Source: Chryseobacterium sp. JUb7 (GTDB taxonomy: Bacteria; Bacteroidota; Bacteroidia; Flavobacteriales; Weeksellaceae). Taken from it: a stretch of 64,000 bases of DNA. The notes under the pieces are model-generated. The model did no database searches. It saw nothing but the letters and a program-made list of their open reading frames with translations, and was not told the DNA's origin. The stretch is taken from positions 62,001 to 126,000 of the forward strand of contig NZ_JANUFF010000010.1 of the NCBI RefSeq assembly GCF_024806495.1. The letters are read 5' to 3'. Below, piece by piece: positions 1 through 64,000 of the stretch (the stretch's first letter is position 1; every line of letters starts with the position of its first letter). The translations under genes were made by a program, and so were the position numbers.

Positions 1-1460
1 TGAAGTTTCGAGTGTTTTTTACTGTATAGGAAATAGATAATGAAACCTAAAATCAGCCAAATGAAAGAATACAATTTTGCTTCATGGCTTAAGTTAAAAA
101 TCAGATATACATTGATTGCAATACCTAAACAAGCTACCAAAGGTAAAGCCGGTACTTTAAAGTTTCTCTGTAAATTCGGTTCTCTTACTCTCAATACCCA
201 AACTGCGACACATACCATTGTAAATGCGAACAATGTTCCGAAGCTCGTCATGTGAGCCAGATCATTAATTGGCGTCAGAGAAGCAATAGTTGCAATGACA
301 ACTGACAAGATAAGAAGGTTTTTAGTAGGAACTCCAGTTTTAGGATTTACTTTTGAGAAAGTTGCAGGAATTAATCCGTCTTTAGACATTCCAAGGAAAA
401 TTCTTGACTGTCCCATAATCATTACCATTAATACTGAAATCAAACCTACTGTTGCAGCAATCGTAATAATATATCCGGCCCAAGCCTGCCCTGCAATATC
501 AAATGCATAAGCTACAGGCGCTTTGATAGCATCAGGATATTTTCCCAGCGGATTGAAATCTGTATAATGCATCATTCCCGTTAAAACAAGAGATACCAGA
601 ATATATAAAAGCGTACAGATCACCAATGAAGTGATAATCGCAAAAGGCACGTCTTTTTTAGGATTAATAGCTTCTCCGGCCTGCGTAGACACGGCATCAA
701 AACCTACATAAGCAAAGAAAATTGCAGATGCGCCCGCTACAACTCCACCAAAACCGTAAGCAGAGTGAGAAACTCCGTTTTCTGTTATAATAGTAGGATC
801 CGGAATGAAGGGAGTCCAGTTGGCAGGATTTATAAAGAAAGCTCCTGCAATAATTACAAAAATAATCGCTGAAACTTTAAGCATTACAATGAAATTATTG
901 GCTTTAGCAGCTCCTTTTGTTCCTCTCACTAAGATAGAAATCACAAAGAAAACAATCAAAAATGCGGGTAAATTCATTGAGAATCCTGAGTTTCCTGCTG
1001 CCAGATACGTTTGTGGATCTGTCGTAAGATATGCCGGTAAGTGGAGACCAAACATCTTGAGGAGTTTACTGAAATACCCTGACCAGGAGACGGCGACCGT
1101 CATCGATCCCATTGCGTATTCCAAAATCAATCCCCAACCTATAATCCAGGCAAAAATTTCTCCTACAGTACCATATGCATATGCATACGCAGAACCTTCC
1201 ACAGGAAGAATAGAAGCAAACTCTGCATAACACAAAGCTGCAAACACACACGCAATCCCAGCAATTACAAACGACAAAGCCAATGCAGGACCTGCATTAT
1301 AATAAGCTCCCGTTCCTGTAAGTACAAAGATTCCGCCACCAATAATTGCTCCAATCCCAATAGCAGTAAGGCTCCATTTTCCTAAAACGCGTTTCAGCTG
1401 ACTCTTTTTGATATCGGCTTCATAGGCGCTCATTGGTTTTTTAACCCAAATTTTAGACAT
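1..1460 (-). CDS. APC-family amino acid permease (3' end beyond window)
   Basis: Reading the minus strand from the ATG at 1460 gives an open frame of 486 codons to the left edge with no stop. The protein begins MSKIWVKKPMSAYEADIKKS and soon shows the APC motif GIGAIIGGGIFVLTG. Many hydrophobic segments follow, including FFAYVGFDAVSTQAGEAINPKKD, typical of cationic amino acid transporters (CAT/YfnA type, about 12 membrane helices). The last visible residues follow the final hydrophobic segments, so only a short C-terminal tail should be missing. The family is an inner-membrane amino acid importer; the substrate cannot be read from sequence. It is divergent from pnuC and appears to be a single gene. 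Confidence 0.9.
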   Translation of the reverse strand, partial: MSKIWVKKPMSAYEADIKKSQLKRVLGKWSLTAIGIGAIIGGGIFVLTGTGAYYNAGPALALSFVIAGIACVFAALCYAEFASILPVEGSAYAYAYGTVGEIFAWIIGWGLILEYAMGSMTVAVSWSGYFSKLLKMFGLHLPAYLTTDPQTYLAAGNSGFSMNLPAFLIVFFVISILVRGTKGAAKANNFIVMLKVSAIIFVIIAGAFFINPANWTPFIPDPTIITENGVSHSAYGFGGVVAGASAIFFAYVGFDAVSTQAGEAINPKKDVPFAIITSLVICTLLYILVSLVLTGMMHYTDFNPLGKYPDAIKAPVAYAFDIAGQAWAGYIITIAATVGLISVLMVMIMGQSRIFLGMSKDGLIPATFSKVNPKTGVPTKNLLILSVVIATIASLTPINDLAHMTSFGTLFAFTMVCVAVWVLRVREPNLQRNFKVPALPLVACLGIAINVYLIFNLSHEAKLYSFIWLILGFIIYFLYSKKHSKL

Positions 1461-1612
1461 ATTTCTTTTTTATTTTAAGATTTACGAAAATATAAAAATT
1501 TTATAACTCTGAATGTTTATTGACAAACTTTCGTTATTTAATTTAAATACAAATGGTTAAAACCTTGATTTACATATTATTTAAATCATTTTAAAATATG
1601 TGATTTTTTGCG

Positions 1613-1620
1613 TATTTTTG
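1613..1620 (+). promoter_or_regulatory. TAnnTTTG -7 box before pnuC
   Basis: TATTTTTG matches the Bacteroidota -7 consensus TAnnTTTG and ends only 5 bases before the ATG at 1626. The transcript would therefore have almost no leader. No clear -33 TTG is visible. Confidence 0.4.
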
Positions 1621-1625
1621 ATCAC

Positions 1626-2297
1626 ATGAATTTATACGATCTCTTCGTAAAACCCTACGAAAACTACACTTCACTACAAATTCTCCTGGAAGCGTCCGGT
1701 ACATTCTTCGGAATTATCAGCGTCTATTTTTCAATTAAAAAAAATATTTGGGTCTACCCTACCGGAATCATTTCTACATTGATTTATGTATATATTCTTT
1801 TCAATTTTGGATTATTGGGAGATTGTATGATCAATGTATATTATACGGTAATGAGTATTTATGGCTGGGTTTTATGGTCTAAAAATTCAAAAGATCATAT
1901 TCATGTAGAGGTTTCCTGGGCTACAAAAAAAGAATGGATCTATGGAAGTCTTCTTTTTATATTAAGTCTCATCATCGTTACGGTTATCTATTATTACAAA
2001 CCATATATTGACAACAAATTTTCAATGGCAGGAGCAAACCTCGGGCTTTACCATCTTGACTGGGGAAACTGGCTGGATGTTATCACCACTTCAATATTTT
2101 TAGTCGGCATGTGGTTTATGGCTAAACAGCGCATTGAGAACTGGATTTTCTGGATCATCGGAGATTTTATTTGCATGCCTATGATGATTTATAAGGGTCT
2201 TGGAATCACTTCGGTTCAATATTTGGTATTTACTATAATGGCGGTCTTAGGATACGTCACCTGGAAAAAAAGTTATAAAGAAAAAAAATTACAATAA
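1626..2297 (+). CDS. pnuC: Nicotinamide riboside transporter PnuC
   Basis: The 223-residue membrane protein has the PnuC pattern: an N-terminal LEASGTFFGIISVYFSIKKN, then YPTGIISTLIYVYILF, YTVMSIYGWVLW and a C-terminal WIIGDFICMPMMIYKGLGITSVQY. PnuC proteins are SWEET-fold facilitators (about 7 helices) that import nicotinamide riboside for NAD synthesis. A longer frame begins at a TTG at 1608, but that codon sits inside or before the probable -7 box, so the ATG at 1626 is preferred. The next gene starts 5 bases after the stop, suggesting cotranscription. Confidence 0.9.
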   Translation: MNLYDLFVKPYENYTSLQILLEASGTFFGIISVYFSIKKNIWVYPTGIISTLIYVYILFNFGLLGDCMINVYYTVMSIYGWVLWSKNSKDHIHVEVSWATKKEWIYGSLLFILSLIIVTVIYYYKPYIDNKFSMAGANLGLYHLDWGNWLDVITTSIFLVGMWFMAKQRIENWIFWIIGDFICMPMMIYKGLGITSVQYLVFTIMAVLGYVTWKKSYKEKKLQ

Positions 2298-2302
2298 AAG
2301 TC

Positions 2303-2959
2303 ATGAAAAATTTATTTAAAATAGCATTCAGTATCTTTACTCTGGCCAGTTTAACATCTTGTGCTGTTTATTCAGACGGATATGCAGGCGGAGGATATGG
2401 AGATCCTTATTATGATAACGGAAATTATTATGCACCTCAGGGATATTACGGAGGAGGCGGATATTATGGAAATGACGGATACTATTATAGAAATGATGTT
2501 AACTATTACTATGACAGTGGCGTTCCTTACTATTATCAAAATTATAATAATTCCAGAAGGAAAGTGTATGTTGAAAGAAGATCCGGTTCTAATAACGGAA
2601 CTTCAACACAGAGACCGAACAACGGGTTCAGAGGAAATCCTACAGGAAACGGTTTTAATAATAACAGAAATAACAACAACGGAAGTTTCCGAAACTCGAA
2701 TTCCAACAACAGCAATTCGGGAGGATTCAGAAATCAACAGCAGAATAACAATAACCAAAGGCAAAACAATAACAGTGGCTTCAGAACCAGTCAGCCACAG
2801 AATAATCAGCAACCTGCCAACAGCGGTTTCAGAAACAACACTCCTGCTCCGAGTAACAACAACAGCAACAGTGGTTTCAGAGATAACTCAAGCAGCAGCC
2901 AACAGAATAACACTCAACAGAATACCAATTCTACGAGAAGCGGAGGCGGATTTAGATAA
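2303..2959 (+). CDS. Gly/Tyr- and Asn/Gln-rich lipoprotein with GFR repeats
   Basis: A lipoprotein signal (hydrophobic stretch ending LTSC, Cys at about residue 20) is followed by a Gly/Tyr-rich segment (GGGYGDPYYDNGNYY...) to about residue 75. A short basic stretch (SRRKVYVERRSGS) comes next, then an Asn/Gln/Ser-rich tail. The tail carries seven spaced copies of a (S/N)GFR or SFR unit, the last at the C terminus (GGGFR). I do not recognise a named family. The composition suggests a low-complexity, possibly surface-exposed or envelope-associated polypeptide. It lies 5 bases after pnuC and is followed by a hairpin terminator. An open frame in another phase is a by-product of the repetitive codons. 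Confidence 0.75.
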   Translation: MKNLFKIAFSIFTLASLTSCAVYSDGYAGGGYGDPYYDNGNYYAPQGYYGGGGYYGNDGYYYRNDVNYYYDSGVPYYYQNYNNSRRKVYVERRSGSNNGTSTQRPNNGFRGNPTGNGFNNNRNNNNGSFRNSNSNNSNSGGFRNQQQNNNNQRQNNNSGFRTSQPQNNQQPANSGFRNNTPAPSNNNSNSGFRDNSSSSQQNNTQQNTNSTRSGGGFR

Positions 2960-2977
2960 AACGATTATAAATAAGGA

Positions 2978-3006
2978 AACGAGCAGTAAACACTGTTCGT
3001 TTTTTC
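2978..3006 (+). terminator. Rho-independent terminator after the lipoprotein
   Basis: Ten-base arms AACGAGCAGT and ACTGTTCGTT (one G-T wobble) with an AAAC loop are followed by a T-run. Confidence 0.75.
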
Positions 3007-3019
3007 ATTTTAAATATAT

Positions 3020-3027
3020 TAATTTTG
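3020..3027 (+). promoter_or_regulatory. TAnnTTTG -7 box before dapF
   Basis: TAATTTTG lies 27 bases before the ATG at 3055 and directly after the preceding terminator. This supports a new transcription unit and the ATG at 3055 rather than the upstream TTG at 3025, which overlaps the box. Confidence 0.5.
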
Positions 3028-3054
3028 CTTGTTTATTTTAAGACAAAAAAAAAT

Positions 3055-3822
3055 ATGGATTTTTATAAATATCAGGGTACCGGAAACGATTTTGTAATGA
3101 TAGACAATCGTTCCGGAGAATGGAATGATCTTTCAATTGCCAATATTCAGAAATTATGTGACCGCCGTTTCGGAATTGGCGCAGACGGGCTTATTAAAAT
3201 CAATGCTGCAGAAGGGTTTGATTTTGAAGTTGATTATTACAATTCTGATGGCTCTAAAAGCTTTTGCGGAAATGGAGCGCGCTGCTCAGTGGCTTTTGCG
3301 TTTTTTCTGGACATTTTTGAAGGCAAATGTAAATTCATCGCCATCGATGGTGAGCACGATGCTGAAATACATAACGGCATTGTAAAATTAAAAATGAGTG
3401 ATGTCCCTGCCATCTCAAAAGACGGAGAAGATACGGTCATGAATACCGGATCTCCCCACTATGTAAAATATGTAGAGGATATCGTAAACTACAAAGTATT
3501 TGCAGAGGGAAACAGCATCAGAAACTCTGAAAATTATAAAAAAGAAGGCATCAATGTCAATTTTGTAGAAAAAGTTTCAGATGATGAAATTTTCGTAAGA
3601 ACCTATGAGCGAGGTGTTGAGGATGAAACTTACAGTTGTGGAACAGGAGTTACAGCCGCTGCTTTAACTTTTCTACAAAATAACAATCTAATCTCTGTAA
3701 AAGTTAAAACTTTAGGAGGTAACCTTGAAGTGCACGCAGAAAAAAATGGCGATTCTTTTCAGAATATCTGGTTGGAAGGTCCTGCAAAGCAAGTTTTCAA
3801 AGGTAAGGTTGACTTATTTTAA
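3055..3822 (+). CDS. dapF: Diaminopimelate epimerase
   Basis: The 256-residue protein interconverts LL- and meso-diaminopimelate in lysine and peptidoglycan synthesis. The N-terminal motif YQGTGNDFVMID is diagnostic. The two catalytic cysteines are in SFCGNGARC (Cys71) and ETYSCGTGVTAA (Cys195), both intact. Length is close to the family norm of about 260-275. A longer frame starts at a TTG at 3025, but the ATG at 3055 aligns with the family start. mltG follows 28 bases later, so the two may be cotranscribed as a small cell-wall unit. Confidence 0.95.
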   Translation: MDFYKYQGTGNDFVMIDNRSGEWNDLSIANIQKLCDRRFGIGADGLIKINAAEGFDFEVDYYNSDGSKSFCGNGARCSVAFAFFLDIFEGKCKFIAIDGEHDAEIHNGIVKLKMSDVPAISKDGEDTVMNTGSPHYVKYVEDIVNYKVFAEGNSIRNSENYKKEGINVNFVEKVSDDEIFVRTYERGVEDETYSCGTGVTAAALTFLQNNNLISVKVKTLGGNLEVHAEKNGDSFQNIWLEGPAKQVFKGKVDLF

Positions 3823-3850
3823 ACAATAACTTTTAATCCCCTTATTAATA

Positions 3851-4876
3851 ATGAAAAAAGCAATTCTCATTATTATTCTGCTCATTATTGTAGTGGCAGG
3901 ATTTTTTGGCTTGAGATTTTATAAAACATATTACGGCAGTAACGTAGAAAAAGACGGATATGTTTTAATTCCTCACAAAGCCAATTTTAAGCAGATATTG
4001 GATTCTGCTGGAAAATATATAGATAATAAAGAATCTTTTGAAAAAGTAGCTAAAGAAAAAGATCTTGAAAAATATTTTAAAGCCGGGCGCTATTATTTTC
4101 AAAAAGGAATGGGTAACTCCAGCCTTGTGAATATGATTAAAGCCGGAAATCAGACTGAAAACAGCTTCAGAATTGGTGATTTTGGAGATATCTATCAAAT
4201 GATAGGGAAAGTGACAAAAAAAACGGAACTGGATTCTTTGAAATTTGTTGACGATCTTAATACCATTGCCACTGAAAAAGGATTGAGTAATGCGGAAGAA
4301 TTAAAAAAATATTTTTTCATCGATACGTATAACTTTTTCTGGACAGTCACTCCTAAAGAGTTCTTTAAAAAATTTGAAGGTCAGTATAATGACTTTTGGA
4401 ACACTGAAAGAAAAGCTGAAGAACAGAAGTCGGGTTTAACGAGAGATCAGATTTATGCACTGGCATCTATTGTTTATAAGGAATCTGGTGGTAAGAAGGA
4501 TGAAATGAGAACGATTGCCGGGTTGTATCTGAACCGTTACAGAAAAGGTATGAAACTGCAGTCAGATCCTACCGTAATTTATGCGATTAATAAGCAGACC
4601 AACTTTAAAGACCAGATCAAAAGAGTTCTTTATAAACATTTATCTACACCATCGCCATACAATACGTATGCGAATGCAGGAATTCCTCCGGGACCGATCT
4701 GTATTGTAGATAAAAATTCTGTGGATGCTGTTTTGAATGCAGAAAGCAACAGCTATATTTTTATGTGTGCTGATCCTGCAAGATTCGGTTATCACAAGTT
4801 TACAGCGAGCGCTGAAGAGCATGCCATCAATGCAAAAGCTTATCAGGACTGGCTGAATTCAAAAAATATAAAGTAA
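3851..4876 (+). CDS. mltG: Endolytic transglycosylase MltG (YceG-like)
   Basis: The 341-residue protein has one N-terminal membrane anchor (residues 4-22), a LysM-like/central region and the MltG catalytic domain. The catalytic Glu is in ASIVYKESGG (Glu211), followed by the family motif AGLYLNRYRKGMKLQSDPTVIYA and the C-terminal PSPYNTYANAGIPPGPI. MltG cleaves nascent glycan strands and sets their length from the outer face of the inner membrane. The gene lies just downstream of dapF. Confidence 0.92.
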   Translation: MKKAILIIILLIIVVAGFFGLRFYKTYYGSNVEKDGYVLIPHKANFKQILDSAGKYIDNKESFEKVAKEKDLEKYFKAGRYYFQKGMGNSSLVNMIKAGNQTENSFRIGDFGDIYQMIGKVTKKTELDSLKFVDDLNTIATEKGLSNAEELKKYFFIDTYNFFWTVTPKEFFKKFEGQYNDFWNTERKAEEQKSGLTRDQIYALASIVYKESGGKKDEMRTIAGLYLNRYRKGMKLQSDPTVIYAINKQTNFKDQIKRVLYKHLSTPSPYNTYANAGIPPGPICIVDKNSVDAVLNAESNSYIFMCADPARFGYHKFTASAEEHAINAKAYQDWLNSKNIK

Positions 4877-5048
4877 GAAATAAATTTAACTTTATTTTAA
4901 CAAAATGACAATTAACATTTAGAAGAGAAACACGACATATACATTTACAAATAATAAACTAATTATAATATTTCGGGATATTAACCCTTTAACATTTTCG
5001 CAATATTAGGAGAAATATTTTCACGATTTTACACAACAAAATAACCTT

Positions 5049-7619
5049 ATGAACCAGACGGAAATTATCAACATTTTCACAAAAAAAGCCTTGGGACTTA
5101 CTTTTGTTCTTTCAGCAGCAGCGTTTGCTTTTGCTCAGGAGAAAGTAAATGTTTCAGGAACCGTTGTTAATGACAGCAGCCAAACGGTCCCTTATGCTTC
5201 TGTTACCTTTACAAACAAGGAAAATAAAGCATTAAGTGACGCTGCACTTGCAGATGAAAAAGGGCAATACAAACTTGATTTAGTACCCGGAATTTATGAC
5301 GTAACGATCGAAGCGGTGGGCTACAAAAAAAGTTTAGTCAATAAACAAATTACCGCTCCCGGAAATATTGGTGTATTAACGATTGAGCCTGACGAAAAAG
5401 CCAATCTTACGGCACCTAAAGATCAAAAAACTCAGGAAATTCAGGGAATTGTACTTACTGCAACTTCCACAAAACCTTATAAAGTAGAACTTGATAAAAG
5501 AACCTACGACCCTTCACAGGATATTGTAAGTAAAGGAGGAAATCTTCAGGATGTACTTTCCAATGTACCTTCAGTTTCTGTAGATACAGACGGAACAGTA
5601 TCCATGAGAGGAAGCTCGAATGTAAGATTTTTAATTAATGGTAAACCTTCTGCCCTTTTGGGTATTGATGACGGCGCCAATGCATTGCAAAGTATTCCGG
5701 CTGATCAGATCGAGAAAATTGAGGTAATTACCAATCCTTCTTCAAAATTTGAAGCATCAGGTACTGCAGGTATTTTAAATATTATTTTAAAAAAGAGCAA
5801 AAAAACAGGGTTTAACGGTAGTGTTATAGGAACTTTAGGATATCTTCCTCAAACCAATTTAAATGCTAATCTAAACTGGAGAAAAGGTAATGTCACATGG
5901 TTTCTAAACGGTGGCGGTGGTTATAGAGAATCGAAAAACACCAATAGAAATGACGATTATTTTAACAATGCTATAGTAAAAGATGATTTGGTACAAAGAA
6001 ATACTGACTCTGAAACTAAAAGTAAAAATAACAACTATAATGCTTCTGCCGGAATAGTATATGACATTACTGATAAAACATCGGTAAATGCATCCGGAAC
6101 TGTCAGAACATTCGACAGTGAAAACTTTGGTAATATTAATTATAGCTATACTCCATTAACAGATCCTTTCTATACATCAAACAGAAGAACGTTTGGTACA
6201 AATAATAATCTTGCTTTTCAGGGGGATTTCGGTTTAGATCATAAATTTGATGATAAAGGACAAAATTTATCTTTATCACTAAGTTTACAAAGAAGCCGAT
6301 CATACAACGACACCAATATTGATGATACAATTGATAATTTGAAAAATATTATTAATCAAAATACCATCAACAGATCTGTTATTGGTAAAGTAGATTATGA
6401 GTTGCCTATTGGTGAAAATTCAAAATTAGAAGCAGGATATAGAATTGATATCAATACGAATGATTACAGTAATGATGTTCTGGAGAGCACTGCAACAAAG
6501 CCTTTGGATTTCCTTAAGCCATATACTTATGATGCAACATACAAAGAAACTTTCAATGCTTTTTATTTACAATTCAAAAGTAAAATCGGAAAACTAGGCT
6601 ATCAGGTAGGTTTAAGAGATGAGCTATCAAATGTAGATATTAATTATGTAAGTCTTGATCCTAAGCAAAATTCAGTTATCACGACAAAAAATTACAACAA
6701 TCTTTTCCCTAGCGTTTATTTAAGCTATGAAATAGCAAAGGACAATCAGTTTTTGTTAAACTATACCAGAAGAATTGACCGACCAAGATCATTCTTTATG
6801 ATTCCTAACCCTAATTATAGTGATAATCAAAATATCTTTGACGGGAATATAAACTTAAATCCTTCTTACGTTGACTCTTTTGAATTTGGCTACAGTATTT
6901 CCAAAAAGAAATTTACGCTAAATCCAACATTATACTACAGACATCAGACTGATGATACAAAAATGTTGGTATACAATAAATTAGCTGAAGATGAAAATGG
7001 AAACCCAATAGTTCCTCAACGTATTGAATCACATACCAGACCTATTAATTTAGGAACAGACGATCGTTTTGGTTTAGACCTAAACTTCAACTGGGATGCA
7101 ACAAGTTGGTTAAAATTCTTAGGAAACGTAGACTTATTTGGCTACAACACCAAAGGCAGTACAATGTATGATACCTTTGATGAAACCGGAAAACCTATCC
7201 AGGCAGTTGCTAATTTTGAAGGTAAAGGATTCTCAACAAGAGCAAGATTGTCTTCTACATTTAAGGTTGACAAAACATTTAGCTTCCAGCTACAAGGATT
7301 CTACAGAGGAGGACAAAAAACAGCTTATCAGGATAGAAAAGATATGTATGCCATCAACTTTGGGGCATCAAAAACAATCTGGAAAGGAAATGGAACTTTG
7401 GCTTTCAATGTTCAGGATATTTTCAACACCAGGGCTATGAGATCTACAACGTATACAGCAAACAGTGTAAGAGATTCTTATATGCAATGGCAGCCAAGAC
7501 AGTTCTCTGTTTCTTTAACCTACAGGTTCAAACAGGGAGAGAAAATAGAACAGCCCAAAAGGAAAAAAGACATCAACTCCAATGCTACAGGAGATGATCA
7601 GCAAGGTGGACCAATGTAA
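5049..7619 (+). CDS. Outer-membrane TonB-dependent receptor-type protein with carboxypeptidase-regulatory-like domain
   Basis: The 856-residue protein starts with a signal peptide ending near AFAFAQ. A carboxypeptidase-regulatory-like beta-sandwich follows (VNVSGTVVNDSSQTVPYASVTFTN, residues about 34-110), then a plug domain (LQDVLSNVPSVSVDTDGTVSMRGSSNVRFLINGKPSALLG, QSIPADQIEKIEVITNPSSKFEASGTAGILNIILKK) and a long beta-barrel of the OMP_b-brl_3 type. The C-terminal tail (residues after SLTYRFKQG) is hydrophilic and ends in GGPM. The family resides in the outer membrane; its ligand cannot be told from sequence. It stands alone and is followed by a strong hairpin. Confidence 0.88.
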   Translation: MNQTEIINIFTKKALGLTFVLSAAAFAFAQEKVNVSGTVVNDSSQTVPYASVTFTNKENKALSDAALADEKGQYKLDLVPGIYDVTIEAVGYKKSLVNKQITAPGNIGVLTIEPDEKANLTAPKDQKTQEIQGIVLTATSTKPYKVELDKRTYDPSQDIVSKGGNLQDVLSNVPSVSVDTDGTVSMRGSSNVRFLINGKPSALLGIDDGANALQSIPADQIEKIEVITNPSSKFEASGTAGILNIILKKSKKTGFNGSVIGTLGYLPQTNLNANLNWRKGNVTWFLNGGGGYRESKNTNRNDDYFNNAIVKDDLVQRNTDSETKSKNNNYNASAGIVYDITDKTSVNASGTVRTFDSENFGNINYSYTPLTDPFYTSNRRTFGTNNNLAFQGDFGLDHKFDDKGQNLSLSLSLQRSRSYNDTNIDDTIDNLKNIINQNTINRSVIGKVDYELPIGENSKLEAGYRIDINTNDYSNDVLESTATKPLDFLKPYTYDATYKETFNAFYLQFKSKIGKLGYQVGLRDELSNVDINYVSLDPKQNSVITTKNYNNLFPSVYLSYEIAKDNQFLLNYTRRIDRPRSFFMIPNPNYSDNQNIFDGNINLNPSYVDSFEFGYSISKKKFTLNPTLYYRHQTDDTKMLVYNKLAEDENGNPIVPQRIESHTRPINLGTDDRFGLDLNFNWDATSWLKFLGNVDLFGYNTKGSTMYDTFDETGKPIQAVANFEGKGFSTRARLSSTFKVDKTFSFQLQGFYRGGQKTAYQDRKDMYAINFGASKTIWKGNGTLAFNVQDIFNTRAMRSTTYTANSVRDSYMQWQPRQFSVSLTYRFKQGEKIEQPKRKKDINSNATGDDQQGGPM

Positions 7620-7636
7620 GTCGCCTTTATATAAAC

Positions 7637-7670
7637 AAAAATCCCGAAAATTAAATTTTCGGGATTTTTT
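7637..7670. terminator. Bidirectional terminator between receptor and cytidylyltransferase-like gene
   Basis: Perfect arms AAAATCCCGAAAATT / AATTTTCGGGATTTT around a one- to two-base centre, with T-runs on both strands, lie between convergent genes. Confidence 0.85.
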
Positions 7671-8122
7671 TATTTTACTTTTTCAACTCTTGAAGCTTTT
7701 TCCAATTCAGCTTCGTAAATTCTTTTTCTTAAATCACTGGAAGAAAATCTGTGATCTCTTTTGTTGTAAAAGATATCGATTCCTTTTTCTTCACAATATT
7801 TTTTTCCTGTAAAATCTCTGTCAAGATAATCATCACCAATGATTCTTACATCAATTACAAAAGATTTCAGGATATCCAAAAGATCTTCTTCCGTATAATA
7901 AGGAATGATCTCATCTACCGCATTGACAGCCTTAAGCTGAATATATCTTTCTACAATAGTCTGAGTAGGTTTATTCTTTGTAGGGCGATCATGAGAGGGG
8001 TCAATCTGTAAACCTACGATAAGATAGTCACAAACGGTCTTAGCTTCTTCCAACATTTTAATATGACCGGCATGAAGCAAGTCAAACGAAGAAAATGTAA
8101 TGCCAATTCTTTCTGTTTTCAT
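7670..8122 (-). CDS. Cytidylyltransferase-like nucleotidyltransferase
   Basis: The 150-residue protein has the nucleotidyltransferase fold: ITFSSFDLLHAGHIKML holds the HxGH motif (His17-Gly19-His20 region). RFSSSDLRKRI near the C terminus takes the place of the family's RTxGISTT/S motif. It resembles the glycerol-3-phosphate cytidylyltransferase (TagD) and ADP-heptose-type group and would activate a phospho-sugar or polyol with CTP or ATP. The exact substrate is unknown. It is the last gene of a minus-strand group with galE and a DegT-type aminotransferase, which suggests a role in surface glycan precursors. Confidence 0.8.
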   Translation of the reverse strand: MKTERIGITFSSFDLLHAGHIKMLEEAKTVCDYLIVGLQIDPSHDRPTKNKPTQTIVERYIQLKAVNAVDEIIPYYTEEDLLDILKSFVIDVRIIGDDYLDRDFTGKKYCEEKGIDIFYNKRDHRFSSSDLRKRIYEAELEKASRVEKVK

Positions 8123-8237
8123 ATATGCATTTTGTTAAAATATCATCGAAATTATACTTTATTACTGAAAAAACGATGATGATGGGAAAATATTTTTAGT
8201 TATTTTTATAATTTGATTAAATTATTTTTGTCAATTT

Positions 8238-9260
8238 TCAAGCATTTCTTGATTCCAAATACTTCTGCCATTTCCAGACGGTCCCTAAAGCTTCTTCTAA
8301 TGAAGTTTCAGACTTCCAGTCTAGTTCTTTTTCAGCTTTGGCAGGATTGGCATACGCAATCGTAACATCACCTTCTCTTCTCGGGCATATCTGATAAGGA
8401 ACTTCTACATCATTTGCTACTTCAAAAGCTTTTACCACTTCCAAAACAGATGATCCTTTTCCTGTTCCTAAATTATAGGTATCAATTACGGCCTCCTGTA
8501 CTGGGTCATTCATTAACTTTTGTAAAGCAGCCACATGAGCTTTTGCCAAATCTACCACATAAATATAATCACGAACTGCCGTTCCGTCTTCTGTAGGATA
8601 ATCATCTCCCCAGATGCTTAATTTTTCACGAACGCCGGCAGCTGTCTGCATGACGTAAGGTACCAAATTATTCGGAATTCCAATCGGCAGTTCTCCCAAT
8701 TTCGTTGATGGATGCGCTCCAATAGGGTTAAAATATCTCAACAAAGAAATCTTTCTGTGATAAGCCTTTGCAAAATCAATTAAGATCTCTTCACCCATCT
8801 GCTTTGTTTTTCCGTAAACGCTTTCCGGCATTTTTAGCGGTGTATTTTCATCAATGGGCATTTGATCCGCCTGTCCGTAAACCGTACAGGATGAACTGAA
8901 AATGAAATTTGAAATTTCTCTTTCTTTAAATTCCTGCAAAATATTAATTAATGAAAATAAATTATTCTCATAATAATCTACCGGTTTTATCTGGCTCTCT
9001 CCTACTGCTTTCGAGGCAGCAAAATTGATACAGCCATCAATTTGATGAGCATCAAAAACCTGTGTAAGAAGCTCTCTTCTCTTTAAATCGAAAGGATAAA
9101 AAACAGGCTTTTTTCCTGTAATTTCCTCAATATTTTTTAAAATAAACCTCTCCGAGTTGGACAGATCATCTACTATAACAACTTCAAAATTGCTATTCAA
9201 AAGTTCAACCACCGTGTGCGAACCAATATATCCAAGACCTCCTGTTACAAGTATTGCCAT
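8238..9260 (-). CDS. galE: UDP-glucose 4-epimerase
   Basis: The 340-residue extended short-chain dehydrogenase has the NAD-binding motif GGLGYIGSH (residues 7-15), the catalytic Ser at about 124 in FSSSCTVYG, and Tyr149-x-x-x-Lys153 in SVYGKTK. GalE interconverts UDP-glucose and UDP-galactose. Length equals the family norm. It lies 20 bases downstream of a small membrane protein gene and is part of the sugar-nucleotide group at 7.7-10.9 kb. Confidence 0.93.
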   Translation of the reverse strand: MAILVTGGLGYIGSHTVVELLNSNFEVVIVDDLSNSERFILKNIEEITGKKPVFYPFDLKRRELLTQVFDAHQIDGCINFAASKAVGESQIKPVDYYENNLFSLINILQEFKEREISNFIFSSSCTVYGQADQMPIDENTPLKMPESVYGKTKQMGEEILIDFAKAYHRKISLLRYFNPIGAHPSTKLGELPIGIPNNLVPYVMQTAAGVREKLSIWGDDYPTEDGTAVRDYIYVVDLAKAHVAALQKLMNDPVQEAVIDTYNLGTGKGSSVLEVVKAFEVANDVEVPYQICPRREGDVTIAYANPAKAEKELDWKSETSLEEALGTVWKWQKYLESRNA

Positions 9261-9280
9261 TGTTTTAGTAATTGTTTTTT

Positions 9281-9772
9281 TTAATCATTGTGTGCTCCTA
9301 TATTGTCTATACTATCAATCTGTTTTATTTTATTTTTAAATTTATCCTGATTTAAATAATAAATATAAAAAAGCAAAATAAGTATAAAAGACATTTTTAC
9401 AAATATCGAATAACTATAATCACTTAATTTAACGTCTAAAATTAAATTTTTCACAAGGCTTACAGTGCATACTAATAATGTAATAAATGAATATAAATTA
9501 AGGATTGCTTTGGTATATTTAAATCTCCTTTTTATTATTAATACTAAAATAAAATTAATTGTAAATTGAATTAGGCTTAAAACCCCTTGATTTCTATAAA
9601 TTCTAGCTTGTTCATTAAATAATATAGACTCATTTATGGATATTCCTGATGGAAATTTATAATAAAATGATAAAAGAAATACAAAACCTATTAAATAAAA
9701 ACAGCTTAATATGATATGAAACCACAATAAGAACTTATATTGATTTTTATTTAAGATGTCCTCCAATTCCAT
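9281..9772 (-). CDS. Small integral membrane protein of unknown function
   Basis: The 163-residue protein has about four hydrophobic helices (LLWFHIILSCFYLIGFVFLL, LIQFTINFILVLII, ILNLYSFITLLVCTVSLV, MSFILILLFYIYYL) and a charged C-terminal tail. I recognise no family. Its ATG shares one base with the stop of the upstream aminotransferase gene (TAATG), so the two are translationally coupled. Its sequence is more AT-rich than its neighbours. Position suggests, but does not prove, a role in envelope glycan assembly. Confidence 0.7.
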   Translation of the reverse strand: MELEDILNKNQYKFLLWFHIILSCFYLIGFVFLLSFYYKFPSGISINESILFNEQARIYRNQGVLSLIQFTINFILVLIIKRRFKYTKAILNLYSFITLLVCTVSLVKNLILDVKLSDYSYSIFVKMSFILILLFYIYYLNQDKFKNKIKQIDSIDNIGAHND

Positions 9773-10896
9773 TAAGCCATAAACTCCAGCACCGCATCCG
9801 TAATATACTTCAGCTGCTCTTCATCCAGTTCAGTATGCATCGGAAGAGAAATTACCTGATCCAGAAGCTTATCTGTATTTACAAAGTCTGCATCGTTGCT
9901 TTCCTGATAATATGCTTTTTGCTTTCTCAATGCAACAGGATAATATATCATGGCAGGAATTTCTTTCTCTGTCAAGAATTTCTGTAGTTCGTTACGCTTT
10001 CCATTAAGAATTCTTAATGTATACTGGTGAAAAACATGAGTAGAATTTTCTGCTCTTTTCGGAGTTAAAATATTTTCATTTCCGGTAAAAGCCTCATCAT
10101 AATAATCAGCTGCTTTTCTTCTCGCTTCATTATAATTATCCAAATTCGGAAGCTTTTTTCTTAAAACCGCCGCCTGAATACTGTCTAAACGAGAATTTAC
10201 CCCAACCTCATCGTGATAGTATCTTTCGTACATTCCGTGGTTGACGATTCCTCTTAAACGGTGAGCCAGCTCATCATTATTCGTAAAAATTGCACCACCG
10301 TCTCCGTAGCATCCTAAATTTTTAGATGGAAAGAAAGACGTTGTTCCAACAGTAGACATCGTTCCGGCACTTTTTACAGTACCGTCAGCAAAAGTATATT
10401 CTGAGCCGATAGCCTGCGCGTTATCTTCGATGACATATAAATTATGTTCTTCAGCAATTTTCAGGATTTCTTCCATATTCGCGCATTGTCCGAAAATATG
10501 TACAGGAATAATTGCTTTTGTTTTTGGAGTGATTGCTTTTTTGATAGCTTCAGTTGATATCGTGAATGTATCGTAATCTACATCTACCAAAACAGATTTC
10601 AGTTTTAATAAATGAATGACTTCCACGGTTGCCGCGAAAGTAAAATCAGCTGTGATTACCTCATCACCTTCTTTCAGGTCCAGAGCCATCAGAGCGATCT
10701 GTAAAGCATCTGTACCGTTGGCACACGGGATCACATGTTTTACATTTAAATAAGATTCCAATTCATTCTGGAAAGACTTTACTTCCGGGCCGTTGATAAA
10801 GGCTGCCGAATCCATTACATTTAAAACTGCATTATCTACATCATTCTTTATTTTGTAATACTGACTTTGTAAGTCAACCATCTGAATTTTTTTCAT
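9772..10896 (-). CDS. DegT/DnrJ/EryC1/StrS-family aminotransferase
   Basis: The 374-residue PLP enzyme has the family's N-terminal MVDLQSQYYKIK, the NGTDALQIALMAL motif, EDNAQAIGS (Asp and Gln contacting the cofactor) and the Schiff-base Lys192 in SFFPSKNLGCYGDGGAI. Such enzymes transaminate keto-sugars bound to nucleotides for surface polysaccharides. The frame extends two codons upstream to a TTG at 10902, but the ATG at 10896 is preferred. Downstream genes overlap or lie close (membrane protein, galE), consistent with one operon. Confidence 0.9.
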   Translation of the reverse strand: MKKIQMVDLQSQYYKIKNDVDNAVLNVMDSAAFINGPEVKSFQNELESYLNVKHVIPCANGTDALQIALMALDLKEGDEVITADFTFAATVEVIHLLKLKSVLVDVDYDTFTISTEAIKKAITPKTKAIIPVHIFGQCANMEEILKIAEEHNLYVIEDNAQAIGSEYTFADGTVKSAGTMSTVGTTSFFPSKNLGCYGDGGAIFTNNDELAHRLRGIVNHGMYERYYHDEVGVNSRLDSIQAAVLRKKLPNLDNYNEARRKAADYYDEAFTGNENILTPKRAENSTHVFHQYTLRILNGKRNELQKFLTEKEIPAMIYYPVALRKQKAYYQESNDADFVNTDKLLDQVISLPMHTELDEEQLKYITDAVLEFMA

Positions 10897-10982
10897 AAAC
10901 AAATATTTCTGTAAAAATAAGGAATTTAATATCCTTTCAAAAATTTTATTGATTTTGTTTTATCTTTATACAAAATAACTCC

Positions 10983-12587
10983 ATGAAAAAAACTTTACTC
11001 TTTTGTCTTCTAGCCGGTTACTCTGTCTCTTTTGCGCAGACACAGCTGGTTTTTGTGTTTTTTAAAGACAAACCCAATAAAGCAGCTTTTTATGCCAACC
11101 CTTTATCAGAATTAAGCCAAAAGTCCCTCAACAGGCGTACAGCGCTGGGAATTTCATTAAATGACCAGGATGCTCCCATTGAGCCGTCATACATCCAAAA
11201 TATCCAAAATTTAGGATTCACAGTTACCGATTATTCAAAATGGCTGAATGGAGTTGCTGTAAATGCCACCCCCGCCCAAATCACCACTTTACAGTCTCAA
11301 ACCTATGTACAAAACGTTGAAAGTTTTGCCAGAAATTCTGCAGGAGGAACGAAGATTGTACAAAACAAATGGGACGAATCTCATGATACAACCGGTAAGA
11401 TCTTAACGACCTTTGATTACGGCTCAGGTACGGAACAGATTGACCAGATTAATCTTCGCCCGCTTCATCTGGCTGGCTATACAGGAACAGGAGTTACCGT
11501 GGCGGTCATTGATACCGGTTTTCCGACAGTCAATACCGGATCTGCATTTTCAAGACTTTGGACAAACGGTCAGATTAAAGGAGGTTATGATTTTGTAACG
11601 AAGACGACCGATATTTATAATCCTTCACTGAATGCACATGGAACCGTTGTTTTAGGCTCCATTGGCGGCTACATTCAGGATAGCTTTGTCGGTTCGGCCC
11701 CGGATGCCGATTTTTATCTTTACAGAAGCGAAAATACCGCTGTAGAGATTCCTCAGGAAGAAATCTACTGGATCGAGGCAGCAGAAGAAGCCGACCGAAA
11801 AGGAGTTGATCTTATTACAAGCTCATTGGGTTACAATACATTTGATGACACCCGTTACAATTATACCTATGCCAATATGAACGGCACCACCTCTTTCATT
11901 GCAAGAGGTGCCGAAATTGCTGTTAATAAAGGAATTTTCGTATTGGTTGCTGCCGGAAATTCGGGACAGCTGACCTGGCATTATATCATCACCCCTGCAG
12001 ATAATGCCAAAGTTTTCACTATCGGCTCTGTAGATTCTGCAGGAGCTTCTTCAGGATTTTCATCATACGGACCTAATTCGGCAGGTGTCGTAAAACCGGA
12101 TGCAAGTGCAAGAGGAAGTTTATCAACGACTGTCAATAACAATTCAACCAGTGTGGTAAGCGGAACTTCTATTGCCACGCCCATTGCAGCAGGAGGAGTA
12201 GCCTGTCTGATTCAGGCTTTTTCTACGATGAACAGAGACCTGATGAGAACCCGACTGAGACAAACCGCGTCTCTTTCTCCAAGCCATACCGACCAGATGG
12301 GCTTTGGAATTTTAAATTTCGGAAGTTTTTACAACAATGTTTTAAATACTTCTGAATGGGTTAAGAAAAAAGAGATCGCTATTTTCCCGAATCCGGTTAA
12401 AAATATTCTTAACATTGCTGCTGACACGGATGTTTTATCATTGGAAGTTTATGATAATTTAGGCCGTTTCATTACAAAAGCTCATCAACAGAAATCCGTA
12501 AAAGTGGAAGACTTTGCAAAAGGAGTTTACTATCTGAAAATCCAGACAAAGACCAGAACTTACTATGAGAAATTTATAAAAGAATAA
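10983..12587 (+). CDS. Secreted S8 subtilisin-like serine protease with type IX secretion C-terminal domain
   Basis: The 534-residue protein has a signal peptide (cleavage near SFAQ), an inhibitor-like prodomain to about residue 130, then the subtilase domain. Its triad is Asp177 (VAVIDTGF), His219 (NAHGT) and Ser396 (SGTSIATP). The C-terminal 75 residues (IFPNPVKNILNI...VYDNLGRFI...GVYYLKIQTK) match the type A T9SS sorting domain. It should therefore cross the outer membrane by the Por system and be released or surface-anchored. It is divergent from the aminotransferase gene. Confidence 0.93.
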   Translation: MKKTLLFCLLAGYSVSFAQTQLVFVFFKDKPNKAAFYANPLSELSQKSLNRRTALGISLNDQDAPIEPSYIQNIQNLGFTVTDYSKWLNGVAVNATPAQITTLQSQTYVQNVESFARNSAGGTKIVQNKWDESHDTTGKILTTFDYGSGTEQIDQINLRPLHLAGYTGTGVTVAVIDTGFPTVNTGSAFSRLWTNGQIKGGYDFVTKTTDIYNPSLNAHGTVVLGSIGGYIQDSFVGSAPDADFYLYRSENTAVEIPQEEIYWIEAAEEADRKGVDLITSSLGYNTFDDTRYNYTYANMNGTTSFIARGAEIAVNKGIFVLVAAGNSGQLTWHYIITPADNAKVFTIGSVDSAGASSGFSSYGPNSAGVVKPDASARGSLSTTVNNNSTSVVSGTSIATPIAAGGVACLIQAFSTMNRDLMRTRLRQTASLSPSHTDQMGFGILNFGSFYNNVLNTSEWVKKKEIAIFPNPVKNILNIAADTDVLSLEVYDNLGRFITKAHQQKSVKVEDFAKGVYYLKIQTKTRTYYEKFIKE

Positions 12588-12723
12588 ATTAATTTCGCTT
12601 AACTTATAAATCTTTTAATAATAAAAAAACAATAACCATGACACCAATTTTCACAAACCGCTCTTTGTGGAAGGTCCGGACTTCAAAAAATTTTGAACGA
12701 CCTGTAAATCCACTTCGAGATAA

Positions 12724-12924
12724 TCACGATGGACAATCGGGAAAAATAGATTCCATAGAATCTGACTGTATCCCCGATTGCCATTCTAAATATTCAACCT
12801 CATCAAATACAGGATATGACTGATCTATTCCAATAGATCCAGCTAAAATATGACCACCTTGAGAATGAAACCATTCAAAGGAATTTTTACCAAAAAAATA
12901 TCTTTTCAAATTCTCTCCAGACAT
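12724..12924 (-). other. Unrecognised short ORF, possible gene remnant
   Basis: A 66-codon ATG frame (MSGENLKRYFFGKNSFEWF...) lies in an otherwise gene-free stretch (12588-13020). Shifting frame by one base in the TTTTTCCC run near 12735 lengthens it by about 28 residues (IVHRDYLEVDLQVVQNF...) to a stop near 12650. The residue composition is protein-like, but I recognise no family, and both frames could be chance. An opposing ORF at 12638-12823 looks like a shadow. Confidence 0.2.
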
Positions 12925-13020
12925 TCAACGTAGGAGAGATAATCTGCTATAGCGTTTATCACCATTTATTTTTTGCACCATGCAGATAAATAATGGCGGA
13001 ATACACTCAGATATCCGGAT

Positions 13021-14205
13021 ATGAATAATATTTCAACCAAAAACTGTATTAATCTGATGATAAATAATAAAAGAAACAGCCATGTCATAATTATAGGGGG
13101 AAGCGTCGCCGGATGCGTAATGGCAGAAGTAATGTCAACCCATTTTGATCAGGTCACTATTGTTGAAAAAGACAATTTCTACAATGAAAGTGATGATCGG
13201 AAAAATGTACCTCAGGAAAAGTTTTCACATTTTTTAATGAAAGGTGGGGAAAAAATGCTGAATACAATTTTTACAAACTTCAGTGAAGATCTGAAAACCG
13301 CAGGTGCTTTAAGTAATGATATAGGAAAAATTCCATGGTTCCAAAATGGTCTTTGGAAAAAAGATTTGGAAACCGGAGAAGACCTCTTAATATTCAGCCG
13401 CCGCCTTCTGGATAACTGTCTCAGAAAAAGAATAAAAGAAAATAAGAAAGTCAGTATCTTATCAGAATCAGCTTTTGAAAGCTTTTTATATCATTCAGAA
13501 AATGGAATAAACAGATCTCTGCGGGGAATAAAATATTTGGATTTTGGTGATAATACCGTGAAGGAATTATCAGCAGATCTTGTTATTGATGCCGGTGGTT
13601 TGGGGACCAGAACATCAAAACTTTTAAAAGAGGACGGATTTGGCGCGACCTCCGAACAGGTTGTCATCAATAACGTTGGATATACCTCCAGAATATACAG
13701 CCGTGATCCACGATCTGATCAGGACAGTCTATTAATCCTGCTTTTTCCACAGCCACCACATCAAAAAACAATCGGGATAGCTACTCCTATAGAAAACGGC
13801 AGATGGTTGGTAACAATAGCTGGCTGGTTTAACCAGTTCCCAAAGCAGAATGCTGATTCATTTGATGATTATATGAAAAATCACCTTCCTTCCCAGGAAA
13901 TTTACAATAAAATCAAAGACTGTGAACCTTTATCTGGTGTCAGCATGTACAAGCACCCTAAAAGTATATGGAAGCGCTATGATACTTTACAAAATTTCCC
14001 CGATGGATTACTGGTTGTAGGCGCCTCTCTTTGCAGTATAAACCCATTTCTGGGACAAGGAATGACATTAAGCATTATGCAGGCCAAAACCACAGATAAA
14101 TTCATAGCGGGATGGCAAAAAGGTAAGTATCCTACAAAATTTATTCAAAAAAGTTCACAAAAGACGTTCAGGATTCATGGGAAATGGGAGAATTGGAAGA
14201 TATGA
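13021..14205 (+). CDS. FAD-dependent oxidoreductase (monooxygenase/reductase type), 5' part of a frameshifted gene
   Basis: This 394-codon frame holds a Rossmann FAD site (HVIIIGGSVAGCVMAEVMS), the acid ending the second strand (TIVEKDNF), a DLVIDAGGLGTRTSK motif and the ribityl-binding GLLVVGASLCSINPFLGQGMTLS. The overall plan is that of the flavin monooxygenase/geranylgeranyl-reductase superfamily; the substrate is unknown. The last 17 residues are out of phase: homologous-looking sequence continues in the -1 frame from about 14151 to 14405. Restoring one A in the six-A run at 14147-14152 rejoins the two parts into a protein of about 461 residues. An internal ATG at 13054 is another possible start. 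Confidence 0.75.
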   Translation: MNNISTKNCINLMINNKRNSHVIIIGGSVAGCVMAEVMSTHFDQVTIVEKDNFYNESDDRKNVPQEKFSHFLMKGGEKMLNTIFTNFSEDLKTAGALSNDIGKIPWFQNGLWKKDLETGEDLLIFSRRLLDNCLRKRIKENKKVSILSESAFESFLYHSENGINRSLRGIKYLDFGDNTVKELSADLVIDAGGLGTRTSKLLKEDGFGATSEQVVINNVGYTSRIYSRDPRSDQDSLLILLFPQPPHQKTIGIATPIENGRWLVTIAGWFNQFPKQNADSFDDYMKNHLPSQEIYNKIKDCEPLSGVSMYKHPKSIWKRYDTLQNFPDGLLVVGASLCSINPFLGQGMTLSIMQAKTTDKFIAGWQKGKYPTKFIQKSSQKTFRIHGKWENWKI

Positions 14206-14405
14206 GATACACAGAAACAAAAGGTAAACGAACGTTTCTGTTAAAGCTCAAGCATCGCTATACCGAAGATTTTGTCAAGCTTTCGGCGACCAAGGACTTT
14301 GCAAGAAAAATACACCTTGAAATCGTTCATATGCTAAAACCCAGCTATTGGGCATTTCATCCTAAAATAGTGATGTTAATCTTAAGGTCTTACTTAAAAA
14401 AATAA
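14184..14405 (+). pseudogene. 3' part of the frameshifted FAD-dependent oxidoreductase
   Basis: This frame reads MGELEDMRYTETKGKRTFLL...HMLKPSYWAFHPKIVMLILRSYL. It is the typical C-terminal segment of this oxidoreductase group (an (E)DLRYPET-like motif, then a helical tail) rather than an independent gene. It stays open upstream through FTKDVQDSWEM, beginning near 14151, overlapping the end of the first part. It may reflect a true mutation, a sequencing error in the A-run or, less likely, slippage. Confidence 0.7.
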
Positions 14406-14412
14406 CATATTT

Positions 14413-14456
14413 AAAACCCCAAAGCCTGAAAAATTAGACTTTGGGGTTTTTATTTT
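14413..14456. terminator. Bidirectional terminator between oxidoreductase and ppc
   Basis: Perfect 12-base arms AAAACCCCAAAG / CTTTGGGGTTTT surround a 14-base loop. There are T-runs on both sides, between convergent genes. Confidence 0.85.
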
Positions 14457-16990
14457 TAAGCCGAATTTCTACTGGCATTAATATTTCCAAACAGCGAGCG
14501 GGTTACCAGCTTTTCATAAGCTTCTTTATTTCCTTCTCCTTTTTGAATTTTCATTAAAGCATACTGCTGGATACTTAGCAGTGGCAGTACAATTCTCTCG
14601 CGAATTTTTACCGATTTCCTGGATAAAGGGTCTTCTTCCTGCAGCATTTTAAAGCCTGTCAGTTCAAGCATAATATTTTTGGAAAGATTAAACTCATCAA
14701 AAAGTATATTCCAGAACGCTCCGAACTTCGGATTGTTTTTAATGTAATAAGTTAAAGGAAAATATGACTTATTCATACTCATCATTGAGTTCAAAACCAA
14801 TGTTTTAAAGAAATCCGAACCTTTATACAGTTCTCTTACTTCTTCAAACCTTCCCTGCTCTTTCATCTGCTGCATTGCAAAACCGAACCCGAAAAATCCG
14901 GGAACATTCTGTTTCAGCTGAGACCATGATCCCACAAAGGGTATAGCTCTTAAATCTTCAAATTTAAGCTCACTTCCACCACCTCTTTTTGACGGGCGGC
15001 TACCGATATTGGTTTTTCCATAGTATTCCAGCGTACTCATTTCCTGTAAATAAGGAACGAACATTGGGTGCGCTTTCAGGTCCGAGTATTTTTTATAACT
15101 GATATCTGCCAGCTCGATAATCAGCTTTCTTTCTTTTTCCGTTAAGTCTTTTTTAGAATTTTTAAAGACATCATTCTCAACTCCGGCTGTCAAAAGCTGT
15201 TCGAAGTTGTATTTTGCCTGTTCCTTATTTCCGAAAATACTTGTAATCGTCTGCCCCTGAATCGTTAATTCAATTTTATTATTGGCTATCGTATTGCCTT
15301 GGGAAGCGTAGAAGTCATGGGTTTTCCCGCCACCTCTTGCTGGAGGCCCTCCTCTGCCGTCGAAGAATACTACCTTTATTCCGTTTTGTTCGGAAAGTTT
15401 CGTTAAAACTTCTTTGGCTTTATAAATTTCCCAGTTGGCTTTCAGGTATCCACCATCTTTCGTTCCGTCTGAGAAACCCAGCATAATAGTCTGCTGATTT
15501 CCTCTTTTTAAAAGATGTTTTTTATAAATAGGGTTCTGATACAGTTCATTCATCACCCCTTCTGCATTTGCTAGACCTTCCATCGTTTCAAAAAGCGGAA
15601 CAATATCCATATTGATTTCTTGATCCTGATAACCGCAAACTTTAAAAAATGCATATACATTCATCACGTCTTTTACAGCATCAGAATTAGAAATGATATA
15701 GCGGTTCATTCCTCTGAAACCATTCAGCTGCTGGATTTCTGAAACCTGAGCAACTGTAAGTAAAGTATCCTTAACAATCCCTTCAAAATCGTCAGGATTA
15801 ACCTGAGCTGAAACCTCAATTAACCGATTAAATTTATCTTCATAAGTGGCTTCAATATTTCCGTTAATTTTAGCAAAAACCTCATCAATCACCTGCTGAT
15901 GGATTCTACTGTCCTGTCGAACATCCAAAGTTGCAAAATGAGTTCCGAAAATCTTCACCCGATCCCTGAAATTCACCAAAAGATCAAGAAATAATGAATT
16001 GTGCTCTTCAACAAGGATTTTTTCAGCTTCATCCGCTTTTTTCAGGATATCTTCGGAAGTAATTATTTTACCGTCAAAAATAGCTCCATATAATTCTTCA
16101 CTTAACTGGTTTAAAACCTCTGAAACTCCTCTGAAGCTTAATCGTCGCCGAATAAATTTCAAATGGCTGTAATAGGATTTTAAGATCGCTGACCTAAGTT
16201 CTTCTGCGACTCTTTTCGTCACATCAGCCGTTACAAAAGGATTTCCGTCTCTGTCACCACCCGGCCAAAAGCCCAATTGGATGATATCTTCATGCAAATG
16301 AAAATGTCCGTTTCCAAATGTCTTTCTGATCTTCGTAAACAGCTCTCCAATGGTATCGTAATAGACGTATCTCAAATAAGAAATAATGCTCAGAGCCTCA
16401 TCAATGGGAGTCGGTTTTTCTTTATTGACGAAAGGTGTTTTTCCTAATTGCTGCAGCAGCATATCAATATTTGTCACTGAATCTGTCGTGATTGCCGTTC
16501 TCAGATCCTGAATGATCCTCTGAACCGAACTCGGATAAAACTGTGTCGGGTGTGCCGTGAAAACCACTTTCACCGTAAAGTCTTTCAGTTTTTCACGAAC
16601 TTTCTCCAGTTTATGATCCTGTAGAGAGCGCTCGTAAAGATTGGTGACTGTTCCGTTATCACTCTCTGAGTGCAGGTTTGGAAAGGCAGCATCTTCAATA
16701 CTGTCAAATAAAACAACCTGTCTTTCAATATACTGTATAATTTTAAAAAGCAGTTCGAGTTTCTGCTCCTCCGACTGTAGATCGGTATGATTTTTAAAGA
16801 ATTCTTCAACGATTTCTTCGGGTGTTTTTCCGGCTTCATAACCGATCTTACTTTCTTCACAAAGAAACGGAAGCAACATCCCGATATTCGTCATTTTATC
16901 ATAAGGCAGGCTCATAAATAATGAATTGTAGATCTGGAACTTATTTTCCACGATCTGCCTGAATTTTTCTGCGCGTTGGTCGTGTATCAT
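14456..16990 (-). CDS. ppc: Phosphoenolpyruvate carboxylase
   Basis: The 844-residue enzyme adds bicarbonate to PEP to make oxaloacetate, replenishing the TCA cycle. Diagnostic motifs are present: FTAHPTQFYP with the catalytic His147, GFWPGGDRDGNPFVT, LGFSDGTKDGGYL, the FFDGRGGPPARGGG loop (FHGRGG in most homologues) and SRPSKRGGG. The second residue of the TAHPTE motif's end is Gln rather than Glu, as in a subset of Bacteroidota enzymes. It stands alone and is divergent from a lipoprotein gene. Confidence 0.95.
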   Translation of the reverse strand: MIHDQRAEKFRQIVENKFQIYNSLFMSLPYDKMTNIGMLLPFLCEESKIGYEAGKTPEEIVEEFFKNHTDLQSEEQKLELLFKIIQYIERQVVLFDSIEDAAFPNLHSESDNGTVTNLYERSLQDHKLEKVREKLKDFTVKVVFTAHPTQFYPSSVQRIIQDLRTAITTDSVTNIDMLLQQLGKTPFVNKEKPTPIDEALSIISYLRYVYYDTIGELFTKIRKTFGNGHFHLHEDIIQLGFWPGGDRDGNPFVTADVTKRVAEELRSAILKSYYSHLKFIRRRLSFRGVSEVLNQLSEELYGAIFDGKIITSEDILKKADEAEKILVEEHNSLFLDLLVNFRDRVKIFGTHFATLDVRQDSRIHQQVIDEVFAKINGNIEATYEDKFNRLIEVSAQVNPDDFEGIVKDTLLTVAQVSEIQQLNGFRGMNRYIISNSDAVKDVMNVYAFFKVCGYQDQEINMDIVPLFETMEGLANAEGVMNELYQNPIYKKHLLKRGNQQTIMLGFSDGTKDGGYLKANWEIYKAKEVLTKLSEQNGIKVVFFDGRGGPPARGGGKTHDFYASQGNTIANNKIELTIQGQTITSIFGNKEQAKYNFEQLLTAGVENDVFKNSKKDLTEKERKLIIELADISYKKYSDLKAHPMFVPYLQEMSTLEYYGKTNIGSRPSKRGGGSELKFEDLRAIPFVGSWSQLKQNVPGFFGFGFAMQQMKEQGRFEEVRELYKGSDFFKTLVLNSMMSMNKSYFPLTYYIKNNPKFGAFWNILFDEFNLSKNIMLELTGFKMLQEEDPLSRKSVKIRERIVLPLLSIQQYALMKIQKGEGNKEAYEKLVTRSLFGNINASRNSA

Positions 16991-17082
16991 ATAACAAATG
17001 TAGGGGATTTTGGTTTTAATTGTATTTCAATTAATTTAAAATTTAAAATTATCTTTACAAAATAACCTAAGTTTTCATTTTG

Positions 17083-17658
17083 ATGTCTTCATTAAAGTAT
17101 ATTTTTTTAATCATTATAATATGTACACTATTCAGCTGTCAATCAAAAACAGATTCAAATGCTGAAAAGAAAAATGTAGAAATAAAATCTACAGAATTTA
17201 TTTATGACCATACAGAATTATCAGACATAAAAAAAATAGAAAATAAGAATAATGGTATTCAATATGCTAAACCTTATCGAATCAGTTTATCAAAAAACTA
17301 TTTCCCTGATATTGAACATTATGATTTTGATCAACCATTAATTTATCGAAAAGATACAGGCAATTTAAACACCCAAACCTCTTATTTTTTCACCAAAAAA
17401 GATAGTACTTTACGATTAATAGAGTACAGTTGGAGCCAAAATAGAAAACAACAATTATTTATTGATAATCTTTATAGTTTTAACAAAAACAAAATTTCAA
17501 AAGTACTGGGAAAAGGGATAGAAACATTTGAAAAAAAAGAGAATTGGTGGCAGAGAACTGTAAGATGGGATAACGATTCTATCCATGTCTTTTCTTTTAT
17601 TTTTGGAGTGGATGAAGGACAAAGGACTAGGGTAATTATCCGATATAAAAAAAATTAA
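17083..17658 (+). CDS. Hypothetical lipoprotein
   Basis: The 191-residue protein has a hydrophobic signal with lipobox FSCQ (Cys about residue 20) and then a Lys/Asp/Asn-rich body with no recognised domain. The motif RTVRWDNDSIHVFSFIFGVDEGQRTRVIIRYKKN at the end reads like beta strands. A TTG at 17080 precedes the ATG; the ATG is preferred. It begins a run of four small envelope or secreted genes of low GC content on the plus strand. Confidence 0.65.
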   Translation: MSSLKYIFLIIIICTLFSCQSKTDSNAEKKNVEIKSTEFIYDHTELSDIKKIENKNNGIQYAKPYRISLSKNYFPDIEHYDFDQPLIYRKDTGNLNTQTSYFFTKKDSTLRLIEYSWSQNRKQQLFIDNLYSFNKNKISKVLGKGIETFEKKENWWQRTVRWDNDSIHVFSFIFGVDEGQRTRVIIRYKKN

Positions 17659-17734
17659 TTTAACAGCTTTTGCAGTTCGGAATTCTGTTGATGACTCAGC
17701 TTAAAATATAGCTTCACAAAAACTTTAATCATAT

Positions 17735-18400
17735 ATGAAATTTGGAATTATTTTTTATTCAATTTTAGGAATATTAGCTTTAATAATAGGCGTTTATTTG
17801 TTACAATATTTTATTCTTCTTTCCATTATTTTTTTTATTGGAACCTTCATCAATGGTGTTTTTATTTATAAAGAATATAATATCCACAAAAATAATATTG
17901 TTGAATATCATGAAAATTCAATTCCTGATGAAGTGATCGTAAAATATTCGCGTTCAGGTAGAATTATTGCTATTGCAACTTATAGTATTTTTGTGATTTT
18001 AGGATTATTTTTTCTATTAGGTCTTAAATTCAAGTTCAACGGAACAGCGATTATTGTATTAATTGTTCTTCTTGGGTTTACAGGATACTTTACTTTTAAA
18101 ATAATTTCAGAAATTAAAAAAATATCGAAAATTATAATCTCTATCAATGGAAAAGGGATACAAATAAAAGATAACCCGAGATACTTTTGGAATAACATTC
18201 AGCTTGAAAAAATAATTGTAAAACGGTTAGTAAGTCGTGAGTCTAAACATGATTACAAGCCTGAAATTAATTATCTATATTTCTTTCATAACAATGAAAA
18301 AATAGAGATTAATATTGATGATTTTGATATTACGGATTATCAACTTGCGCAAGTTTTGAAAATATTTAGAACCCGCCATAATAATTCAGGTATCGTATAA
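17735..18400 (+). CDS. Hypothetical membrane protein
   Basis: The 221-residue protein has two N-terminal hydrophobic helices (residues about 5-45), a basic stretch, two more helices (about 74-120) and a C-terminal soluble region of about 90 residues (IISINGKGIQIKDNPRYFWNNIQ...). I recognise no family. It resembles the many small PH-like or YcxB-like bacterial membrane proteins, but this is only an impression. Confidence 0.65.
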   Translation: MKFGIIFYSILGILALIIGVYLLQYFILLSIIFFIGTFINGVFIYKEYNIHKNNIVEYHENSIPDEVIVKYSRSGRIIAIATYSIFVILGLFFLLGLKFKFNGTAIIVLIVLLGFTGYFTFKIISEIKKISKIIISINGKGIQIKDNPRYFWNNIQLEKIIVKRLVSRESKHDYKPEINYLYFFHNNEKIEINIDDFDITDYQLAQVLKIFRTRHNNSGIV

Positions 18401-18453
18401 TTTTGAATTCAACTCATTAATGATTAATTTTACCCTTCACAGAAATTAATTCC

Positions 18454-18858
18454 ATGAAAAAAATATTCCTATTTCTTTTAATCACGTTTATTTTTACAGC
18501 CTGCAGTGACGATTGCTATAATGCACCTCAGACCATCGCTTTTGAATTTGTTAATTCTAATAATGAAAATCTGATTACTAATGGAAGTCTTGGACCTTTC
18601 TCAATCAGTGATGAAAACCAAAACGGAGTACAGCTCACCAAAACTGATGATGATAAAATTATTTTAGAAAATGTGGGTGCTTATAATGGAATAAAAAAAT
18701 ATACATTCTATTCTGCTGTTAAGATTTTTAATTTTTCAATTCATTCGTCAGAATTTAAAGGTGGCTGTGACGGATATCAGATCAATAAATTGACATTTAC
18801 AGGGGTAGGTATAGACGTAACCGATGAAAATGGATACTATAAAATTGTACTGCAATAA
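18454..18858 (+). CDS. Hypothetical lipoprotein
   Basis: The 134-residue protein has a signal ending TACSDD (lipobox Cys about residue 17). A short mature domain carries two further cysteines (DDCYNAP and GGCDGYQ) that could form a disulfide. I recognise no family. Confidence 0.65.
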   Translation: MKKIFLFLLITFIFTACSDDCYNAPQTIAFEFVNSNNENLITNGSLGPFSISDENQNGVQLTKTDDDKIILENVGAYNGIKKYTFYSAVKIFNFSIHSSEFKGGCDGYQINKLTFTGVGIDVTDENGYYKIVLQ

Positions 18859-18892
18859 ATTTTGACTTTAGTAAATTTGCAAAAACAACAGA

Positions 18893-19459
18893 ATGAAATT
18901 ATTATTTCCGACTTTATTGTTATTATCCGGTTTTTTTTCAGCTCAAAATACTATTCCTTCCGATTTCAAAAAAATCCCTGAAATTCTGGACAATACCGAG
19001 CTGCTCTACCCTTTTATCTTTCCCAACAAAAAATACGATTATTGGTCTGTTCTTCGCAACAATCCCGATCCTGATGACGCCATCATTTATGAAAGTCAGG
19101 CACCCGATTTTATGACCATCAACGATCCTGCTCCTGAGAAAGGCTTTTTTCAAAAATGTTTAGGACAAGATTGTTTTTCATATCTCATTGCTTGTGAAAA
19201 CAGTCAGTCAAAATATTTTTCTAACGAACAACAATTGAGAGATTTCATCGGAACTATCGATAATTTGCCGGAAGCCGTTTTAATTGCAAATACTTATGGA
19301 TATACAGTCGATATAACCAATAAATTAGGGAGCTCATATAAAATTGATGACAAATATGTCTCTCTATATCTTTCTAAATTCAACAATAATTCTGAAATCA
19401 AAGAATATTTTTTCATTAAGATCAACAGAAAAAACGGAAAACTGGAAGTGAAAAGGTAG
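18893..19459 (+). CDS. Hypothetical secreted protein
   Basis: The 188-residue protein has a signal peptide (cleavage near FFSAQ). The mature part contains a Cys pair (KCLGQDCFSYLIACENS) and several aromatic and Asp-rich stretches. I recognise no family. It is followed directly by an intergenic repeat and then the convergent lpdA gene. Confidence 0.65.
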   Translation: MKLLFPTLLLLSGFFSAQNTIPSDFKKIPEILDNTELLYPFIFPNKKYDYWSVLRNNPDPDDAIIYESQAPDFMTINDPAPEKGFFQKCLGQDCFSYLIACENSQSKYFSNEQQLRDFIGTIDNLPEAVLIANTYGYTVDITNKLGSSYKIDDKYVSLYLSKFNNNSEIKEYFFIKINRKNGKLEVKR

Positions 19460-19461
19460 GA

Positions 19462-19545
19462 TGATGGAAGCGGGAAGTTACTACTAATCTCATTATTTTT
19501 TAGAATGTCTTCATTAACTTCCAGCCTCCAGCTCCCAACTCCCAG
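19462..19545. repeat. Intergenic inverted repeat, GGAAG...CTTCC (tool-mark family 1)
   Basis: The left arm (TGGAAGCGGGAAGTTA) and right arm (TTAACTTCCAGCCTCC) are imperfectly complementary around an AT-rich centre. The same purine-rich/pyrimidine-rich vocabulary recurs at about 22875-22975 and 26635-26758. All three copies sit in intergenic gaps. Confidence 0.5.
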
Positions 19546-19550
19546 CCAAA

Positions 19551-20951
19551 TTATATATTAATCGCCCCCTGTCCTGAAGCAATCAAATACGCCTCTTTCA
19601 AAGTTTCGGAATACGTAGGATGTGCATAAGAGATTCGGAACATATCTTCAGCTGTCACTTCATACTCTTGAGCAATAACGCCCTGAGCAATCAAATCTGC
19701 AGCTCTTGCTCCGATCACATGAACGCCTAACACTTCGCCATATTTTGGATCTACCAACACTTTTGCAAAACCATCTGTATCCATTGAGGCTCTCGCTCTT
19801 GCACTCGCTGAAAATGGAAACTTTCCAATATTATAAGGAATGTTATTTTTCTTTAAATATTCTTCAGAATAGCCTACAGAAGCCACTTCAGGCCATGTAT
19901 AAACTACACCCGGAATTCTGTCATAATGAATATGACGTTTTTGTCCGTTGATACTTTCCGCCACCAAAACACCTTCTTCTTCCGCTTTATGAGCCAACAT
20001 GGCACCACCAATCACATCTCCGATTGCATAAATATTATCAACTGAAGTTTTGTTGTTTTCATAAACTTTTACAAATCCTCTCTCGTCTAATTCAACACCG
20101 GTATTTTCCAGACCTAAGCCTTTTGTAAAAGCTTTTCGCCCGACTGCTACCAAAACATATTCGGCTTCAAGCTCGTTTTCTGTACCGTTTTTATCTTTAA
20201 ACAAAACCTTTGCGGAAGATCCTACATTTTCGGCTTTATAAACGCCTTGATTTAGACGGATATCAATTCCTTCTTTTTTCAGAATTTTCTGAAGGCTTTT
20301 TCCTAATTCGTTATCCATTGTTGAGATTAGATGATCCGCATATTCCAAAATCGTTACCTGAGTTCCAATCCTATTGAAAATGGATGCCATTTCTACTCCA
20401 ATTACACCACCACCAATGATTACTATTGATTTTGGCTGTTCTTTTAATGATAAAGCTTCCGTTGAAGTGATGATTCTTTGTTTATCAATTTCAACTCCCG
20501 GAATTGTTGATGGTTTTGAACCTGTTGCGATGATATAATATGTTGCTGTGACTTCAATGGTTTCATTTTCATTCGTCACTTTTATGGTTGAATTACTGAC
20601 AAAACCTGCCGTTCCCTTCAGCCTTGTAATTTTATTTTTGTTCATTAAAAAATCAAGTCCGGCCGTATTTTTTGAGACCACTTCGGCCTTTCTTTTGTAC
20701 ATCTGTTGGAAGTCTAACTCGATTTGGTTTAATTTAATCCCATGCTCATTAAACTTATGCTGAGCTTCAGAAAAGTGATGTGTACTGTCCAGCAAAGCTT
20801 TTGTGGGAATACAGCCAACGTTGGTACACGTTCCTCCCAAGGTATCATATTTTTCAATGATCACTGTTTTATATCCCAACTGAGCAGCTCTGATTGCAGC
20901 CACATATCCGCCAGGTCCGGAGCCGATTACGGCAATGTCATAATTTTCCAT
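19551..20951 (-). CDS. lpdA: Dihydrolipoyl dehydrogenase
   Basis: The 466-residue flavoprotein reoxidises lipoamide in 2-oxoacid dehydrogenase complexes. It has the FAD motif IGSGPGGYVAAIRA, the redox disulfide Cys42/Cys47 in GGTCTNVGCIPTK, the NAD motif IIGGGVIGVEMASIF and the C-terminal base AHPTYSE. The frame extends four codons further to a TTG at 20963; the ATG at 20951 fits the family start. No E1 or E2 genes are adjacent. The gene diverges from an HxlR regulator across a 99-base gap containing a repeated operator-like motif. Confidence 0.93.
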   Translation of the reverse strand: MENYDIAVIGSGPGGYVAAIRAAQLGYKTVIIEKYDTLGGTCTNVGCIPTKALLDSTHHFSEAQHKFNEHGIKLNQIELDFQQMYKRKAEVVSKNTAGLDFLMNKNKITRLKGTAGFVSNSTIKVTNENETIEVTATYYIIATGSKPSTIPGVEIDKQRIITSTEALSLKEQPKSIVIIGGGVIGVEMASIFNRIGTQVTILEYADHLISTMDNELGKSLQKILKKEGIDIRLNQGVYKAENVGSSAKVLFKDKNGTENELEAEYVLVAVGRKAFTKGLGLENTGVELDERGFVKVYENNKTSVDNIYAIGDVIGGAMLAHKAEEEGVLVAESINGQKRHIHYDRIPGVVYTWPEVASVGYSEEYLKKNNIPYNIGKFPFSASARARASMDTDGFAKVLVDPKYGEVLGVHVIGARAADLIAQGVIAQEYEVTAEDMFRISYAHPTYSETLKEAYLIASGQGAINI

Positions 20952-20980
20952 TTGATTTGTCAATTTTTATGATTAAATTT

Positions 20981-20997
20981 ACTTTTATTTTGCAAGT
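20981..20997 (+). promoter_or_regulatory. Operator-like repeat, copy 1
   Basis: ACTTTTATTTTGCAAGT has inverted ends ACTT-N9-AAGT. It is identical at 16 of 17 positions to a copy at 21013-21029, exactly 32 bases away (about three helical turns). It abuts a TAAATTTA -7-like element for lpdA on the minus strand. Confidence 0.45.
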
Positions 20998-21012
20998 AAA
21001 ACTAAAACAAAA

Positions 21013-21029
21013 ACTTTCATTTTGCAAGT
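21013..21029 (+). promoter_or_regulatory. Operator-like repeat, copy 2
   Basis: ACTTTCATTTTGCAAGT lies 21 bases before the HxlR-family start codon. Tandem, dyad-symmetric sites beside the regulator gene are typical of autoregulated HxlR proteins. Confidence 0.45.
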
Positions 21030-21050
21030 GATATTTTAGATATTGATAGT

Positions 21051-21452
21051 ATGAATAAAAAGAGATCCGACTGCCCTATCAGTTGTTCACTGGAAATGTG
21101 GGGTGACAAATGGTCGTTGCTAATCATCCGTGATCTGATGATTAAAAAAGAATGTACTTATGGAGATTTTCTGAAAGCTGATGAAAAAATAGCCACTAAT
21201 ATTCTGGCTTCCCGACTTCAGAATTTGCTGGAAAACGGCATTATTGTTAAAAAAGACCATCCTGAAAATAAATTAAAAATATTATATCGTCTTACAGAAA
21301 AAGGGATCGATCTGATTCCTCTGATTGTTGAAATTAATCTTTGGGGTGATCAATATCTGACTATTCCTGATGACAGAAAGAAGCTAGTAGAAGAGATTAA
21401 AAAAGATAAAGATAAATTTATCAAAAAGGCAAAAGCATATCTTTTAAATTAA
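21051..21452 (+). CDS. HxlR-family winged-helix transcriptional regulator
   Basis: The 133-residue protein has the HxlR signature CPISCSLEMWGDKWSLLIIRDLM followed by a winged helix (FLKADEKIATNILASRLQNLLENGIIVKK) and a dimerisation C terminus. Cys8 and Cys12 near the N terminus match the place of the redox or electrophile-sensing Cys in YodB/HypR-like members. It diverges from lpdA and precedes a YqhD-like dehydrogenase. A repeated dyad motif lies in front of it, and a close match lies before the dehydrogenase, so both may be targets. Confidence 0.88.
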   Translation: MNKKRSDCPISCSLEMWGDKWSLLIIRDLMIKKECTYGDFLKADEKIATNILASRLQNLLENGIIVKKDHPENKLKILYRLTEKGIDLIPLIVEINLWGDQYLTIPDDRKKLVEEIKKDKDKFIKKAKAYLLN

Positions 21453-21659
21453 ATTTGAATATTGTACAATTAGTTACCTTCCCGTCAGAATCTGAGCTCA
21501 TATTTTTATTATTTTAGCTTTAATACGATGTTTAGAATCCGATAGAATGACAAACTTTGTGGAAAATAATAACATATGAATAGTTAACGCCCATTACTAA
21601 CGACATAATAGTTTTCATAAAAATCAATCATGTTAATTTTAAAACTTTCTTAACTTAAT

Positions 21660-21684
21660 TTTCATTGTGCAATGCGTAAATTTG
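21660..21684 (+). promoter_or_regulatory. Third operator-like site and TAnnTTTG -7 box before the alcohol dehydrogenase
   Basis: TTTCATTGTGCAA (21660-21672) matches 12 of 13 bases of the core of the HxlR-side repeat (TTTCATTTTGCAA). TAAATTTG (21677-21684) begins 5 bases after that and fits the -7 consensus exactly, 22 bases before the ATG at 21707. Confidence 0.45.
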
Positions 21685-21706
21685 GATTACAAAAAATGTA
21701 AGAACA

Positions 21707-22870
21707 ATGCTTAATTTTGAATTTAAAAATCCAACAAAAATACTTTTCGGAAAAGGTGAAATTGCTAAAATTTCAAAGGAAATTCCACAAGATGCTAAAG
21801 TTTTAATGATCTACGGTGGCGGAAGCATTAAAAGCAACGGCGTTTACGATCAGGTAAAGGAAGCTTTAAAAGACCAAGAACTTCACGAATTCGGAGGCGT
21901 ACCTGCCAATCCTGAATATGAGGTGCTGACTGATGCTTTAAAAGTTATTAAAGAAAAAAATATCACTTATCTACTGGCTGTAGGCGGTGGTTCTGTAATT
22001 GACGGGACTAAATTTCTTTCTGCTGCTGCAAACTATGCGGGTGAACCTTGGGAAATCCTTACCAAACCTGTAAGAACTTTTGAAGGCGAAGGTATGCCTT
22101 TCGGAAGCGTCCTTACATTACCGGCAACGGGCTCGGAAATGAATTCAGGATACGTCATTTCAAGAAGAGAAACCAACGAAAAACTGTCAACAGGAGGTCC
22201 GGGGCTTTTCCCACAATTTTCAGTATTAGATCCTGAAGTCGTAAGATCAATTCCGCCAAGACAGATCATCAACGGGCTTACAGATGCTTATACACATGTT
22301 TTAGAACAATATATGACAGCACCTTCTTCTGCCGATTTACAGGAAAGAATTGCCGAAAGTATTTTGATCAGCTTGCAGGAAACGGCTCCGAAAGTTTTGA
22401 CAGATGATTTTAATTATGATGCAGCAGGAAACTTCATGTGGTGCTGTACGATGGCATTAAACGGATTAATTCAGAAAGGAGTGATCACAGACTGGGCTGT
22501 TCATGCCATGGGACACGAATTAACGGCCTATTACGGAATTGATCATGCAAGGACATTAGCAGTTATTGCACCATCTCATTACCGTTACAATTTTGAGTCT
22601 AAAAAAGGAAAGCTGGCTCAGTATGCAGAAAGAGTATGGGGAATTAAAGACGGAACAGTTGAAGAAAAAGCTGAAGCCGGAATTCAAAAACTGGAAGAGT
22701 TTTTTCACAGTTTAGATATTAAAACCAGACTTTCAGAATATACAGAAAATTATCAGGGTACTGCCGAAAAAGTAGAAAAAGCCTTTACAGAAAGAAACTG
22801 GCTGGGGCTTGGAGAATATAAAAAGCTGACTCCGCAGGATGCTTATAAAATTGTGGAGATGAGCTACTAA
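21707..22870 (+). CDS. Iron-containing alcohol dehydrogenase, YqhD-like aldehyde reductase
   Basis: The 387-residue protein has the family's NADP(H)-binding GGGSIK (residues 37-42) and VGGGSVIDGTK, and all four metal ligands at nearly the same numbers as E. coli YqhD: Asp193 and His197 (TDAYTHVLEQ), His266 (HAMGH) and His280 (GIDHART). Such enzymes reduce a wide range of aldehydes with NADPH and often act in aldehyde or electrophile detoxification. It lies 254 bases after the HxlR gene behind its own -7 box and a copy of the operator-like motif. Confidence 0.92.
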   Translation: MLNFEFKNPTKILFGKGEIAKISKEIPQDAKVLMIYGGGSIKSNGVYDQVKEALKDQELHEFGGVPANPEYEVLTDALKVIKEKNITYLLAVGGGSVIDGTKFLSAAANYAGEPWEILTKPVRTFEGEGMPFGSVLTLPATGSEMNSGYVISRRETNEKLSTGGPGLFPQFSVLDPEVVRSIPPRQIINGLTDAYTHVLEQYMTAPSSADLQERIAESILISLQETAPKVLTDDFNYDAAGNFMWCCTMALNGLIQKGVITDWAVHAMGHELTAYYGIDHARTLAVIAPSHYRYNFESKKGKLAQYAERVWGIKDGTVEEKAEAGIQKLEEFFHSLDIKTRLSEYTENYQGTAEKVEKAFTERNWLGLGEYKKLTPQDAYKIVEMSY

Positions 22871-22874
22871 TAAA

Positions 22875-22976
22875 GCCGAGAGCTAGCAGCTGGAGGCCGG
22901 AAGTTTTAAATGTTTATGCAATAAATTCTCTTAGCGTTTAAGACTTCCATCTTCCTGCTCCCTGCTTAGAGCCTTA
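22875..22976. repeat. Intergenic inverted repeat, GGAAG...CTTCC family 1
   Basis: The left arm holds GCTGGAGGCCGGAAG; the right arm holds CTTCCATCTTCCTGCTCCCTGC. The copy is imperfect and follows the alcohol dehydrogenase stop. It belongs with 19462-19545 and 26635-26758. Confidence 0.45.
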
Positions 22977-23061
22977 AAATTATTTTTTCTACAAACATTC
23001 GTTTAAAAAACCTTAATTTCATTAGAGATATTTCAAATTTATTTATATTTTAGCATATTCT

Positions 23062-23069
23062 TAAATTTG
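23062..23069 (+). promoter_or_regulatory. TAnnTTTG -7 box
   Basis: TAAATTTG ends 5 bases before the ATG at 23075. The longer frame's GTG start at 23069 would fall on the last base of this box, so the ATG is favoured and the mRNA leader must be very short. Confidence 0.45.
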
Positions 23070-23074
23070 TGAAA

Positions 23075-23536
23075 ATGAAAAAACAATTACTTTTATTTGC
23101 CTTTTCAGCGCTAGCGCTAACTTCTTGTGAAGACGATGATATCCAGGGATATGAAATGGATATGATGAAGGGTGAATGGAAGACCAGCAAAGAGGAAGTG
23201 ATCTCCGGAAAAGATGACAAAACGGTAATTTCTTCTAAAACTATTACAGGATGCCCGGCTAAAGATGTCACATTATTCAGAACAGATTATTTTGTATCTT
23301 ATACCTCATACTCAGGAGTAGGAACAGATTGCCAGCTGGCGGGTACTCTGGAAGGTAAATATACTTATGATACAGAAAATAAGAATATGGAGATAAAATA
23401 CAATAATGCATCTCCGATGAAATATGAGGTTGTAATCCTTACAGCCTCAGAATTAAGAATCAAACAGCTTAATGACAATATAGATCAGAATGGTGACCAG
23501 ATCATCGATTTCACCTACGTGACCTACAAAAGATAA
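23075..23536 (+). CDS. Lipocalin-like lipoprotein
   Basis: The 153-residue protein has a lipobox TSCED. The mature part begins with a short acidic linker, then MMKGEWKTSKEEVIS and beta-strand-rich sequence ending DQIIDFTYVTYKR. This plan (Gly-x-Trp near the start, about 120 residues) fits the lipocalin-like domain lipoproteins common in Bacteroidota. The fold assignment is an inference and no ligand is known. A terminator follows. Confidence 0.65.
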   Translation: MKKQLLLFAFSALALTSCEDDDIQGYEMDMMKGEWKTSKEEVISGKDDKTVISSKTITGCPAKDVTLFRTDYFVSYTSYSGVGTDCQLAGTLEGKYTYDTENKNMEIKYNNASPMKYEVVILTASELRIKQLNDNIDQNGDQIIDFTYVTYKR

Positions 23537-23541
23537 AAACT

Positions 23542-23568
23542 AACTCTCGAATTTTTCGGGAGTTTTTT
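23542..23568 (+). terminator. Rho-independent terminator
   Basis: Arms AACTCTCGA / TCGGGAGTT (one wobble) with an ATTTT loop and a six-T run follow the lipoprotein gene. Confidence 0.75.
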
Positions 23569-23591
23569 ATAAGTACTTAAATTATTGAACA

Positions 23592-24245
23592 ATGAAGAAG
23601 ATGTTATCAGCATTCCTATTGCTGACCTTTGCCCTTTTCTTTTCACAAGAAAAAAAACCGATGTACTGGCAAGACATTCAGGATTTCAAAAAATTAGATC
23701 AGGAAAATGCTCCTCCCAAGGATGCCATTCTTTTAGTGGGAAGCTCCTCTTTCACAAAATGGACTGACGTAGCCAATTACTTTCCAGATAAAAAAATCAT
23801 CAACAGAGGTTTTGGAGGATCCCGTTTAACAGATCTTAATTATTTTGCAAATGATCTTTTGAACTATCAGCCTAAACAAATTATTATCTACTGCGGCGAA
23901 AATGATTTTGCTGATAATGACCAGTTAAAAGCTGATGTTGTCGTTGACAGATTTAAAACTTTCTATAAAAAGATTCGTCAGAAATTTCCAAAAATTCCGG
24001 TAGATTATATTTCCATTAAATACTCCCCAAGCCGCGAAAAGCTTTGGCCTCAAATGAAGGAAGCTAACCAAAAAATCGCCGCTTTTATGAAAAAAGAACG
24101 TAATGCGGGCTACATTGATATCACCAAAGTAATGGAAGACGCCAATGGTAATGTAAGAAAAGATCTTTTTGTAGAAGACCTACTTCACATGACTCCTGAA
24201 GGCTACAAGCTTTGGACTTCTGTGATGAATCCTTATATGAAATAA
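23592..24245 (+). CDS. Secreted SGNH/GDSL-family hydrolase
   Basis: The 217-residue protein has a signal peptide (cleavage near FFSQ). SGNH block I is LLVGSSSFTKW (nucleophile Ser52), block II is NRGFGGSRL (Gly), block III is YCGENDF (Asn), and block V is EDLLHMTPEGY (Asp and His). All catalytic residues are present. Members hydrolyse acyl or acetyl esters on glycans or lipids; the substrate is unknown. The next gene starts 10 bases later and may be cotranscribed. Confidence 0.88.
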   Translation: MKKMLSAFLLLTFALFFSQEKKPMYWQDIQDFKKLDQENAPPKDAILLVGSSSFTKWTDVANYFPDKKIINRGFGGSRLTDLNYFANDLLNYQPKQIIIYCGENDFADNDQLKADVVVDRFKTFYKKIRQKFPKIPVDYISIKYSPSREKLWPQMKEANQKIAAFMKKERNAGYIDITKVMEDANGNVRKDLFVEDLLHMTPEGYKLWTSVMNPYMK

Positions 24246-24255
24246 CTTTTCAACC

Positions 24256-25221
24256 ATGATAAAAAAACGAATAACCATTTTAATTCCTATTTTCATTTTT
24301 TCTTTATTTTTCAGTCAAAAAGATAAAACTCCGACAGCAAAGGATATATTAAAGGAGCTTTCTGTGAAGACCTGTAAGTGTATTGATTCTATTGGTAGTT
24401 TTGATAAGACCAAAGATGTTGTCAATAAAGAAATCAGTTCGTGTATTGATAAAAACGTTCTCGTCTATTCAATGACTAAAACTCTTGCTAAAACAAATGC
24501 AGATATTGAAAGTGGCAAAATAAAAGATAAAAAAATTAATGTAACCATTAACTCTAATCCAGAATCTCAAGATTATAAAAATTCTTATTATGAGATGGAA
24601 AGCTATTTAATGGATACCTGTCCAAGCATTAAAAATCTTGTTAATGCCGCAGAAAGTAAAGAAGAGCACATGACAGGCAATAAAGAGGCTCGGGATTTTT
24701 ATGATAAGGCAATAGCAGCAACCGAAAAAGAAGACTGGAAAGAAGCTATCAAAAATTATAAATCGGCATTGGAAAAAGATTCAAAATTTGTATACGCATG
24801 GGATAATTTAGGAATATGCTATCGTAGAGTCGGCGAATATGATAATGCTATTAGCGCTTACAAAAAGTCCTTGGAAATTGATCCTAAAGGTAAAATGCCA
24901 CTTCAAAATCTGGCCATTACCTATTCTTATAAAAAAGAATACCAAAAAGCGATTGATTCTTATCTGTCTTTTGATAAAATACATCCCGGTGACGCAGAAG
25001 TTTATTATGGTATTGGTCAAATATATTATGAATATTTAAAAGATTATGAAAAGTCTTTAGATTACATGTCGAAAGCATATAATATTTATACTGACCAAAA
25101 ATCACCATACAGAAGTGATGCAGAAACTATTATAAACTATATTTATAGGAAAATGAAGGATGATGGTAAGACAGAAAAATTTAAGGAAATTTTAAAAATC
25201 AATAAAATTCGTTTTGAATAA
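24256..25221 (+). CDS. Secreted TPR-repeat protein
   Basis: The 321-residue protein has a signal peptide (near LFFSQK). A helical region with four Cys (VKTCKCIDSIG, SSCIDKN, MDTCPSI) follows to about residue 130. Then come tandem TPR units (ARDFYDKAIAATEKEDWKEAIKNYKSALEKDSKFVYAWDNLG and two or three more) to the end. TPRs mediate protein contacts; the partner is unknown. A strong terminator follows. Confidence 0.8.
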   Translation: MIKKRITILIPIFIFSLFFSQKDKTPTAKDILKELSVKTCKCIDSIGSFDKTKDVVNKEISSCIDKNVLVYSMTKTLAKTNADIESGKIKDKKINVTINSNPESQDYKNSYYEMESYLMDTCPSIKNLVNAAESKEEHMTGNKEARDFYDKAIAATEKEDWKEAIKNYKSALEKDSKFVYAWDNLGICYRRVGEYDNAISAYKKSLEIDPKGKMPLQNLAITYSYKKEYQKAIDSYLSFDKIHPGDAEVYYGIGQIYYEYLKDYEKSLDYMSKAYNIYTDQKSPYRSDAETIINYIYRKMKDDGKTEKFKEILKINKIRFE

Positions 25222-25223
25222 GC

Positions 25224-25254
25224 AAAAACTCCCTCAAATTGAGGGAGTTTTTTA
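25224..25254. terminator. Bidirectional terminator
   Basis: Arms AAAACTCCCTCAA / TTGAGGGAGTTTT meet almost directly, with T-runs on both strands, between the convergent TPR gene and helicase gene. Confidence 0.85.
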
Positions 25255-26604
25255 TTTCTTTCTTTTAGACTTTGAAATCGCTTTTTGCTGAGCTCTGTTG
25301 GCTCCGAATTTTTTTGGTGCTTTTCTTTTTGAAGGTCCACCCCAGTTTTCCTTCTTATTTTTGTCTTTCTTTTCATGGAAAGCTCCCCCGCCGTCGTTTA
25401 ATTTTACCTGAGCAGGATTTTTCATGATGATAACATCTTCTTCTGAAGCAATCTTTTTAGGATTAATTTTCACATCTTCCGGAAAGTCGATGTATTTTAA
25501 TTCCTTATCCATCAGCAACTCAATGTCAAGAGCAAAAGTTTCTTCTTTTTTCGTAACAAAAGTTACTGCTCTACCATCTTTATCTGCTCTACCTGTTCTA
25601 CCGATTCTGTGAATATATTGCTCAGGAATATCCGGTGTTTCAAAATTGATAACGTGTGTAATATCTGAAATATCCAAACCTCTCGCCATTACATCTGTGG
25701 TGATCAAACCTCGGATTTCTTCATTTTCAAAGCGTTTCATCGCCTTTAATCTGTAGTTTTGAGATTTATTGGAGTGAATAACATCAAACTGTTCAGGAAA
25801 AAGTTCATCAATTTTAGTAAATAAAAGATCTGAATTCTTTTTGTTATTGGTGAAAATCAATACCTTCGACATATCGGTATCTGTTTTCAACAAATGCTCC
25901 AACAGGTTAATTTTAGTATTAAAATTTTCTACTTTATAGGCAGTCTGTTCAATTTTTTCAAGTGGAGTTCCCGATTTTGCCAATGAAATTTCTACAGGAC
26001 TTGCAAAATATTCGTCCAGCATTTCATCAACAGCCTCTGTCATCGTTGCAGAGAAAAGAATATTTTGTCTTTTCTCTCTCATCATTTCGAAAATATGGGT
26101 CAGTTGAGGTCTGAAACCAAGATTCAGCATTTCATCAAACTCATCAATGATCAGTTTCTGAACTTCCTTCAGAGAAATGGCATTGTCAATCGCCAAATCC
26201 ATCACCCTTCCCGGAGTTCCCACCAAAATATCGCAACCATCATTAAACAATAATTTTTGCGTATTGATGTTTTTACCACCATAAATTCCGATAACTCTTG
26301 CAGTAATATTTTCCGTTAATTTTTCAACAATTTCCGCTACCTGAACCACCAATTCTCTTGTAGGAACTAAAATAACAACAGTAGGATTACCGTTTTTATT
26401 ATATTTCCAGGTTTTAAGAACAGGCAGAAGATAGGCTAATGTTTTACCGGTTCCGGTTTGTGCAATTCCCATCACATCCCTCCCTGAAAGTATCGGCTTG
26501 ATACTTTTCTCCTGAATTGGAGTAGGTTCAAATAAATTCAGATCCGCTAAAACATCAAGAACTTTAACCGGAAGGTCAAAATCTGCAAAAGTGAGTTTTT
26601 CCAT
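25252..26604 (-). CDS. DEAD-box RNA helicase
   Basis: The 450-residue protein has the helicase core: Q motif (FEPTPIQEKSI), motif I AQTGTGKT, Ia PTRELV, Ib TPGRV, motif II DEFD (a variant of DEAD), SAT and HRIGRTGR. A basic Lys/Arg-rich tail (KRKAPKKFGANRAQQKAISKSKRKK) probably binds RNA. It unwinds or remodels RNA, for example in ribosome assembly or cold adaptation. The frame extends 26 codons upstream to 26682, but that part overlaps a repeat and the -7 box, so the ATG at 26604 is chosen. Confidence 0.92.
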   Translation of the reverse strand: MEKLTFADFDLPVKVLDVLADLNLFEPTPIQEKSIKPILSGRDVMGIAQTGTGKTLAYLLPVLKTWKYNKNGNPTVVILVPTRELVVQVAEIVEKLTENITARVIGIYGGKNINTQKLLFNDGCDILVGTPGRVMDLAIDNAISLKEVQKLIIDEFDEMLNLGFRPQLTHIFEMMREKRQNILFSATMTEAVDEMLDEYFASPVEISLAKSGTPLEKIEQTAYKVENFNTKINLLEHLLKTDTDMSKVLIFTNNKKNSDLLFTKIDELFPEQFDVIHSNKSQNYRLKAMKRFENEEIRGLITTDVMARGLDISDITHVINFETPDIPEQYIHRIGRTGRADKDGRAVTFVTKKEETFALDIELLMDKELKYIDFPEDVKINPKKIASEEDVIIMKNPAQVKLNDGGGAFHEKKDKNKKENWGGPSKRKAPKKFGANRAQQKAISKSKRKK

Positions 26605-26608
26605 TTTG

Positions 26609-26616
26609 CAAAGATA
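26609..26616 (-). promoter_or_regulatory. TAnnTTTG -7 box before the helicase
   Basis: TATCTTTG on the minus strand ends 4 bases before the ATG at 26604, implying a nearly leaderless mRNA and excluding the longer start. Confidence 0.5.
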
Positions 26617-26634
26617 GGTAATTAATTTTGTAGT

Positions 26635-26758
26635 AGGGAAGCTGGAGGTTTGAAGCTGGAAGATTATCACCTCCACGTTCATATTTTTAGGATCTAATAT
26701 TTACGTAAAATATTGATTTAAAGCAGAATCATAAACTTCCACCTCCCAGTTTCCATCC
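26635..26758. repeat. Intergenic inverted repeat, GGAAG...CTTCC family 1
   Basis: GGAAGCTGGAGG...GAAGCTGGAAG at the left and AACTTCCACCTCCCAG at the right form an imperfect dyad over about 120 bases. It is the largest of the three copies. Confidence 0.5.
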
Positions 26759-26760
26759 AA

Positions 26761-27264
26761 TCAATTCACTTTCACACTTCTGCTAATAACTTTAATATCA
26801 TCATCTTTCCAGATACTCGTTGTAATAATGACGTACCCCTTCTTTTTCGGATCTTTTCTGATCGGAAATTTTTCATCCTCCCATTGCGAACAATGCGTAG
26901 AAATAGGTGATACCAAAGGTTTCCAATCTTTTTTATTTAAAGTATAGACATATAGCGGATGCCAACAGCTTGTACACCAGTCCGGATAAAAACCGATATC
27001 GTCTTTTCCGTCATTATTTAAATCTGTAAGATTATATAAAGTTCCGTTTCTCGATGGTGAAATGGTGAATGGTTTTATATTTTTATCACTAAAATAAATA
27101 AGTGTTTCACATTTTCCGTCACACTCATCACTACAGTCGTTTACTTTTGTATAGGCATATTCTTTTTTTCCGTCACCATTGAAGTCTCCTAAAATACCTT
27201 TCTCTTTCTGAGCAAAAAGAAAAGAACTGCAAAATGTGAGAAGTGATAAGATTAATATTTTCAT
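26761..27264 (-). CDS. Secreted protein with FG-GAP/EF-hand-like Asp repeats
   Basis: The 167-residue protein has a signal peptide (near LFAQK). Two calcium-loop-like motifs follow (GDFNGDGKKEYA and TDLNNDGKDDIGF), plus a Cys cluster (DCSDECDGKC and DWCTSCWH). The pattern fits a short VCBS/FG-GAP-type protein. Function is unknown. It starts 23 bases downstream of the AarF gene and may be its operon partner. Confidence 0.7.
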   Translation of the reverse strand: MKILILSLLTFCSSFLFAQKEKGILGDFNGDGKKEYAYTKVNDCSDECDGKCETLIYFSDKNIKPFTISPSRNGTLYNLTDLNNDGKDDIGFYPDWCTSCWHPLYVYTLNKKDWKPLVSPISTHCSQWEDEKFPIRKDPKKKGYVIITTSIWKDDDIKVISRSVKVN

Positions 27265-27287
27265 TGGTTATTTTAAGATTTTCAAAA

Positions 27288-28937
27288 TTATTTCCTTGTA
27301 ATCCTCAGCAGAATAATAATCACTAACAGAATCGAAAAAATGAAGCCCAGCACCGCAACCAAAGACAACTCTCCTATCCTTGGGCCGGCTTCCGATACAA
27401 AAACAATCGCTGTGGCAATAATATTAGCTCCTAAAATCATCGCCAGTATCAGATTAACGATACTTGATTTTATAAGCTGATTCGTCTTTTCAATATTTTT
27501 AATTTCGCTGGAAACAGTAAATTTATTTTCATCCAGCTTTTGCAAAACAGAACGTAACTCTTTGGGAATTTCATCTACATTATCGGTGAAATTCATTATT
27601 TTGTCCATTCCGGTTTTTAAAATATTCTTAGGGCTTATTTTTTTGGTGAATATTTTTTTGGTGTAAGGATTAAGGCTTTTAACGATATCCAAATCAGGAT
27701 TTATCGTACGCCCTACCCCCTCTATCAAGCCAATTCCTTTAAATAAAAGATAAAAATAATCCGGCATATACAAACGGTTATCCTTTAAAACATCTTTCAT
27801 TTTATTGATGATAGCCTGAGGATTAATTTCTTTGAGGGAAGTACTGTGAACAAAATTGAGAATATCTTCAACATCACTTTCGAATCTTCTTTCGTCGGGA
27901 ATCTGATAACTTATCGCCATTTTTTTGAGGTACCTGACGATCTTATGTGGATTTTTAGCAACGAAACTCACAATTAAATTTTCAAGAATTTCCTTATCAT
28001 TAGGTGGAATTTTCCCTACTGCTCCAAAGTCAATGAAAACAACCTTCCCATCTTTTTTCACTAAAATATTTCCTGCATGAGGATCTGCATGGAAAAACCC
28101 ATAATCTAAAATCTGTGAAACAAAAAGTCTTAAACCCTCTTCTGAAATCTTTACCGGATCAATGTTATTGGCTAACAGATTAACTTTATCCGTAACCTTA
28201 ATTCCGTCAATAAATTCCATACAGAGGATATTATTGTTGGAAAAATCTTCGTAAATTCTGGGGACGTACGTTTCTTTGTTATTTTTAAAATTTCGTGCAA
28301 ACTGCAGAATATTTTCCTTCTCATTTATTAAGGATACTTCTTCCAGCAATGATTTTTCAAAAGTTGAAATAGCCTGTTTCAAATTCAGCTTATCACCAAT
28401 TTCAGAATAAGACGAAATCAGTTTTTCAAGATCTTTAATCAACAGTAGATCATCTTCAATAACGGTCTGAACATCAGCTTTTTTAATTTTTAAAATAACT
28501 TCCGTCCCGTCAATTAAAGTTGCTTTATAAACCTGTGCAATGGAAGCTGTGGCCAAAGGATCTTTAGGAACATCCAGAAAATGTTCAGTAACTGAAATAT
28601 TAAATTCGTTCTCCAGAATCTCTTCAACATTCATTTCTACAACATCCACTTTATCCTGAAGTTTCTGCAGTTCCTGAATAAGTTCTGGAGGCAGAAGATC
28701 TTCCCTGTTACTGAAAGTCTGGCCAAGCTTCACAAAAGTAGGTCCCAATTCTTCCAACACCAGTCTTATTCTTTCATAAACCGTTCCTTTGGAAACAATT
28801 TCATCAGAATTACCGGGAATTTCAACCTGTTTATTTCCGCTTTTCATTCTCGCCAAAACGTCTTTAAAACCGTATTTACTCAATACGGAAATTAATTTGG
28901 CAGATCTTTTCAGTTTTCTTTGTTGCTTGTCAAACAT
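27288..28937 (-). CDS. ABC1/AarF (UbiB-family) atypical kinase
   Basis: The 549-residue protein has the UbiB hallmarks: the KxGQ motif in FVKLGQTFSNREDLLPPEL, the Ala-rich loop in TASIAQVYKA, HADPHAGNILVKKDG (catalytic loop) and FIDFGAVGKI (the DFG-like metal site). It ends in two membrane helices. Family members have ATPase activity and support quinone (here probably menaquinone) or isoprenoid lipid handling. That role is by family, not shown here. Confidence 0.88.
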   Translation of the reverse strand: MFDKQQRKLKRSAKLISVLSKYGFKDVLARMKSGNKQVEIPGNSDEIVSKGTVYERIRLVLEELGPTFVKLGQTFSNREDLLPPELIQELQKLQDKVDVVEMNVEEILENEFNISVTEHFLDVPKDPLATASIAQVYKATLIDGTEVILKIKKADVQTVIEDDLLLIKDLEKLISSYSEIGDKLNLKQAISTFEKSLLEEVSLINEKENILQFARNFKNNKETYVPRIYEDFSNNNILCMEFIDGIKVTDKVNLLANNIDPVKISEEGLRLFVSQILDYGFFHADPHAGNILVKKDGKVVFIDFGAVGKIPPNDKEILENLIVSFVAKNPHKIVRYLKKMAISYQIPDERRFESDVEDILNFVHSTSLKEINPQAIINKMKDVLKDNRLYMPDYFYLLFKGIGLIEGVGRTINPDLDIVKSLNPYTKKIFTKKISPKNILKTGMDKIMNFTDNVDEIPKELRSVLQKLDENKFTVSSEIKNIEKTNQLIKSSIVNLILAMILGANIIATAIVFVSEAGPRIGELSLVAVLGFIFSILLVIIILLRITRK

Positions 28938-29133
28938 ATCTTGAAATGTAGTTGCAATTTAATTCAAAAATTGTTCCTATTAAAAATTTAATTTCTTTTG
29001 TCTTAAAAACAAAAATTCAAAACCAGAAATTCCCGTTAAAAAATGAAATTATTTTATTTAATGATTCATTCATAAAATATTTTTAACTTTAGCATCACCA
29101 AGCATTAAAAACTAAACTCTAAAAAATATTAAA

Positions 29134-29289
29134 ATGAAAAATTTAAAGAAAGTATCCAGACAACAATTAAAAAACATCGCAGGAGGTATAATCATTAAAA
29201 ACTGCTCAAATAAATGTTGTCCGGATGATGGAAGACCTAGATGTCCGGGATTAATTTGTCCGGCTGTTCTTTGCCCTCAGCTGGCTTAG
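29134..29289 (+). CDS. Double-glycine leader, Cys-rich bacteriocin-like peptide
   Basis: This 51-codon gene starts at the ATG at 29134. Its leader MKNLKKVSRQQLKNIAGG closely fits the class II bacteriocin-type signal (MKNLKKLSR.ELK.I.GG) seen widely in Chryseobacterium-type genomes. Cleavage after GG18 would release a 33-residue peptide with six cysteines (24, 28, 29, 37, 42, 47) and four prolines. A hairpin terminator follows at 29317. No C39-peptidase ABC transporter or modifying enzyme is nearby, so export would depend on genes elsewhere. Antimicrobial or signalling function is an inference from the family only. Confidence 0.75.
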   Translation: MKNLKKVSRQQLKNIAGGIIIKNCSNKCCPDDGRPRCPGLICPAVLCPQLA

Positions 29290-29316
29290 AATTAATAATT
29301 GTTAGACCAATAAACA

Positions 29317-29353
29317 AAAGACTGCACCTTGATGGATGCAGTCTTCTTTTTTA
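29317..29353. terminator. Terminator after the peptide gene
   Basis: Arms AAGACTGCA / TGCAGTCTT with a 10-base loop and a T-run serve the peptide gene. An A-run on the other side could serve the convergent gene at 29351. Confidence 0.8.
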
Positions 29354-30853
29354 TTTCAGATAGGTGTCATAGAGATCATTTCTCCGGTCTTTCATCACCT
29401 GAACGGAGCCATGGTAATGAAGGTCTTTCAGCAGATTCAAATCAACATCTACGATTAAAGTCATTTCGGTGTTTGGAGTAGCTTCCCCTTTTACGGCATT
29501 AGAAGGAAATGCGAAATCAGAAGGAGTAAATACAGCTGCCTGACCAAACTGAATGTCCATATTATTCACTCCCGGCAAATTACCTACACACCCAGCAATA
29601 GCAACATAACACTCATTTTCTATTGCCCTCGCGGCTGCACAGTGACGTACTCTGATATAAGCATTCTGGGTATCAGTAAGATAAGGCACAAATAAAATTT
29701 TCATTCCCTGATCCGCCAAAATTCTCGGAAGCTCAGGAAATTCTACATCATAACAGATTACAAGACCTATTTTGCCACAGTCTGTATCGAAAACTTTTAT
29801 TTCACTTCCCCCTTTCATTCCATAATATTTTCTTTCATTAGGAGTGATATGTATTTTACGATATTCATCTACACGCCCGTCACGATGAAGAAGGTAGCTG
29901 ATGTTATACAGATCATTATTCTCAAAAACAGGCATGCTTCCTGAAATAATATTAACATTATAACTGATCGCCAGCTCTGAAATTTTATTCTTGATTTCTT
30001 CGGTCAGTTTAGCAAGCTCTATCATACTGTCCCTTTCTGAAAGCTTATTGAACGGCGCCAGTAAAGGAGTATTGAAGAGCTCCGGAAACAGAACAAAATC
30101 CGATTTATAATCACCCATTACATTGACAAAAAATTCCACCTGCTCATAAAAAGCATCAATATTTTTAAAATGCCTCATCTGCCACTGCACCAACCCAAGC
30201 CGGATGATACTGTCCTGCATCGTATTGGGTTTTTTGCTGTAATAGACATTATTCCACTGTAAAAGAACAGCATTTTCTTTGGAAGACTCATCTTCCGGAA
30301 GATATTTTTTAAGAACTCGTATCGGTAAAAAATTATTGGAAAGCTGGAAAGACAAAACAGGGTCATAAATTTCCTTATCTCTTACTTTTCGGATGTAATC
30401 TCTTGCTGAAAGTTCGTTGCTGTATTTATGATAATTTGGAATTCTTCCTCCCAGAACAATAGATTTCAGATTCAGCAATTCACACAATTCTTTTCTGGCA
30501 TCGTACAGTCTTCTTCCTAAACGGAGCTCACGATATTCCGGGTCTACAAATACTTCGATTCCATACAAAACATCACCCGTTGAAGAATGAGTATTAAAAG
30601 TATAATTTCCGGTAATATCGCTATACGTATGATCATCCCCGAATTCATTGTAATTCACAATAATAGACAGTGCCACGGCAGCTAATTTTCCGTCTACTGT
30701 GATACAAATCTGTCCTTGCGGAAATATGCGGGTAAGTTTTTCAATACTTTTTTTAGACCATATTGATTCCGACATTTGCGGGTAAGCACGTTTCATTGTT
30801 ACTACCAATTCTTCATAATCCTGAACCGTCAGCGGTCTTGTTTCTATTTGCAT
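29351..30853 (-). CDS. GNAT acetyltransferase-nitrilase fusion protein
   Basis: The 500-residue protein joins an N-terminal GNAT domain (residues about 1-200, with VFVDPEYRELRLGRRLYDAR as the acetyl-CoA site) to a C-terminal carbon-nitrogen hydrolase domain. The hydrolase triad is Glu258 (LFPELF), Lys333 (YRKIHI) and Cys367 (VICYDVEFPE). This architecture is known in several phyla. The hydrolase would act on an amide or similar C-N bond, and the substrate is unknown. It is a single gene convergent with the peptide gene. Confidence 0.9.
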   Translation of the reverse strand: MQIETRPLTVQDYEELVVTMKRAYPQMSESIWSKKSIEKLTRIFPQGQICITVDGKLAAVALSIIVNYNEFGDDHTYSDITGNYTFNTHSSTGDVLYGIEVFVDPEYRELRLGRRLYDARKELCELLNLKSIVLGGRIPNYHKYSNELSARDYIRKVRDKEIYDPVLSFQLSNNFLPIRVLKKYLPEDESSKENAVLLQWNNVYYSKKPNTMQDSIIRLGLVQWQMRHFKNIDAFYEQVEFFVNVMGDYKSDFVLFPELFNTPLLAPFNKLSERDSMIELAKLTEEIKNKISELAISYNVNIISGSMPVFENNDLYNISYLLHRDGRVDEYRKIHITPNERKYYGMKGGSEIKVFDTDCGKIGLVICYDVEFPELPRILADQGMKILFVPYLTDTQNAYIRVRHCAAARAIENECYVAIAGCVGNLPGVNNMDIQFGQAAVFTPSDFAFPSNAVKGEATPNTEMTLIVDVDLNLLKDLHYHGSVQVMKDRRNDLYDTYLK

Positions 30854-30943
30854 TTGATGTAATTTTACTTAAATTTAGGAAAAATTTTCCACATCCTAAT
30901 ATTTCAAAAATGGCATGAATAAATCATTCATCTAAATTTAACA

Positions 30944-31330
30944 ATGAATATTACATCTATAATTGAAAGCGTAATAAGCTTAAATATAAATTGGAAACAT
31001 TCTGACTTTCATAACATTATTGATATTTTATCCAATAATTATTATATTAATATTGAAATTGATGAAGAAAAAATTGCTACTATAGTCATTAAAAATTCCA
31101 TAATTGGTTATCTCTGCTTGGATTACCCTCTATTTTTCATAGAAAATAAATATTTTTCCGAAGTCAAATTTCTTCTAGACCAATTTAGCTATTTGCAATA
31201 TATTAATGTAAATTCTTTATTAGAAAAATCACTATCTGTAGATGCAGAGACTTACAATAAATACTTTAATTTTATGGGAAATTTAAAAGATTTTTCTGCA
31301 GAAGATTTCTATTTCTATAATGTTAATTAA
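30944..31330 (+). CDS. Hypothetical protein
   Basis: The 128-residue soluble acidic protein (MNITSIIESVISLNINWK...) has no signal peptide and no family I recognise. It is very AT-rich compared with the flanking genes. It is convergent with guaA and followed by a shared hairpin. Confidence 0.55.
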   Translation: MNITSIIESVISLNINWKHSDFHNIIDILSNNYYINIEIDEEKIATIVIKNSIIGYLCLDYPLFFIENKYFSEVKFLLDQFSYLQYINVNSLLEKSLSVDAETYNKYFNFMGNLKDFSAEDFYFYNVN

Positions 31331-31335
31331 TAAAA

Positions 31336-31361
31336 AAATCCCGCCTAAAGGCAGGATTTAT
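31336..31361. terminator. Terminator between hypothetical gene and guaA
   Basis: Arms AAATCCCGCC / GGCAGGATTT around a TAAA loop. Read on the minus strand the one mismatch becomes G-U and a seven-T run follows, so it mainly serves guaA. Confidence 0.75.
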
Positions 31362-31382
31362 ATGTAAAAATTCAAGTCAAGA

Positions 31383-32912
31383 TTATTCCCACTCGATGGT
31401 TGCAGGCGGTTTGCTTGAAATATCGTAAGCTACTCTATTGATACCTCTTACTTCGTTGATGATTCTGCTTGAAACAGTATCTAAAAACTCGTAAGGAAGT
31501 CTGCTCCAAGTTGCCGTCATGAAGTCGATAGTATTTGCAGAACGAACTACTGCTGTGTATTCATACGTTCTTTCATCACCCATTACTCCCACAGATTTTA
31601 CAGGAAGAAGAACTACGAAAGCCTGAGAAACTTTCTCATACAAATCGTTTTTGTATAATTCTTCAATGAAAATATCATCAGCTTCCTGTAAAATTCTCAC
31701 TTTTTCAGCATCCACAGCTCCCAATATTCTGATGCCCAAACCTGGACCAGGGAAAGGATGTCTGTGCACCAAATGATGAGGAATACCCAATTCTTCGCCT
31801 ACTTTTCTTACTTCGTCCTTAAATAATTCTCTCAAAGGCTCAAGCAATTCGAAATCCATATCTTCCGGAAGCCCCCCAACATTGTGGTGTGATTTGATCA
31901 CCGCAGACGGTCCGTTTACTGACTGGCTTTCAATCACATCAGGATAAATTGTTCCTTGTGCTAAAAATTTAGCGCCTTCAATTTTATGAGATTCTTCATC
32001 AAAAACATGAATAAATTCGTTTCCGATGATTTTTCTTTTGGCTTCTGGATCATCAACTCCTGCTAATTTTGTTAAAAACCTTTCAGAAGCATCAACCAAT
32101 TTAATGTTCATATGGAAATGCTCTCCATAATTGTCCATTACTTTTTTACCTTCGTCTTTTCTTAACAACCCTGTATCCACGAAAATACAAGTTAGTTGAT
32201 CACCAATTGCTCTGTGAATTAAAACTGCTGCTACAGAAGAATCCACCCCTCCTGAAAGTCCAAGGATCACTTTTTGGTCACCTACTCTTTCACGGATTTC
32301 TGCAACTGTTTTATCGATATAGTTCGTTAGTTTCCAGTTTTTCTCAGCATCACAGATTCCGAAAACGAAATTCTCAAGCATTTTTCCACCTTCTTCAGTG
32401 TGAGAAACTTCCGGGTGAAACTGTACGCAATAGATTTTCTTATCTTCATTTGAAATCGAAGCAATTACTCCTGATTTTGCATTTAATTCAAAACCTGCAG
32501 GCAATTCTCCAACTTCGTCAAAGTGGCTCATCCAAACAATAGAATTGTCTGTAACGCCTTTTAATAAAGAAGATTCTTTTACAATTTCCAAGTGAGCTTT
32601 TCCATACTCTCCTTTCACTCCCTTATGAACTTTTCCGCCTAAAAGGTGTGCTGTCAACTGCATTCCGTAGCAAATTCCTAATACGGGAATTCCCTGTTCG
32701 TATAATTCTTTTTCAACCAGGTGAGCGTTTTCTGCATTTACAGAGCTTGGGCCCCCTGAAAGGATAATTCCTCTCGGCTGTTTTTCTAAAATCGTTTCTA
32801 ATGGTGTATTGAAAGGTAAAATTTCAGAATATACACCCATCTCACGGATTCTTCTTCCGATAAGCTGGTTGTACTGAGATCCGAAATCTAATATGATAAT
32901 ACCGTTGTTCAT
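31383..32912 (-). CDS. guaA: GMP synthase (glutamine-hydrolysing)
   Basis: The 509-residue enzyme converts XMP to GMP. The class I glutamine amidotransferase domain has Cys81 (GICYGMQL) and FHPEVSHT; the ATP pyrophosphatase domain has LGLSGGVDSSVAA; the C-terminal dimerisation domain ends KPPATIEWE. The frame extends ten codons to an ATG at 32942, which falls in a repeat element. The ATG at 32912 gives the family's usual start (MNNGIIILDFGSQY). It is the last gene of the purine group. Confidence 0.95.
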   Translation of the reverse strand: MNNGIIILDFGSQYNQLIGRRIREMGVYSEILPFNTPLETILEKQPRGIILSGGPSSVNAENAHLVEKELYEQGIPVLGICYGMQLTAHLLGGKVHKGVKGEYGKAHLEIVKESSLLKGVTDNSIVWMSHFDEVGELPAGFELNAKSGVIASISNEDKKIYCVQFHPEVSHTEEGGKMLENFVFGICDAEKNWKLTNYIDKTVAEIRERVGDQKVILGLSGGVDSSVAAVLIHRAIGDQLTCIFVDTGLLRKDEGKKVMDNYGEHFHMNIKLVDASERFLTKLAGVDDPEAKRKIIGNEFIHVFDEESHKIEGAKFLAQGTIYPDVIESQSVNGPSAVIKSHHNVGGLPEDMDFELLEPLRELFKDEVRKVGEELGIPHHLVHRHPFPGPGLGIRILGAVDAEKVRILQEADDIFIEELYKNDLYEKVSQAFVVLLPVKSVGVMGDERTYEYTAVVRSANTIDFMTATWSRLPYEFLDTVSSRIINEVRGINRVAYDISSKPPATIEWE

Positions 32913-32939
32913 TTTTTGAATTAATTTGTTTTTAAATGA

Positions 32940-33003
32940 CATCAGATTTTAGATATCAGACATCAGACCTTTAGTCTGGAATCTTATATCTAACATCTAA
33001 ATT
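32940..33003. repeat. Intergenic ATCAGA/TCTGAT-type inverted repeat, family 2
   Basis: Iterated AGATATCAGACATCAGACC reads into its complement GGAATCTTATATCTAACATCT across a short centre. Related copies are at 36881-36940 and 37947-38015, all in gaps of the purine gene group. Confidence 0.5.
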
Positions 33004-33020
33004 TCAACTTCTTTACAAAA

Positions 33021-33046
33021 AAAGACCTGGATTGCTCCAAATCTTT
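33021..33046 (-). terminator. Terminator after purD
   Basis: On the minus strand the stem AAAGATTTGGA / TCCAGGTCTTT (two G-U pairs) closes a GCAA tetraloop and is followed by a T-run. Confidence 0.75.
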
Positions 33047-33060
33047 TTTCGTGATTTATT

Positions 33061-34299
33061 TTAAAACTTTCCGATGTCTTCTCTGTAGAAGCCGTAATCG
33101 AAATGTACATGACTTGCGTCTTCGTAAACTTTTTTGCGGGCATCTTCGTAAGTCGCTCCCGTAGCTACGATGTTCAGAACTCTACCACCGTTTGAAACTA
33201 CTTTGTCTCCTTTTCTGACAGCTCCGGCATGAAGTAACTGACTGTGCTGTACTTTATCTTCACCTGTAATTTCAAAACCGGTTTCGATGTTTCTTGGATA
33301 ACCTCCTGAACACATTACCAAACAAACCGCTTTTTCGTTTTTAAACTTAAGCTCGATTTCTTTTCCGTCCATACAATCGTTGATAACATCAAGAAGGTTG
33401 TTTTCCATCAACGCCATCAACACCTGAGTTTCAGGATCTCCGAATCTCATGTTGTATTCTAAAAGATAAGTTCCGTTTTTTGTCACCATTAATCCGAAGA
33501 AAATGATTCCTTTAAAGCTGAAACCTTCTCCTTTAAGACCAGCAACCGTTGGTTCAAGGATATGTTTTTCGAAATCAGCGTAATGTTCTTCTGTAAATTC
33601 AGGGCTAGGAGCTACAGATCCCATACCTCCCGTATTCGGTCCTGTATCACCGTTTCCTGCTTTTTTATAGTCTTTAGCAGCGATACAAGGGAAAATCTTT
33701 TCACCGTTTGAGAAAGCAATGATTGAAGCCTCAAAACCTTGTAAAAATTCTTCGATAACTAAACGAATTCCGGCATCTCCATAGATTCTTCTAATCATGA
33801 AATCATGGATCGTAGCTTCAGCTTCTTCCAGAGTATCGCAAATAACAACACCTTTTCCACCTGCTAAACCACTTGCCTTGATCACTAAAGGAAATTCCTG
33901 CGTCTGTACATATTCCTTAGCTTCGTTATATGAATCAAATACCACAGCTTTAGCTGTTTTGATATCATAGGTCTGCATGAATTTCTTAGAGAAAGCCTTA
34001 CTTCCTTCCAGGCTGGCTACTTTTTGATTCGGACCAAAAACTTTAAGGTCATGCTTCTTGAATTCGTCCTTCAAACCAGCTACAAGCGGTGCTTCCGGGC
34101 CTACGATAGTAAGATCTATCTTTTCTTTGATCGCAAAATCTCTCAGTTCGTTAATCTCTGATAAATGAACATTTTTCCCTATTACATCGGTAGTTGCGTT
34201 TCCGTTTGCAAAAAACATTTTAGAAACTCTAGAATCGCTCTGAAGCTTTACAGCCAAAGCAGACTCTCTTCCACCTTCACCTATGATTAATATTCTCAT
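33061..34299 (-). CDS. purD: Phosphoribosylamine-glycine ligase
   Basis: The 412-residue ATP-grasp enzyme (GAR synthetase) performs the second step of purine synthesis. It has the N-terminal IIGEGGRESALAVKL, VGPEAPLVAGL, VIKASGLAGGKGVVIC (ATP-binding loop), DTGPNTGGMGS and EYNMRFGDPETQVL (metal-binding) motifs. Length is standard. It lies 92 bases downstream of purH. Confidence 0.95.
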   Translation of the reverse strand: MRILIIGEGGRESALAVKLQSDSRVSKMFFANGNATTDVIGKNVHLSEINELRDFAIKEKIDLTIVGPEAPLVAGLKDEFKKHDLKVFGPNQKVASLEGSKAFSKKFMQTYDIKTAKAVVFDSYNEAKEYVQTQEFPLVIKASGLAGGKGVVICDTLEEAEATIHDFMIRRIYGDAGIRLVIEEFLQGFEASIIAFSNGEKIFPCIAAKDYKKAGNGDTGPNTGGMGSVAPSPEFTEEHYADFEKHILEPTVAGLKGEGFSFKGIIFFGLMVTKNGTYLLEYNMRFGDPETQVLMALMENNLLDVINDCMDGKEIELKFKNEKAVCLVMCSGGYPRNIETGFEITGEDKVQHSQLLHAGAVRKGDKVVSNGGRVLNIVATGATYEDARKKVYEDASHVHFDYGFYREDIGKF

Positions 34300-34391
34300 A
34301 CTTTATTTAATTATCTAGTCTATACTTTACAAATATATAATTTTGAATGCTATAAATACAATCTCAAAATTATTTTTTAATTCTATTTTAA

Positions 34392-35909
34392 TTAATGTAA
34401 AAAATGTCTAATTCCAGTGAACATCATCGGTATTTTGTGCTCATTAGCCGCTTCGATGCTGTCCTGGTCTTTTACACTTCCACCTGGCTGAATAATCGCT
34501 GTGATTCCTTCCTGAGCGCAGAAATCTACCACATCACGGAAAGGGAAAAATGCATCAGAAGCCAATACTAAGTCTCCTGTGAACTTCTCTTTAGCCCTTT
34601 CGATTGCCTGTTGGGTTGCCCAGATTCTGTTTACCTGCCCCCCTCCGATTCCGAAAGCCTGAATTCCGTTGGAAACTACAATCGCATTAGATTTTACATA
34701 TTTTACCACTCTCTGAGAGAATAATAATGCTTTTTTCTGCTCTTCTGTAGGTTGAGTTTCGGTAACTACTTTAATATCATCAGAGAAGATACTGTCATTG
34801 TCCTGAACTAAAATTCCACCGTCTATTTTCACCCAAGTCTGTTTGTCAGAAACAGGGTTTACGATTTTTATAATTCTTAAATTTTTCTTCTTTCTTAAAA
34901 TTTCTAAAGCTTCCTCATCAAATTCAGGAGCCATAACGATTTCAAGGAATGTTTTGTTTAATTCTTCCGCCGTTGCTGCATCGATTTTGTAGTTCATAGC
35001 AACAATTCCGCCAAAGATTGAAACCGGATCACATTCGAAAGTTTTTTGATACGTTTCCAAAGCTGAAGTTCCGATCGCAACGCCGCAAGGGGTAGAATGT
35101 TTTACTGCACAGCAAGCCATTTCTTCCTTGAATTCGGTAACCACTTTCCAGCAAAGGTCCATATCACGAAGGTTGTTAAAAGACAATTCCTTACCTCCTA
35201 ACTGTTCGAAATCTTTCATAGCCCCGTTTTCGAAAGTAGAAACGTAGTAAGCTGCTGTCTGATGTGGATTTTCACCATATCTAAGGTCAGAAACTTTTTT
35301 GTAAGAAGCATTCAGATAAGTTGGATAATCTTCTTCTAAAAGCATTCTTGAGATAGCTCCGTCATAAGCAGAAGTAAGGTTGAATACTTTTCCTGCCAGT
35401 TTTTTACGGGTTTCAATATATGTATCCCCGTTTTGTTCCATTTCGATTTTTACGGTTGTATAATCTTCAACATCAGTAATTACCGTTACAGAATCAAAGT
35501 TTTTAGCTGCAGAACGAAGCATTGAAGGACCTCCGATATCGATAAACTCTACCTTTTCGTGAAGAGAAATATTTTTGTTTACATTCTCAAAGAAAGGATA
35601 AAGATTTACGATCACCATGTCAATCAGACCAATTCCGTGCTCCTGAACAGTTTTCATGTGTTCTTCATTTGAACGAACGGCCAACAAACCACCGTGAACT
35701 TTCGGGTGTAATGTTTTCACTCTTCCGTCCAACATCTCAGGGAAATTGGTAACCTCATCAATCTGAATTGGATTTAAACCAGCGTCTTTCAAATGTTTGA
35801 ATGTCCCTCCCGTAGAGATCAATTCATAGTTTTGGGCTTCCAAAAACTGTGCGAATTCGATCAATCCGCTCTTGTCAGAAACACTGATTAAAACTCTTTT
35901 TTTGCTCAT
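34392..35909 (-). CDS. purH: Bifunctional AICAR transformylase/IMP cyclohydrolase
   Basis: The 505-residue protein catalyses the last two steps to IMP. The N-terminal cyclohydrolase (MGS-like) domain has [23 protein letters not shown] and [21 protein letters not shown]. The C-terminal transformylase has [11 protein letters not shown] (catalytic Lys-His), [22 protein letters not shown] and [10 protein letters not shown]. Length is close to the norm. Confidence 0.95.
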
Positions 35910-36053
35910 TTTACTTTCGATTTTTTACTTTTTACAGTTATTTCAAACTGTAAACCGGGTCTTTCACCTCCGATTTTACTTTATTTTACTTAGATTTTTT
36001 CTTTTGTTGAAAACTTTTTAAATCTAAATGTGTTTTGTTTTTTTGATTAGAGA

Positions 36054-36202
36054 GATGCTTCGACAGGCTCAGCATGACATCTCTAATGCTAAATATTTTT
36101 TACTTTCTGTCTGTCATGCTGAAAGCATTTCTGCTTAGATTCCTTCGGAATGACAAACTTTTTGGTTGGTTTTTCGTTGTCAGGCTGAGCTTGTCGAAGC
36201 CT
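36054..36202. repeat. CTTCGACAGGCTCAGCATGACA-type inverted repeat, family 3
   Basis: GCTTCGACAGGCTCAGCATG at 36057 is answered by the near-complement CAGGCTGAGCTTGTCGAAGC at 36181-36200. Internal GTCATGCTGAAAGCATT and TTCCTTCGGAATGACA form further partial dyads. A second copy is at 61546-61642. Confidence 0.65.
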
Positions 36203-36215
36203 TTCGTTGCTTTTT

Positions 36216-36286
36216 TTAACCACCCCGTCAAAAATTCAAAGAATTTTTGACACCCCACCCTTGGAAGGGAATTTTTGTATCGCTAA
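36216..36286. repeat. ACCACCCCGTC-type intergenic repeat, family 4
   Basis: TTTAACCACCCCGTCAAAAA, then a dyad around AATTC, then CACCCCACCCTTGGAAGGGA. It matches 38851-38912 closely in order and spacing. The gap 35910-36299 between purN and purH holds only families 3 and 4 and no gene. Confidence 0.6.
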
Positions 36287-36299
36287 TAATTAGAGTGCT

Positions 36300-36866
36300 T
36301 TAATTATTGTTTAATACTGTGTTTATTGCTATCGGGAAAATTTCATATTCTATTTTATGAACTTTTTCGGCCAGCGTGTCCGGAGTATCATTTTCTGTTA
36401 CTTCGAAGGATTTCTGAAAAATAGCTTCTCCTTCATCGATTCCTGAAGTTACGAAATGGACTGTTGCTCCGCTTTCTTTTTCTTTGGCTTCAATCACAGC
36501 GTTATGAACATGGTGTCCCCACATTCCTTTTCCCCCATATTTTGGAAGCAATGCCGGATGAATATTGATTATCTTTCCGTTCCAGTTTTCACAAAACTCA
36601 GGTTTCAGAATGGATAAAAATCCCGCTAATACAATTAAGTCTGTATTTTCAGGAATCATTTTACTCAATTCGCTGCTGAAGTTTTTTCCTCTAGGAATCA
36701 GAACGTTTTCTATGTTATGATTTTTTGCTCTTTCCAGTCCGTAACATTCTCTGTCGGCTACCACTAAAGATACTTTTGCATTCTGGATTTCTCCATTATC
36801 AATCGTATCAATGATTCTCTGAAGATTGGTTCCTGAACCCGAAACGAGTATAACTAAGTTTTTCAT
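36300..36866 (-). CDS. purN: Phosphoribosylglycinamide formyltransferase
   Basis: The 188-residue enzyme transfers a formyl group from 10-formyl-THF to GAR. It has the N-terminal ILVSGSGTNLQRIID (phosphate site), LAGFLSIL, and the catalytic Asn-His-Asp set in KIINIHPALLPKYGGKGMWGHHVHNAV and the GATVHFVTSGIDEG segment. Length is standard. It lies downstream of purM across a repeat-bearing gap. Confidence 0.93.
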   Translation of the reverse strand: MKNLVILVSGSGTNLQRIIDTIDNGEIQNAKVSLVVADRECYGLERAKNHNIENVLIPRGKNFSSELSKMIPENTDLIVLAGFLSILKPEFCENWNGKIINIHPALLPKYGGKGMWGHHVHNAVIEAKEKESGATVHFVTSGIDEGEAIFQKSFEVTENDTPDTLAEKVHKIEYEIFPIAINTVLNNN

Positions 36867-36880
36867 TAATTTAGATAATA

Positions 36881-36940
36881 GATTTCAGATACTAGATCTC
36901 AGACTAAAAATCTGAGATCTAGTATCTAAAATCCGATGTC
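36881..36940. repeat. Family 2 repeat with perfect 17-base hairpin arms
   Basis: AGATACTAGATCTCAGA (36887-36903) is perfectly complementary to 36911-36927, with a 7-base CTAAAAA loop. It lies between purM and purN, where it could act as an attenuating or RNA-stability hairpin. Confidence 0.65.
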
Positions 36941-36942
36941 TT

Positions 36943-37935
36943 TTAGAATTTTAAATCTATTTTTTCGCTTCCTTCCGTAATTTCTCCGATTTCGTAAGCA
37001 TCATCCAGAAGGTGCAATACTTTTTCTGCGTGTTCTGAATCTACAACAATGATCATTCCGACCCCCATGTTGAATGTTCCGAACATCTCTTCACGAGCTA
37101 CACCACCTCTTTTTTCCAACTCCAGCATAATGCTTGGAATCTGGATTTTTGAAGCATCAATCGTTGCACAAAGTCCCTCTCCGATAATTCTAGGAATATT
37201 TTCGTACAATCCTCCTCCTGTAATGTGAGCAATTCCGGAAACCTGTACCTCTTCAATTACTTTGTGAATATCTTTGTAATATAATCTGGTCGGAACCAAA
37301 AGTGTTTCATATAATGGCTTTCCTTCAAATTCTTCGTTGAAATCAGGGAATACTTTTCTTACCAGGGAGAATCCGTTTGAATGGAATCCTGAGCTTGGCA
37401 AAGCAATAATTTTGTTACCTGCTTTAATTTTAGAGCCGTCAATAATCTGATCTTTTTCAACGATTCCTACACAGAATCCGGCAACGTCATAATCTCCTGG
37501 CTGATACATACCGGGCATTTCAGCAGTTTCCCCGCCAATTAATGCACAGTTGTTATCTTTACAAGCTTCCACCATTCCTAAAACGATTTCTGCAGCAATT
37601 TCAGAATCCAGTTTTCCACAAGCCAGATAATCTAAAAAGAACAGAGGCTTTGCACCGTGACAAAGGATATCATTTGCACACATCGCGAAACAGTCTACAC
37701 CGATAGAATCATATTTCTTAGAATCTAAAGCTACTTTCAGCTTCGTTCCCACTCCATCCGTTCCTGAAACCAAAACAGGATTTTTGTATCCTCCGATCTC
37801 ATAGAAAGCTCCAAAACTTCCCAAATGATTCAATACATTGGAATTGTGAGTTTCCCCCACCGCTTTCTTGATCTTGTCAACGGTTTTGTATCCTTCTTCT
37901 TTGTCTACTCCTGCAGATTTGTAAGTGTTGCTCAT
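36943..37935 (-). CDS. purM: Phosphoribosylformylglycinamidine cyclo-ligase
   Basis: The 330-residue AIR synthetase shows YKSAGVDKEEGYKTVDKIKK at the N terminus, LVSGTDGVGTKLKVA (metal/ATP site), CANDILCHGAKPLFFLDYLA, GGETAEMPGMY and ITGGGLYENIPR. It is the first gene of the purine group transcribed leftwards (purM-purN-purH-purD-guaA). Confidence 0.95.
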   Translation of the reverse strand: MSNTYKSAGVDKEEGYKTVDKIKKAVGETHNSNVLNHLGSFGAFYEIGGYKNPVLVSGTDGVGTKLKVALDSKKYDSIGVDCFAMCANDILCHGAKPLFFLDYLACGKLDSEIAAEIVLGMVEACKDNNCALIGGETAEMPGMYQPGDYDVAGFCVGIVEKDQIIDGSKIKAGNKIIALPSSGFHSNGFSLVRKVFPDFNEEFEGKPLYETLLVPTRLYYKDIHKVIEEVQVSGIAHITGGGLYENIPRIIGEGLCATIDASKIQIPSIMLELEKRGGVAREEMFGTFNMGVGMIIVVDSEHAEKVLHLLDDAYEIGEITEGSEKIDLKF

Positions 37936-37946
37936 GTTTTATTTAG

Positions 37947-38015
37947 ATTTTTAGATGCTAGATTTCAGATTACAGATCATTTATAAATCTAATATCTGGT
38001 ATCTGATGTCTCTTA
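37947..38015. repeat. Family 2 intergenic repeat
   Basis: GATGCTAGATTTCAGATTACAG at the left and AATATCTGGTATCTGATGTC at the right form an imperfect dyad just upstream of purM. Confidence 0.45.
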
Positions 38016-38045
38016 TCTTTATATTACTTTTATTCAAATTTAGAA

Positions 38046-38185
38046 AACAAAAAAGCCGACAATCTTAGTAGATTATCGGCCAGTATTTTATCTCAGAATT
38101 TCAGAGCCCACAATTTTCCCTTTCTCGGAAAAACATTCTTTATGGGAGGTCTGAATTTTCATCTTCTTTTCTTTTTGCAAAGATA
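38046..38185 (-). ncRNA. Candidate small structured RNA (or 24-codon mRNA) with own promoter and terminator
   Basis: On the minus strand TATCTTTG (38178-38185) fits the -7 consensus. A strong terminator (stem GCCGATAATC / GATTGTCGGC at 38055-38080, then six Ts) would give a transcript of about 125 bases. Its centre folds as one long interrupted hairpin. AATTCAGA (38150-38157) pairs with TCTGAAATT (38097-38105, one bulge), CCCAT pairs with GTGGG inside it, and TTTTCC with GGAAAA at the tip. The same stretch encodes a 24-residue ORF (MKIQTSHKECFSEKGKIVGS..., 38088-38162). I cannot tell which product matters. Alternatively the terminator serves the FMN reductase gene upstream. Confidence 0.45.
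38055..38080 (-). terminator. Strong minus-strand terminator
   Basis: Arms GCCGATAATC / GATTGTCGGC (one G-U) are followed by TTTTTTGTTTT on the minus strand. Confidence 0.8.
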
Positions 38186-38209
38186 TTAATTTTAAATTAA
38201 TATTCAAAT

Positions 38210-38761
38210 CTATTTTTCAAGGATAGATTCGATAGCCGAAATTTTCTGAATTTTCTCTTTTAATTCACTGTCTTTCTCTTCATTAGATATTTTCTGAGCC
38301 GATTTATCAAAATTATCATTGAAGAAAGGAAGTGTAAATGTATCCACAATATTTCCACCATGAAGCGGGAAACGTTTTTCAGCAGCTTCTAAAACTCCTA
38401 ATCCACCTCTACCTCCGGGAGCTGTTGCCATCAACAACATTGGAACCTGGTTCCATACTGCTCTGTCTTTTATTCTCGAAGTCCAGTCGAATACATTTTT
38501 AAATGCTGTTGAGTATGTTCCGTTGTGCTCTGAAAGTGAAATTAAAAGCACATCTGCACCGTCAATTTTTGCAGCAAAATCGTGAGCTTCCTGTGGAACT
38601 CCGCTTTCTGCTTCTCTCTGATGTTTGTAGATGGGCATTTCAAAATCATTCATATCTACAATTTCCACCTCAGCATTTTCGATTAATGATGAAGCATAAG
38701 AGACTAAAAATTTATTGATTGACGTTTCGGAATTACTTCCGGCTATTGCTAAAATTTTCAT
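38210..38761 (-). CDS. NADPH-dependent FMN reductase-type flavoprotein
   Basis: The 183-residue flavodoxin-fold protein has the phosphate loop IAGSNSETSINKFL, LLISLSEHNGTYSTAFKNVFDW (FMN/NADPH site) and LLMATAPGGRGGLGVLEAA. The family transfers electrons from NAD(P)H through FMN to quinones or other acceptors. The physiological substrate is unknown. It stands between the candidate small RNA and the repeat before the pirin gene. Confidence 0.88.
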   Translation of the reverse strand: MKILAIAGSNSETSINKFLVSYASSLIENAEVEIVDMNDFEMPIYKHQREAESGVPQEAHDFAAKIDGADVLLISLSEHNGTYSTAFKNVFDWTSRIKDRAVWNQVPMLLMATAPGGRGGLGVLEAAEKRFPLHGGNIVDTFTLPFFNDNFDKSAQKISNEEKDSELKEKIQKISAIESILEK

Positions 38762-38850
38762 TGTTTTTTATCTATTTTAAAGTAAAGTTATTTTTAATTG
38801 CTGGCGCAAAGGTCGGGAAGATTTTTGTTAAAATCTAATATTTTACGTTT

Positions 38851-38912
38851 TTAACCACCCCGTCAAAAATTCTTTGAATTTTCGCCACCCCTCCGGTGGA
38901 GAGGAATTTTTA
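38851..38912. repeat. ACCACCCCGTC-type intergenic repeat, family 4
   Basis: TTAACCACCCCGTCAAAAATTCTTTGAATTTT..CACCCCTCCGGTGGAGAGG. It shares order and spacing with 36216-36286, and its CCTCCGGTGGAGAGG end is a short hairpin. Confidence 0.6.
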
Positions 38913-38938
38913 CTCTGCGAAATTATTTTGCTTTTTAA

Positions 38939-39667
38939 TTATCTTAAATATGATGGTAATTCCATTGGAACTTCCATTAAAAGGATCTCTGTGTCTTCTA
39001 CAGCCTCGATATTAAAACTTTGAGAGTCCCAGATTCCTAATCCGTCTCTTTCATTTAAAATTCTGTCGCCTATTTTTGCACTTCCTTTTAATACAAAGGC
39101 ATATACTCCGTTTCCTTTTTTGTTAAGTATATAATTTTTGCCGTTTCCTTTGGTAAAATTAGCCAGATTAAACCAAGCATCCTGATGAATCCATACTCCG
39201 TCGTCGTTTTTATTAGGTGACAAAATCTGCTGAAATCCGTTGATTTTTTCGCCATTTTTAATACTTTTCTGATCGTATCTTGGTTCAACATTTTCTTCTT
39301 TTGGAAAAACCCAAATCTGTAAGAATTTTACAGCTTCGTCTTTATTTTTATTATATTCACTGTGCATCACGCCTGTTCCGGCACTCATCACCTGAATTTC
39401 TCCTTTTTTGATAACAGCTGTTGTTCCCATAGAATCTTTATGTTCCAAATCGCCTTCCAAAGGGATAGAAATGATTTCCATGTTTTTGTGTGGGTGCGTT
39501 CCAAATCCCATTCCCTGAGAAACGGTGTCGTCATTCAAAACTCTCAAAACTCCGAAATGTGTTCTTTCATTATTTTGATAATTGGCAAAACTGAATGTAT
39601 GGTAAGAATCTAACCAACCGTGATTGGCATGACCTCTTGTATCTGCTTTATGATATACTGTTTTCAT
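38939..39667 (-). CDS. Pirin-family protein
   Basis: The 242-residue bicupin has the pirin motif FGTHPHKNMEIISIPLEGDLEHKDSMG, with the metal-binding His pair, and SAGTGVMHSEYN supplying further ligands. Related YhhW-type proteins show quercetin 2,3-dioxygenase activity in vitro. The natural role here is unknown. Length is typical of the short pirin group. Confidence 0.9.
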   Translation of the reverse strand: MKTVYHKADTRGHANHGWLDSYHTFSFANYQNNERTHFGVLRVLNDDTVSQGMGFGTHPHKNMEIISIPLEGDLEHKDSMGTTAVIKKGEIQVMSAGTGVMHSEYNKNKDEAVKFLQIWVFPKEENVEPRYDQKSIKNGEKINGFQQILSPNKNDDGVWIHQDAWFNLANFTKGNGKNYILNKKGNGVYAFVLKGSAKIGDRILNERDGLGIWDSQSFNIEAVEDTEILLMEVPMELPSYLR

Positions 39668-39824
39668 ATTGTGATTATTTATGGTACAAATGTACGGTGT
39701 GCGCGTTGAGAAAATATTGATGTAAGGTAAGAAAGGATGAAAATTGAATGATCAATTTTTAATCTTTTGGCTAAATTCGGTTGTATTTTTTGCAAAACTG
39801 GATAAAGCCCGTTCTTATTGATTT

Positions 39825-39862
39825 TTCCCACAGATTTCGCAGATTTACACAGATGATTGTGG
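39825..39862. repeat. CACAGATTTCGCAGATTTACACAGAT-type repeat
   Basis: A short dispersed-repeat-like stretch lies in the 284-base gap between the pirin gene and the next lipoprotein gene. It accounts for a spurious 69-codon frame at 39679-39888. No gene is visible in the gap. Confidence 0.35.
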
Positions 39863-39889
39863 TTATTTGTGAGATGAACATAGTACATT

Positions 39890-39919
39890 AAAAAGCGGAT
39901 TCTTTTGAACCCGCTTTTT
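39890..39919 (-). terminator. Terminator after the hypothetical lipoprotein
   Basis: Arms AAAAAGCGG..TTC / GAA..CCGCTTTTT (one mismatch) close a TTTT loop 32 bases beyond the stop of the gene at 39952. Confidence 0.75.
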
Positions 39920-39951
39920 GATTATTTTTATTTTAAAATTCGATTATTAAA

Positions 39952-40422
39952 TTAACGAACAAGAGAATAGATTAAAAAACCAATACCGGCATACGCAACA
40001 ACAGTAATAATATCAGCGATAGGCTGTGAAAAGCGTTTTTCAGCAATTCTTTCAGCATTGATCTGATTCTTATGGAATTTCAGCGTTTTTTTGGCATTAC
40101 GAACCGGATGTGCAACCAGGCTGTCACCTTCCCACTTATCAACTATTACTTTATATGCCTTTCCATCAACATCAATTCTAACATTTTTATTCGGTGCAAG
40201 CTTCTCCTGAATATTGATAGGCGCAGGCGTTTGAGGTAAATTAGGGCTTTGTCGCTCACTTATTACATTGTCAGTTTGCGTAGGAGTTTTATTAGCAATC
40301 GTTGTACTATTTTTAGATCCAGCTTTATTATCGACCAATGGATCTACTGGCTTTTTAACCTGGTAGGTATAGCAGCTCACAAGAGAAAATGATATAATGA
40401 TGAGATAAAGATTCTTTCGCAT
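39952..40422 (-). CDS. Hypothetical lipoprotein with C-terminal membrane helix
   Basis: The 156-residue protein has lipobox VSCY (Cys about residue 17). A Pro/Thr/Asn-rich linker follows, then a small basic domain (VRIDVDGKAYKVIVDKWEGDSLVAHPVRN) and a terminal hydrophobic helix (DIITVVAYAGIGFLIYSLV). I recognise no family. A lipid anchor plus a transmembrane helix is unusual but seen in other small Bacteroidota envelope proteins. Confidence 0.65.
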   Translation of the reverse strand: MRKNLYLIIISFSLVSCYTYQVKKPVDPLVDNKAGSKNSTTIANKTPTQTDNVISERQSPNLPQTPAPINIQEKLAPNKNVRIDVDGKAYKVIVDKWEGDSLVAHPVRNAKKTLKFHKNQINAERIAEKRFSQPIADIITVVAYAGIGFLIYSLVR

Positions 40423-40611
40423 GCGTCAAATTTAAGAATTAAACGGAATATTCCATATTTTCTTTTGAAAGATACTGTTTTTTTAAAATTTATTTATGTT
40501 GAAAAAAAGGTCAGCATTTAATGAAAACTACAATGAAAATATAAGTTGAACAATACTTTAGCAATTTGTAAATCAAATACTTTTGTTTATTTTGATGGCA
40601 TATTTTAAATT

Positions 40612-40635
40612 AAAAACGAACCGAAGTCCGTTTTA
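40612..40635 (-). terminator. UUCG-tetraloop terminator after the MFS transporter
   Basis: On the minus strand ACGGAC-TTCG-GTTCGT forms a fully paired stem (one G-U) closed by the very stable C(UUCG)G tetraloop, then a T-run. Confidence 0.8.
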
Positions 40636-40653
40636 TTGAGTTAAAATTTTACT

Positions 40654-42072
40654 TTAAAAATGCACCTGCTGAATCTCTTCTTCGATTTCTTTTGGTGTTT
40701 CGTCATCAGATTTAATGAAAAACAATGTTAAAACCGCTCCCAAAAGCATACAAACACCACCGACCACTACATAATCAATCGCCTGTTTGCCAAAAAATCC
40801 GCTAACAATAGGACCACCGAAAATTCCGTTGATAATTTGAGGAATCACAATGAAAAAATTAAAAATCCCCATATAAACCCCCATTTTCTTTTGCGGAATT
40901 ACTTCAATCAGCATTGCATAAGGCATCGCTAAAATACTTGCCCAGGCGAATCCCAATCCAATCATTGAAATCCAAAGAAGGTTGACATCTTTTATGAAAT
41001 ACATTGAAATTAATCCTATTCCCCCAAAAGCTAATGCCAATGCATGGGTCTGTTTTTTTCCAATCCATTTAGCGATCGGCGTTAATAAAAACGCAAACGG
41101 AATTGCCCAAAGATTGTACATCCCGAATAATTTCCCTGTTAAATCTCCGGCATTATTGAAAGCTTTTGAGTGGGTATCATCAGGTGAAAGTCCGAAATGA
41201 TGAGTTGCCAGTGCACTCGTTGTAAAAACCCACATCGTAAACAATGCAAACCATGAGAAAAACTGCACCGCACCCAGTCTTTTCATCTGTGACGGAATAT
41301 TTGAAAAATCTTTAAAAATATCCGTAAACTTTGAAGGCTCTTCCACTACTTCTTTTCCGCCTTCAAACTCTGCAAATTCCTCAGGAGAATATTCTTTTGT
41401 TGTAAATATGGTATAAAGTATCGTCAATAAAAGAAATCCTGCGCCTACATAAAATGAATAAATCACATTATCTGCTACAAAACCAGCCTGGGCTTCGTTT
41501 GAGACTCCCAGCTTCGTTAACCAGTCGGGCAAATATGAACCGATAACCGCCCCGATTCCAATTAAAATCGTCTGTACTGAAAACCCGATTGTTCCCTGAT
41601 GTTTCGGCAGCATATCTCCTACCAAAGCACGGAAAGGCTCCATTGCCACGTTGATTGAAGCGTCCATCATCGCCAGAAAAATGACGGCCAACAATAAAAC
41701 ATTCGCTGCCATCATTTGTGTTGCAGAAGCTGCATTTGGAAGCATGACCAAACCTATGGCACATAAAACCGCCCCAATTAAAAAGTAAGGCTTTCTTCTA
41801 CCAAGAGGACTCCATGTGTTGTCTCCCATATGACCGATAATTGGCTGAACAATCAATCCCGTAACGGGAGCTACCAGCCAAAACCATGATAACTCATGAA
41901 CATCTGCTCCGAAATTAGCCAGAATTCGGCTCGCATTTCCGTTTTGCAGACCAAAAGCCATCTGGATGCCCAAAAATCCCATACTCATGTTGATGATTTG
42001 AGCCATGGATAAATTGGGTTTTACTTTTTTTCCAAATTTTCCGGCCTCATATCTTCCCGCTATTTCTGCCAT
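40654..42072 (-). CDS. MFS sugar transporter, SLC45/GPH-like
   Basis: The 472-residue protein has about 12 hydrophobic segments and begins MAEIAGRYEAGKFGKKVKPNLSMAQIINMSMGF. The loop motif PIIGHMGDNTWSPLGRRKPYFLIGA is characteristic of the maltose/sucrose-proton symporter (SLC45-like) group. It probably imports maltose or related oligosaccharides across the inner membrane, which fits the amylase gene nearby. Its ATG shares one base with the upstream gene's stop (TAATG), so the two are coupled. Confidence 0.88.
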   Translation of the reverse strand: MAEIAGRYEAGKFGKKVKPNLSMAQIINMSMGFLGIQMAFGLQNGNASRILANFGADVHELSWFWLVAPVTGLIVQPIIGHMGDNTWSPLGRRKPYFLIGAVLCAIGLVMLPNAASATQMMAANVLLLAVIFLAMMDASINVAMEPFRALVGDMLPKHQGTIGFSVQTILIGIGAVIGSYLPDWLTKLGVSNEAQAGFVADNVIYSFYVGAGFLLLTILYTIFTTKEYSPEEFAEFEGGKEVVEEPSKFTDIFKDFSNIPSQMKRLGAVQFFSWFALFTMWVFTTSALATHHFGLSPDDTHSKAFNNAGDLTGKLFGMYNLWAIPFAFLLTPIAKWIGKKQTHALALAFGGIGLISMYFIKDVNLLWISMIGLGFAWASILAMPYAMLIEVIPQKKMGVYMGIFNFFIVIPQIINGIFGGPIVSGFFGKQAIDYVVVGGVCMLLGAVLTLFFIKSDDETPKEIEEEIQQVHF

Positions 42073-42584
42073 TACTGCTTCAATTTTTGAATTAATACAT
42101 CTTCGATTGGCGTTTTTTCCACCACCACTTTATCTACAACCTCATTCGGAACGGTCACAGAAAGTACGTATTGTTTCACTTTCCAGGCTCCGTTGATTTT
42201 TTCTACCACTCCAGAACCACGACAGATTTTCATTTGGGTATCCAGTAATTCATCAAACCATGCCAGCTTACCGTCTTTACTGAAATAGATATTTCTTTTT
42301 AGTGAAGTAAAATTCCACGTTCTTTTTTTATCGAAATAAGGTTTTGCCCAAACCATGAATGCTTTTTTATCCCAAACTTCGGTGGCATCCGTTCCGATAA
42401 ATGTGGATTCGTCTGCGAAATAATTGAAATACGTTGTAAAATCAGCTTTTGCTGCCGCAACATTGAAACCATCGAGCATTGTTCCGATTGCTGTTTTGTC
42501 TTTATCGAATTTTGATTGAGCTGAAATGCTTGTAAAGCTCACGACAAATAGGACGAAGGTGAAGAATATTGTTGTTTTTTTCAT
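42072..42584 (-). CDS. Secreted NTF2/SnoaL-like protein
   Basis: The 170-residue protein has a signal peptide (near SISAQ) and then an NTF2-like alpha+beta fold of the DUF4440 type (AIGTMLDGFNVAAAKADFTTYFNYFADESTFIGTDATEVW). Members are common in Bacteroidota and of unknown role. It is translationally coupled to the sugar transporter. Confidence 0.8.
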   Translation of the reverse strand: MKKTTIFFTFVLFVVSFTSISAQSKFDKDKTAIGTMLDGFNVAAAKADFTTYFNYFADESTFIGTDATEVWDKKAFMVWAKPYFDKKRTWNFTSLKRNIYFSKDGKLAWFDELLDTQMKICRGSGVVEKINGAWKVKQYVLSVTVPNEVVDKVVVEKTPIEDVLIQKLKQ

Positions 42585-42620
42585 GTTTAATTTTGAATTT
42601 TTAAATTCTATTTTTATATA

Positions 42621-42651
42621 AACCTCACAGATTTTAAAAACCTGTGAGGTT
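42621..42651. repeat. CCTCACAG/CTGTGAGG hairpin
   Basis: Perfect 10-base arms AACCTCACAG / CTGTGAGGTT surround an AT-rich loop, in the 214-base gap downstream of the amylase gene. It may terminate the amylase transcript weakly. Dispersed-repeat-like sequence (CAAAGGCGTTT..TCACAAAG) fills much of the rest to 42780. Confidence 0.5.
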
Positions 42652-42798
42652 TGAGACTGTATTTAGTTTTTTAAACTCAAAGGACACAAAGTTTTCTTTT
42701 TACTACTAAACTTTTTTAAGTTCGCAAAGGCGTTTCACTTAACTAAGATCACAAAGATTTGACTGTGAAATTTGTTCAGCTATTTATGTCATTCGTGT

Positions 42799-44687
<1,889 letters not shown>

Positions 44688-44712
44688 TTATATTCTGATC
44701 TACTTTTTCCTT

Positions 44713-45774
44713 TTACTTCTCTTCATTTACTTTTGAATATACTATGCAAAATAAGGTTTCGTCTTTATTAACAGGTGGAGTTCCTACTTTATATAGAATA
44801 ACTCCGTCTGTAGTACAAATGATATTTTGTTTTTTCTTTCCGAATTCATCTGTGATATAGCCTAGATTCTGGTTTTTCCTAACCCAGTCTCCGTTTTTCA
44901 GATCACTGTAAAAAATTCCGCTTTCAGGAGACCGGATGTACTCCTGTTGATTGAAAAATACAGGTGCTTTTCTCTTCTTAAGTTTTGATTTTCCACGTAC
45001 ATAATTTCCAGAATGTGCCAGCATATTATAGACAGCAGTTTTTATCATCTCCACATTTTCCTGTTGCACTGTTCCCAGCTTGCCGGCTTCAATGCTTAAC
45101 GCAGTAATCCCCTGTTGAGTTGCCTGTTTGAAAGCATATTTTGCAGGTTCGTCCGGTGTTAAATTATATGGATAAGAAACGAGACGTCTGATTTGTGACT
45201 GAACCGACAGGTCATAAGCGAGTTTTGTATTTTCTGGAGTATCTTTCCTGTCATAATAACATACAAAAGGCATCAGATCCTCATTAGCATCTCCTCCGTG
45301 AATGTCTAAAAATACAGTCGAATTGGAAATGATTTCTTTTGTAATAATATTTGCAATCTGATCGGTTGGTGTTCCGTCTGAAGAACCCGGAAAAGCATTA
45401 TTTAAATTTTTATGGTCTAATGGATTAACGAAAGGGGTTCTTTTTTGAAAAGCCTCAACATTGGCAATAGGTACGATAATTAAGGTTCCTTTTATTTCCT
45501 CAGGTTTTATTTCTTTTAATATTTCCTGAACAGCAATGATTGGTGGATATTCATAACCGTGAATCCCTGCAACAATACTGAAAACGGGACCTTTTTCTTT
45601 TCCTTTAATCACCGTTACCGGCAGATAAGTTTCTTGAGCATCACCCTTAACTGTAAACACTATATCTTTTCTGAATGCCCCGTTCTGCGCCATTATCTTA
45701 CTGATATTTTGCGCATTAGACCACACACTCATCATGATCAGTGATACCAGAACTGCTTTCTTCATTTTTTTCAT
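44713..45774 (-). CDS. Succinylglutamate desuccinylase/aspartoacylase-family zinc hydrolase, exported
   Basis: The 353-residue protein has a signal peptide (cleavage near SNAQ). Zinc ligands are in VAGIHGYEYPP (His-x-x-Glu) and FLDIHGGDANE (His), as in the M14 AstE/AspA group. A C-terminal beta-rich domain (GIFYSDLKNGDWVRKNQNLGYITDEFG) resembles a lipoyl-like extension common in these. It would hydrolyse an amide of an acylated amino acid or peptide. A longer frame begins at an ATG at 45807, overlapping the upstream gene by 8 bases. The start at 45774 gives a cleaner signal peptide. Confidence 0.82.
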   Translation of the reverse strand: MKKMKKAVLVSLIMMSVWSNAQNISKIMAQNGAFRKDIVFTVKGDAQETYLPVTVIKGKEKGPVFSIVAGIHGYEYPPIIAVQEILKEIKPEEIKGTLIIVPIANVEAFQKRTPFVNPLDHKNLNNAFPGSSDGTPTDQIANIITKEIISNSTVFLDIHGGDANEDLMPFVCYYDRKDTPENTKLAYDLSVQSQIRRLVSYPYNLTPDEPAKYAFKQATQQGITALSIEAGKLGTVQQENVEMIKTAVYNMLAHSGNYVRGKSKLKKRKAPVFFNQQEYIRSPESGIFYSDLKNGDWVRKNQNLGYITDEFGKKKQNIICTTDGVILYKVGTPPVNKDETLFCIVYSKVNEEK

Positions 45775-45799
45775 ATAAATAAAGATAATTAAATATATT

Positions 45800-46789
45800 T
45801 TAAACATCGGAAGCTTTTCGTGCGATCTTATTTGCGAGCCAGCTTACATAGAATAACTGGAAACTGTGATACACCATAACCGGAAGTAAAAACAGGACTT
45901 TCTGATCTTCAGGAATTCCCAATACCAATAAGAAAAGACTGCCGTGAACTAATGATTTTTTTGAACCACAAAAGGTCACCGTGATGATATCTTTAGCATT
46001 AAACTTCATTTTCCCCGCCAGAAACTGCAGAATATTATATACTGCGAAAAACAGGAAAACGACACTTAATGCAAGAATTAAAAATACAACGGATGGCACC
46101 GATACAAAAATATTCTCGATAAAGGCGGTTGAAAAACTTTCGTAGACAATTAATAAAATAATCAGTCTGTCAAATTCGGCGATCACGTTAGAATATTTTG
46201 TCACCCATTTTTTTAAAACAGGGTTTAAGAGAATTCCTAAAATAATAGGCAGCAATACTTTCATCAGCAATTGCTGTACAACTTCACCATGATTTCCTGA
46301 GCCTGAAGCTGGTTCTAAAAAAAAACTCATCAGAAGCGGGGTCATGACAATACCGATTAATCCGGAAATTGACGCATTAAAAATAGCAGAAGTAACATTT
46401 CCTTTGGCAATAGAAACCATGACAACCGACGAAGAAACCGTGGATGGCAGGCAGGCAAGAAAAAATACAGACAGCCAGATATTTTCATATTCCGAACCTT
46501 TTACCCAAGGATAAAACAGCAGGACAAGCAATGGAAAGAGGATAAAAGTCCCCGACTGAATCAGGAGGTGTAATTTCCAGTTGGAAATATCTTTTACGAC
46601 TTCTTTTAAATTAAGTTTAAGTCCGTACAGTAAAAAAATACCGGCAATACCCCAGTCTATAAAAGCTGAAAGATTGAAATACCTGTTGTACGATTCATGA
46701 AACGGGACCAGTTTTGCCATTAAGACCATTACGATTAACAGGAGAAGAAAAATATTCTGCTTGTTAAAAATTTTAGTCATCAACATCAT
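45800..46789 (-). CDS. Bile acid:sodium symporter-family (SBF-like) transporter
   Basis: The 329-residue protein has about nine to ten membrane helices and starts MTKIFNKQNIFLLLLIVMVLMAKLVP. It has the paired segments typical of the SBF-like group: AGIFLLYGLKLNLKEV, LPSTVSSSVVMVSIAKGN and a second half with FCGSKKSLVHG. Such proteins carry organic anions with sodium; the substrate is unknown. It begins after the terminator that closes the RiPP operon and is followed closely by the hydrolase gene. Confidence 0.83.
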   Translation of the reverse strand: MMLMTKIFNKQNIFLLLLIVMVLMAKLVPFHESYNRYFNLSAFIDWGIAGIFLLYGLKLNLKEVVKDISNWKLHLLIQSGTFILFPLLVLLFYPWVKGSEYENIWLSVFFLACLPSTVSSSVVMVSIAKGNVTSAIFNASISGLIGIVMTPLLMSFFLEPASGSGNHGEVVQQLLMKVLLPIILGILLNPVLKKWVTKYSNVIAEFDRLIILLIVYESFSTAFIENIFVSVPSVVFLILALSVVFLFFAVYNILQFLAGKMKFNAKDIITVTFCGSKKSLVHGSLFLLVLGIPEDQKVLFLLPVMVYHSFQLFYVSWLANKIARKASDV

Positions 46790-46820
46790 TAAATAAGAAT
46801 AAAATTGTTTGTAAATAAAA

Positions 46821-46851
46821 AATCCTTAAAGACAAGAATACTTTAAGGATT
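46821..46851 (-). terminator. Terminator closing the RiPP operon
   Basis: Perfect 11-base arms AATCCTTAAAG / CTTTAAGGATT with a 9-base loop are followed by a T-rich run on the minus strand. They begin 34 bases beyond the aspartic protease stop and separate this operon from the transporter gene. Confidence 0.8.
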
Positions 46852-46884
46852 ATAAAGTTAAGAAATATTTATTTTACAGCCTAC

Positions 46885-48039
46885 TTACTCTTTCTCAATA
46901 TATCCGTCATTAAACAGTTTATTTGGTTTTATATAAACAACATTGTTCTGAAAATCCAGAAAAACATTAAATCTCTTTAAGATCTCATTGCCCAGAATAT
47001 TCATTTTTTTATCAAGTACAGGTCTGCTTTCGGAAAGCAGCTGAGCCGGAATATTTTTCAGATTATATTTTCCCAGACTTAGCGATTCCAGATTGACTGT
47101 GTTGACAGGAATTTCATTGCCCTGGCCTCCTTTCATGACGACTTTTTTTATTATTTTCATCTGATCTGTAGGGAAATTCTGCTCTTTAAGTAAAGGATCG
47201 TCCAGCATGACTGTACGCTGGTATCCCGTATCAAAAAGGAACCAGTCTTTATTTGTTTGGGAACCCTGCTTTATCGTTGTTTCTACAAAAAACAGTTTAT
47301 CAAAATATTTAATTTCTAATTTTTCGTAGGCTTTGTCTTTTTTTACATTTTCAGGAAGTTGAGAGTGTACAACCATCATTCCGTGGTCATAATTCATTTC
47401 CACTACCATTCCATCAAACAGATCCCAGCCAAACCTCCCGTCGGTACCATGTCCGGTTAGCTCAACCTGATAGATTCTGAATCCGTCATATTTTTTGTTT
47501 CCGATCGATAACACATTTACTCTTCCTTTCAGTTGTTCTTTAATTTTATCTTTCAGGGTTTCCCGGGTAAGAGAAAGATTGTTGCTTCCGGTATCAAAAT
47601 TAAGAGTAAGAGAATCTTTATTCAATGCAGTCTTTACAAACATCGTATTCTGTTCATTGATTCCGAGACGGATGCTGTCGTGAAAAGGCGGATTGACATT
47701 ACTGAAATCTTTGGGAACCGAGCTCTCAATTCGGGTAAGACAGGAATCTTTCCCTTTTAAAAGAATTACAAAATCTTTTTTTTCACCTTTTTTCACTGTA
47801 ATTCTGATGGAATCGATATCTGTTTTTATTTTTACCGTTCTGGAGCCTTTGCTTATTTTAGAGGTGGTGTATACATCACGTTTTATAGACGGATCAATAT
47901 TCCAGTCTGTTTTCAGCCCGTTGTCTTCTTCAAGGAAGATTGCTTTAGACGAATTAGCCTTTACCACAGGAAGCTTTTTTTGAGCCATAATCTGAAGGTA
48001 GGATATAGTTAAAAATAAAAAAGCGAAAGTATATTTCAT
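46885..48039 (-). CDS. Exported aspartic protease-like protein with two DTG motifs
   Basis: The 384-residue protein has a signal peptide (cleavage near IMAQ). An N-terminal domain is followed by two retropepsin-like halves. The first motif is LNFDTGSNNL (Asp149), with GWDLFDGMVVEMNYD at its end. The second is LFDTGYQRTVML (Asp270), with NILGNEILKRFNVFLDFQNNVVYIKP at its end. Two halves in one chain could pair as a complete aspartic protease. It is the last gene of the RiPP operon (12 bases after the previous stop). That makes it a candidate for trimming the exported, modified peptide; this role is inference. Confidence 0.8.
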   Translation of the reverse strand: MKYTFAFLFLTISYLQIMAQKKLPVVKANSSKAIFLEEDNGLKTDWNIDPSIKRDVYTTSKISKGSRTVKIKTDIDSIRITVKKGEKKDFVILLKGKDSCLTRIESSVPKDFSNVNPPFHDSIRLGINEQNTMFVKTALNKDSLTLNFDTGSNNLSLTRETLKDKIKEQLKGRVNVLSIGNKKYDGFRIYQVELTGHGTDGRFGWDLFDGMVVEMNYDHGMMVVHSQLPENVKKDKAYEKLEIKYFDKLFFVETTIKQGSQTNKDWFLFDTGYQRTVMLDDPLLKEQNFPTDQMKIIKKVVMKGGQGNEIPVNTVNLESLSLGKYNLKNIPAQLLSESRPVLDKKMNILGNEILKRFNVFLDFQNNVVYIKPNKLFNDGYIEKE

Positions 48040-48051
48040 AAGAGAATATGA

Positions 48052-48930
48052 TTAAATAAGAAACTTACCAAGATAAATCATGACAATATCCAAGGAAGTG
48101 CTTCCAAGAGTTGATCCGTCATGGAAACAGTTATCGGTGGGAGCAATATAAAAATGATAAGGTTTATGCTCTATTCTTAACATAGGATAATCCGGAAAGA
48201 GCTTCATGAAATACGAGGTAATATTTTTGTTGTTCACATCATTTTCTTTCAGATCTATCTCTTTTTTAATCATATTATAAGCTTGCCGCATCGAAAGATT
48301 CGTTATCAATAAGTAACGTGATTCATTTCCCAAATTAAATGTTATTCTGTTTCCGAATGTATGAGCGGTATGGAGTGTCATATCTTTTTTTGAGGAGTCT
48401 TTGTGAACTCCGATAAACTGTAAGTCCCCGATAGACTGCCCCTCTGCCGGATTTCTTCTGCTCAGGGATACAATTTCGCTGTTTGCAAAGTTGGTAGCAA
48501 GACTCAAAAACCGGAATGGGCCCAGAGAAATCTGCTGCAAAAACTCATTAATATCAATATTGATCTGATCTACCACTTCCTTATGCTGTTTGAACTTGCT
48601 ATAAACTTCCTCTTCAGAAATCGACGCCCCAAGATCTAGCTTAGAAAAAAGATTTCGGATATTTTCCGGCAGTTCACCAGTAAATACAGAATTGTAGTCT
48701 TTCTTGTTCTTATGATTCCCCTTGATGATTTTATATTCATCAGGCTCTGGTGTGCGCCAGTCGCGCTTTGGCAGGTAAGCTCCGGGCTCATACTGCTGTA
48801 AGAACCTTTCGCCTCCGAAAATAAATTCGTTGGGACCCTGCTGGGTATGATGAAGAACACCTGAATTAACCTGAAGTGTTCCTCCATTATGATCTGAGTA
48901 TATTTTGATTCCGGGTTTTAGTTTTTTCAT
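48052..48930 (-). CDS. Putative Fe(II)/2-oxoglutarate oxygenase-like RiPP tailoring protein, paralogue 2
   Basis: The 292-residue protein is a paralogue of the gene just upstream. The two share (Y)LP.(M/R)DWR, a HTA..(S/F)GNRI...ESRYL..(T/V)NL(T/S).RQ block, and Y..YIAPTDN..HDG(T/S)TLG...D..M.Y.G at the end. His176-x-Asp178 (GVHKDSS) and His270 (CFHDGST) form an HxD...H pattern like the iron site of 2-oxoglutarate oxygenases. The Arg eight residues after the last His in the paralogue is Ser here, so co-substrate binding may differ. The assignment rests on motif and context only. Confidence 0.65.
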   Translation of the reverse strand: MKKLKPGIKIYSDHNGGTLQVNSGVLHHTQQGPNEFIFGGERFLQQYEPGAYLPKRDWRTPEPDEYKIIKGNHKNKKDYNSVFTGELPENIRNLFSKLDLGASISEEEVYSKFKQHKEVVDQINIDINEFLQQISLGPFRFLSLATNFANSEIVSLSRRNPAEGQSIGDLQFIGVHKDSSKKDMTLHTAHTFGNRITFNLGNESRYLLITNLSMRQAYNMIKKEIDLKENDVNNKNITSYFMKLFPDYPMLRIEHKPYHFYIAPTDNCFHDGSTLGSTSLDIVMIYLGKFLI

Positions 48931-48935
48931 ATGAT

Positions 48936-49766
48936 TCAGTATTTATCAAATACTCCCACATAGACCATGGTCACATCAAATTCTCTGTTTCCGAGAGTTG
49001 TACCATCGTGGATAAAATTATCTGTAGGAGCAATATAGTATTGGTAAGGTTTAATTTCCAGTCTTAAAACCGGATATCCGGGATAGAGAGTAAAAAATTG
49101 TTCAACAATATTATCAGATGTTATTTTCTCCGTATATTTTTTCTGCACCTCTCCATAAATCTGCCTCAGCGTTAAATTAACAAAGTACAGATAACGTGAT
49201 TCTGTGCTTATATTGATCGAAATCCTGTTTCCTGATTTATAAGCAGTATGAGGAGTAAAAAAACTACTTTTATCAATATGCAGACCTGTATATCTGAATG
49301 TGTTCTCTCCGATATGATGGAAAGTTGTACTCTGCATATCCGGAAGAGATCTGGCAATCCGGTGAAACTTATAATTCCTTTCTAAAGATTTTTCATCCAG
49401 AAAGACATTTGTTAACTCATTAATCTGCTTTGTAAGTACTTCATTTTCCTGAAATTTTTTTGGAACATCAAAAAGAGATTCACATTCATTCAGATCTAAT
49501 TTTTTAAATAAATCCTTTAACTGATCAGGAATTGCTCCCACGCCGAGTGTATTAAACATTTTACGGTCTGCATCTGCCGTAGAAATTTTTCCGTACTCTG
49601 AATCCGTAAGAGCACGCCAGTCCATATTAGGTAAATAGGCGTTACTGTAATATTCAATATCAGAATTTGTATTTACAACCGGACTTACTCCTGTATTGAT
49701 GCTGATCTGATCTTTTATATTCTGAATATGCCGATCATATACTTTGATACCTTTTCTTAAACTCAT
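48936..49766 (-). CDS. Putative Fe(II)/2-oxoglutarate oxygenase-like RiPP tailoring protein, paralogue 1
   Basis: The 276-residue protein overlaps the maturase gene by 4 bases, so the two are translationally coupled. The HxD...H pattern is His163-x-Asp165 (TGLHIDKSS) and His253 (NFIHDGTT), with Arg261 placed where a 2-oxoglutarate-anchoring Arg could lie. The C-terminal half is strand-rich, as expected of a double-stranded beta-helix. The likely role is hydroxylation or related oxidation of the peptide made next to it. I recall 2OG-Fe(II) oxygenases accompanying cyclophane-forming maturases in other clusters but cannot check identity here. Confidence 0.7.
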   Translation of the reverse strand: MSLRKGIKVYDRHIQNIKDQISINTGVSPVVNTNSDIEYYSNAYLPNMDWRALTDSEYGKISTADADRKMFNTLGVGAIPDQLKDLFKKLDLNECESLFDVPKKFQENEVLTKQINELTNVFLDEKSLERNYKFHRIARSLPDMQSTTFHHIGENTFRYTGLHIDKSSFFTPHTAYKSGNRISINISTESRYLYFVNLTLRQIYGEVQKKYTEKITSDNIVEQFFTLYPGYPVLRLEIKPYQYYIAPTDNFIHDGTTLGNREFDVTMVYVGVFDKY

Positions 49767-51004
49767 GCTAAACTGTAGGCTAATAATTTATCTTTAATAT
49801 TTTTCTGAACAGAAACAGGTCCTTGGCTTTCCAACTCTTCTACAATCTCGTGATACGAAACTCTGGTAAGATCCATTTCTCTGCAAACCTCTTCAGGCAG
49901 GCTATTTATAAGGTCATTCTGGATATAGCTTACCAGTTTTATCATGTCGTGACAGTAAATCGTAGGATTATCAAATCCGTTTTCGTTTGAATATCTGTTT
50001 AGCAGGAAGCCACCTCCACATATTTCATAAATGGGACAGTTAAGGCATTTTTCGTTAACCATCTGATGAGAATTGATGTAAATATCAAAAAGCGGATCCG
50101 CCAGTACAGAGTCTATCTCGTGGGTATGGATGTTGATATCATTTCTGGTAATTCCTTCATAGCAGGCTCTTATAGAATCTGCCACTTCCAGATTTCCGTT
50201 TGTTTCCAGGATGGCTACCCCATTCTTTTTCAGTCCGAGTACCTGATCTCCCACTTCTTCACCTGCGATAAGTTGAATCAATGTTTTAAAAAATCTCATA
50301 TTCGGTCTGTCCGGATCGCTTTTCCAGATAGCAAAGAGTTCGATCAGCCAATCTGCATAGGGTGTATAATTGCTGGTATTTACTTTTTCCCTGATGATCC
50401 CATCCGGTAACTTATCGAAATGTCCGTCGGGTAGTAAAAGATTAAAACTCAGAATATTGAGATCTTTAAATTCCTGATAAAGTTCCTGCGGACTGATATT
50501 CAGGTTTACTACAGACAAAACGCCATGCATCCCTTTATCCAATCCGAGTTGTATTGCACTCCGAACCTCATCATAAGATCCCTTTCCGTTATGAAAAACA
50601 CGGTATTGATCGTGGTATTCTTTAGGTCCGTCTATGCTGACACCGACCCGGATGTTTAATTCATTAAAAAGACTGTACCATTCTTCATCCAGACCTACTC
50701 CATTGGTCTGAAGTACAAAATCAAAATAAGAATCGCTTAGTTTTTCTCTGAATATCTTTATGCTTTCCCTGTAAAATTCTTTTGGATATAATAAGGGTTC
50801 GCCGCCGTGAAAAACGATCTGAAAGGATTTCAAACCATTTTCGTCACTGTAACGTGATAGTTTTTCTGCGAACGTTGTCATCGTATCAAGTGACATGAAT
50901 TTGGGCTGTTTCAAATAAGTTTTATCCCCCAAATTATACATGTAACAGTACGAACAGTTGAGGTTGCATCTGCTTGCAACCTTCAGAACAAAAGAAGTAA
51001 CCAT
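49763..51004 (-). CDS. Radical SAM/SPASM peptide maturase, probably cyclophane-forming
   Basis: The 413-residue protein has the radical SAM cluster motif CNLNCSYCY (Cys13, 17, 20), the SAM-binding HGGEPLL, and VSIDGPKEYHDQYR. The C-terminal SPASM-type Cys set starts at RACYEG and continues KCLNCPIYEICGGGFLLNRYSNENGFDNPTIYCHDM. The CGGG...GFDNP..YC segment resembles the XyeB/FxsB/GrrM group, which join an aromatic residue to the beta-carbon two residues on. The precursor gene 69 bases upstream ends in three such triplets. The reaction here is a prediction from family resemblance and substrate sequence. Confidence 0.88.
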   Translation of the reverse strand: MVTSFVLKVASRCNLNCSYCYMYNLGDKTYLKQPKFMSLDTMTTFAEKLSRYSDENGLKSFQIVFHGGEPLLYPKEFYRESIKIFREKLSDSYFDFVLQTNGVGLDEEWYSLFNELNIRVGVSIDGPKEYHDQYRVFHNGKGSYDEVRSAIQLGLDKGMHGVLSVVNLNISPQELYQEFKDLNILSFNLLLPDGHFDKLPDGIIREKVNTSNYTPYADWLIELFAIWKSDPDRPNMRFFKTLIQLIAGEEVGDQVLGLKKNGVAILETNGNLEVADSIRACYEGITRNDINIHTHEIDSVLADPLFDIYINSHQMVNEKCLNCPIYEICGGGFLLNRYSNENGFDNPTIYCHDMIKLVSYIQNDLINSLPEEVCREMDLTRVSYHEIVEELESQGPVSVQKNIKDKLLAYSLA

Positions 51005-51022
51005 ATCTATATCAATAAATAA

Positions 51023-51052
51023 AGTTCTTCGCTATTTGACTAACGAAGAACT
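51023..51052 (-). promoter_or_regulatory. Hairpin between precursor and maturase genes
   Basis: Perfect 9-base arms AGTTCTTCG / CGAAGAACT enclose a 12-base loop, with only a weak T-rich tail on the minus strand (CTTTATTTATT). This fits a partial terminator or mRNA-stabilising hairpin that lets the precursor be made in excess of the enzymes. Confidence 0.6.
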
Positions 51053-51073
51053 AAAGTTTTAAAAATCAGTAAA

Positions 51074-51328
51074 TTAAGCTCTTAAAAATGTATCATGCCT
51101 GTCATAAGCAGCTGATGCACCTGAAATGGCTACTACATCACAGCTACCTCCAGGAGGCGCAATGATAACACCGCCACCGCCACCGGTTCCCGGAGCAATG
51201 CCTAAATTATTGATTCCTCCGAAAATAGATTTGTAAAGATCTACATTCTCATTTTCTGAGTTCTGAATTGATTTTTTTAGAATTTCTTTTTGTTCAAGAT
51301 TACTCGTGATTTTAAATTTCTTTTTCAT
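51074..51328 (-). CDS. RiPP precursor peptide with C-terminal aromatic-X-X triplets
   Basis: The 84-residue peptide has a charged, helical leader (MKKKFKITSNLEQKEILKKS...), a Gly-Gly at 37-38 in LYKSIFGG that could be a cleavage site, then a Gly/Ala/Pro-rich stretch with five consecutive glycines and one Cys (Cys63). The tail is Y75-D-R, H78-D-T, F81-L-R, A84: three back-to-back aromatic-X-X triplets. Cyclophane-forming radical SAM enzymes act on just such motifs. It is the first gene of a five-gene operon with its own promoter. Not seen: any paralogous precursor or dedicated exporter nearby. Confidence 0.8.
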   Translation of the reverse strand: MKKKFKITSNLEQKEILKKSIQNSENENVDLYKSIFGGINNLGIAPGTGGGGGVIIAPPGGSCDVVAISGASAAYDRHDTFLRA

Positions 51329-51368
51329 AAAAGATGAGTTAAATGGGTTATTAATCTACTTATCTCAC

Positions 51369-51376
51369 CAAATATA
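51369..51376 (-). promoter_or_regulatory. TAnnTTTG -7 box of the RiPP operon
   Basis: TATATTTG on the minus strand fits the consensus exactly and lies 40 bases before the precursor ATG, between it and the end of the GH97 gene. No clear -33 TTG is seen. Confidence 0.55.
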
Positions 51377-51417
51377 GAAAAATAAATTCACACTAAAAAA
51401 CATTTTTAATTAAAAAT

Positions 51418-53580
51418 TTACTTATTAATCTTCTTAATTGTTATTGCAAACCCACCACTTCTTACCATTTTGAAATTAATTTTCGATTTACTGGTAATTT
51501 CTTTTTTGTAGATATTATAACTTTGAGGATTGTTGATATAATCTGCGTCTTTACCGTCTTCATAGATGGTCGCTTCATATTTCTGACCTTTATCCAGGAA
51601 TGAAAAATCTACTGTATACTCACGTTTATTTTCATCGGTAATCCCTCCTACAAACCAAGTATCTGTTCCTTTTGCTTTTCTGGCAGTGATCACATAATCT
51701 CCGGGCTCTGCTGATAATATTTTAGTATCATCCCAATCTGCAGCCACATCCTTGATAAACTGGAAAGCATCCATGTGCTTTTTATAATTTTCAGGTAAAT
51801 CAGCTGCCATCTGAAGAGGCATGTACATAGTTACATATAACGCTAACTGTTTTGCAAGAGTAGTTTTTACAAAACGGGTATCTCCAGGGAAGTAATAATC
51901 CAGCTTGGTCTGGAAAATTCCGGGTGTGTAATCCATAGAACCTCCCATCCATCTTGTAAACGGAAGAATAGTCTGATGATCAGGGTTATTTCCTCCGAAT
52001 GCTTCATATTCTGTTCCACGGGCTGCTTCAGCAGAAATATAATTCGGATAGGTACGGCTTTCCCCAGTCGGACGAACCGATTCGTGAGAATTTACCATGA
52101 TTTTATACTCATTTGCTTTTTCTGCAATTCTGTAGAAATGGTTGATCGTCCATTGAGAATAATGGTGCTCCCCTCTTGGAATGATATCTCCTACATAACC
52201 CGTTTTCACAGCATCATAGCCGTATTTATTCATCAGCTGGAATGCTTTGTCTGCCCATCTTTCATAATTCGTTGCAGAACCTGAAGTTTCATGGTGCATG
52301 ATCAGCTTAATTCCTTTTGAATGAGCATATTCATTCAACATTTTAATATCAAAATCCGGATATGGCGTAATAAAATCAAAAACGAATTCTTTAGAATGCC
52401 CGAACCAGTCTTCCCAACCAATATTCCAGCCTTCAATCAAAAGTCCCTGAAAACCGTTTTCTGCAGCGAAATCGATATATTCTTTAACTTTAGTATTATT
52501 GGCAGCATGCTTCCCTGTAGGTGTTAATTTTGAAAAATCAGTCTCCCCAATACGAACATTAGATTCAGGCTGAGCATAAGCCCACTGAGATTTTCCGATG
52601 ATCATTTCCCACCAAACTCCCATGTATTTTGTAGGATGGATATAAGAAGTATCTGTATATTTAGTAGGCTCATTAAGGTTAAAAATCATTTTTGAATCCA
52701 TTACCTCTTCTGCTTTTGGCGCTACAATAATTGTTCTCCAAGGCGTCACGGAAGGAGTCTGAATATATCCTTTTGCTCCCTGTCTGTCTGCTGTAAGGTG
52801 CGTTTTAAGCTTAAAATTCTGAGCATCCACTTCAAGGTGAGAAGCCGGATAATCCAAAACAGCAGCTTCCGCAACATTGATATATAAAGGCTCTTTTCCT
52901 TCTTTTTTAAGCATTAAAGGTGACTGAACCGCATTTTTAATCAAAGTCTGAGAAGCATTGGCATCTGCAGCTTTCGGCCATCTTGCAGGAATTTCAGAAA
53001 CTTTTGTTTCCTGATACTGATATTCCTGAGAATCATAATCTGCCACCATCCACCAAGCTTTCATATCGCTTGGGAAATCGATTTCAGAATCTTCTTCTCT
53101 GATCACGAAATAATTCAGGTTTTTCTGCTGAGGGAACTCATATCTGAAACCCAATCCATCGTTAAACAATCTGAATTTAACAATGATGCTTCTGTCCGTC
53201 GTTGCCTGATTAAGCGTAACAGCCAGTTCATTATAATTATTGATATAATTTTTCTTCTCTCCTAAAACAGGCTGCCAGGTTTCATTTTTAGAATCTCTTT
53301 TTTCGTCTGTTTTAGTAAATCCGCTGTTTAGATCAAATTTAGCATCTTCAGGCTTTGCAATCTCAGATGCAAATTTTATGGAAGTATCTTTGAATAATCT
53401 CAATCCCAATTTGGAATCTTCAACTACCGTTTTACCGTTATATTTAAGGTTGTAGTAAGGAACGCCTCCCTTCAACTGGAAATCCATTTCAAATTTTCCG
53501 TCCGGCGATTTTAAAGACTGTGCATTAACACCCGCAAACATCATTGAGAGCAAAACTGCTCCAACTGTAATTTTCTTCAT
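51418..53580 (-). CDS. GH97 alpha-glucosidase (SusB-like)
   Basis: The 720-residue protein has a signal peptide (near GVNAQ), the GH97 N-terminal beta-super-sandwich (SPDGKFEMDFQLKGGVPYYNLKYNGKTVVEDSKLGL), the barrel and a C-terminal beta domain. Glu residues in LIMHHETSGS, VNSHESVRPTG and AARGTEYEAFGG match those of the inverting SusB subset, which use Glu bases where retaining members have Asp. It would release glucose from maltooligosaccharides in the periplasm. It is the last gene of the SusCDE operon. Confidence 0.9.
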   Translation of the reverse strand: MKKITVGAVLLSMMFAGVNAQSLKSPDGKFEMDFQLKGGVPYYNLKYNGKTVVEDSKLGLRLFKDTSIKFASEIAKPEDAKFDLNSGFTKTDEKRDSKNETWQPVLGEKKNYINNYNELAVTLNQATTDRSIIVKFRLFNDGLGFRYEFPQQKNLNYFVIREEDSEIDFPSDMKAWWMVADYDSQEYQYQETKVSEIPARWPKAADANASQTLIKNAVQSPLMLKKEGKEPLYINVAEAAVLDYPASHLEVDAQNFKLKTHLTADRQGAKGYIQTPSVTPWRTIIVAPKAEEVMDSKMIFNLNEPTKYTDTSYIHPTKYMGVWWEMIIGKSQWAYAQPESNVRIGETDFSKLTPTGKHAANNTKVKEYIDFAAENGFQGLLIEGWNIGWEDWFGHSKEFVFDFITPYPDFDIKMLNEYAHSKGIKLIMHHETSGSATNYERWADKAFQLMNKYGYDAVKTGYVGDIIPRGEHHYSQWTINHFYRIAEKANEYKIMVNSHESVRPTGESRTYPNYISAEAARGTEYEAFGGNNPDHQTILPFTRWMGGSMDYTPGIFQTKLDYYFPGDTRFVKTTLAKQLALYVTMYMPLQMAADLPENYKKHMDAFQFIKDVAADWDDTKILSAEPGDYVITARKAKGTDTWFVGGITDENKREYTVDFSFLDKGQKYEATIYEDGKDADYINNPQSYNIYKKEITSKSKINFKMVRSGGFAITIKKINK

Positions 53581-53610
53581 AATGACTATTTATAAACTTT
53601 AAAAATAAAG

Positions 53611-53636
53611 AAAGTGCTGTTGTAAAGCAGCACTTT
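53611..53636 (-). terminator. Hairpin between susE-like gene and GH97 gene
   Basis: Perfect arms AAAGTGCTG / CAGCACTTT with an 8-base loop. The T-run after it is broken (CTTTATTTTT), so it may attenuate rather than stop transcription into the GH97 gene. Confidence 0.55.
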
Positions 53637-53683
53637 GCTATGTAAATTCAGATTAAATTAATATTGATTTCTATATATTTACT

Positions 53684-54763
53684 TTAATAAACTGGAATTA
53701 CTGAAAACTCTCCTGTCATATCATTAAAGAAAATATCATAGTTAAAAGTTGTCGTTAAAGGAATATTTCCTCCGCCTATTGTTGCTGTTCCAAAGAATTC
53801 CTGAGCCACGCCCCAGCTTGTCGCCCAATCGTGATTGGCTCTGAATTTAAATTCTCCTGAACTCAACATTACATTTCTTTTTGTCCAAACATGCGAATCA
53901 AATGTTGATTTCTCAAGATCTAAATCTGTAGACCAGCCTCCTGCAGACGGACCGATTAAAGAAATAGCAGTATAGGTTGTTGTAGGCGGCGTAACAGATA
54001 CGAATGTATAAGTAAGTGCAGAGGTATTAATTGTTAATTTGTAATACCCTGAAGTCGGAACCGTAATATTACCAGATCCTCCACTTGTACTTAAAACACC
54101 TGCAGAAGCCCCCATCCCATACTGAGGATCCCAAGCTCCCGGAGTTTTTATGATTTTAAACCCTCCCTGAGCAAAATATCCTGTATACGTATAAACATTA
54201 GCCGTAATTGACTTTAATAATGGATAAATTTTCGCATTGCTAGCTACATTATCCCAAACTCCTGCTGTAGCATCCCCAATTAAATATAAATCAGTATATG
54301 TATAAACAGGTCCATTAATAAATGGTGTTATTTTTAAAGGAATCACATTTGAATAGTGAGTTTTTCCGGCAATTGATGTTTTAAGTCTTATCTCAATGTC
54401 AGTTTCAGATACCGTGCTTACCCCTAAAGATAATACAATATTATTCAGATCATTAACTGTGATTTTATAAGATTTAGCTCCTCCTAACATTTCAACAACT
54501 TTCAATGGGGTAAAGTTTGTTCCTTTTAAAGCAAACTCAACTTGATTGGATAGCTGTACATTCACTCCATAATCTGAATTAATCCAATCAAAGGTAACAG
54601 CTTCATTAGCAGCTTCAGAACTTAATAATACAAGAGATGTCTTATTAGCAGAAATCTTAGGATCTGTTCCTTCTCCCAAAACAGCCTGATCTTCATCTTT
54701 ATCACAAGATATCAACAAAAAACCAATGAAAGCAATCGCGAATATTTTATATAAATGTTTCAT
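53684..54763 (-). CDS. SusE-like starch-binding outer-membrane lipoprotein
   Basis: The 359-residue lipoprotein (lipobox ISCDKD) starts with the SusE-type N-terminal domain (residues about 30-150, ILSANKTSLVLL-like start and SNVIPLKITPF end). Two tandem starch-binding modules follow: YLIGDATAGVWDN (about 160-255) and ISLIGPSAGGWSTD (about 265-359). It would hold starch or maltodextrin at the cell surface for the SusC/SusD pair. The spacing to susD is 18 bases. Confidence 0.88.
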   Translation of the reverse strand: MKHLYKIFAIAFIGFLLISCDKDEDQAVLGEGTDPKISANKTSLVLLSSEAANEAVTFDWINSDYGVNVQLSNQVEFALKGTNFTPLKVVEMLGGAKSYKITVNDLNNIVLSLGVSTVSETDIEIRLKTSIAGKTHYSNVIPLKITPFINGPVYTYTDLYLIGDATAGVWDNVASNAKIYPLLKSITANVYTYTGYFAQGGFKIIKTPGAWDPQYGMGASAGVLSTSGGSGNITVPTSGYYKLTINTSALTYTFVSVTPPTTTYTAISLIGPSAGGWSTDLDLEKSTFDSHVWTKRNVMLSSGEFKFRANHDWATSWGVAQEFFGTATIGGGNIPLTTTFNYDIFFNDMTGEFSVIPVY

Positions 54764-54781
54764 TTTTGATATTATTTTATA

Positions 54782-56374
54782 TTAGTAACCAGGATTTTGG
54801 ATCAAATTATGATTAGCATTCAAATCACTTGCAGGAATTGGATACAACCTCCTGAAATCTTCTACAGCTTTACCATCTTTCACACCGCCTTTAAATGGCC
54901 ACAGATAGCTTCCGGAAGTAAATTTCCCAAATCTAATTAAATCCGTTCTTCTTCCTGCTTCCCAAGATAATTCGCGGGCTCTTTCATCTAAAATAAAATC
55001 TAAATTAATTGATGTTACGTTACCTGAATTATTTCCGTACGCTCTTTGTCTTAGTAAATTGATGTACTGAATGGCTGTAGCATTGCTTCCTCCACCTCCA
55101 CGCAAAACTGCTTCAGCATAAGTCAGATAAGCTTCAGCCAATCTAAACATAGGAAAATCGGTATCAACGAAATCTCCGGCAGCATCTGATCCTGGCTGCC
55201 CGTTTCTTTTAATATTTTTAAATTTTGTAATTGGATACCCATCTGTAAAGGTAGCAACATTATTAATTTCTAGACTTTGTCCATCAGTATGAAATGTTCC
55301 TCTTTTATCAATTAAGCCATCAGTAGACGGAAATAAATTTGCAATATTTTTTGTACTCCTAAGACCACCCCATCCACTGTTAATTCCAAAATTAGCAGGA
55401 TTCATAGATCCTCCCGTGCTTGCATGGATAATATAAGTAGTTCCCCCAAATGTTCTGGTATGAGTACCATCATAATTGACAGAGAAAATAGTCTCGTTAT
55501 TATTCAAATTATTATCTGCCAAAAATAGTTCTCCATAATTAGCTTTTAAAGAATAACCAGCAGCAATTACTTTTTCAGCATATACTCTTGCATCAGAATA
55601 TCTTGCCTGCCCTGTATAAACTTCTGCATTAAGATATAGTTTTGACAATAACATCCATACTGCTGCTTTATCAGCACGGCCATACTCATTAGTTCTTGGA
55701 TCTTTAAGTATCCCTTCTAAATCTTTTAATTCAGATTCTATATAATTAAAGAGTTCTTTACGTTCAATTCTTGGTGGTGGTGTAGTACCTACTTCACTTG
55801 CTTCTGTTGCAAACGGACCATTTCCAAAAAGATCAATGGCGTGAGAGTAACTTAATGCTCTCATAAAACGTGCTTCATTTCTGAATAATCTTGCTTCATC
55901 AGCATTTGTCCCAGTAATATTTCTGGAAGCCAGTTTTTCATCGGTAGTTTCACGAATAAACTCATTTGACAAACCAACCTGATAGTAAATTCTGTAGTAA
56001 AGAGCAGCAATAAATTCGTTACTTGCAGACCATGTCATACTGTGAAGACTAGGTAAAGATCCGTCTCCCCATGCTATAACTGCCTCATCAGTTGGCAATT
56101 CCTGTAATTGAAAATATTGTCTGATATAATTGGATGTACCACCATCTATCCCACTGATATCTGGATCACCATCTCCACCATTTTGACCACTCATCGCCAA
56201 ACCAGCATATATTTTGGCTAAAACTCCTTTATAATTATTAAAGTCTGCATATACAGAAGCCGATGTAACTTCCGTTTGCGGCAATCTGTCTAAATCTTTC
56301 TCACATGAAGTAAGAAACAACACTGCAGTAAGACCGGCAGCAAATATTGTTTTATTGATATATTTAAATGTCAT
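54782..56374 (-). CDS. SusD/RagB-family outer-membrane glycan-binding lipoprotein
   Basis: The 530-residue lipoprotein (lipobox TSCEKD) has the SusD plan: an N-terminal LDRLPQTEVTSASVYADFNNYKGVLAKIYAGLA, TPR-like helices, and the C-terminal PMFRLAEAYLTYAEAVLRGG...AIQYINLLRQRAYG...LDERARELSWEAGRRTDLIRFG. It forms the lid over the SusC pore and binds oligosaccharide. It lies 13 bases after susC. Confidence 0.93.
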   Translation of the reverse strand: MTFKYINKTIFAAGLTAVLFLTSCEKDLDRLPQTEVTSASVYADFNNYKGVLAKIYAGLAMSGQNGGDGDPDISGIDGGTSNYIRQYFQLQELPTDEAVIAWGDGSLPSLHSMTWSASNEFIAALYYRIYYQVGLSNEFIRETTDEKLASRNITGTNADEARLFRNEARFMRALSYSHAIDLFGNGPFATEASEVGTTPPPRIERKELFNYIESELKDLEGILKDPRTNEYGRADKAAVWMLLSKLYLNAEVYTGQARYSDARVYAEKVIAAGYSLKANYGELFLADNNLNNNETIFSVNYDGTHTRTFGGTTYIIHASTGGSMNPANFGINSGWGGLRSTKNIANLFPSTDGLIDKRGTFHTDGQSLEINNVATFTDGYPITKFKNIKRNGQPGSDAAGDFVDTDFPMFRLAEAYLTYAEAVLRGGGGSNATAIQYINLLRQRAYGNNSGNVTSINLDFILDERARELSWEAGRRTDLIRFGKFTSGSYLWPFKGGVKDGKAVEDFRRLYPIPASDLNANHNLIQNPGY

Positions 56375-56387
56375 GATTTCTCCTTAA

Positions 56388-59105
56388 TTAAAATTGAAAA
56401 TTAAACCCTAAAGAATACACTCTTGGTCTTTGATACAAATTATTGTCTATCCCATTAAATACTTCTGGATCCAGACCACTATATTTAGTAATGACAAAAG
56501 CATTCTGAACAGATCCGAAAACTCTTAATTTAGACTCTTTAATAAATCTTGGGAAATTATAACCTACATTGATGTTATCCATTCTTACAAATGAAGCATT
56601 TTCAACATAATAATCCGATAAAAGCTGAGTATTTTTAAATCCTGTATCCAAATAACTCGTATGTACATTCTGTAAATACTGATTTAATGTTATTCCCTGT
56701 TCTGTACCATATTGCGAAGCGACATTATTGTATACATAATTACCAATACTCGCTCTCATGGTAAAACCTAAGTCCCAGTTTTTGTAATTGAACTTAGAAG
56801 AGAATCCTAAAAGCACATCCGGAGCCGGAGATTTATATCTGTATAAATCATCTGTGTTTACTAATCCGTCACCATTTCTGTCTACATATACACCTTCAAT
56901 AGGTTTTCCATTATTGTCATAAACCTGTTGATAAACATAGAAGGAATTAGGCTGATATCCTTCTGTATTCACCTGAATCGTAGTACCGGTTGCACCTCCG
57001 ATTGTATTGATTAAAGTTTGATTTGAATTCAGATTCGTTATTTCTGATCTAAAATGAGTAGCATTTACATTAAATTCCCATGAAAAATTATCTGTTTGAA
57101 CTGCTTTTACATTAACATTTGCCTCAATCCCTCTATTACGCATATCTCCAACATTCGTCACTAGGTAATTCGTTAGATTAGCTAATGCAGGTATTGGTAC
57201 AAAGCCAAGCAAATCCCTTGATTCCTTTTCGTATATATCAATGGTACCCGAGATTCTGTCTTTCAGGAATCCAAAATCAATACCTATATTTTTTGTTGTT
57301 GTGGTTTCCCATTTAAGGTTTTTATCATATCCTTGCGCTCTGTAAGTGCTATAAAAATCATTCCCAAGTTGGTATTGAGCACCACTGTCTGACATGATAT
57401 AACGGGCTAGATATGGATAATCACCTAGGTTAAGCTCCTGCTGTCCTGTTTCTCCCCAACCAGCTCTTAATTTTAGAGTGGAAATTATCTTGGATTCTTT
57501 CAGGAAATTTTCCTGATCGATTCTCCATGCTAGGGCTACAGAAGGGAAGTATCCTACTCTGTTTTCTTCGCTGAATCTTGAAGATGCATCTCTTCTTAAT
57601 GAAGCGGTTAAAAGGTATTTGCTGTTAAAAGTATAATTTAGTCTTCCAAAATAGGAAAGAATTGTATTTTGAGTAAAGAAATCATTACCACTAGCGGGGT
57701 TTAAAACTCCTGTTCCATAGATTGTAGGTGCAAAAGGTTCAGATCTTTGCCAATCCTGATAAGAGTAACCAGCGGTTAAATCTACCGTAGATTTTATGGA
57801 TTCAAATGTTTTTAAATAATTTAAATAAAAATCTAACAATTTATTTTTTTTCTCCTGCGTGTATCTTCTATAACTTCCTTTATTATAAAAAGCACTTGCT
57901 GCTGTTGGAAGAACAGTTGTATTTCCGTTAGAATCACTGTAATCATATCCTAAATTTAGATTTGCTCTTAGTTCAGGCAAAAAGTGAAATTTGTAATCGA
58001 ATTGAACATTTCCAATTAATCTTTTCACATACGATAGGTCCCATCTTTGATTCAGCATCGAAACAGGATTTTTCGTACCATTAGTATTAGGCTCCACAGT
58101 TAATTGGTTTAACCATTCCCAATACCCTCCGTAATCACCGAATGACGGATCAGTAACCGATTGTGTAGGGTCAAAAACTACTGCTGCACCGATAGCTCCA
58201 TCATCTTTAAACCTATTTTCAACATAGGTTCCTTTCAAATTCAAACTTACTTCTAAATGCTTATCGAAGAATTTAGGATTCAAGTTTAGTGAGGCTGTCG
58301 TTCTCTCGATGGTATTGGTTCTGATAATACCTTCCTGATTCAGATAACCTAAAGAAAGTCTATATGGCAATCCTTTAATACCTCCTGATAATGAAATATT
58401 ATTATCTACTCCTACTGCTGTTTGGTAAATTTGATTTTGCCAGTTGGTATTGGAGTTTCCTAGATATGTTTTGTATACAGGAGTTGCTTTTTCATTCACC
58501 AACTTTCTAAACTCATCTGCAGATAACATATCTATATTACCCATTTTATTATAAACTGATGTAGTCGTTGTAAAATTGGCTTTTAATTTTCCGGATGTTC
58601 CTCTTTTTGTCGTAATGATAATTACTCCATTAGATGCTCTACTTCCATAGATAGCAGCAGCAGAAGCATCTTTTAAAATACTGAAGCTTTCAATATCATT
58701 TGGGTTTATGAGAGCTAAAGGATTAGTTGCTCCGCTTATCCCATTAGTATCTACAGGTACACCATCAATAACAATTAAAGGATCGTTACTTGCAGTCAAA
58801 GATGCACCACCCCGGATTCTGATTGTGGATCCCGCACCGGGAGCTCCACTATTGGTAGTAATCTGAACACCTGATGTTTTTCCCTGTATCAGCTGTTCTG
58901 GTGAGTTGATACTTCCTTCGTTAAAATCTTTCGCAGAGATAGCTGTAACAGACCCCGTCAAATCAGTTTTCTTCTGTTTTCCATATCCGATCAATACAAC
59001 TTCCTCTATTTTTTTCTCTTTTAAAGAATCTGTCTGCGCATGAATCATGGTGCTGGCCAATAAGAATGCAGGCGCAATTTTTAATACCGTTGTAAAATTC
59101 TTCAC
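56388..59105 (-). CDS. SusC/RagA-family TonB-linked outer-membrane transporter
   Basis: The 905-residue protein has a signal peptide (near MIHAQ), a TonB-box region (EEVVLIGYGKQKKTDLTGSV), the plug (IQGKTSGVQITTNSGAPGAGSTIRIRGGASLTASNDPLIVIDGVPVD, SILKDASAAAIYGSRASNGVIIITTKRG) and a 22-strand-type barrel ending in YSLGFNFQF. It lacks the N-terminal carboxypeptidase-regulatory-like domain found in most SusC proteins, which explains its short length. The start codon is GTG at 59105. It would import maltodextrins with SusD and SusE. Confidence 0.93.
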   Translation of the reverse strand: MKNFTTVLKIAPAFLLASTMIHAQTDSLKEKKIEEVVLIGYGKQKKTDLTGSVTAISAKDFNEGSINSPEQLIQGKTSGVQITTNSGAPGAGSTIRIRGGASLTASNDPLIVIDGVPVDTNGISGATNPLALINPNDIESFSILKDASAAAIYGSRASNGVIIITTKRGTSGKLKANFTTTTSVYNKMGNIDMLSADEFRKLVNEKATPVYKTYLGNSNTNWQNQIYQTAVGVDNNISLSGGIKGLPYRLSLGYLNQEGIIRTNTIERTTASLNLNPKFFDKHLEVSLNLKGTYVENRFKDDGAIGAAVVFDPTQSVTDPSFGDYGGYWEWLNQLTVEPNTNGTKNPVSMLNQRWDLSYVKRLIGNVQFDYKFHFLPELRANLNLGYDYSDSNGNTTVLPTAASAFYNKGSYRRYTQEKKNKLLDFYLNYLKTFESIKSTVDLTAGYSYQDWQRSEPFAPTIYGTGVLNPASGNDFFTQNTILSYFGRLNYTFNSKYLLTASLRRDASSRFSEENRVGYFPSVALAWRIDQENFLKESKIISTLKLRAGWGETGQQELNLGDYPYLARYIMSDSGAQYQLGNDFYSTYRAQGYDKNLKWETTTTKNIGIDFGFLKDRISGTIDIYEKESRDLLGFVPIPALANLTNYLVTNVGDMRNRGIEANVNVKAVQTDNFSWEFNVNATHFRSEITNLNSNQTLINTIGGATGTTIQVNTEGYQPNSFYVYQQVYDNNGKPIEGVYVDRNGDGLVNTDDLYRYKSPAPDVLLGFSSKFNYKNWDLGFTMRASIGNYVYNNVASQYGTEQGITLNQYLQNVHTSYLDTGFKNTQLLSDYYVENASFVRMDNINVGYNFPRFIKESKLRVFGSVQNAFVITKYSGLDPEVFNGIDNNLYQRPRVYSLGFNFQF

Positions 59106-59314
59106 AATATTATTTTTTATATAGTTTCGTTTTTATAGTAAATTCTGACACAAAGCCAGTCTTGCAATTTATTAAAAAATTATAATTATCATAATTTTAT
59201 TTAAAATTTAGATAATTTTATGTACATTAAACGACTATTTTAAAGTAAATATCTGTTTTTCATTTATTTGTGATAAAATATGCAAAGCATAATATTAAGA
59301 TCGTTTTAACAAAA

Positions 59315-59334
59315 AGTTAAACATTCGTTTAACT
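59315..59334. promoter_or_regulatory. 20-base palindrome upstream of susC
   Basis: AGTTAAAC-ATTC-GTTTAACT is a perfect dyad and is preceded by a further partial copy (GTTTTAACAAAAAGTTAAAC). It lies in the 335-base gap between susC and metG, which otherwise shows only AT-rich sequence. It is operator-like and could bind a regulator of the sus genes; the protein is not in this window. Confidence 0.45.
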
Positions 59335-59440
59335 AAATGTAATATCAATCGATTGCAGATTTCCAAAATACCATTATACAAAGCTTTTGCTCATCTTTCT
59401 GAGATTATCCCTATCTTTGTATTTCAAAACTTTACTATAA

Positions 59441-61477
59441 ATGTCAAACAGAAAGATGATTACGGCAGCTTTGCCATACGCAAACGGACCGGTTCATATA
59501 GGGCATTTGGCAGGTGTTTATATTCCTGCGGATGTTTACGCAAGATTTCAGAGAAGATTAGGAAAAGATGTAGCGTTTATCTGTGGTTCAGATGAACATG
59601 GGATTCCTATTACCATCAGAGCAAAAAAAGAAGGCGTTACGCCTCAGGATATCGTTGACAAATACCACGGAATCATTAAAAAATCTTTTTCAGATTTGGG
59701 GATTTCGTTTGATGAATATTCAAGAACGACTTCTAAGAAACACTATGAAACAAGCCAGGATTTTTTCAAAGTTCTTTATGAAAAAGGAAAATTCACGGAA
59801 GAAGTTTCTGAGCAGTATTTTGACGAACAGGCTAATGAATTTTTAGCTGACCGATACATCGTTGGAACGTGCCCGAATTGTGGAAATGAAAACGCTTACG
59901 GAGATCAGTGTGAGAAATGTGGCTCTACTCTTTCTCCATCAGAACTGATCAATCCAAAATCAATGCTGAGTGGAAATGTTCCTATTTTAAAAGAAACAAA
60001 GAACTGGTATCTGCCATTAAATGAATACGAAGATTTCCTGAATGAGTGGATCATTGAAGGTCATAAAGACGACTGGAAACCAAATGTTTACGGACAGGTA
60101 AAATCCTGGCTAAATGATGGCTTAAAGCCACGTGCAATGACCAGAGATCTAAACTGGGGAGTTCCTGTTCCTCTTCCGAATGCAGAGGGAAAAGTTCTTT
60201 ATGTATGGTTTGATGCACCGATCGGATATATTTCTTTCACCAAAGAATGGGCAGAGAAAAACGGAAAAGACTGGAAAGATTACTGGCAAAGTGAAGGAAG
60301 TGACTTAGTACATTTCATCGGAAAAGATAATATTGTATTCCACTGTATTATTTTCCCTGCAATGATGAAAGCTCACGGAGATTATGTCATGCCGAAAAAT
60401 GTTCCTGCTTTTGAATTCCTGAATCTTGAAAATGATAAAATTTCAACTTCAAGAAACTGGGCGGTTTGGGCGCACGAGTATGTTGAGGATTTCCCGGGAC
60501 AGCAAGATGTATTGAGGTATGCTCTTCTTTCATCCGCTCCGGAAACTAAGGATAATAATTTTACTTGGAAAGATTTTCAGACGAAGAACAATTCTGAATT
60601 AGTAAATAAATTTGGAAACTTTATTAATAGAGTAATTTCTTTCACAAACAAAAATTTTGAAGGAAAAGTTCCAAATGGAGTTTTAGATGAAGAAAGTAAA
60701 ACTGCAATTAAAACTGCAATAGAGAAAGTTAGCTATCATTTAGAAAAGTATGAATTTAGAAATTCTTTGAATTCATTTATGGAGCTTGTTGACTATGGTA
60801 ACTTGTATCTTCAAAATGCAGCTCCTTGGAAAACAATTAAAGAAGATATAAATGTGGCTGGTCAAGCGATGTTTGTGGGAGCACAAATTGCAGCTGTAGT
60901 AGCTCAATTATGCGAACCATTCATGCCTTTCTCAGCAGAGAAACTTTTTGGATACTTTAATATTGAGAAAAAAAATTGGGAAGATTTACAAAACTCTGAG
61001 ATACAAATTGAAGTGGGTCATAAAATTGAAAACGCACCTCTTTTGTTCGCTCCTATTGAAGACAGTGTTATCGAAGCTCAGATTCAAAAATTAGAGGATA
61101 CAAAACAAAACAATAAAAAAACAAACCCTAACGCCAATCCTATGAAAGACGAAATCACTTTTGATGATTTTACGAAAATCGACTTAAGAACAGCAACGAT
61201 TACAGAAGCTGAAAAAGTAGAAAAAGCTGATAAATTACTGAAACTGACTGTTGACACAGGCGTAGATGTAAGAACCGTTGTTTCAGGAATCGCAGAAAGC
61301 TTTACTCCGGAAGAAGTAATTGGAAAGCAGGTAATGATTTTATTAAACCTTGCTCCGAGAAAAATCAGAGGAATTGAGTCTCAGGGAATGTTGTTGCTAA
61401 CGACAAAACCAGACGGAAAATTATCTTTTGTTACCCCAGACGACAGCAATGTTGAAAACGGTATTGAAATCGGATAA
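59441..61477 (+). CDS. metG: Methionyl-tRNA synthetase
   Basis: The 678-residue class I synthetase has the HIGH motif in NGPVHIGHLAG, a zinc site (CPNCGNENAYGDQCEKCG) and KISTSRN in place of KMSKS. A C-terminal Trbp111-like tRNA-binding domain (residues about 575-678, FDDFTKIDLRTATITEAEKVEKADKLLKL) completes it. It charges tRNA-Met. Length is usual for the dimeric form. A strong terminator follows. Confidence 0.95.
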   Translation: MSNRKMITAALPYANGPVHIGHLAGVYIPADVYARFQRRLGKDVAFICGSDEHGIPITIRAKKEGVTPQDIVDKYHGIIKKSFSDLGISFDEYSRTTSKKHYETSQDFFKVLYEKGKFTEEVSEQYFDEQANEFLADRYIVGTCPNCGNENAYGDQCEKCGSTLSPSELINPKSMLSGNVPILKETKNWYLPLNEYEDFLNEWIIEGHKDDWKPNVYGQVKSWLNDGLKPRAMTRDLNWGVPVPLPNAEGKVLYVWFDAPIGYISFTKEWAEKNGKDWKDYWQSEGSDLVHFIGKDNIVFHCIIFPAMMKAHGDYVMPKNVPAFEFLNLENDKISTSRNWAVWAHEYVEDFPGQQDVLRYALLSSAPETKDNNFTWKDFQTKNNSELVNKFGNFINRVISFTNKNFEGKVPNGVLDEESKTAIKTAIEKVSYHLEKYEFRNSLNSFMELVDYGNLYLQNAAPWKTIKEDINVAGQAMFVGAQIAAVVAQLCEPFMPFSAEKLFGYFNIEKKNWEDLQNSEIQIEVGHKIENAPLLFAPIEDSVIEAQIQKLEDTKQNNKKTNPNANPMKDEITFDDFTKIDLRTATITEAEKVEKADKLLKLTVDTGVDVRTVVSGIAESFTPEEVIGKQVMILLNLAPRKIRGIESQGMLLLTTKPDGKLSFVTPDDSNVENGIEIG

Positions 61478-61500
61478 AATTTTGAAATTCCAGATAAAGA

Positions 61501-61530
61501 AAAACCACATGAAACCCATGTGGTTTTTTG
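61501..61530 (+). terminator. Terminator after metG
   Basis: Arms AAAACCACATG / CATGTGGTTTT with a 5-base loop and a T-run. Confidence 0.85.
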
Positions 61531-61545
61531 CTTTCTTCTTTAAAA

Positions 61546-61642
61546 GATGCTTAGACAGGCTTAGCATGACAACGCCAGAAATGAATCGCTAATAAAAAAC
61601 AGTTAGTATTAGAGATGTCATGCTGAGCTTGTCGAAGCATTT
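61546..61642. repeat. CTTCGACAGGCTCAGCATGACA-type inverted repeat, family 3
   Basis: GCTTAGACAGGCTTAGCATGACA at the left answers TGTCATGCTGAGCTTGTCGAAGC at the right. The copy sits between convergent metG and methyltransferase genes and matches the ends of the copy at 36054-36202. Confidence 0.65.
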
Positions 61643-61647
61643 ATATT

Positions 61648-62352
61648 TTATTTTTTCGTCAGTTTCGCCAAATAAGCATCCTCATCCTGCAAAATCTTCT
61701 CAATGATAAAACCGTTATTTTCAGCAGCATTTTTTAAGGTATTAAAATCCAGATACAACCATTTGATGGGATCTTCAGATTCTCCTTTGTAGTGAACGGT
61801 ATAGTCGAGTTCGCCATAATATCCTTCTGCCGGAATGTAAACTCCTCCGTCCTCATCGCGGTCGAACATATATAAAATATCAGTACTGTCGATCAGAATC
61901 TGCCCTTTTGAACTCAATAAAGAATATAGTTTTTTAAGATAAATATCAATTACGTTAAGACTCTGGAAAATACCGGTTCCGTTCATTAATAAAAGAATGG
62001 TATCAAAAGTTTCTCCGGAAAAATGAAGCATATTTTCTGAAACAGCTTTTTTTATTCCTCTCGACAGACAGACCTCTATCGATTTTGGCGAAATATCCAG
62101 CGCTGTGACATCCAGATTTCTTTCATTCTGAAGATATAATGAGTGCGAACCTGCCCCTGCTCCGATATCCAGTACTTTTCCCTGAGATAACTTCAGCGCT
62201 TTTTGTTCGATTTCATTCATTTCTTCAAATTCTCTGAAGAGATAATCTACCGGAAGCTCATCCAGTTCGGAAATTGAAGTTTCAGTCTGCAGATCTTCAG
62301 GATTTTCATTATGAAAATAATCCCAGATGGCCTTGCCCATTAAGTCTTTCAT
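61648..62352 (-). CDS. Class I SAM-dependent methyltransferase
   Basis: The 234-residue protein has the SAM-binding motif I VLDIGAGAGSHSLYLQ, motif II VTALDISPKSIEVC and the following DTILLLMNGTGIFQ and GQILIDSTDI. The substrate is unknown; I see no domain pointing to DNA, RNA or protein. It starts 32 bases downstream of the glutaminase gene. Confidence 0.85.
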   Translation of the reverse strand: MKDLMGKAIWDYFHNENPEDLQTETSISELDELPVDYLFREFEEMNEIEQKALKLSQGKVLDIGAGAGSHSLYLQNERNLDVTALDISPKSIEVCLSRGIKKAVSENMLHFSGETFDTILLLMNGTGIFQSLNVIDIYLKKLYSLLSSKGQILIDSTDILYMFDRDEDGGVYIPAEGYYGELDYTVHYKGESEDPIKWLYLDFNTLKNAAENNGFIIEKILQDEDAYLAKLTKK

Positions 62353-62384
62353 GTCTTATTTTAATGGGCAAAGATAAATATTTT

Positions 62385-63395
62385 TTAAAATACACTTAAA
62401 TCATACTGCTTTACCAGATCCAAAATCATATGATAACCTGCCAGTGAGTTTCCATGCTGATCCAGAGCCGGGCTGAAAACGCCTATTCCCATTTTACCAG
62501 GAACACTTACCGTAATTCCGCCACCAACGCCTGATTTGCTTGGCAGCCCAACATTTCTGGAATATTCACCACTGAATTCATACATTCCGGCAGTCAGCAT
62601 TTGTGATTCTATTAATTTTGCAATTTCTTTATTTTTATGTGTAGCATCTCCATCAAACCTTACACATTGGTTAGCAAAGAAATAACCGATCTTCGCAAGA
62701 TCTTCAGCCGTCAGTTCAATAGAACACTGCTTGAAATAATTATCCAGCTGATCTTCATTTCCGGAAATCAATCCATTATTTTTCATCAGATAAAACATAC
62801 CTCGATTACGATTTCCGGTAGATTTTTCAGACTCATAAACAGATTTATTATAATCAATGGTTTTATTCTTAGTAATATATCTTACCATATCCAAAATTTT
62901 CAGAAATGGCTTTTCACCGTCTCCGGCTATCAGAGAAGTCGTCAGAATAGCTCCCGCATTCATCATTGGATTAAGCGGTTTTCCTGTTGTTTCAAGATTA
63001 GAAAAATGATTAAAAGGCTTATCAGATCCAAAATATCCTATTTTATCAAACACATCCGCTTCTCCTCTTTCGTTTACAGCAAGCATCAATGCTATGATTT
63101 TAGAGATACTCTGCATTGTAAATTTCTTATGCACATCTCCTGTATTAAAAACTTTCCCATTTTTGTCTACCAGTGAAAAAGCAATCGCTTTAGCATCCAT
63201 TTTTCCCAGTTCAGGAATATAGTCAGCCACTTTTCCCTGTGTGTAATATGCTCTGTTTTTTTCGAGAATACCGCTTAATATTTTTTCCGAAATCGCTGGC
63301 GGATCAATTGATTTTTGAGCGTAAATTACTGTATTTAAAGAAAGAAGCGCTGCAACAAGCATCACTTTTGCAGATAAAAAACTATTTTTTTTCAT
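62385..63395 (-). CDS. glsA: Glutaminase A with signal peptide
   Basis: The 336-residue beta-lactamase-fold glutaminase hydrolyses glutamine to glutamate and ammonia. The Ser-x-x-Lys motif is FTMQSISKI (Ser96, Lys99). Family segments PLNPMMNAGAI, NRNRGMFYLMKNNG and SGVGGGITVSVPGKMGIGVFSP are intact. Unlike the usual cytoplasmic GlsA, it begins with a signal peptide (MKKNSFLSAKVMLVAALLSL...IYAQ), so it should be periplasmic or secreted. Confidence 0.92.
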   Translation of the reverse strand: MKKNSFLSAKVMLVAALLSLNTVIYAQKSIDPPAISEKILSGILEKNRAYYTQGKVADYIPELGKMDAKAIAFSLVDKNGKVFNTGDVHKKFTMQSISKIIALMLAVNERGEADVFDKIGYFGSDKPFNHFSNLETTGKPLNPMMNAGAILTTSLIAGDGEKPFLKILDMVRYITKNKTIDYNKSVYESEKSTGNRNRGMFYLMKNNGLISGNEDQLDNYFKQCSIELTAEDLAKIGYFFANQCVRFDGDATHKNKEIAKLIESQMLTAGMYEFSGEYSRNVGLPSKSGVGGGITVSVPGKMGIGVFSPALDQHGNSLAGYHMILDLVKQYDLSVF

Positions 63396-63632
63396 ATCGA
63401 CCAGAATCTCATTTTATTTTTGAATCAAACCAGTACCAGAAAATACTGATGCAGATATCAGATGATCTTTTACCATCATCATTTCTATCCGTCGGTAAAG
63501 ATAATTAAATAAAATTTTCATTGAAGTTATACTCCATTCCATATCACTGCCATTAGTTTTTTCTATTTCTAACCCATCATTGTTTTTATATTATTTCCAT
63601 AACTTGTATCTTTTAAACACTAGCATTATCTT

Positions 63633-64000
63633 ATGACAAATAAAGAATTTAATTTTCATAAAGGCTTCCTCTTCAGCAAACATATTCCCGAAGAAATTTC
63701 GCATTTCGATCGGGTTTTTGATGTTTTCAAGGATTTGCTGACGCATACTTCCGGCGATATTGAGGAAGCCTTTGACTGGCTTGATATGCTTGACAAGGAA
63801 TATGATATTTTCAGTGAAGAATATACCCTTGAAAATTTTGAAGAAGATTTACGAAAACGGGGCTATATCAAACGGGAAGATGATTCTGAAGACGGAAATT
63901 CAGGACCTGGAAAAGGTAAAAATATGCTGACGGCAAAGCTTGAAGCTGCTTTACGGGAGTATGCCCTGGAACAGATTTTCGGAAAGCTTAAAAAAAGCGG
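63633..64000 (+). CDS. Conserved hypothetical protein, probable vWA-domain protein (5' part only)
   Basis: The open frame from the ATG at 63633 runs off the right edge after 122 codons. It reads MTNKEFNFHKGFLFSKHIPEEISHFDRVFDVFKDLLTHTSGDIEEAFDWLDMLDKEY... and ends ...LREYALEQIFGKLKKSG. I recall this start from Bacteroidota proteins with a C-terminal von Willebrand A domain often encoded near a MoxR-type ATPase, but that domain lies outside the window. The ORF opposing the glutaminase (63239-63508) is a shadow, and the gap 63396-63632 shows nothing else. Confidence 0.75.
   Translation, partial: MTNKEFNFHKGFLFSKHIPEEISHFDRVFDVFKDLLTHTSGDIEEAFDWLDMLDKEYDIFSEEYTLENFEEDLRKRGYIKREDDSEDGNSGPGKGKNMLTAKLEAALREYALEQIFGKLKKS

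Follow-up and report, generated by a model that had tools for sequence, protein, structure and literature searches.

A five-gene operon of Chryseobacterium sp. JUb7 that probably yields a small exported peptide with a ring at a conserved tyrosine

What product is made by a group of five genes in Chryseobacterium sp. JUb7, in which a short peptide is followed by a radical SAM enzyme, two related oxygenases and a protease? The window, i.e., the whole stretch of DNA that was analysed, comprised 64,000 nucleotides (contig NZ_JANUFF010000010.1, positions 62,001 to 126,000); all coordinates below refer to it and all features lie on its minus strand. The gene order was precursor, maturase, oxygenase 1, oxygenase 2 and protease, and the gene coordinates reproduced the spacings of 69, -4, 5 and 12 bases given in an earlier note on this DNA. 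That note also called the operon complete, which was withdrawn because no exporter gene lies among the five. The operon probably yields a small exported peptide, in which a single conserved tyrosine would be held in a tight ring and which would be oxidised by two related iron enzymes. The pathway is a variant within an established class of peptide pathways that form rings, its chemistry being predicted from sequence. A RiPP pathway of the three-residue-cyclophane kind, with a YhhB-type ring at tyrosine, MicC-like oxidation, cleavage behind a double glycine and C39 export, was given a probability of roughly two in three.

Distribution of the gene set

Of 296 genomes belonging to the bacterial family, 21 carried one of the closest maturases (at least 62% identity), and precisely these 21 carried a copy of oxygenase 1 (at least 50%). 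This count leaves out seven genomes with matches of 31 residues only, corresponding to a tail beside an IS-like transposase, and weak matches in two others (G299 and G311). At every one of the 28 loci where this could be tested, which span nine named genera of Bacteroidota, the maturase adjoined oxygenases, and a precursor with the same core adjoined the maturase in 27 of them; the remaining locus (L100) had a precursor of another type. A chance arrangement of genes was rejected because the identical gene set recurs across genomes. The family is coherent and expressible over these nine genera: a cyclophane-type maturase, one to four paralogous 2-oxoglutarate oxygenases and a short conserved core.

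The precursor and its maturase

The precursor (51328-51074) comprises 84 amino acids. Its leader (residues 1-38; 51215..51328) ends in NVDLYKSIFGG and is of the double-glycine type, while the spacer and core follow it (residues 39-84; 51074..51214, including the stop codon). For comparison, 37 precursors were collected from nine named genera of Bacteroidota, leaving out L100, L147 and L148, where there was no leader match, as well as L031-L035, L135, L139, L140, L143-L145 and L171. Every one of the 37 had one core cysteine and the pattern Y-[DNS]-[KR]...F-L. In the window, the invariant residues were Cys63 (51140-51142), Tyr75 (51104-51106) and Phe81-Leu82 (within 51074..51214), while Arg77 (51098-51100) occupied a position two residues after the tyrosine that was lysine in 20 precursors and arginine in 17. 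The distance from cysteine to tyrosine spanned 12 to 18 residues. An acidic residue (D/E) preceded F-L in all 37 precursors, being aspartate at F-2 in 33, and the position at F+2 was R, Q or K in 29 and leucine in 8. Across 21 rows of the bacterial family, conservation was 79% in the leader, 66% in the core from the cysteine onward and 34% in the spacer. No description of this precursor family was found in a library of open-licence papers.

The maturase (413 amino acids; 49763..51004) was identified as a radical SAM/SPASM enzyme of the cyclophane-forming group by Pfam, NCBIfam, alignment and tree. It matched PF04055 with 70.7 bits; the CxxxCxxC motif (C13, C17, C20) and the C-terminal SPASM cysteines (C320, C323, C329, C351) were invariant in all 32 aligned homologues, and C281 nearly so. 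YhhB (NF041707) was the best of 69 NCBIfam matches with 350 bits, below its curated cut-off of 445, followed by FxsB (TIGR04269; 315.6 against 370), XyeB (195.8 against 450), GrrM (125.1 against 310) and PapB (110.3). All 32 homologues matched the YhhB model (best E = 1.1e-108), and none of 395 Bacteroidota genomes scored above the 445-bit cut-off. Scores beneath the YhhB and FxsB cut-offs count against the reading of a YhhB-type ring. A profile search placed ChlB nearest among solved structures (E = 7.8e-84), and the maturases that accompany this type of precursor formed a single clade (29 rows, support 99/98). The enzyme shares a SPASM group with FxsB, XyeB and GrrM while falling below the cut-offs of all three. 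The earlier note had assigned it to this group, suggested a profile search, and held that its reading would fall if the maturase grouped with unrelated SPASM families or if relatives lacked the precursor beside it; neither was the case, because the maturase belongs to the cyclophane-forming group, by the YhhB, FxsB and XyeB models and the ChlB structure, and a same-core precursor adjoins it.

One report (PMC11002830) describes YhhB as joining C3 of tyrosine to Cbeta of arginine, a linkage that fits the conserved Y-x-[KR]. An aromatic residue with a conserved partner two positions later, as in triceptides, was present in all 37 cores. The double-glycine leader would guide the radical SAM/SPASM enzyme to the core at the C-terminus, and the enzyme would join a ring carbon of the tyrosine to the beta carbon of the lysine or arginine at +2 (Tyr75-Arg77 here). 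This operon differs from the YhhB systems, besides its lower score, in having lysine as often as arginine at +2, a single invariant cysteine and 2-oxoglutarate oxygenases that are separate proteins. The earlier note had predicted C-C rings between aromatic residues and side chains; a tyrosine ring agrees with the conservation, whereas a second ring, at Phe81-Arg83, may form in this species but meets leucine at +2 in the eight precursors mentioned. A single Tyr-Lys/Arg ring leaves the invariant cysteine and F-L unexplained, which counts against this explanation, the best available.

The maturase might instead form a linkage other than the tyrosine type of YhhB, be it Phe81-Arg83, Asp79-Phe81 or a thioether at the cysteine, but this was considered unlikely. 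It would account for the invariant F-L with its upstream acidic residue, for the predominance of R, Q or K at F+2 and for a score below the YhhB cut-off, and the lone cysteine could serve a ranthipeptide-like bond. However, the maturase lay nearest to YhhB, FxsB and XyeB, all cyclophane-forming according to NCBIfam, and to ChlB, with scores well above that for PapB. The spacing of aspartate and phenylalanine was variable and F+2 was not constant, whereas tyrosine and its K/R partner at +2 were fixed. Short frames near maturases that lack these oxygenases also contained aromatic-x-polar motifs (WSN repeats in L037; YTE and YVR in L153), again counting against a different linkage.

In 35 of 37 precursors, that of the window included, LYxx[IV]F was followed by two glycines, the cleavage site of a double-glycine leader. 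The peptide would be cut behind this Gly-Gly and exported by a C39-type ABC transporter whose gene lies in another part of the genome. No C39 transporter was found within the five-gene operon; three C39 domains occurred elsewhere in this genome (contigs C5 and C14), and C39 transporters were located inside nine related clusters (L085-L090, L093, L094 and L146).

The paired oxygenases

Oxygenase 1 (276 amino acids; 48936..49766) and oxygenase 2 (292 amino acids; 48052..48930) are old paralogues by alignment and tree. Their H-x-D...H iron triad, comprising H163, D165 and H253 in the first copy, was invariant in all 86 aligned homologues. MicC, an aKG-dependent non-heme iron oxygenase (9vkm), was the one significant sequence match among solved structures (E = 6.6e-44 by profile, 5.4e-22 by single sequence); the alignment was nearly full-length, with the HxD and IHDG(S/T)T motifs in common, although identity to the present oxygenases was 24-32%. 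Conversely, MicC matched solely the present oxygenase family among 395 Bacteroidota genomes, in three of them. The predicted model of oxygenase 1 had a pLDDT of 93.8. Foldseek aligned it with KdoO (E = 6.6e-4, probability 0.99, TM-score 0.38) and the best rows had TM-scores of 0.37-0.39, so that the fold match is one of class only; VIA-align returned KdoO (Z = 10.1, rmsd 4.4, 194 aligned) and WelO5 (Z = 9.7, rmsd 4.2, 181 aligned). All 50 VIA-align matches listed are, by title or known class, Fe(II)/2-oxoglutarate oxygenases; MicC (9vkm) was not among the matches listed by Foldseek or VIA-align (library to April 2026), which carries no weight. No named Pfam or NCBIfam family covered the oxygenases, and four Pfam families that each matched one of the 86 members scanned (E = 0.002-0.009) were discarded as noise. 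The proteins that the earlier note termed HxD oxygenase-like are Fe(II)/2-oxoglutarate oxygenases by MicC homology, predicted fold and invariant triad, with turnover itself predicted.

Each of the two enzymes would oxidise a different position of the ringed core, hydroxylation being the likeliest reaction. A similar logic exists in ChlB (structure 9gm3), a fused radical SAM and aKG-HExxH protein for which cyclophane formation and then 2-oxoglutarate-dependent hydroxylation are described (PMC12636437). Unlike ChlB, the present maturase is unfused, with no further significant Pfam domain in its 413 residues, and the present oxygenases carry the H-x-D...H triad rather than HExxH.

The earlier note thought the pairing of a maturase with two paralogous oxygenases and a two-DTG protease unusual. 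Two oxygenase copies are the rule in Chryseobacterium, while relatives carry from one to four, the Chitinophaga set having four together with a C39 transporter of its own. In the tree, oxygenase 1 was separated from the later copies by an old split, and both kinds were present in the mapped clusters of this precursor type. This raises a different role for one copy. It is rather unlikely, but conceivable, that one oxygenase closes a second ring through an oxidative C-S bond, from the cysteine to the tyrosine or another core residue, while the other copies hydroxylate. The invariance of exactly one core cysteine and of the tyrosine, at a distance that varies, would suit such a bond, as would the old split between the copies, and a 2-oxoglutarate oxygenase that crosslinks cysteine and tyrosine in a RiPP is reported (Xia et al. 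2025, as cited in PMC12636437). However, the cysteine might just as well serve for recognition, bind a metal or form a disulfide.

Still less probable was the combined proposal of doubly ringed peptides, in which the radical SAM enzyme would form the Tyr-Lys/Arg ring, a MicC-like oxygenase would tie the cysteine to the core, every additional oxygenase copy would contribute one defined modification, and copy number (one to four, by lineage) would thereby set the complexity of the product. If so, the distance from cysteine to tyrosine should follow oxygenase number, though it would follow lineage too. The distance was 12-14 residues in clusters with two oxygenases and 15-18 in those with three or four; this relationship was dropped as evidence, being confounded by lineage. 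With the family in hand, it becomes testable how paralogous peptide oxygenases divide their labour, and whether this branch of oxygenases forms rings besides hydroxylating.

The GH97 site and the aspartic protease

The operon was found to occupy, as a single unit, the interval between a GH97 gene and the terminator belonging to it, extending approximately from the GH97 stop codon to the GH97-type terminator (46869..51417). This emerged from eight loci tested for an empty site. In four (L185, L192, L194 and L197), from no more than seven bases past the GH97 stop codon, the DNA matched the window from 15-20 bases past the protease stop codon onward; L181 and L195 matched only around the start of the SBF gene, and L176 and L179 gave no long match. 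The empty sites show that the five genes are present or absent as a single block behind a conserved GH97 gene.

The last gene of the block (46885..48039) encodes a pepsin-like aspartic protease of 384 amino acids, exported-looking from a putative N-terminal signal assessed by eye. Its two D-[TS]-G motifs (D149/G151 and D270/G272) were invariant in all 20 aligned sequences, and its model (pLDDT 80.4) resembled a pepsin-like endopeptidase of Bacteroides fragilis (9iy9; Foldseek E = 6.0e-11) and then further pepsin-type enzymes, pointing to a two-lobed fold. Like the present protease, 9iy9 has two lobes and two D-T-G motifs, but identity over the match was 14%. The earlier note counted the protease as a component of the operon; it does lie inside the block, but it is not a fixed partner. 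It adjoined 19 of the 21 family operons, was absent from two and was broken in a third (G264). In four genomes (G220, G286, G305 and G311) it immediately followed GH97 on its own, the rest of the operon being absent. Among the stretches compared for 15 clusters outside the bacterial family, no protease was found apart from a distant copy on the opposite strand near the Aquimarina cluster. These solo copies, absences and the broken copy weakened the view of a dedicated partner. Trimming of the peptide outside the cytoplasm is a guess for this reason; the exported-looking enzyme may there remove the variable spacer.

A substantial chance, short of even, was given to the protease being a passenger of the GH97 locus with no part in the peptide pathway. 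The solo copies and the imperfect association with the operon agree with this, as do homologues at 50-53% in five genomes (G064, G103, G118, G130 and G140) that have no maturase at E = 1e-50, and weaker ones in 147 of 296 genomes at E = 1e-15. Against it, the protease adjoins most family operons within the block that is missing from empty sites, and of the 30 GH97 loci that match best and lack the operon, 26 had no protease in the 1.5 kb behind GH97. Moreover, G229 has its protease upstream of the precursor, in a different arrangement. The protease tree was compatible with either order, solo state first or operon state first.

TAnnTTTG is the consensus of the Bacteroidota-type promoter box, and the exact copy that had been noted in front of the operon was confirmed as TATATTTG (51369..51376), a putative promoter by its conservation at this site. 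The bare motif occurred 97 times in the window, against 85.5 +/- 8.5 in shuffles, of which 11 in 100 reached 97; it was rejected as evidence by itself, and only conservation at the GH97 site counts because this frequency is close to chance. TATATTTG stood at the aligned place in all seven operons compared there (the window, L031, L032, L074, L075, L077 and L134). Neither of two Chryseobacterium operons located elsewhere (L082 and L083) had a TAnnTTTG within 200 bases; among all 16 precursor loci at non-GH97 sites, these two included, it lay within that distance in two, at -170 and -187. At the other end of the block, the terminator noted previously is indeed a hairpin with a perfect 11-bp stem (AATCCTTAAAG / CTTTAAGGATT) and a T run behind it (46821..46851); it stands behind the operon, but it matches the terminator found behind GH97 in operon-free genomes.

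Maturase and oxygenases

The order, strand and spacings of the five genes in the earlier note (precursor, radical SAM/SPASM maturase, two oxygenases and aspartic protease) all agreed with the gene calls and sequence of the window, which comes from a genome of 4.95 Mb. A GH97 glycosidase gene lay upstream; downstream were genes for an SBF-like transporter and an AstE/AspA-like protein and, beyond these, an alpha-amylase-like gene (judged by eye). The nearest named loci for maturase, oxygenases and protease belonged to Chryseobacterium (Weeksellaceae), and the cluster family as a whole spanned nine named genera of Bacteroidota.

The maturase (at least 62% identity) and oxygenase 1 (at least 50%) occurred in an identical set of 21 of 296 Weeksellaceae genomes. 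A more distant maturase (31–44%) was present in 18 further genomes of the family, only two of which (G299 and G311) had a distant oxygenase. Among 29 named loci found with the oxygenase, 28 extended far enough to show the neighbour, and the maturase was adjacent in every one. Of the NCBIfam models, YhhB scored highest for the window maturase (350 bits; cut-off 445), followed by FxsB (315.6 bits; cut-off 370), XyeB (195.8 bits; cut-off 450) and then the sulfatase maturase models at 155 bits; each was matched by all 32 aligned homologues. The closest solved structure was ChlB (E 7.8e-84), with sulfatase maturases next (6.6e-42). By this ranking and the nearest structure the enzyme resembles a cyclophane former, but by the curated cut-offs it belongs to neither YhhB nor FxsB. 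In a tree of 40 maturases (32 adjoining oxygenases, 8 without), which carries a long-branch warning, the 29 from clusters with the window's precursor type formed one clade (support 99/98), with the single-oxygenase locus L100 as its sister (99/95). The eight maturases without oxygenases were placed outside that clade, and L147 and L148, a divergent pair with one distant oxygenase each, branched apart.

No Pfam or NCBIfam family matched either oxygenase significantly. A profile built from 86 homologues hit MicC, annotated as an 'alpha-ketoglutarate-dependent non-heme iron oxygenase', at E 6.6e-44, the next match among solved structures being at 0.076; a single oxygenase sequence also matched MicC (5.4e-22), with HxD and IHDG aligned. 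Residues H163, D165 and H253 of oxygenase 1 were invariant in all 86, and its AlphaFold2 model (pLDDT 93.8) matched KdoO, WelO5 and others of the class with Z up to 10.1 and low TM-scores (0.38 at best E). A quick tree of the 86 placed first-position copies and later copies on opposite sides of one branch (SH-aLRT 97), so the duplication is old. There was one copy per cluster in L100, two in the other Chryseobacterium loci and G229, three in Mucilaginibacter, Longitalea, Niastella and Flavobacterium, and four in Chitinophaga, Kordia, Aquimarina, Tenacibaculum and one MAG.

Precursor cores and a proposed ring

Precursors were selected by a leader pattern (LY[KSQN][ASK][IV]F[GA][GK] in a frame of fewer than 120 aa), so that leader conservation is partly by construction; the core played no part in selection. 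Of the 37 rows (34 distinct), one was the window's own, 27 of the 29 named oxygenase loci supplied 29 (two loci gave two each) and other genomes supplied seven. The precursor of L100 was of another type (AYADSIYVKK), and the stretch of L087 ended before the precursor position. All 37 cores had a single Cys and, 12 to 18 positions from it, a Tyr followed by D, N or S and then by K (20) or R (17); [DE] and F-L came after this motif in every precursor, and the residue at F+2 was R in 19, L in 8, Q in 8 and K in 2. Across the 21 family precursors (210 pairs), mean identity was 79% in the leader and 66% from the Cys onward, against 34% in the spacer between them, and the spacer is therefore probably removed. 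Two precursor copies were seen in Niastella (L090:7160-7622) and in Mucilaginibacter flavus (L093:4468-4674 and 7424-7627), the latter flanking a beta-barrel gene on either side.

The bond reported for YhhB links Tyr C3 with Arg Cbeta (PMC11002830), and by analogy we propose, as an inference, a Tyr75-Arg77 ring in the window precursor; a second ring at Phe81 is possible. The ChlB fusion is reported to combine cyclophane formation with subsequent 2-oxoglutarate-dependent hydroxylation, and a RiPP Cys-Tyr crosslink made by a 2-oxoglutarate oxygenase is cited in the same source (PMC12636437). Searches of open-licence papers listed no description of the present precursors together with MicC-like oxygenases that are separate and multiplied. 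Given the ChlB precedent, the logic of cyclophane formation plus hydroxylation is already known and this family would be a variant of it.

Protease, export and the GH97 site

The protease had a two-lobed, pepsin-like fold (predicted model, fold search), and its two catalytic motifs were unchanged in each of 20 sequences. Of the family's 21 operons, 19 had it as an adjacent gene, located after the oxygenases in 18 and upstream in G229; in the other two (G244 and G192) it was missing and an M20 peptidase gene came next. One of the 18, in G264 (L171:5358-6504), was split by stop codons; precursor, maturase and both oxygenases there were open. Solo proteases stood behind GH97 in G220, G286, G305 and G311, the last carrying the distant L148 cluster elsewhere. 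An exported-looking alpha/beta hydrolase occupied a similar place beside related maturases, 3' of the maturase in L039 and L153 (there in two pieces) and after the oxygenase in L100. Given this distribution, the protease may or may not take part in the peptide pathway.

The window operon had no transporter; three C39 domains were found elsewhere in the source genome. C39 ABC transporters lay within the clusters of Chitinophaga, Mucilaginibacter, Longitalea, Niastella, Flavobacterium, a MAG and G229. Outside the family, 13 of 15 named clusters (L085, L086, L088-L095 and L097-L099) had an adjacent outer-membrane beta-barrel gene of about 800 aa upstream of the precursor; L084 had none there, and L087 was cut off before that position. 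PF14905 was confirmed in four of the 13, the other nine being assigned by similarity to one of these. The protein may serve uptake, export or immunity.

GH97 was present in all 108 sampled genomes of the genus. Among the 30 best-matching loci, the 1.5 kb behind it held the peptide genes in four (window included), an SBF gene in six, an AstE-like gene in two and none of the genes looked for in 18. At L185, L192, L194 and L197, window-like DNA began within 7 bases of the GH97 stop codon, and the match to the window started 15–20 bases beyond the stop codon of the protease gene and took in the hairpin. Judged from these empty sites, the five genes and their promoter box make up a single block of about 4.5 kb, either gained here or lost elsewhere, and the hairpin behind the operon is the GH97 terminator. 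The cluster occupied other sites in C. rhizosphaerae (L082), Chryseobacterium sp. Bi04 (L083) and G229; in G229 its genes were a C39 transporter, a protease, the precursor, the maturase, two oxygenases and an additional long gene.

Divergent and neighbouring systems

L147 and L148 (in G299 and G311) represented a second, very divergent system of maturase, one distant oxygenase, a 311–317-aa protein and a C39 transporter; a possible precursor in L148 contained GGEWVKIKTKFSKGG, and none was identified at L147. In seven genomes of several genera (L065-L071), a 30-residue oxygenase-like gene tail (IAPTDNCIHDGS..., e.g. L067:1504-1593) was observed within closely similar surrounding DNA; in L067 it directly preceded a 302-aa transposase-like gene, which we take to be ISXO2-like, and the tail resembles the end of a gene that an insertion sequence has carried along. 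On contig C14 of the source genome (about 6600-12700), two C39 transporter genes lay close to another radical SAM gene, probably a separate RiPP cluster. The maturase at L040:4958-7370 is 719 aa long, has an HEHRH motif within the C-terminal half and adjoined a small frame ending YSRMHHRHNRS; it looks like the fused kind of YhhB/ChlB. In L036 and L037, a related maturase near ATP synthase-like genes followed a short reading frame containing Trp-Ser-Asn repeats (WSNNWSNLGWSN), which resembles Trp-x-Asn cyclophane precursors.
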